A stretch of DNA of 30,349 nucleotides from Spirogloea muscicola (taxonomy: Eukaryota; Streptophyta; Zygnematophyceae; Spirogloeales; Spirogloeaceae). The stretch spans positions 442,992-473,340 of the forward strand of contig WELB01000035.1 of the NCBI GenBank assembly GCA_009602725.1, given 5' to 3'. The notes below the pieces were generated by a model. It was not told the origin of the DNA and searched no databases. It saw nothing but the letters and a program-made list of their open reading frames with translations. Both the position numbers and the translations under genes were made by a program. Positions 1-30,349 of this stretch are shown piece after piece; position 1 is the stretch's first letter, and each line of letters begins with the position of its first letter.

Positions 1-52
1 CGCCGCGGGGCGTGCGCGACGAGGAGCGCGACGAGGAGCTGGAGCCGGCCAG

Positions 53-84
<32 letters not shown>

Positions 85-3000
85 CCCTATCGCCGCAAGG
101 CGAGAGCGAGGGCGGAGGCGACGGCATTGGCGTCGGCTCCAACGCCGGAGGTGGCGATACCTCCGACGCCGGCGGCGGCGGCGGCGGCGTGACGTTCGGC
201 GCGGCGCTGGCGGTGCTGCTGGCGGCGCGGCTGGTGAGCGCGCGCCACAATCTGGTGCACGACTGCGACGAGGTATTCAACTACTGGGAGCCGCTCCACA
301 ACCTCCTCCACGGCGCCGGCCTCCAGACCTGGGAGTACAGGTCCGGCGCCCGCCGCCGCCGCCGCTACCGCCGCCGCCGCCGCCGCCCCCGCAGCCGGAG
401 TGTCTACTTTGACCGGCTCGGACTTTGGATATTTAGCAGGAGTGTGCCTGATTACCGATCATGAAGTGAGTACTAATGATTATCGATATCAATCATGGAT
501 ACCAACAATTTTAATATATCAAATAGCCACTGGTGGAAGCTCTGAAAGCCCTGGAGAGGCGGCCAGCCAGAGCCATCACCAGCTCCACTGCCGCAGCGCC
601 GGCCCTTACTAGCGCGGCGGGTGCCGTCGTGCTGCGCCGCGCAGCTCCCAGTACGCGCTGCGGTCGTACCTCTACCTGCTCCTCCACTGCCTCGTCGCCT
701 GGCCGGTCTCGTTGGTCGCCGGCGCAGGTGCCAACAAGGTGAGCCCCTCTCACTTGGCTGCTCGGCGAATACTAATCGCTTCTCAATCGCAGCTGGCCGG
801 TGTCTGCCTCTGGCAGCGGATTGTACCGCTGACTCTCTCAGTGTTAACGAGGCACTCTACCAACTGAGCTGAATGCCTGAAATCTGGATTGTTCCAGCTC
901 CTTTTACCCCATGTTGCAAGATTTACTTACACTGTGGCGTCTTTCCTCGACCCCAGGTGGCCACTTTCTACGTGCTCCGGGGGGCACTAGGTGCTGCATC
1001 CGCGGCAACGGAGGCGGCCCTTGTCGCGGCCGTGGGCAGGGTGACGAGCCCGCGGGTGGCTGCCTACTCCTTGGTCCTGCTGGCGTTTACCAGCGGCTGC
1101 TTCATTGCCAGCACAGGTGCCGACTTCCGCCGCAGCCCACATCTCATTAGAGTCCAGAGTGCTTAAGCGCAAGTAGAGCTTCTGAAGCTTTAGAGCTTCA
1201 GGGATCAGGAGGTTGATAGATTCACTGTAAGTTGCTAGATAGCAGGGGGGTTTCACTTGAAGCCAGCTCGCGCTGTTCACTCGCAGGCAAGATCGGAGGC
1301 ACTGTGTCCCCTAAGCTAATTAGAATCAAGTGCTGCATGCTTGCTTCATTGCAGCATTACTCCCGAGCTCCTTCTCCATGTACTCGACAACCTTGGCCAC
1401 CGCTGCAATGCTCACGGGAAGGCCTCGAGCAGCAGTCGCGGTGGCCGCCGCTGGAGTCCTTCTGGGGTGGCCATTCGCGGTGCTGGCTGCGGCGCCCATC
1501 GTCTGCTACGCTTTCTATCAAGCAGGCTTTTGGCAGGTCATTATTGCCGGTGCAGCAGCTACCTTAGCCATTCTGGTAAGCTCCCTGCACCTGCTCAGCT
1601 GGACGTCAAGTTGTCTTTGAGTTGTCCTTGGCTTGTGCAGGATGTGGCTGCCAAGGTCCAGCATAGAGGGTGCACTTTGATCATAGCAGCCTCCCACCTT
1701 TCAGGTGCCATCGATCCTGGCAGACCGATATTTCTACGGCCGGTGGACCTGCTCAGTCTTCAACCTGGTCTGGTATAACGTTGCTGGAGGCGGCGATAGC
1801 GCGCTCTACGGCACCGAGGGCGCGCTCTTTTATGTGCGCAATGGCCTGAACAATTTCAACTTGGCTCTCCCGCTGGCTCTGGCCCTTCCCATTGTGGCAA
1901 TCTGGTCTCACGAGCAGGGCTACTTGCGTCTGCTCATTGCGGCCATGCCACTGTACCTGTGGTTGGCATTCATGTCCCTGCAAGCCCACAAGGAGGAGAG
2001 GTAGCCCCGCCCTGGCTGACTCCTTGAGCTTCATGGTAGGCGGTTCCGGCTACTGGGAAAGTAGTTGGCGTGTTGGCTCCAGCTCCATCACCTGTTCTGG
2101 CTGCCTTCTGCTCTTGCTGCTGTGTGACAAGTGGGTGTGTCTTCAATGCTCATGCACTGTTCTCGTTGTCAGGAACATCGGCAAGCTTTTGTGCTGCTTG
2201 TAACGCATGGTATGTGAAGATCAACCTGTTTGCCAAGCCAGACATGCTGACCTCATTGTGGACATTGTTTTCAGGTTTCTTTTCGTTGTCTACCCACTCA
2301 TCTGCATTGCAGCCGCTGCTACAATCGACGCCCTACCAGATTCTGTCAACTTTGTACAGGGCAGGCATGCTACTGATGGGAGTGCCTTGCATACAGTGAG
2401 TCCTCAGTCCACCATGTACGCATGCCTAAGACAAAGTTGGACACACCTTTAAAGTTGTAAGTATCCATGCTTGTCCTCCCCTCTTCATCATTTGGCCGCC
2501 AAATATGGGCTTCTGAGTGATGGTGTCTCAAGCCGTGCAGATCGCCAGGTGGATGCGCCCAGCACTGTTAAGTACCATCCTTGTGCTGTCCTACTGTCGG
2601 ACAGCTGCGCTCCTGAGCTACTATAATGCCCCTATGCTCGTCTACAACCACCTGCCCTCTGCGTCAGACAGTGGTATTGACGGTAAGACTCAGAGCAATC
2701 CAGAGTGAACCAGGTGCACACTTGCAGAATCTGACCTCCTCTTGCATGCAACAATATATCTAGCTCTCACAGAAGAATGATTGGATGGTTTTGCTAAAGT
2801 GGTAGACATATAGAGACATGGGCAGTCTCGACTGCACCATTTTCTGTTACTTGCCAAAGCCAAGCTCGCATGTGCTTTCGCTTCAGTTGAATACGATAGG
2901 GCATGAATATACTACTATACTCTTGGTAGGAGAAGATTGAGAGTCTATCTTCACCCCCTTGAGGGCCTAAGCATTCCCCAGGTGACCCGTTGACTTGGTC

Positions 3001-3836
3001 AGATCTTACCGTCTGCGTGGGCAGCGAGTGGCACCGCTTTCCGTCGTCCTTCTTCCTACCTTCTGCTCAACACCGCATCGCTTTTCTCGATGATGGTTTC
3101 CGTGGCCTCCTCCCGTTCCCATTTGACCAGTCAGCAGGCGGGACAGCTGCAGCTCCTGTGTATTTCAACAACAGGAACAGGGCCTCTATGCACCAATTTG
3201 TCCGTACTTCTCCTAGCTTGCTCTGCTTTATGGTTATAGCCATCAAAGTTGATCACACATGCATCAATTCTGAGGGTGACCTTGGGCAAGCTCCCCTCTC
3301 TCATCATCTCGCCGTTGGCTGGGGTCACTCTTGGCAAACTAGAATCTTGAGCTGTACACTGCGTGATCCGGCAATTTTGACTCCCTGTGCAGCTTGCAGA
3401 TGAGGCACTGTGTGATTTCCTCGTAGAGCTCGATTTGAAGCAGGCTGATGTGAACCTGCGAGGGCGCAATAGCACCAATTGGCAGGTCATGTCTTTTACG
3501 GCCCAAGCCCTCTCCCCCCTTTTTCTCTAACCTGACAGGCCAGAACGCTGAGAACCGGCAGAGGCATCCCAGGCCCTCTGCATCTTTGGTTAGACACCTC
3601 CAAGCACAAGAAGTCTGTAGACATGCAGAAGGGCCTTCAATAGTCAGGAGGCTGGCTTACTGAGCGACTGCTGCACTTGTCGTGTACATACTGCTGTGCA
3701 GGTCTTATACGAGCATCCATTCCTTGACAATGAGCATTCCTCGCCTCTTTCTCGTGCTCTTTACTTACCCTGGTGGTCAGAACAGCGTAATCGCTATGGA
3801 TGTTATAGGCTTCTGAGGCGGACAGGGCAAAGCTGA
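1..3836 (+). CDS. ALG9: ALG9-type alpha-1,2-mannosyltransferase (GT22), 5' partial, 10 exons
   Basis: Adds alpha-1,2-mannoses from dolichol-phosphate-mannose to the lipid-linked N-glycan precursor in the ER lumen; a multi-pass membrane enzyme of family GT22. Exons that join in phase with GT-AG borders: <1-340, 645-738, 957-1116, 1355-1575, 1705-2000, 2275-2395, 2541-2682, 2982-3199, 3393-3485, 3702-3836 (TGA). Diagnostic motifs: DCDEVFNYWEPLH with QTWEYSSQYALRSY across the exon 1/2 junction (catalytic loop region), LPSSFSMYSTTLA, then HKEERFLFVVYPLIC across exons 5/6, and the ALG9-typical VCVGSEWHRFPSSFFLP in exon 8. About 605 residues are encoded from position 1, close to the usual length. 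Exon 1 is open to the window edge with no ATG, so the true start lies upstream; its N-terminus holds poly-Pro and Gly-rich runs from a CCG repeat. ALG12 or PIGB are less likely because the HKEER/FLFVVYP and WHRFPSSFFLP motifs fit ALG9. Confidence 0.93.
349..388 (+). repeat. CCG/CGC triplet repeat in ALG9 intron 1
   Basis: Interrupted GCC-type triplet repeat starting nine bases after the exon 1 donor. A second uninterrupted run (53-83) lies in exon 1 and is translated as poly-proline. Part of a window-wide pattern of GCC repeats at gene 5' ends. Confidence 0.85.
803..880 (-). tRNA. Degenerate tRNA-like sequence (Val-AAC-like), relic in ALG9 intron 2
   Basis: Read on the minus strand, there is a good D arm (GCTC / AGTTGGTA / GAGT), an anticodon arm with loop TTAACAC (anticodon AAC, valine) on a 4-bp stem, and a T arm AGCGG / CCGCT whose loop is one base short. 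The presumed acceptor strands do not pair, so a functional tRNA is doubtful. It lies wholly inside ALG9 intron 2 and opposes that gene. It could be a pseudo-tRNA or the head of a tRNA-derived SINE; no clear SINE tail is visible. Confidence 0.4.
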
Positions 3837-4731
3837 TGCATTGATCTGCATGAATGTATACCGAAATTACTTACTCGCTTGTGCAGCCTCACATTGAGCT
3901 GCCTATGGGTCATCCTTCGTTTCTGCTGCTGTAATTATACAAGCCTTGGGTGTCAGCCGGTTTCCTTAGGGGCAGGGCTGGAAGGGCAGAGTGGGCGAGT
4001 GGTTAAAAAGAGGGGCGCAACTTGCATGCTAGGACAGACTGCCAAATCAAGGTAGGAGAGAAGGAAATGCAGCAAGTAGGAGCGAAATGGAATGCAATGG
4101 GCACTCTTTGGCGAGGTCTGCATACCTTGGAAGCCACGATACTGGCACCACTCGGCAAGAGCAAGCATGCAGGCATAGAAGCACGGAGATGAGACAGTCA
4201 TGGTAGGCAAGATGGGGTGCCCCGAGGGAGGAGGAACTCTGGAATGCATCAAAGAGGATCACGAAGTATTCAAATAATATGGTCGATACGGCAATCTGGG
4301 CCATAACTAATCTGTTAAATACTGTACAGGGTTAAGCAGCGAAAGGGCTAGGTAATTATCTGACTCAGCCTCGTTCCCCGTGGGAGCGATATTCTGTTGA
4401 ATAAAGCCCGGCTTGGCACATCGGGCTTGATTCCTGATTCTGGATCGGAGGAGACCGCTGTTCAGGTATGCGGTCTGTGTGAGGTCGGAGTCTGTGTTGG
4501 GCGGAGCCTCAGCAGTCTGCGAAACAGTTTGGCTGATCTCTGTGGTCGGATTGTGTGTGCCACCATGAGCGGAGGATCTGAGTTCGAACAGCCGAGATGA
4601 CGACGATCTGCTGGTCCTCTAGAGGAAGGGAGACGTCCAGTTGAGGACTCTGAGTGGAAGAGACAAGAAGCGGAGGCTGCTGAACAAGATCGACAGGTGC
4701 AAGGTCAGGAGCAGCCAGAGCAGGAAGACTT
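3837..4731. other. Intergenic, no gene recognised
   Basis: Downstream of ALG9. Short ORFs on both strands show no recognisable motif, and I see no repeat or RNA gene. It should include the ALG9 3' UTR. Confidence 0.5.
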
Positions 4732-5025
4732 TCAACCAGGTGGCTGAGCATCACGCCGCTGTGCGATCGATCGCCGGCTGGACAGCGCATGGAGAGGCAT
4801 CAGATAGGACATGTAGAGGGGGTCGCGGAGAAGGCACGGGGCACAGGGCGGAACAGCTTGTCCTTGCACGATAAGCAGCTCTGTGATGGGGGCGAAGGCT
4901 GTGAGAAGCCAGCCCACACTAGACCCGACCAAGGTCCCCAGGGTCCAGAGGAAAGCGTCTCTCTCAAAGAGTCGGTGAGCGGGCTTCCCTTCTGGACCAG
5001 CCCCATCGGACTTTGTCCAGTCCAT
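4732..5025 (-). CDS. Hypothetical small protein with one membrane segment
   Basis: A 97-residue ORF starting at an ATG on the minus strand. It has a charged N-terminus, then a hydrophobic segment containing LGTLVGSSVGWLLTAF (about residues 29-50), and a PPCAPC pair of cysteines shortly after. No family is recognised. The reading frame is closed upstream by a stop about 15 codons before the ATG, so it is either a complete small protein or an internal exon of a spliced gene; candidate acceptors precede the ATG. The overlapping 296-residue minus-strand frame (4800-5690) is low-complexity and less convincing. This is inference only; expression data would decide. Confidence 0.25.
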   Translation of the reverse strand: MDWTKSDGAGPEGKPAHRLFERDAFLWTLGTLVGSSVGWLLTAFAPITELLIVQGQAVPPCAPCLLRDPLYMSYLMPLHALSSRRSIAQRRDAQPPG

Positions 5026-5569
5026 ATTGCGGCTGGCCGTGCAGTCGCCCCATTTGGGTCAGGCTCTTCCAGCAGATGGCAATGGCTTGGCCAGCCCGGA
5101 AAGAGTGGACTAAATTCGAAGGGGCCAGAAAAGCGCTGGAGCAAACAGCGAACCCAGCGGCACTGCGTGCTGAAGATCCCCTGTTGAGCAGCCGTATGCC
5201 AGAGAAGCTCGGGCAGAGTCCGGCGTTCTTCTTTCTGCACGTAGTGCAGGGTTCTGGGTGTGGGAGGAGCAGTGGTTACAGCGTTCAGAGCGTGACGGGG
5301 TGCCTGGTCCTTGCGTCGGCAGTCAACGGCGGTCTCCGCGGGGGTCAGCGAAAGTCCTGCGCGGAAGTTGGCGCCGGGACGTGATGTCACGCTGGCCCCC
5401 TGGACGGCGCGCATGCGCCGTCGATAGAAAAGAATCGGACGGACGCCGCAAGCCCTTAAAACTGAGCCGTCGATCCAAGGCATCCGGCGGCTGCGCGCGA
5501 CAAGCGCCGGACTTCGGGGCCCCACGTGCGTCGGCGACGTCGCAGGCCAGTACCGTCGCAGCCTGCAGG

Positions 5570-5570
<1 letters not shown>

Positions 5571-5613
<43 letters not shown>
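5571..5613 (+). repeat. CCG triplet microsatellite upstream of the FAS1 kinase
   Basis: Uninterrupted 43-bp CCG repeat. A second run lies at 5853-5875. Depending on frame it reads as poly-Pro, poly-Ala or poly-Arg; the frame that leads into the FAS1 kinase reads poly-Arg here, which makes its coding status doubtful. Confidence 0.85.
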
Positions 5614-5617
<4 letters not shown>

Positions 5618-5726
5618 TGGCGAGGAAGGTATTTGTGTCGTACACCGGCCCCGCATCTTTCCTGGCGGACGGGGGGGGACCGGAGGCCACCGTGGCACCC
5701 GGCGCCCCTGAATCCCTCGGGCACCN

Positions 5727-8700
5727 GGCGGTGAGGGCGGCGCTGGCGGCGGCGCCGGGCGGGAGCTACGCCACCGCCGCGCGGCTCCTGGACGACAACG
5801 CCACCAGCGTCGGCCGCAGCTTCGGCCTCCAGGTCTTGGCCCGGGCTCTCGCCCGCCGCCGCCGCCGCCGCCGCTGCTGCCGGAGAAGCCATGGCCAGGA
5901 CGCTCCCGCAGCCAGAGCGCCGTAGCGGCAGTGAAGGCGCTGCCGTCCCATCTGAGAGCTCCATTGGCGCCATGGGCGGCGCCTTTAGCCCCGACGTTGC
6001 CGAGACGGCTTTGGGTCGACACGCCGTCTCGAGCCTGACGTCGGCGGCAGCGGCGGCGACGGCGGCGCAGGCGGGCCGGACGCTGTACGTGCCGGTGGAC
6101 GAGGCGTGGGCGGACCCGCATGGCCACTACGCCGCCGTGGCGGCGGCGTTGGCGGCGCAGGTCCCGGGCTTCGAGAATACCACCTTTCTGGCGCAGCTGC
6201 TGAGCTACCACATCGTCACGGAGCACTACAACATCTCCAAGCTCCAGGCGGAGTCGCGCGACCAGCCCCCGGAGGAGCTCGCCACGCTCGCGCCGCCCTC
6301 GACGCTGCTGCGCCTCCGCAACCAGACCGGCATCACGTTCCGGGACGAGTACAGCAGCCTGGCGTACATCACCGAGGTGCGGCGATGCCCGGGCCAGGCG
6401 GACGCTCCAATGCGGCTCAGCTACGTGTTTAGCTGAGCCGTATTGAGCTGCCCACAATTGGGACTGATTGTGAGAGCGCAGAGCGGCCATGGATGCAGCG
6501 CCGCGCATGGAGAAGCGGCTCGTCGAGGGCCCGGCCTTCGTGGGTCCTCCGCTTCTGAGTCGGGTGGCTCGGTCGGTGGCGCCTGCAGAGCATCTACGAT
6601 GATAAATCCCTGAGCGTGATGGGCTTCACGGCGGTGCTCATCCCCAACTACCAGCGGCTCGTGGGGTACGGGCAGCCCGTGCCGGTCATTGAGGGCTGGA
6701 CGCTCGTCTCGCAGGGCGGCAGCAGCGGCCTCTCGGCCGGCGCCGTCGCGGGCATCGTCATCGCCGCCGTGGTCGTCGCCGCCGCCCTCTGCTGCCTGCT
6801 CTTCGTCACCCTCTGCCGCCGCTCCTCCGGCAGTGGCACCTCTAAGTCCTTCCGCGACCTCGAGAAGGCTAAGCTCTACAGAGGTGGATGCACCTCCGGC
6901 AGCTTCCCGTCCACTGCCAGCTGCTAGCAATGTTCGCTCTTGCTCAGTAACTGAGGGCCGGCGCACGTCCACACTAACATCTGCAGCCAAGGAAGGCGAG
7001 GTGGCGAGCTAGCGAGACGCAGTACAGCTGGGGCCTGATGCTTGCTCGGTCGTGCATCCAGGGGACTCCGACTGGACATTCTTGCACTGCCAGAACTTCA
7101 CGGTGGAGGAGCTCGACACAGCCACAAAGCACTTCTCTGAGGATCTTGTGCTTGGTGAGGGCGGCTTCGGCAAGGTGTACAAGGGCGTGCTGAAGGACAG
7201 CAGGGAGGTGGCCGTCAAGATGGTAAGCAGTCCATGGCATCCCCGTTGCAATCCTGTGGTGCTAACAAGCTCGCTCGGAGAGCCGAGCAGCTACGGCGCG
7301 GACGGACTGGCGCTGCACGGAGCTTGCTGTGCCTCTCCTCAGCAACAAGCACGTGCATGGTCAGTGCCGCTCACGCTGTGAGGTTGCCGCGCACCACCAT
7401 GGCGGCAGATGCGGGAGGGCAGCAAGCAGGGGGTGAGCGAGTTCCGAGCAGAGCTGGACATCATCAGCCGGATCCACCACCGGCACCTCGTCGGCTTGCT
7501 GGGCGCGTGCCTCGCCAACGACCACCTGCTACTTGTCTATGACTACGTCCCGCACGGCAACCTCCATCAAAATCTCCACGGTGGGCAAACTTGCATGCTA
7601 GACCCTACTCGCCAATTGCATGATGGATATCCTAAGCATCAGATACATGGATACTTGATCATTCTGGTCAGTCGCGCTTGCTGAGCAGCATGGTGGCTGC
7701 AACTCTCCTTCTAGTAGCAGCTTGGTTTGCTTTGCAAGCACAACATGCCTATGCAGCAAGCAATTGCTGCCGTGGCAAGGGCAACTTGTCTAGCCAAAGC
7801 TTGACCAAGCCTGTCCCCCCTGCACTGTGCATGATGCTTGGCGCGAGCAGAGAAGCACATGGACTGGGCCACGCGGATGAAGGTCGCCCGCGGCGCTGCC
7901 CGAGGCATCGCCTACCTCCATGAAGATTGTGAGCATCCAGAACCTTCGCTGCTCTGCTGACCCGGTCACATCCGCTGTGCTTTCTGGAACTATGCCAACA
8001 GTCGTCAAGTGAGAAGGACAAGCAGCGTATGGTCATACTTGCTGGGAATTGAGCTGTTACTTGGCGTCTGAGCAGGCAATCCGAGGATCATCCACCGAGA
8101 CATCAAGGCCCCTAATATTCTGCTTGATGCCCAAGATGAGGCCTTGGTACTGCTTTTACTACCACATCTCTTTCATCAGCAAGTTGCAGGTCGTCATCGA
8201 TAATTTGTCGGGAGATTGTGGCTACACAGTGCATGATACTCCAGAAAAGCCATCAGTCACTTAGCTGCTGAGTCTCACTGGTGCAGGTGGCCGACTTTGG
8301 CCTTGCCAAGCTCGCTGACGACATGTTGAGCCACATCACCACCCGTGTCATGGGTACCTTTGGGTCAGTCCACCAAAGAGGATAACATAGATCTTCCGGC
8401 TGCAAAGCTTGTCTATTCGACTGAGAGCGGGTGTCAGAGCATGCGCCACTCATGTCGATAAGGAAATTGCTGTTGGGCATGTTTCACAAGGAGGCATGTC
8501 TCAAGTGTTCTTCTTCTAAGGCGCTCCTGCGTGGTCTGCCACAGTTACCTTGCCCCAGAGTATGCCTTGACCGGGAAGGTGTCAGAGAAGGCAGATGTGT
8601 TCTCCTTCGGGGTTGTGCTGCTTGAGCTCATCACAGGCAAGAAGCCTGTGGACATGACGCAGCCGCCAGGCAAAGAGAGCTTAGTCATCTGGGTGAGCAT

Positions 8701-9680
8701 TGCCCCCTTCCTGTCTCCTCGTAGAGTCACTGGAGTTTTCTGTGCCTGCTTAAAGCTGCTGGAAGCTCCATCTTAAACTTTCCGATCTCATTGCAGGACA
8801 ATACCTTGTAGTATAATACTTCTTTCTGTTTGCGTCTCTCTCTCTGTCTGCATCAATTTCAGCTTGCTTTGACACTTACTTTTATCGTCTGCACCCATAT
8901 GTGCAGGCTAGGCCCATGCTTGTGAGTGAACGTTTTGAGGAGCTTGTGGACCCCTTGCTTGCTGGAGATTACGACAGCGCCGAGCTCAATACCATTGCAG
9001 CCGCCGCAGCACTGTGCGTCCAGGACGACTCCCAGCTTCGCCCTCCCATGGGCAAGGTGAGCATCTTGTCCCAGATGGTAAATAGTGTACTTGTCTGTGC
9101 ACCATGTTGTCTGTCATCTGTCCATCGCCTCCGTACATACACAAGAAGCTCGTTTTTGCCTCCATGCATGCACAAGAAGCCTATCAGCAGGCCTTATTCG
9201 ATTGCAGCCTTCTCAAAAGCATGGTAGCTCGGCGGCAACTTATTGGGGCTTTGCGTGCAATTTGGCCCTATCTTGGCACACCTCCTTGTCCATAGGACAG
9301 GACTTCTTCAGCCATCCTGCACTTAGCATAGAAACTAAGAGATCTACATTTGTTTGTCAAGCACTTGCAAAGAAATACAGAATGCAGTGTCTGGTTCTGC
9401 AATGTGCTGAATGCTTGGAGATCTGCTCACTGCTGCTGCTGCTTCACAGATCTCGAGCTTCCTTGAGGGGGATGCTCTGTCCAGGGAGAGCAGCCTAGGT
9501 TCACTATCACAGGCGCGGCTCTTCATGGAGTCGCCTGTTCGGGACCCCAATGGTAACACAATGGACTTTGAGCGATTCAAGACGATGGCCAAGCAGAACG
9601 TCTTCAACAGTGACTCTGCTGCCTCCAAAGAGTCTTCTGGGCAGGCCAAGAGCCCCCTCACACAAGTCCTGCCGCGATGA
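5727..9680 (+). CDS. FAS1-domain receptor-like kinase, PERK-class kinase domain, 5' unresolved
   Basis: Predicted plasma-membrane receptor kinase with a cell-adhesion-type ectodomain. Firm exons in phase: (about 5891 or 5912)-6376, 6589-6883, 7062-7222, 7409-7580, 7851-7928, 8076-8146, 8287-8363, 8545-8692, 8907-9056, 9450-9680 (TGA). The ectodomain shows fasciclin boxes: LYVPVDEAW (H1-like), [11 protein letters not shown] (YH motif) and a closing MGFTAVLIP. One hydrophobic helix ([19 protein letters not shown], about 6748-6804) is followed by CRR. The kinase is complete: [49 protein letters not shown]; it is an RD kinase closest to PERKs by eye. A probable upstream exon (about 5727-5832, [19 protein letters not shown]) ends at a GT donor in phase 0. 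No ATG or signal peptide was found in its frame and an N lies at 5726, so the start is open. The C-terminal tail (from about 9480) is Ser-rich. Confidence 0.82.
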
Positions 9681-10505
9681 GGCCACATAAATATCGTGCC
9701 CAATCATACGCCCACCATTCCTTCATTGTTTACTCCAGCCTGCACTTGACTTCAAGCAATTGCAGCTCACAGATCGTGCTACTAAGAGCAGGTGAAGCAT
9801 GTAATCAGCTAATTCTGACTGAGACCCCTCATAGAAGGGCCGTGACAGATTGATGCACAATCAAGTGAGGCTGCAGTGCCGGCTGTCAAAACTTGCCTAC
9901 ACTCGTTGGAGCTGCTTCTTGCACCCTGAGCAAAAGCCGCTTTGTGGTCTTCGAAGCGTTCTATTGCTAAATACATAGCAAACAAGTCAGTCATAAGCTG
10001 GTGTTAAGAATGACATACTACCCTCTCAGTCTTCCAACCACCCTAGGACCAGTGCTTCGACATCCGCCTGTGATGCACACAGGGTAGAAGTTCCCATCTG
10101 TCAGCGAGGCTACTTTGTGCCAGTGGATACATGTACAGCTGCTTTTGCTGGGCGACAGCTGCTTAGGCCGAGTGACACTGGGAGGGACGGAAGCGGTCGT
10201 GTCATTCGCCCCGTCAGGGGGGTGGACGCGGCCACGGAGGCCAAGTCCGCCTGACGTGCGGAACCACCCCTTAAGCCCCACCAGGTCGGATGGGCAAAGA
10301 TATTGAAAGCGCCCGGCACGTCAGCTGCTGCCATGGCAGCCGCCAGCCGCAGCTGCGCCGCCGACGACTGCGGGACTGCGGCGGCCTTGGCGATGGGGCT
10401 GGCGCTATGGCAGCGCTGCGGGCGAAGGGGAGGCTGGTGGCGGGTTTTCGTATATCTGGGGTGGGGCGGGTGCCAGCTGTCACTTCTCGGCAGCCCGGGG
10501 GCGGG
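9681..10505. other. Intergenic, left of the MITE
   Basis: Contains the kinase 3' UTR, then GC-rich sequence without a recognisable gene. The first copy of a 32-bp direct repeat is at 10134-10165. Confidence 0.5.
10134..10165 (+). repeat. Direct repeat, copy 1 of 2 (32 bp)
   Basis: Begins tacagctgcttttgctg and ends gacagctgctta. The second copy at 11148-11179 differs by one base. The two lie 1,014 bp apart and bracket the MITE and GC-rich flanks. Confidence 0.75.
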
Positions 10506-10507
10506 TA

Positions 10508-10961
10508 CAGTCATACCTTGTTATAGGCACGTCGGCCAGTTTGGCGAAAATATGTGACTATATCGAGGTGTGCTTGTTCGTTGTAGAGGCACTATTGCCC
10601 CCAAATGTGCTTCCACCGTGACAATCAGCAATATATGAAATTATATTGAAAAATGGGCTTTTTGGGTTTAGGTTTAGGGTTAGGATTCAAAAACTAGACC
10701 TAAACCCTAAACCCCACACCCTAAACCCTAAACCTCAATCCTAATCCCTGTAGAGAATAGGCGAGATATGTTGATTTGTTTTCATATAGGCACTTCTAGT
10801 GGGGAAATCTGCCCCGGAAAACTGTGCCTGTACATAGCGGCACGTTCCCTTATCGAGTCACATTTGCCTGGGGAAAAAAGTGCATCCCGCAAAATGGTGC
10901 CACTATCCAAAATATGCCAAAACGTGCCCTTATCTTGGGGTGCCTATAAAAGGTATGACTG
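10508..10961. mobile_element. 454-bp non-autonomous DNA transposon (MITE), TA target duplication
   Basis: Imperfect terminal inverted repeats: left 10508-10530 and right 10940-10961, differing by one extra base. Both ends read CAGTCATACCTT inward, and each end is flanked by TA (10506-10507 and 10962-10963). TA duplication plus a CAGT terminus is the usual signature of the Tc1/mariner superfamily, so that assignment is inferred. There is no transposase ORF. Motifs resembling ATAGGCAC or AAGGGCACG recur inside in both orientations (near 10521, 10587, 10787, 10839, 10895, 10924, 10940), as expected of subterminal binding repeats. The middle carries inverted telomere-like repeats. Confidence 0.8.
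10661..10748. repeat. Inverted telomere-like repeats (TTTAGGG then CCCTAAA)
   Basis: About 26 bp of degenerate TTTAGGG units (10661-10686), a 12-bp spacer, then about 50 bp of CCCTAAA units (10699-10748). The G-rich strand runs toward the C-rich strand, so the two arms can form a hairpin. It lies entirely inside the MITE. Confidence 0.8.
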
Positions 10962-11147
10962 TAGACGGACGGGGCAAACGGCGCCGTTTCCTCCTTGACG
11001 GGGGCAAAACGGCGCCCTGGTCAGCGCCCGGTGTGGCGCCTCCGCCCGCGACCGGGCGCGCAGGGTTGTCAACACGGGCGTATCATGCACTGCGACACGT
11101 TTCCCTCGACGCGACCGCCCGACCAAGTGTAGAAATGCTGGCCCTTA

Positions 11148-11179
11148 TACAGCTGCTTTTGCTGAGCGACAGCTGCTTA
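11148..11179 (+). repeat. Direct repeat, copy 2 of 2 (32 bp)
   Basis: One mismatch to 10134-10165, same orientation. Sequence outside the copies shows only weak similarity. Confidence 0.75.
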
Positions 11180-11255
11180 AAGGCGTCACTTACCCACTTC
11201 TTTACGTAGCATGCTGCACAGGCAGTGATGGGATCGTTTTTCGGCTGCTTGTTTT

Positions 11256-11349
11256 CATGCTGTTCTCCATTGTGATGTGAGTGGCAGCAGCCCTGTCAAG
11301 TACATGCTGTTCTCCATTGTGATGTGAGTGGTAGCAGCACTGTCAAGTG
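11256..11349 (+). repeat. Tandem duplication, 47-bp unit, two copies
   Basis: Units 11256-11302 and 11303-11349 begin with catgctgttctcc and differ at three positions. This is a recent local duplication in intergenic DNA. Confidence 0.85.
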
Positions 11350-11554
11350 GACGACAGGCTACTGCTAACACATGGCCCCAGCCTGCCAACCTGCAGATGT
11401 GCTGCATCTCATAGTGCTGTCTGCTCCCTGCAAGCAGAGGTATGCAGATTGCTTACTGCAAACCCCTGCCACGTTGCCTGCAGCCTTGACTTCTGATGCC
11501 CGCCTTGACACGAGACGAGTGGTCTGAGTTTGAGAATCTTATAAGAGCATTGCA

Positions 11555-14500
11555 TTACCAGATGCTGGGCATGCGCTCGATGGCGGGGGATAGCTGGGCA
11601 ACTCTGCAGTCTCGGGGGTGGCCAGGCGTCGAAGAGCGAGCGCTCTGTTTGGCCAAGTTGCTTGGCCGGTCAAAGCCGTCGACAGAGTCGTAAAAGTGCT
11701 CGTGTGAGGGAGGGTTGGAGAAGGCGGAGGTAAGGGGAGGGTCGCCTGCCGGCGCTTGATGTGTGTCCTGAGGCGGCTCCACAGCAGCCGAAGCGGCAGA
11801 GGGTGTGTCAACGTGTCCCTGCGCAGATTGCTGCAGAAGGCTGGTGGTCGCTGGTCAAGTAGAGACCCTGCAACAATGGCTGCCAGTGCCAACACTACAC
11901 TGCAACTGAGCTTGCCAGAATGAGCTGCTTACTCGAAGCACTACTTCACAGGTTGGGATTTTCGACATTGCTCGCTTGCTGTGCTGACTGACCTGGGCTG
12001 CAAGCTGCCGGATGATCTCCTGGGAGGCGCGGCGGAGGTCGGCGCTGCTGTTGTCCCCGCAGCTAAGGCTTGCCAGCTGGTCAAGGAGTGTCTGGAGCGC
12101 CTGGCCACCCACAGAAGGCAGCAGCGATGGCAGAGGCCGCAATGGCGCCCCAGCTGGTCCGGTTATCAGGTCCGGTCTCAGAAAGGGGTGCTGCGCAAGC
12201 ATGAGGGTGGCGCAAGCCGTCAGCTGCCATATTGCGACTGCCGCTACATTTCAGTGAGCGAATTTGATCCACAAAGCCTGAAAATAAGACCTTGTCTTTG
12301 CACTACACATATTTTTCTAGTGGCTCATCAGAAGGCGCCTGTAGGACCTGGAGGAGCTCCGGAATAGTGATCCGCGCTGCCGGATCGCGGTTGAGGCAGC
12401 GTCGCAGACAGTCGAGGAGCCAGGGGTTGGGCACTGGCCGGAACTCAATCTCGTGGCTACCGCTCACTATTGCCTGCAGCTTTGCGATGACGCCAAGGTG
12501 CGAGAACGGCGTCTGCTTTGCAAAATGCACAAGCCAAGATTCTGATCAGGCAGATTCTTTTTCCAGGCTGAAAGATGGTCATTATGAACCTCCTCTGCTC
12601 CTCAGTCAACTGAGCAGGTCAATTCAGCAGCCCACAATGGGCTCTCTTGAAGAATGGTGGCCAACCTGGCCATAGACCATCTGGTACAGGATGCAGCCAA
12701 GCGACCAGATGTCGGTTGCACGGCCAACGCGGATGCCGCCCGTCGGAGCGTCCCCGCCGGCACTACGTCCATTGCCAACGATTGCCTCGGGTGACATGTA
12801 ATTGAGCGTGCCCACCTGCGCAGGAGCGGCCCAGCCGCCGCCAGCGGCAGGCTTCACTTGAGCTACCACCCCGAGATGTGACTTGTTTCCAGCCTTGCTA
12901 GACCATTAGCATTTCCATGGCTTTGCTTGTCACACTTATATGGTCAATAGTAGTAGTTGTCCAATTTGTGACAGGGAAGCAATTAGGTTGGCCAACCTGC
13001 GTCTCACGGACAATGTTGGTGGTATCGCTTTGCAGCGCACGCGCTATGCCGAAATCAATGAGCTTCAGCTCGCCCTCGACTAGCAGAAAGTTGGCAGGCT
13101 TCAGATCCGAGTGCACAATGCGCTCCTCGTGGATTGTGTGCACAGCCTCCAGCATATTCTGCGGTAAGTTGTGTTGCCGGCTTCAGCGTAATCAGCCACA
13201 CTGTGAGACAGCCGCTGCTCGGGCGCAGACACACTCAAGCTGAGCCCTGCCATGGAGCATACCTGCCAGTAGAGTCGCACAAAGTTGTCGCTGATCCGAG
13301 GGAAGCAGCTGGAGGGAGTGCCGACACCGTCGTCGCAGGCCCGCTGCATCTTCGTCAGCAGACGCGCGAGGTCGATCTCGCCAAACTCCAGCACCAGGAG
13401 GATGAGGCCTTCCCGCTCCGCGACCTGGCAGCAGCGAGCGTGTCAGGACAAGAGGGAGGAGAACAGGGCGGCAGTCATACGGCGCGGCTGCTGCCAGAAC
13501 GTCGCCACTGAATCGACTCCTGATGACATAACGGCACTGCAGGAGAGCCTCCATGCGACGGCCCTCCCAAGCCTCTCACCTCAGAGTCAATGAGCTGCAC
13601 GATATTGCGCTTGCCGCGCAGGCGGTGCAGCAGCGTGGCCTCCTCACGAAACCCCCGTGCCGAGTCGGCGTCGCGCCCAGCCAGCCGGATGCGCTTGAGG
13701 GCATACACGTCGCGGCTCGGCGCCACCACCTTGTAGACCTTGCTGCTCCCGCCCTTCCCAATGACACTGAGCTTCTGGTACGCCGTCCCGTTGACCACCA
13801 ACGTGTTGTCGTCCTCTCGCAAGGCAGGCTTGGGATTGGACCGCGGTGGCGCTGCAGCTGGCGGGAGGGCCGGCGGCTGCTGGTTGCTGGCTTGCACCCT
13901 CTTGAGAGGCTCAGCGGCGGCCTTCCCTAGATGACCTGCGGAGGAAGGGGCCTCCGTCTGCTGCCGACTTGGTGGCGGCTGCTGCGCGCACTCCCAGGCA
14001 GAGGACGGCACTCCCTGAAGCGGATCTGCCGCGGCGCAGCTGGCAGCTGCCCTGCCGCCGCCGTCGGCGCTGGGCGTAGGCGCCAGCATGCGGGCCAGGA
14101 GCTCCTCGTCAGTGGGCAGCCGGTCGGCGTGCGGCAGCGACAGCGGCAGCTGCCGCACCAGCAGGAGCCGCTCCCGCTGCCTCTGCCTCTCCCGCTCGCC
14201 GCCGCGCCACCTCTCCCTCTCCTCCTCCCTCCCAACCTCCCTCCTCCCCACCTCATCCTCCATCCTCTCGCTCTCCCTCTTGCTACTCCTCGCTGTGTCT
14301 GCCTCCCTCTCCCTCCCCCTGTCGCTCGCTGTCTCGGGCTCCATCTCCTTCCCCTCTCCTGGCGCTCCGTCCCACAGGGCTTCTGCACGCCTCCCCGCAT
14401 GATCTAGCTCTGCCGGCACGTGCGGTGCTCTCTCCTCCTTTCTCCGGTCCATAGCTTCCACCTCTGGCGCTTGCTCGCGGAGTCTCGCAGCGTCGTGATC

Positions 14501-15452
14501 TGGAGGCCCTTTGGCCCGCTCTTCCAAGCTCTGTGACGTTGTCGGCGTCTCCTTGGCAGGTTGCTCGGCAGCGAGCTCGTCCTTGGACTTGACGACGCGC
14601 CGCGCCGGCCCTGACGACAGGAGGCTGCCTGCTACCACAGCATCAATGTGCAGATCCATCAGAAAAGTTCCATCACTCAAAGCCATTCTGAGAGACCTGA
14701 GCTCACGACCGTTAGCAGTGTCGCCAGTAACCAGCGATAGGCTCACCCCAACGCTTGGCCGGCTTGCGGTGGCTCGCGGTCATCGAGGAGCTGCCGGCCT
14801 TCTCGACAGACTCGGCACCACCGCCGGTGCCGGCTTCGACGTTCCGCGGCCTAAGGCTTGGGAGAGGCGTGACGTCGGGAGCGTTGCCACTGCCCCCGAC
14901 TGCGGCAGTAGCGGTTGTGGCAGCAGCTATCGGATGCACCAGCGGCGTCTGGTGCAGGGCCTCGCCGCCGACGGCGCCTATGGCGGCGGCCGGGTCAGGC
15001 CGCGGCGTGTGGAGGTCCACGGTGTCGTCCTCGGTGCTGCTGCTGCCGCCACTGCCGCCGCCGGAGCTGCTGCTCCCAGTGGTCATCATGGACGTCGAGG
15101 AGCGGGAGTACGACGAGGCGCTGCGCCCGGCGCTCCGCCCCGCAGCGGCCGCGCTGCCGCCGCCGCCGCCGTGGTGCTCGAAGACCGTCTCCAGCACCGG
15201 CGTGCGCGACTTGGTCGCCTGGAAGTGCTGCAGGTTCTGCCGCAGCTTCACCTCCCACGACGGCGGCGGCGGCGGCGCGGGGGCGGAGGAGGCCGTCGCC
15301 GCGCCGCCCGCAGTCTGCNTGGCTCAGCAGCACAGGCGGGCAGGTAGGTGGCGATGCCCAGCGGCGGTCAGGCGGCGGCCAAGGAACGGGACCTGCGACG
15401 GACCTGCTTCCGGAGGGCCCGGGGAGCAGTCGTGGCGACGGCGGCGGCGGCG

Positions 15453-15488
<36 letters not shown>

Positions 15489-15616
15489 TAAGAGTCTCGC
15501 TTTTGAAGCACCCAACGGCCCGCGCGGCCGCCGTTGGTTCCAACGGCGCCGCCGTTGGAGGGAGCGCCCGTCGCCCCGCCGACGGCAGACGACGGCAGTA
15601 ATGCCTCCTTTCCCAT
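11555..15616 (-). CDS. MPS1: MPS1/TTK-type dual-specificity spindle-checkpoint kinase, 9 exons
   Basis: Kinase that starts the spindle assembly checkpoint at kinetochores. Minus-strand exons, all in phase: 15616-15404, 15314-14747, 14628-13580, 13424-13263, 13158-12997, 12815-12666, 12512-12348, 12190-11993, 11830-11555 (TAA), about 980 residues. The N-terminal half is low-complexity: poly-Ala from a GCC repeat in exon 1, Ser/Gly-rich exon 2, and an Arg/Glu-rich stretch in exon 3. The kinase domain begins near residue 538: [11 protein letters not shown] (about 551), VYALK lysine (about 572), then [11 protein letters not shown] (Asp about 682) and LIDFG (Asp about 699), the MPS1-specific [12 protein letters not shown] after the activation loop, [15 protein letters not shown] and [19 protein letters not shown] in place of HRD is normal for this family. 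Exons 3-9 are firm; exons 1-2 are inferred from phase and borders, and an alternative start is ATG 14686. The N at 15319 falls in intron 1. Confidence 0.9.
15435..15488 (-). repeat. GCC triplet repeat coding poly-alanine in MPS1 exon 1
   Basis: Slightly interrupted GGC/GCC repeat. In the MPS1 frame it reads as a long alanine tract with scattered valines. Confidence 0.8.
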
Positions 15617-16056
15617 CTACGTGGGAGGCGAGAGACCTGCCCCCCCGCGGACGGAACGGCGCTGGCCGCCGCCCCCCGTGGCGCGCCCACTCGAGAATAC
15701 GAAATCACGGTGGCGCCATCATCAGCCGCCGCCTACGCCGCCGCCGAGGGAGCCGCGCGGGAAGGCCCTGCGCCGTGCGGACGCGACTCTCGGCACTCGA
15801 CGCCGCGGCGCCGGGCTGGGCCAGCTGCCAGCCGGAGGCCGGGAGGGCTTCTGGCTCGCCTCCTGTGCTTGCTTCTTCTGCTCGTGGTTGCGCTTGAGGC
15901 GCTGCTACAACCAGCAGCTCCAGTACTGATGAAAGAATTGTGGGTAGCAAGAGGGAGATCATTGGCCAGGTGTCTGCTACAATGAGACCTGGCAGCAGGA
16001 CGCGGCATAAAAGTAGCTGTGTGGCCAGTCTCAGAAGACATCGTCAGTAGCGCACC
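15617..16056. promoter_or_regulatory. Shared upstream region between divergent MPS1 and FIGL1
   Basis: The proposed MPS1 start codon (15616, minus) and FIGL1 start codon (16057, plus) lie 440 bp apart in divergent orientation, so both promoters must lie here if the MPS1 first exon is right. The MPS1 side is very GC-rich and the FIGL1 side drops to ordinary composition. I see no clear TATA box or named operator. Confidence 0.45.
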
Positions 16057-19000
16057 ATGCCTTCCTTGCCGGCGGACGTCAAGTACCATCGGTTGCAGGC
16101 CTATTTGTTCGGAGCAGAGAAGGCGCTCGAAGATGGCAACGCCTCACAAGTGTACAGCCTGTCTTTGCGGCTCCTGAGCTTCCTTGAGTGCGAGTCTCGT
16201 TCGCACGAGGATCGCGTGTACCTGGACCCAATACGACGCCGGTGCTACACCATACTTGATACGGCACGACAAAGAGAGCAGAAAACAAGGTGGAAAGCTT
16301 CAGCAAAACGACGCTGTGATACTACTGATGCTCTCTTTCATTGTACTGAAAGTGAGAATGCTGCCTATCAGGTGGACAACATGACAGTGCAAAATTGGAG
16401 AGATTAAGTTGGTGGAATCAATATTCTGTACAGTAATGATGATCATTGTTCTCATTGATTGCTGCTCACACTACAGGAATCCGGCTGAACAAGCCGGCTT
16501 AGCCGATGGCTCAAAGTTACAGATTACTGCAGCAGATATCATCAGCCTGGAGGATTTGAATCTTCTTGACGAGGTCAAGGTGCTGCTGAACAGTGACTCA
16601 ACACTTGCCGACAAGCTCCAGGTCTGTCAAGGTCGATTCTGTCGGGTAGAGAACTGCTTGAGTATATCAATTAAGGATGATGTTGATGGTGAAAAACTGC
16701 TCTCTTTCATTTAGCAGTAGAGAGCCACACCATGCAATCATTCATGCCCTGTTATTAGTATCTGGCAAATGGCAACTGACGTACTGTGGCCATAATAGGT
16801 ACCAGAAGAAGCAGCACGAACATCTACTCCAGCTGCCCAGGAGCCTTCGAGTTGTACAAGCAGGGACAGTGACACAGAAGCAACACCTGGCATCTACTTC
16901 CGAGCGGCCAGAAGCAAACGCGGTCGTCCGTCTGACAGAACCAAAGCATCGTCAGAATCGACTCTCCACAAGAGCAGTGGTCCAATCATGGCCACGTTCA
17001 TGACAGCCAGCGAGAAGCTTGTACGCTCCAACAAAGTGACCCTATATCTCACAAAATCTTCCTCTCTCTTTACAGTCTCTTCATTCTAAAGCCTGCATGT
17101 GGATGTCAGACTTAACACAGTCTTCTGTTACCAAGCATCACAGGCTTGCAAACGTCTCGGCTGTAACTTTTTATATCTGCAGACTGCTGATGCCATGAGG
17201 AGGCCAAAGGGCATGCAAAAAGGTCAATGCAAGAAGGACGAGGAGGAGCACCCGCATGTTGGCCAACCAATCAGGGCTACAGCTGTTGGCCTTGCTAGAC
17301 GAGGCACAAGGGGTAACTTCAACCAACCAACAAGGACAGATTCCTCTCAAGGTGCTGCCAACCTGCTCCGAGGCCACTTGAACAATGACAACACGTTGGA
17401 GGAGTCCACTTTGAAGTGGTGAGCTTCATTCCCTCTATGAAAATGTATGCGCCAGCTTGGTGTAGTTACCTGCTTCCTTTCTGTGACATATGCTGCAAGC
17501 ATAGGCATCCTTGCTGCTGTTCTTACGCGCTGTTCGTCTCCAGTCTCGAGCAACTGGCAGGGCCAGATGGCGAGCTTCCGGGTAGGTTGCGTAATCTGGA
17601 GCCCCGCCTCTTGGAGCATGTTAGCAACGAGATAATGCAGAAGAACCCCAACACAACGTGGGACGATATTGGTGAGTCTGATGCTATATCCAATTTGTTG
17701 TCATCTGACATAAGGGAAATTACTTGTCATTCGCCAAGTCTCATCAATCTGCTTGTTCCTGCAGCCGCACACCAAAGCTTTGGATTCATGGATGTTATCT
17801 GCACCCACTTGTCAATGTGCAGCCGGCTTGGAGCATGCAAAGAGGAGTGTCTATGAGGCTGTCATCATGCCTCTGCTGGCCCCTCACCTGTTCACGGGAG
17901 TCAGGAGTGCTCCAAAAGGACTACTCCTCTTCGGCCCCCCGGTAAGTGACTGCCCACGATCAAATTGCTTGGTCTCTTGTGCAGTGCACAGAGGTATGAT
18001 AAGCAAAACCTCATGATTTAATCTCCAGTACTTTCTGTCAGAGCTCACGCTCAGTAATTACTGCTGCGCATATCTGTGCCTTCCAGGGCACAGGGAAGAC
18101 CTTGATAGGCAAGGCAATCGCTAGCAATGCCAAGGCAACCTTCTTCTCAATCTCAGCTAGTTCAATGACAAGCAAATGGGTCTGTCACATTCACTAAACT
18201 TAAAAACCCCCACTGCTGATACATCTACTACATCATGCAACCACTTGCCAAGGCAATGTACATTGCTTCGTCAAAGTTGTCCAACTTGCTCAACGAGGAT
18301 AGCATAGTGTGAGCTATGACAAGACATTTTCTCAAAAGGAGCGTGAGGTGCATACTAGCCGCACTGATACTGACATAGATCATACTGAATTGCTGAAGAT
18401 AGGAGAGGGTGAGAAGCTGGTGAGGGCACTTTTTGGCGTCGCTGCTTGCCATCAGCCTGCAGTGATCTTCATTGATGAGATAGATTCTCTGCTTTGCCAG
18501 GTGATTTTGAGATACTCTCTTCTGCAATGCTTATTGGCTGACTGCTATCCACCATTCACAAGGATGTTAGCCTACTACATGCGTGAGCAGGCGTCATGCT
18601 GATGCTTCACACTTGCTGCTATACAGCGGAAGTCAGATGGAGAGCACGAGTCAAGTCGTCGATTGAAGACACAGTTTCTGATTGAGATGGAGGGTTGCAG
18701 TAGCGGTGATGACAAAATATTGCTGATAGGTATTTGGGCGAGCTTTGCACGAAGTTGTACTCAAAGGAGAGGACATTTCTGAACTTTGTACGCATAACCC
18801 AAGGTGCTCAATAAGCAAAGGACCAAGTTGCATCCTTGATTGAGCAGCCTGGTCACCCGTGACATTTCAGGAGCTACTAACAGGCCTCAGGAGCTTGATG
18901 AAGCGGCGAGACGAAGGCTGGCTAAAAAGCTCTACATACCACTGCCAACTGCAGGTCTTGTTTCACCCATTTTCATGGCATTCTTTCATTGCCCACAGCA

Positions 19001-19882
19001 TGCGAGTCTATCTCGTCTATCACTTTCTGCACGTTGCTAGCAATCGGTCACCCACAGCTTGTCCTGCAATTTTCTCTGACCTGCTATTATCCATCCCGCA
19101 GAGGCAAGAGGTGCTATCATCAAGAACCTCTTGGTGAAGGATAAGCTCTTGAACTTGTCAGAAGCAGAGGTGGCTGTCGTTGCAGAACAAACAGAAGGTT
19201 AGCATGGCAGCATGGAGATCAGGATTAAAACCTATTGATCCTCTTCCTAACAGATGCATAAAAGAGGTGCCTGCACAGTGAGAGTCTGATTTGATTCTGG
19301 CGGTTACTTGTTGATATAATTATATGATTCTACCGTATGATGATGTAACGAGAACATGTGGGGCAGCTTTCTGGTCTGTAGAGCGGCTGCTCATCAGGAG
19401 GCAGCTGTACTACACTGTGATGTGCATACAGAGTAGACTGGTTGGCTTGCTTTGAAAGACTGAGCTACAATGCTGTTTGCAAATGTCATCTGCAGGCTAC
19501 TCTGGATCCGATATGAAGAACCTGGTACAGGAGGCATCAATGGTCCCGCTGCGAGACGCTATAACGGCAGGCCTTGACCTAGCTTCCATAAGCACAGACG
19601 AAATGCGAGCCATTTCTGCACAGGTGCATGATCACTTCACTTTGGCCTAGCTTTGATTCATCCGAGGCTGTCAATAGACGGTTCAACTCACAGCGTTCTG
19701 TTACCCTCCTGCCTCTTAAACTGGATAGTTCAACAAATGGCTGCAGGACTGATGATCTGAAGAGGACGGTGTGATTGCAGGATTTTGCTTATGCCCTCCA
19801 ACAGGTGCGACGAACTGTGGCACCGGGAGAGCTCGAGCAATACGAGCTTTGGAATCAGCAATTTGGTGGAATCACAAGCTAG
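16057..19882 (+). CDS. FIGL1: Fidgetin-like 1 AAA ATPase, 13 exons
   Basis: AAA ATPase that dismantles RAD51/DMC1 filaments and limits crossovers in plants and animals. Exons in phase: 16057-16289, 16477-16621, 16799-17020, 17183-17418, 17544-17671, 17823-17941, 18087-18179, 18399-18500, 18627-18729, 18871-18954, 19102-19197, 19496-19623, 19781-19882 (TAG); 596 residues. The N-terminal 200 residues are divergent but end in FMTASEKL, matching the FxxA motif (Phe about 193) of the RAD51-binding region. The ATPase follows: Walker A GPPGTGKT (359-366, split by an intron), [21 protein letters not shown], Walker [13 protein letters not shown] (Asp 418, Glu 419), sensor 1 [19 protein letters not shown], and a VPS4-like C-terminal region ending [17 protein letters not shown]1 rather than katanin, spastin or VPS4 is shown by [18 protein letters not shown] just before the AAA domain. 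All key residues are present; it looks functional. Confidence 0.95.
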
Positions 19883-20836
19883 GCCAATGTAGTAGTAGGC
19901 ATCTCGGCCTGAAGAAGTTGCTACAAAGGACAGATTCTCCTTGACCAGATGCTTCATTTATTGCTCCTCCTGATGTTAGTCCAGATACAGCAAGCCATTA
20001 CAAAATCTGCTCCTACCAAGTAGTGGCTTCCATGAGTAACCCTTCATCGAATCTAGCCTCGTGATGCCACTGTCCTTGCTGGTAATTTGGTGAGCGAAGG
20101 CATCCACGCGTGAATTCGCTGCCTAATCAACCGTCAGCTCCGCTCCAATTCAGATTGCACAACCCTCACCTCCTTGCATCCCACCTTAGCTAGCTGTGTC
20201 TGCTGCATATTGCTCACACAGGTCGCCACATATATCCAGTTCTGTCGCTAGTCAGGCAGCTGACTATCTGCCGCTCATCTCGAGGAGCAACACCGTGATT
20301 GGCATGTGTTGCACACTTCGGCTCCACAGACATCATATTTACCCTCCCCTGAAAACTTCAAGCTGTGGGAGGAAGTGTATGATGAAGCACATATGCAACA
20401 GCAATCTGTAACAATTTTACGTGCATGACACAGCCTCTTGGCTAGAGCTGTCACGGTCAGCTCGCCACTTTGGCCGTCGCTAACATCCGCCATTGGTACT
20501 GATGCGAAGGCGCTTACGCTGTCGTGCGTGGGGACGTCAAGCACAGAGACAAAGCAGCTCGACCGACTGAATCGCTTGGGGGTAATCGGAGTAGTGCTGC
20601 AGCTTTCTTTGTTCTACATGCTGGAAGCGTCTTTCTTCCACTGGAAGAGACTTTCTTCGACTGATTGCCGGGATTTCTGCCTAGCAAGCTCCACCCTTAG
20701 GTGCGAAGCAAGGCCAGACGAGCTGCCAGTAGCCGCCCTCACTACTGCAACATTTGGCCGCACCAGCAGCGCCTCCAATCTTCAGGCGGCCGTGCGGCGG
20801 GCGCAGCCGCGGTGGCTGCCGTGGAGGGCGCGAGCG
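19883..20836. other. Intergenic between FIGL1 and APC8
   Basis: 954 bp in tandem orientation. Short ORFs only, no recognised motif. It should contain the FIGL1 3' UTR and the APC8 promoter and 5' UTR. Confidence 0.5.
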
Positions 20837-23800
20837 ATGGCGGGCAAGGCGGAGCAGGCCGCGCCGCCGGGAGCTGCGCCGGCCTCNGGTGGTCGCCGTG
20901 CGGCGGCGCGAGCTGCGGGCAGCGGTGCCGCAGCTCCAAGCGCGAGGCCTCCACCAAGCCGCGCGATGGTATCCCTCGCTGGCGGCCCCCCACACGCCTT
21001 TGCCGAGCTTCGATCGGCGGCGCATGGCCGAGCTGCTGGCACGAGGAGGCTCGCCGGCAAGGTCGCCAGCCCTGAGTGCAGGCGCAGGACTCGAGCTGCG
21101 CGGCTGCCGCTCCTCGTCTGCAGCAAAGCTCGGTCCCGCGGCTGCATTGCCGGCGCCCCTCCTCCAGCAAGAAAGCGCCATGCCAGCTGTGAAAGCTTTG
21201 TGTGTTCAACATTGCAGCTCATCAGCGATCCTGTGCTTCCTCACTTGGCGGCGGCGCTGCCAGGGCCGCCGAGCAGCTCGTCGGGCTGCCAGCCGCCGGT
21301 GGAGCGGCGGCTGCGGAGGAGCAGCGCGGGCGTGAAGACGCTTTGGAGGGCCAGCCGGAAGGTGCCACGGAGGAGGGAGCTGCCGCTGATGTCCGCCTGC
21401 CCGGGACGACAGCGGCTGCCGCCGCGGCGGCTGCGGATGAGGCGGACGAGGCTTGGGACGAGGACGCGTACCTGCTCGGCAGGACCTTCTTCGACCTGCG
21501 GGAGTATCGCCGGGCGGCGCACGCCCTCGCCGCCTGCCGCGGCTCCAAGGCTGTCTTCCTGCGACGATATGCCACCTACCTGGTTTGTGCCTGCAGTCCT
21601 GACTCAATGCTCAGATTCAAACCCTGCACTCATAATTGTCAAATGCGAAACCTCAGCTTTTGCCCTTATCCTTTATCCTGAAGTTGACATTTCCTGGCAT
21701 TAATGGGCTGTGGATTCTCAAGGGCTGCATTGCCGCAATTATTGACTTCGCCTAGCTCTGGAACACTGCTGCCAGCATCAGCTCGTGCTCTCGTTGGTCT
21801 CGGTGCTGATTCTTTTAACCACCTTAATGAGTGTAAGAGGAACGTTTGAGCTTATCTCTGAGGCACAGCTGGCCCCATGTCTGGCGTGCAAGGTGTGCAG
21901 GCCGGCGAGAAGCGCAAGGAGGAGGCGGTCCTGGAGGCGACGGCGGAGCATGCGGGCAAGGGCGGCCCGCCGTTGAACGCTGAGCTGGGCGCACTGGAGC
22001 AGGAGATGGCTGCCGAGCAGCGGGCTGGGCGGCTGGACCCCTTCGGAGCTTTCCTGCTGGGCAAGGTACTGCAGCAGCTCGAGCAGGCTGCAGAGGCCCG
22101 CCACGCGCTCTGCGCCTCCGTGGCTGCGTGGCCCTGGAACTGGAGCGCGTGGCAGGAGCTGCAGGTCCGCTGCTACTGCCCAAGCCTAGCCTTTACCGTA
22201 ACTCCTAAACCCTTAAGTATCTTCACCCGACTAGTATGCATTCAGTTGCCAACCTAAATTTTAAGTGGATTAGCTGACCCTGAATCTGACATTTCAACCA
22301 CGGCACGCGGTCACTGGGGTTGGCTTGCAAATGACACGACTGCAGGGCACTGCCACCTTCCTCCGGCACGGCGCCTGCAGGCGCTCTGCACTGACGGGGA
22401 CGTGCTGGCTGGCGTGATGGCGCGGTTGGAGGATACGTGGATGCGGGCCTTCTTTGAGGCAAGCGCACTGCTGGAGATGCAGCGCAACGTGGAGGCGCTC
22501 AGTGGCTACCAGCAGCTAGCCGGCGGTGGACAGTTCCCAGGCAGCCGCTACGTCGCGGCGCAGACTGCGACAGCCTACTACAACCTGCGCGACTTTGAGG
22601 AGGCAGAGTTGCGGTTCGAGGCGCTGCTGCGCGACGACCCCTACCGCCTCGATGCCATAGACACTTACTCAAACATCCTTTACGTCCGCGAGGCCTTCTC
22701 CACACTCAGCTATCTCGCTCACAAGGTGACCGCAGCCGCTCTGCATTTGTAGGTCTCCTGTACCAAAGGCTGCTTTCAGCTGCCAAAGCTAGCAAGCCTT
22801 TGGAAGGACCTAGAGGGAGAGGGTTTAAGATATCTAGTGAATCTGGGAGTATTGGTGGTTAAGGCTCGAGTAACAGGGCTTCAGGTCTTTAAATTATGGT
22901 CAAGAATAAGCAATTGCTACAGTCAAGGCCCTATGGACCCATAGTAAGTACGACATTGGTATCTCTGAGCGCCACAGAGCTTGCTCTCAGTCCCTCAAGC
23001 ATCTCTATGTGCTCATGCAGATCAAGCTTTATCTTCTGGATCCAGAGCAAGGTGCTGGCTGCTCATCTGATAGATAGGAGCAAGGTTCCGAATCTTCTAT
23101 GTTGATCCTTCTTCAGTTATTGACTGGTCCTCTAGTGTCACTTTGTTGTCAGGCTGTGCTTATTGACAAGTACCGGCCAGAGACATGCTGCATCATTGGC
23201 AACTACTACAGCTTCAAGGCGCAGCACGAGAAGGCAGTGATGTACTTCCAGCGTGCGCTCAAGCTCAACCGCCACTACCTCTCAGCGTGGACACTGATGG
23301 GTCATGAGTACATGGAGATGCGTAATACGCCGGCAGCCATTGATGCCTATCGCCACGCCGTGGACATCAACCCGCTGGACTACCGGGCATGGTACGGCCT
23401 CGGCCAGACGTACGAGATCCTCGCCATGCCCTTCTACGCTCTCTACTACTACCGGTAAGGAAGACTTTCTCAGCTGACTTGAATCACTCAGTCATGATCA
23501 TGATCATGACTGAGCGTGATCGTATGATCCTTCTGTCAACTCGTTTTGCAATCACTCTGATGACTCATCTCTGGCGCCGCTCTGGCTGGCGGCGCTCTCA
23601 GGCGGGCAGCGCAACTGCGACCAACAGACGCGCGCATGTGGTGTGCCATGGGGCAGTGTTACGAGAGCGAGCAGCTGGGGCAGGTCAATGCAGCGGTGCG
23701 GTGCTACCGACGCGCCGAGGCCACGGGCGACCGCGAGGGGATTGCACTGCACAAGCTGGCCACGCTCCATGCCCACCTTGGCCAGGAGGACGTGGCTGCG

Positions 23801-24601
23801 TACTACTACAGGTGCAATTTCCCCCTTACATGAGGGCATGTGTATCACACTCACTTGTTCGTACAAGCATGATACACAGGTTCTATACAATGACTATGTA
23901 CAAGTGAGTGACCGCAGAAGGTCATAGTGATAATAGATTTAGGAACAGCAGCGGGTGTGTTGAGCTTGCGTGCATATGACAATGTCAAGCTGTCCATTGA
24001 AAGGGACAACCCATTGTGGTGACAAACATTGAGAGCTAAGCACTGCAAAGAGTCCTCATGGCCAGCCCTATATCACAAGTATGACAAGAAGGGTGCCACT
24101 GAGCAACTATCTGTAGGAGCATGGTATGCTGCGAGTGCTGAAATTATGGTCTGGCAATCAATGGCGAGCAGGATGAACCTGGAGAGGCTGGACGCGGAGC
24201 GCAGCGAAGGCCAAGACCTTATGGATGCGCTCGTCTACCTCGCAGCACACTGCAAGGACCATGGCCAGCTGGAGGAGGCCGAGCGGCATGCCACACGCCT
24301 GCTGGATTACGGTGGGCCGGTGAGCTTCTGCAGGACTGCCACTTCTGACCCTGCTTGGGTGATGCATGGCTGATTGAAGATATACATTGTCGATGGCTGC
24401 TGTCTTATGAGCTATTAGTCGCTGTGTTGTACAGGGCCTCAGGACCTCAAACCTCATGCCACATTACATTGTTGTGTATGTATCAATCTGCTAACCTTCA
24501 TGTGCCCCTTGCAGGCCAAAGAGGAGGCAAAGGCGCTCCTCCGGGAGATTCACTCGGTGCAGCAGCATCACTCATCATCGCCGCAGATGGATGTCTTATG
24601 A
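20837..24601 (+). CDS. APC8: Anaphase-promoting complex subunit 8 (CDC23), TPR protein, 8 exons
   Basis: Core TPR scaffold subunit of the APC/C ubiquitin ligase. Exons: 20837-21132 (tentative end), 21218-21582, 21901-22164, 22381-22725, 23153-23454, 23602-23811, 24172-24319, 24515-24601 (TGA), about 671 residues. Family landmarks in order: [19 protein letters not shown] (exon 1), [87 protein letters not shown] and [14 protein letters not shown], matching the TPR array of CDC23 almost residue for residue. The start ATG 20837 is chosen because the conserved exon 1 frame has no ATG of its own. The two frames join only if the N at 20887 stands for zero bases or a multiple of three, so that N is probably not a real base. 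The exon 1/2 border fits in phase but is less certain than the rest. Confidence 0.92.
23487..23514. repeat. 28-nt perfect palindrome in APC8 intron 5
   Basis: Spacer-free palindrome with half-site ctcagtcatgatca, starting 33 bases after the exon 5 donor. It contains overlapping TGATCA and CATGATCATG elements. Function unknown. Confidence 0.9.
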
Positions 24602-25960
24602 CGGGCAAGAGCTTCTCCTTCACTCTTGACGAGAGGAGGGGTTTCAGGGGTTAGGGCTCAGGGGGTTTACTTTTCGTGCAAAAGCTTGCAGATGTATTCT
24701 CCTTCAATCCTGTGATTCTTTTGGTAGCAAACGTGCTTCGAATATCTCAGAGCTCCTTGTTTCCATCTAGCACAGTGTGCATCTGGGATATGCGGTTGCT
24801 CACTCGGGCAGGCTGAGCTCATTCAGATGCTCACGTGGACATGCCTTGTCATTCTCCTGAGAAAGCAGGACTTGGTGGTCAAAGAGGGTCTACAGCACTT
24901 GTTACATTTGCACTGCAAGTTTTGGAAGCTCCCATTGTACATAACTGTCTCAGTGAATTAACACAACACGAATTTGTCTGCGCCTCCATGTCATGTCCAT
25001 CTTGAAGATTGATGCTCACTAGGAAGATTTGTGCAAGACGCAAATCAAGTCAGCTTTGTCCTGTACTGAAACGTTGCTGTCTCAGTATAGCCCAGAGCTT
25101 GACTTGGGGCCGCTTTATCTGTAGCCTAACTAATAAGTACGTCATAATGCCATAGAAATCAGCAAAGCCTTGGCTACACAGAAGCGAGCCATCAGCCTCA
25201 TCAGACTGCAAAGCGCATATCCAGGCATTATCCAGGAATTCTGACTCACATCGTAATACTGCTATCATCACCAAAGTGCCTTGATGTGCAAGTGAATGCT
25301 TATTTGCCATGATAATCATGGCAAGGACTGGAAGCCCAGATGCGCCTACTCTTCATGTTGCACTGCATGCCCAAAACCCTCTGCCACCCCGCGCCTGCAA
25401 TGCACAACCGAGGTGCGATTATTGCTGCGAGGACATCATGCACCAACGCCCCTCAGTGCTGACTGAAGCGTGCGCTTGCATGCTTGGCAACGCTGGTGTG
25501 ATACTCCCGTGCTTACAGTGCCTGGAGCTGCTCGCAGAAAGTACTACTTTGCTGTTAGAGCAGCAGCTGAGCTAAGGCAGCAAGAACTGCAATGTTGCAG
25601 CCAGCCCCACATCTGGATGGACAAAGATGACTGTCTGTGATGAAGGGCGCAGGAAACTGCAGCTGCATGCGCAGAAGACTACTACTTTGCCGTCAGGGCA
25701 GCAGCTGAGCTAAGGCAGCAATGACTGCACTGTCGCAGTCAGCCCGAAAAGATTGGGAAGGCCAAACTTGACTGTCTGTGATGAAAGGCGCAGGAAACTG
25801 GAGCTGCGCGAGGGCAGCGCCACAGCCCACTTGGCCAGTGGCACCCCGCCGGGCTCGCTGGGATGGGCCTGGAGCTCCAAAACAGCGGCGCAACTGGCAA
25901 CGGAGTCAGCAGCGAGGCCAGCGTCACGAAGAGATGTCAACGTCACAAATATGACGCTGA
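24602..25960. other. Intergenic, no gene recognised
   Basis: Downstream of APC8. Minus-strand ORFs at 25050-25319 and 25693-25893 have no recognised motif. It holds the tandem duplication at 25528-25810 and may hold the missing first exon of the next gene. Confidence 0.5.
25528..25810 (+). repeat. Diverged tandem duplication, unit about 138-141 bp, two copies
   Basis: Copy 1 about 25528-25664, copy 2 about 25665-25810. Shared blocks include cagcagctgagctaaggcag and gactgtctgtgatgaa, offset by 138 and 141 bp. The copies have several substitutions and small length differences, so the duplication is not recent. Confidence 0.8.
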
Positions 25961-26039
25961 CGGTCCGCTGGCTTTTGCGGCCTAGCCGGCAGCCATGGCA
26001 GGGGCCGGCGCTCACCGCCGAGGCTCGCCGCCGGCAGCC

Positions 26040-26049
26040 GGACGAGCTG

Positions 26050-26087
<38 letters not shown>

Positions 26088-27684
26088 TGCAGGAGCTCTA
26101 CTTCGGCCTCTTCACGCTGCGCACGGCGGGCGCGTACTTGTACGACGCCGCCGGGAATCGATCCCGCGTCGACCGAGCGGACGGCCGCGGAGACCGCTAC
26201 TGCGGGTGGGCGCCGCCCGCTTCCTAACGGCGCTGCCGCTCACCTCTGTTATCTGCAACGGTCTTAGTAAGTATTATTTCTAAGTGATTCCGCACATTTT
26301 TGGCGTAATGGCGGCCATGGCTTGGCTCTCCGCGAGCCCCTTGATGTGTGAGCCGCTTGTTGCCGTCGTCTGATTGCAAGGGCCCATGTTCGGCGCCGTT
26401 CTCTCGCTGGCAGGACCGCTGCGCCGCTGAGTGCCACGCCGTGCAGCCATCTAGTCGTGGACGGCGTGCGATACCTGCTGTTCCCAGACCTTCGGGTTGG
26501 TCCCCGGGGCCCACCCTGCGGCGCTCCATTAGGCGGTTGATCTAGCCCATTTTTTGCGAGCTCGCAGCTGCGCTCAGCTGCTAAGTAGGTGAAGTAGGCG
26601 GAAGATGCTGACTTCGTGACCTCGTTGCTCTGTTCCGCTCGGAAGTACTGCTGCACGTGCTGCACAGCTGCCAACGGCTGCGGCATCGTGGCACGGGACT
26701 GGCTCGCTGGCGCCGCGTACCTGGGCAGTGATGAGGTCGACGGCATCGTCTGTGACAAGTGGTCAGCTCCCACTGCGCATGGCTGGCGCTTCGCTTTGGT
26801 CGTGAGACTCAAAGCGCAGCGAAACCCATACCATGGCCTGGTTGCTTCCATGCAAACGGGCCCAACGCCGTGCTCTAATAGCGAGAGTGTGGCGCAGGAA
26901 CAAGCCGGGCCTGCAGAATAACTACTACTGGCAGACCCCAGGCGGTGTGCCCATCCGCATCTACCAGGTCATTGCCCGCCTCACTGGCTTTTGTCAATGC
27001 CTTAAAGTACTGCCTGACACAGAAACCAAACCCAAGAAAGTCGTGATACTGAATCTTACTAACGCCCAATCCTCTCTCATTTTCGGAAGGACCTACTGGA
27101 TGGGGCTAACGAAGCCTGATTATTATGCCGGCACTGTTTATGCCATTGCATATTGCAGTGTCTTTGAACCAAGCCAGAGGTCGGTGCACAACCAGTGCTT
27201 GCATCTGTGCAGCCAGCTATCACATCACTGCACATGCAACAGCCTGACAAGATTGGCTACCCCGGCCCCGTCTGGCTGTTCACTGGCAGGAATATGCTGA
27301 GATGATGACGTTCCGGCCTGATACATACACAACGTCTCCAGACTTTGTGGATAGCACCTTCTCACTTCCAGAGTACTCTAAGTTCGCGGCAACCCTTCCA
27401 TACATGCTTACATGTAAACAGGAGGTCATGCAAGAACGTTGAGTTTCCTGGTGCTTGACGTTCTCGTCACAAGGGCCTTGTGAGTGACATGCTATCACAA
27501 TGTAACATACTATGATACCCTACACATGGAAAGCTAACACATGTCGTGTCCATGCAGCTGCAAGAGCGCTTGTTACGGGACCTGCCTCATAGCTGCCCAG
27601 GTGGGCCGGTTGCTCCCATCCAGCCTAAGGGCTGATGCCTTCATGATACCTAGAACCAACCCCAACGTCTTTGTAGCTCCTTGA
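26040..27684 (+). CDS. Uncharacterised cysteine-rich protein of a plant/algal family, 5' unresolved
   Basis: I recognise a conserved but uncharacterised family, distantly like ependymin-type secreted proteins; no function is claimed. Exons in phase: (start unknown)-26205, 26414-26495, 26646-26761, 26898-26967, 27290-27381, 27558-27684 (TGA). Motifs: AGAYLYDAAGNRSRVDRADG then DRYCG, CSHLVVDGVRYLLFPDLR, YCCTCCTAANGCGI, RDWLAGAAYLG, DEVDGIVCDKW, LQNNYYWQTPGGVPIRIYQ, MTFRPDTYTTSPDF and FSLPEY. The many paired cysteines suggest an extracytosolic, disulfide-bonded protein. The first exon's frame (codons at 26087 onward) opens at 25961 with no ATG and runs through a CCG repeat as poly-Pro, so the start and any signal peptide must lie in an upstream exon. 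The last exon could instead end at the donor-like CAG/GTGGGC near 27600 and splice on. Confidence 0.65.
26052..26087 (+). repeat. CCG triplet repeat in first visible exon of the cysteine-rich gene
   Basis: Uninterrupted GCC-type repeat just upstream of the conserved ELYFGLFTLRTAGAYLYD segment; reads as poly-Pro in that frame. Confidence 0.85.
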
Positions 27685-28740
27685 GCCGGCAGTGGTTGCA
27701 ACCTTTGCACTGATGGTTCGTGGTGGTGCCGTGCTACTTAGGTGCCGCTTGCTGCAGCTCTTTGAGAGAATCAGAGTACCACAACATGCACTACTGCTTG
27801 GAGCAACTCACACTCCGCAGGTATGTTCACAAACTTTATGCTGAGGTACTTCAAGAACAGTACCTTCATGTAGAGGCTCTACTACAGAGCATTAGCACTT
27901 AAATCTAAATCTGAAAGCTAGGACATGTTAGCTATTCTGCAACAGCTGATTAACTATGTAAAAACTAGTAGCCATTGTGAAGGCAACCCTATGGACAAAT
28001 TTTGGAGTCACGGCTGCCTTTTGCTTGTCTCTGAAGTTGAAGTTGTACCGCCCTTGACATATTGCTGTCAAATCTGTGCAGTGTGATTAGGAGCCAATGT
28101 ATGTGCTCATGAGCACTTCCAATGATGTGAGCAGCCAGCTTTTGTCCATTTCATCCATTTGAATCCGCTGGAAGGGCCACATCACATTAGCAAACAGTCG
28201 ATTATATCCGATCTGCCTACCCCATCAAGTCGGCTCTTCCAGGGCGATAGGACTTCAATAATGCTACCACTTAAGCAAAAGTGATGCAGAGTAGTAGCGG
28301 CTGCAAGGGCGCACCTGGAATTGCCATCAGCAGGTCGTCCTTGAATCTTAGGCAGCACCATGCATATGGGCATTGGTGGCAGTGAGCAGATCACACAGGG
28401 GGCCGTGCTGCACATCATGTTGCGTGGTTGCCAGATCGGCAAGTGATTTGTGTTATCCAGCTGCTGCCCTGCCAGATTCTAAAGCCATGCAATGCGATGC
28501 AAGCAGGCTGCAGCACCACTTGGCACATCTGCGCCCCAACTCTACTTTATCTGCGTATGCCACTTGCCGAGTCCAGCAAAATTGACCTCTTTTCGTTGCT
28601 TCGCTGTCAAGGCCTCCTTGGCTTGAGGCGCAACTGATCCTTCCACCTCCTAAGCTTGTCGGAGTATGCAGGTTTAGGGCATGATTGACGACCGGGCTTC
28701 CTAGGGGATAACGTGTGGGCCCTCGTAGCATGACGCTTCG
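27685..28740. other. Intergenic, no gene recognised
   Basis: Possible exon at about 27741-27820, with an acceptor (cttag) and a strong donor (CAG/GTATGT), but no family match. Otherwise only short ORFs. Confidence 0.4.
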
Positions 28741-28743
28741 GTA

Positions 28744-28998
28744 ACGTAGACGCCACCTCTGCTCATCTCCAAGCACGTGGCTGGCCTTCAGAGCCGCTAT
28801 TTGAAAACAAGCGCTTCCCCCGTGGCCAGATGCAGGTTCTCTGCTCGAGTCCCATACCTCGGCAGCAACACCTTTCACGAAGGCGATGAGGAGGAAGTGG
28901 AGCAGGAGGGCCTGAAAGCCTGTCCGGTGCTCTGCAGCTATATGCGCGGGCTGGAGGGGCCGCCGTTCATCTCCTCAGCGCAAACGGCTGACAGCTAA
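28744..28998 (+). CDS. Unassigned ORF, acidic centre
   Basis: Open frame of about 85 codons ending in TAA, with no ATG near its start, so it would have to be a terminal exon. It contains an acidic run (EGDEEEVEQEG, about 28879-28911) after a basic, Ser-rich part. No family is recognised and no neighbour exon was found. It may be chance. Confidence 0.2.
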
Positions 28999-29144
28999 GG
29001 TCGGCTGCGGCAGTGCCGGCGGCGTCGGGCGGCGGCCCTAATGGGCCGAGCCATCCCGGCCGCCGCCGTCTCGGCCCGGCACGGCAGGGCGCGTGGGCGC
29101 ACCGGCGGCGCGGCCGACCCGGCCAGCTTTCGCCGGGAGAAGCC

Positions 29145-29458
29145 ATGGCGGCCCTTGCTGCACTGACTAATATGATATCCGCTGTTATTGTCATGAACAA
29201 CCTATATGTATCGGTGGCTGGACCTCCTGCAGCGGCTTGCAGAGGGCCATCGCTCGTTGGCAGGGCCAGCAAGGTGAGCTGCCCGGCCTCAACGTCGCTG
29301 GGTCGCTGTTCTTCATGCGGCTATTGATGTCCTTCCGCAAGTCCCAGGCTCACGCAGTGCAATTCCCCCTTGCCATCGACGTCCACGGGGCAATCGACGC
29401 TCGGTGGCTCGAGGTCCTGCACCGGCTAGCGCGCAGCGCTGTGGCCCGACGTTATTGA
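29145..29458 (+). CDS. Unassigned short ORFs with ATG in good context
   Basis: An ATG at 29145 (agccATGGcg) opens a frame with MISAVIVMNNLYVSVAG. A second frame (29237-29458, TGA) encodes a more protein-like stretch with LNVAGSLFFMRLLMSFRK and a C-terminal RLARSAVARRY. The two could be joined only by an implausibly short intron. No family is recognised. Confidence 0.2.
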
Positions 29459-29473
29459 GGGGAGCAGGCTGAA

Positions 29474-29497
29474 CTCAACGCGGCAGGCCGCGTTGAG
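29474..29497. repeat. Perfect hairpin, 11-bp stem, 2-nt loop
   Basis: Arms ctcaacgcggc and gccgcgttgag. It begins 16 bases after the stop of the preceding ORF. Confidence 0.85.
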
Positions 29498-29551
29498 CTC
29501 CAAAATCTCTCGCCCAGGTATCTCTCATGCGCCTGTCAGTATCGCTTTGGC

Positions 29552-29597
29552 GGGCTGGCTTTTCCAGCCCCTATTCTCAATGGGCGAGCACTTTCTT
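29552..29597 (+). repeat. Inverted repeat arm A (about 44 bp) with internal hairpin
   Basis: Begins with the hairpin gggctgg/ccagccc (29552-29570). The whole segment recurs in reverse complement at 30013-30056 with a few differences. Confidence 0.8.
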
Positions 29598-29606
29598 TAG
29601 CGGTCA

Positions 29607-29639
29607 ATAGATGCAACGCGGCATACGCGTTGCATCTAT
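29607..29639. repeat. Perfect hairpin, 14-bp stem, 5-nt loop
   Basis: Arms atagatgcaacgcg (29607-29620) and cgcgttgcatctat (29626-29639) around gcata. It shares the core caacgcg with the hairpin at 29474-29497. Confidence 0.85.
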
Positions 29640-29680
29640 GTGCCGGTTGCGCTGGCTGCAGCCTCTGGCTGTAGAGAGAA

Positions 29681-30305
29681 CGCGGCTGCTGATATTAATA
29701 GAGCGGCTGTAAAAGCCAGCCAGATGCATACAGGTGTTCATGACAGAGCCATAGGCTAGGCAGACATGGCGCTCTTAGTAATCCCGTGTCAGCAGTAGGA
29801 AGTCAGATGAGCTGAGGAAAATCGTATATTAGAAACTAATGAGGGGAGGAAGAGCAACCCCCCTGCGCAAACCAGAGGCTGCTGCAAGGAGAATGCGGCT
29901 GCTGATATTAAAGAATCGGCTGTAAACTGCAGCCAGATGCATACAGGTATTCATGATGGAGCCAGAGGCTAGGCAGACAGGGCGCCCTCAATACCCCCCG
30001 TGTCAGCTGAAGAAAGTGCTCGCCCATTGAGGATATGGGCTGGAAATGCCAGCCCAAAAAGAATGAACAGAGTACGAGAAGGGGGCCAGGGGAAGCATTA
30101 AGAAAAACAAGCACACAAAGCAGCTACGAATCACTCAGTAAAGAATCGGCTGTAAACTGCCAGCCAGATGCATACAGGTGTTCATAACGGAGCCAAAGGC
30201 TAGGCAGACAGGGCGCCCTCAATACCCCGTGTCAGCAGTAGAAAGTCAGATGAGCTGAGGGGAGGAAGAGCAACCCCGCTGCGCAAACCAGAGGCTGCTG
30301 CAAGG
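29681..30305 (+). repeat. Three-copy dispersed-tandem repeat with small hairpins
   Basis: Copies about 29681-29888, 29889-30012 (cut short by the inverted repeat) and 30130-30305. Each has a small stem GGCTG/CAGCC followed by cagatgcatacaggt and ggctaggcagaca; copies 1 and 3 also share an end with gcaaaccagaggctgctgc. Spacing between units is 213 and 230 bp. No coding potential is apparent. It could be part of a repeat family or a mobile-element fragment. Confidence 0.75.
30013..30056 (-). repeat. Inverted repeat arm B (about 44 bp)
   Basis: Reverse-complement copy of 29552-29597. It interrupts the second unit of the repeat family described at 29681-30305. Confidence 0.8.
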
Positions 30306-30349
30306 GCGCGACCAGCCCGGCGATGCAAAGCAATCGCCTGGGACCGCTG

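Follow-up and report, generated by a model that had tools for sequence, protein, structure and literature searches.

The window analysed here is a stretch of 30,349 nucleotides from the streptophyte alga Spirogloea muscicola (contig WELB01000035.1). Its + strand carries a spliced gene model of 11 exons (5632–9680), in which a single open reading frame (629 residues and a stop codon) leads from a FAS1 region through a membrane (TM) helix into a kinase domain. Exon borders were set by eye on the sequence and then verified by script; all 10 introns begin with GT and end with AG, and each would bring an in-frame stop into the reading frame if retained. The ectodomain is encoded by the first three exons, all on the + strand like the remainder of the model. 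Exon 1 (5632–5832) holds the N-terminal part of FAS1, has an uncertain 5′ end and includes a single N at 5726. Exon 2 (6071–6376) holds the FAS1 core, with a 10-residue motif and the motif LSYHIV, which we take to be the H1-like and YH motifs, respectively. Exon 3 (6589–6883) carries the end of FAS1 (GFTAVLIPN), a short linker, the TM helix, basic residues and the juxtamembrane part. The kinase follows on the same strand: exon 4 (7062–7222) contains the end of the juxtamembrane part and the kinase N-lobe, exon 5 (7409–7580) helix C and further N-lobe, exon 6 (7851–7928) kinase C-lobe, exon 7 (8076–8146) the catalytic loop HRDIKAPN, exon 8 (8287–8363) the DFG motif and activation segment, exon 9 (8545–8692) the APE motif and C-lobe, exon 10 (8907–9056) the end of the kinase C-lobe, and exon 11 (9450–9680) the C-terminal tail and the stop codon.

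The 5′ end of the model is incomplete. The preliminary description began the gene at 5727, immediately 3′ of the N at 5726; upstream of this point the frame runs on and stays open back to 5428 without an ATG, and at least one exon is therefore missing upstream of exon 1. The start at 5632 is an arbitrary point, and the frame 5′ of position 5726 is uncertain because of the single N. Among the best 12 ATG candidates between 3301 and 5830, none offered a start codon with a convincing signal peptide. Just upstream of exon 1 on the + strand lies a CCG repeat (5571–5613), which the preliminary description had connected with a PERK-like proline-rich segment that was replaced or extended. That idea was dropped: the repeat encodes poly-Arg in the FAS1 frame, and its poly-Pro frame (ORF 5466–5711) runs into a stop ahead of the N at 5726. 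The repeat is probably non-coding 5′ sequence. Other CCG-type runs occur in the window at 53–83, 350–397, 15434–15488 and 26052–26087, and one of these precedes a FIGL1 N-terminal domain by about 600 bases. The best reading of the repeat is GC-rich 5′ sequence belonging to this genome.

Codon-position periodicity of GC was scored by chi2 for eight of the 11 exons and five of the 10 introns. The values were 12.0, 63.8, 42.3, 30.0 and 41.9 for exons 1–5 and 12.5, 8.7 and 6.4 for exons 9–11, against 0.4, 0.4, 6.6, 2.3 and 1.1 for introns 1–5. Exons and introns separate clearly around exons 2–5 and more weakly at exons 9–11; the stretch 5428–5631 was low (3.2). Pfam, searched up to E 1, matched none of three antisense ORFs overlapping this DNA, nor did it match one hand-made scramble, and a scan of the window with Rfam (gathering threshold) and for tRNAs returned nothing. 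A TGTAA lies 3′ of the stop codon at 9800; with 26 occurrences in the window against 25.75 expected, this motif shows no enrichment, and AATAAA was matched twice in the window against 3.93 expected.

The FAS1 assignment was examined with several profiles and with pieces of the protein. Pfam Fasciclin (PF02469) matched the joined protein at E 5.8e-5 and 23.7 bits, only 1.7 bits above the curated cut-off of 22, over positions 14–123 of the 123-position profile. The hand-mapped match covers model residues 59–188, that is 5806–6645 on the + strand, and spans the introns at 5833–6070 and 6377–6588. The piece that comprises the ectodomain alone scored 26.0 bits (E 1.2e-5) and also reached the end of the profile, exons 1 and 2 together scored 25.5 bits, and exon 2 by itself scored 23.6 bits and thus passed the cut-off. 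The last FAS1 part adds only 0.5 bits, so exon 2 carries most of the FAS1 call.

A different reading of these data is that the ectodomain is Ala-rich extracellular sequence with a resemblance but no relationship to FAS1, which would leave an RLK with an orphan ectodomain. The modest Pfam score is compatible with such a reading, as are the results with a narrow profile made from 80 FAS1 sequences of prokaryotes. With that profile the score was 8.4 bits for the spliced ectodomain and 6.4 bits for the full spliced protein, the latter non-significant and exceeded by the best of 1000 shuffles (6.8 bits); the exon-2 ORF nevertheless ranked first among the 660 ORFs of the window (E 0.03, 11.5 bits). 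Profile alignment with hhalign gave FAS1 a probability of 35% (E 0.0004), and a kinase control came out at 0.2% (E 0.28). AlphaFold, run on contiguous exon 2 alone without relatives, returned a low-confidence model (pLDDT 51.2) that is uninformative on the fold, and a phmmer search of the ectodomain against PDB sequences gave no match better than E 0.32. Set against these points are the above-threshold Pfam match that extends to the profile end, the pass of exon 2 by itself and the first rank of its ORF, and we regard an orphan ectodomain as unlikely. From sequence, the FAS1 domain is very probably a real but weak match. One sub-threshold NCBIfam match was recorded on the ectodomain (14 bits, cut-off 200), and scanning viral_contigs for relatives of the FAS1 exon gave none.

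The composition of the 213-residue ectodomain was also analysed. Four of the five N-X-S/T sequons of the model fall within it, and the fifth lies in the juxtamembrane part. It contains 15 Pro; AP occurs four times, PA once and VP three times, SP and TP are absent, and AGP-type glycomotifs were accordingly not found. No SPP motif occurs in the model, with the ectodomain as modelled from exon 1 on, and within the same limits a PERK-type proline-rich ectodomain with Ser-Pro3-5 motifs was not found.

Behind the ectodomain, hydropathy reveals a single TM peak of 19 residues (residues 224–242, hand-mapped to 6751–6807 on the + strand), with a mean Kyte-Doolittle value of 3.04 and RR shortly after it. 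Segments of 19 residues exceed 1.6 only if they start at residues 213–231. One helix thus lies between ectodomain and kinase, as in an RLK; a GPI-anchor layout was not found, as the hydrophobic helix is internal and followed by 387 model residues.

The intracellular part is a kinase of the RLK/Pelle type, matched by Pfam PK_Tyr_Ser-Thr on the joined protein at E 2.6e-46. The glycine loop, the VAVK lysine, HRD, DFG and APE are intact, and with the motifs present through APE we expect the predicted kinase to be an active one of the RD type. Its best solved relatives are plant RLK/Pelle kinases, namely 5xd6 (256.8 bits), which we take to be CARK1, and BAK1 (256.1 bits); among the best 60 of 2637 solved matches, IRAK4 appears lower down and no molecule is named PERK. 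Closer affinity was assessed by pairwise comparison with four references, of which the AtPERK1 and ALE2 sequences were provisional and the BAK1 and CARK1 sequences were taken from PDB. Identity was highest to the provisional AtPERK1 kinase domain (166/281, 59%, 343 bits), followed by the provisional ALE2 (147/281, 52%, 323 bits) and by BAK1 (131/281, 256.7 bits) and CARK1 (127/271, 255.2 bits), at 47% each. An ALE2/extensin-type kinase had been considered for the common VDMxQPxGxExLVxWARP block and was set aside on its score below PERK1, both of these sequences being provisional. The assignment to the PERK class made in the preliminary description thus agrees with the 59% identity to the provisional AtPERK1 sequence, and 'PERK-like' appears to be the best label for the kinase, as judged by pairwise identity to references of which two of four were provisional.

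Whether ectodomain and kinase belong to one gene was examined at exon 3 and the intron behind it. The end of FAS1, the linker, the TM helix and the juxtamembrane part are encoded together in this exon (6589–6883), and intron 3 (6884–7061, 178 bases) has a GT donor, a CAG acceptor and a fitting phase. Two genes could be proposed instead: a FAS1-TM protein ending within intron 3 and a separate PERK-like kinase downstream. Read-through of intron 3 would indeed reach a stop at 6925 after a short cytoplasmic tail, and the chi2 of this intron (6.6) is intermediate and on a par with that of exon 11. GC3 drops from 0.90–0.97 in exons 1–3 to 0.61–0.86 in exons 4–11, which could mark different origins; the drop would fit an ordinary 5′-to-3′ gradient as well as the trace of a fusion. 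Against two genes stand the splice sites and fitting phase of intron 3 and the lack of an ATG before 7220, already within the kinase, in the ORF of the kinase exon (7013–7381). A separate kinase gene would therefore need another first exon, which might lie unseen; on balance the two-gene arrangement is improbable. As an observation on the same intron, a transcript that retains it would be read on over 6884–6927 and encode a FAS1-TM protein whose short tail is closed by the stop at 6925, a possible kinase-less isoform.

A fusion could also be produced artificially if unrelated contigs had been joined during assembly. The window has three single Ns, at 5726, 15319 and 20887, each within GC-rich DNA; they are in keeping with this explanation and may mark assembly joins. 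The N at 5726 lies upstream of the Pfam FAS1 match, though, the FAS1 end and the TM helix share one uninterrupted exon, and the 178-base intron between TM and kinase contains no N; a mis-join is thus very improbable as the source of the fusion. The Ns at 5726 and 15319 lie 113 and 115 bases, respectively, from the CCG-type runs at 5571–5613 and 15434–15488.

At the level of the gene model, a single gene that encodes FAS1, the TM helix and the kinase is confirmed. The preliminary description had proposed FAS1, a TM helix and a full RD kinase in one phase-consistent gene, and this proposal is borne out by the 11 exons, the 10 GT–AG introns and the two Pfam matches, Fasciclin (23.7 bits) and PK_Tyr_Ser-Thr (2.6e-46), on the same spliced chain. 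With a probability that we put at roughly 0.8, the predicted protein is a type I membrane receptor-like kinase, with FAS1 outside, one helix and a PERK-like RD kinase inside.

The surrounding window is eukaryotic in look, with short exons and GT–AG introns. Neighbouring ORFs matched the Alg9-like mannosyltransferase family, the FIGL1 N-terminal domain, an AAA ATPase, a protein kinase, TPR repeats and ANAPC8. About 1 kb 3′ of the kinase stop, a short array of the plant-type telomere-like unit CCTAAAC was found at 10699–10749, flanked by a 32-base direct repeat (10134–10165 and 11148–11179, 97% identical, about 1 kb apart); repeat and array together are possibly a small inserted element. A 47-base unit in tandem duplication follows at 11256–11348 (95% matches). 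A second protein kinase gene lies in pieces on the − strand (12624–14779) and may be TTK/MPS1-like. Its ORFs 12624–12905 and 12898–13182 scored above the Pfam Pkinase cut-off, and ORF 13475–14779 fell just under it (31.6 against 31.7).

In function, the predicted protein is best read as a candidate wall- or matrix-sensing RLK with a swapped ectodomain, in effect an FLA and an RLK on one chain. Land plants build such wall signalling from separate FLA and RLK proteins, as with FLA4 and FEI1/2. The predicted layout is that of a receptor, and FAS1 proteins are described as binders of matrix partners (PMC6032426). By analogy to FLA4–FEI1/2, we propose that the FAS1 domain would bind a partner in the wall or matrix, which could be a polysaccharide, a glycoprotein or another FAS1 protein, and that this binding, or tension, would cluster the receptors. 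The clustered kinases would then trans-phosphorylate each other on the activation segment, and the outcome would be a direct signal from the wall to the cytoplasm.

Such a protein would bear on the question of how FAS1 proteins such as FLA4 signal inward, where genetics points to RLKs and direct coupling has been deduced. If true, a fusion of FAS1 with an RLK kinase that occurs in nature would be evidence that coupling on one chain works, and it would provide a compact protein for testing ligand and kinase activation. It would likewise add an ectodomain class to those of the RLKs that originated before land plants or alongside them. More tentatively, and with less confidence than we would give to its opposite, the gene might represent a lineage-specific class of algal wall-sensing receptors that hold FAS1 and a PERK-type kinase in covalent linkage. 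Such receptors would do on a single chain, as a precursor or in parallel, what land plants do with the two proteins of FLA–RLK signalling; the fusion would then serve as Rosetta-stone evidence of physical coupling between FAS1 and kinase.

The predicted protein can be compared with several known systems. It shares with PERKs the TM topology and the kinase sequence (59% to the provisional AtPERK1 sequence), whereas FAS1 occupies the place of the SPP motifs and the proline-rich ectodomain in this model. It shares with FLAs, such as FLA4/SOS5, an extracellular FAS1 domain with N-glycosylation sequons, but has a TM helix and a kinase in place of the GPI anchor and has no AGP-type proline regions in the model. 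To our knowledge, the cytosolic tails of stabilins and SpFsc1 carry no kinase domain. The passages of PMC6032426 on these proteins describe them as type I TM FAS1 proteins with a cytosolic tail, and the combination of FAS1 domain(s), TM helix and cytosolic part is common to them and the present model.

A departure from the PERK layout is also documented in another streptophyte alga. The Klebsormidium proteins kfl00031_0230 and kfl00671_0010p are presented in the relevant part of PMC4769139 as PERK-similar but off the PERK structure, and the resemblance to our model lies in this deviant structure of PERK-similar proteins in a streptophyte alga; they differ in being classed as chimeric extensins, and the word 'fasciclin' occurs 0 times in the main text of that article. 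The relevant section of PMC12820192 assigns plant FAS1 domains almost exclusively to FLAs. PMC10834447 lists the main RLK ectodomains, and 'fasciclin' is absent from its main text and from that of PMC10868138. In the portion of PMC10868138 concerned, the chlorophytes shown have 1 to about 4 RLKs; among the streptophyte algae listed, five have 75 to about 435 and four others 6 to 14. By themselves, these numbers would point to a streptophyte alga as the likely origin of the window. Kinase-bearing chimeric AGPs are listed in PMC5266747, and no FAS1-kinase fusion was seen in the portions available of that article or of PMC6514703, in which 'kinase' appears twice; nor was one described in the open-access literature, among the matches listed and as far as their accessible text goes. 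The FAS1-TM-kinase architecture may well sit unremarked in databases. A further parallel comes from Arabidopsis, where, in the account given in the pertinent part of PMC6032426, FLA4 and the RLKs FEI1/2 work in one genetic pathway. A FAS1 domain and an RLK kinase are paired in both cases, there through one genetic pathway (PMC6032426) between two proteins of which the FEIs are LRR-RLKs, and here on one predicted chain with a PERK-like kinase.
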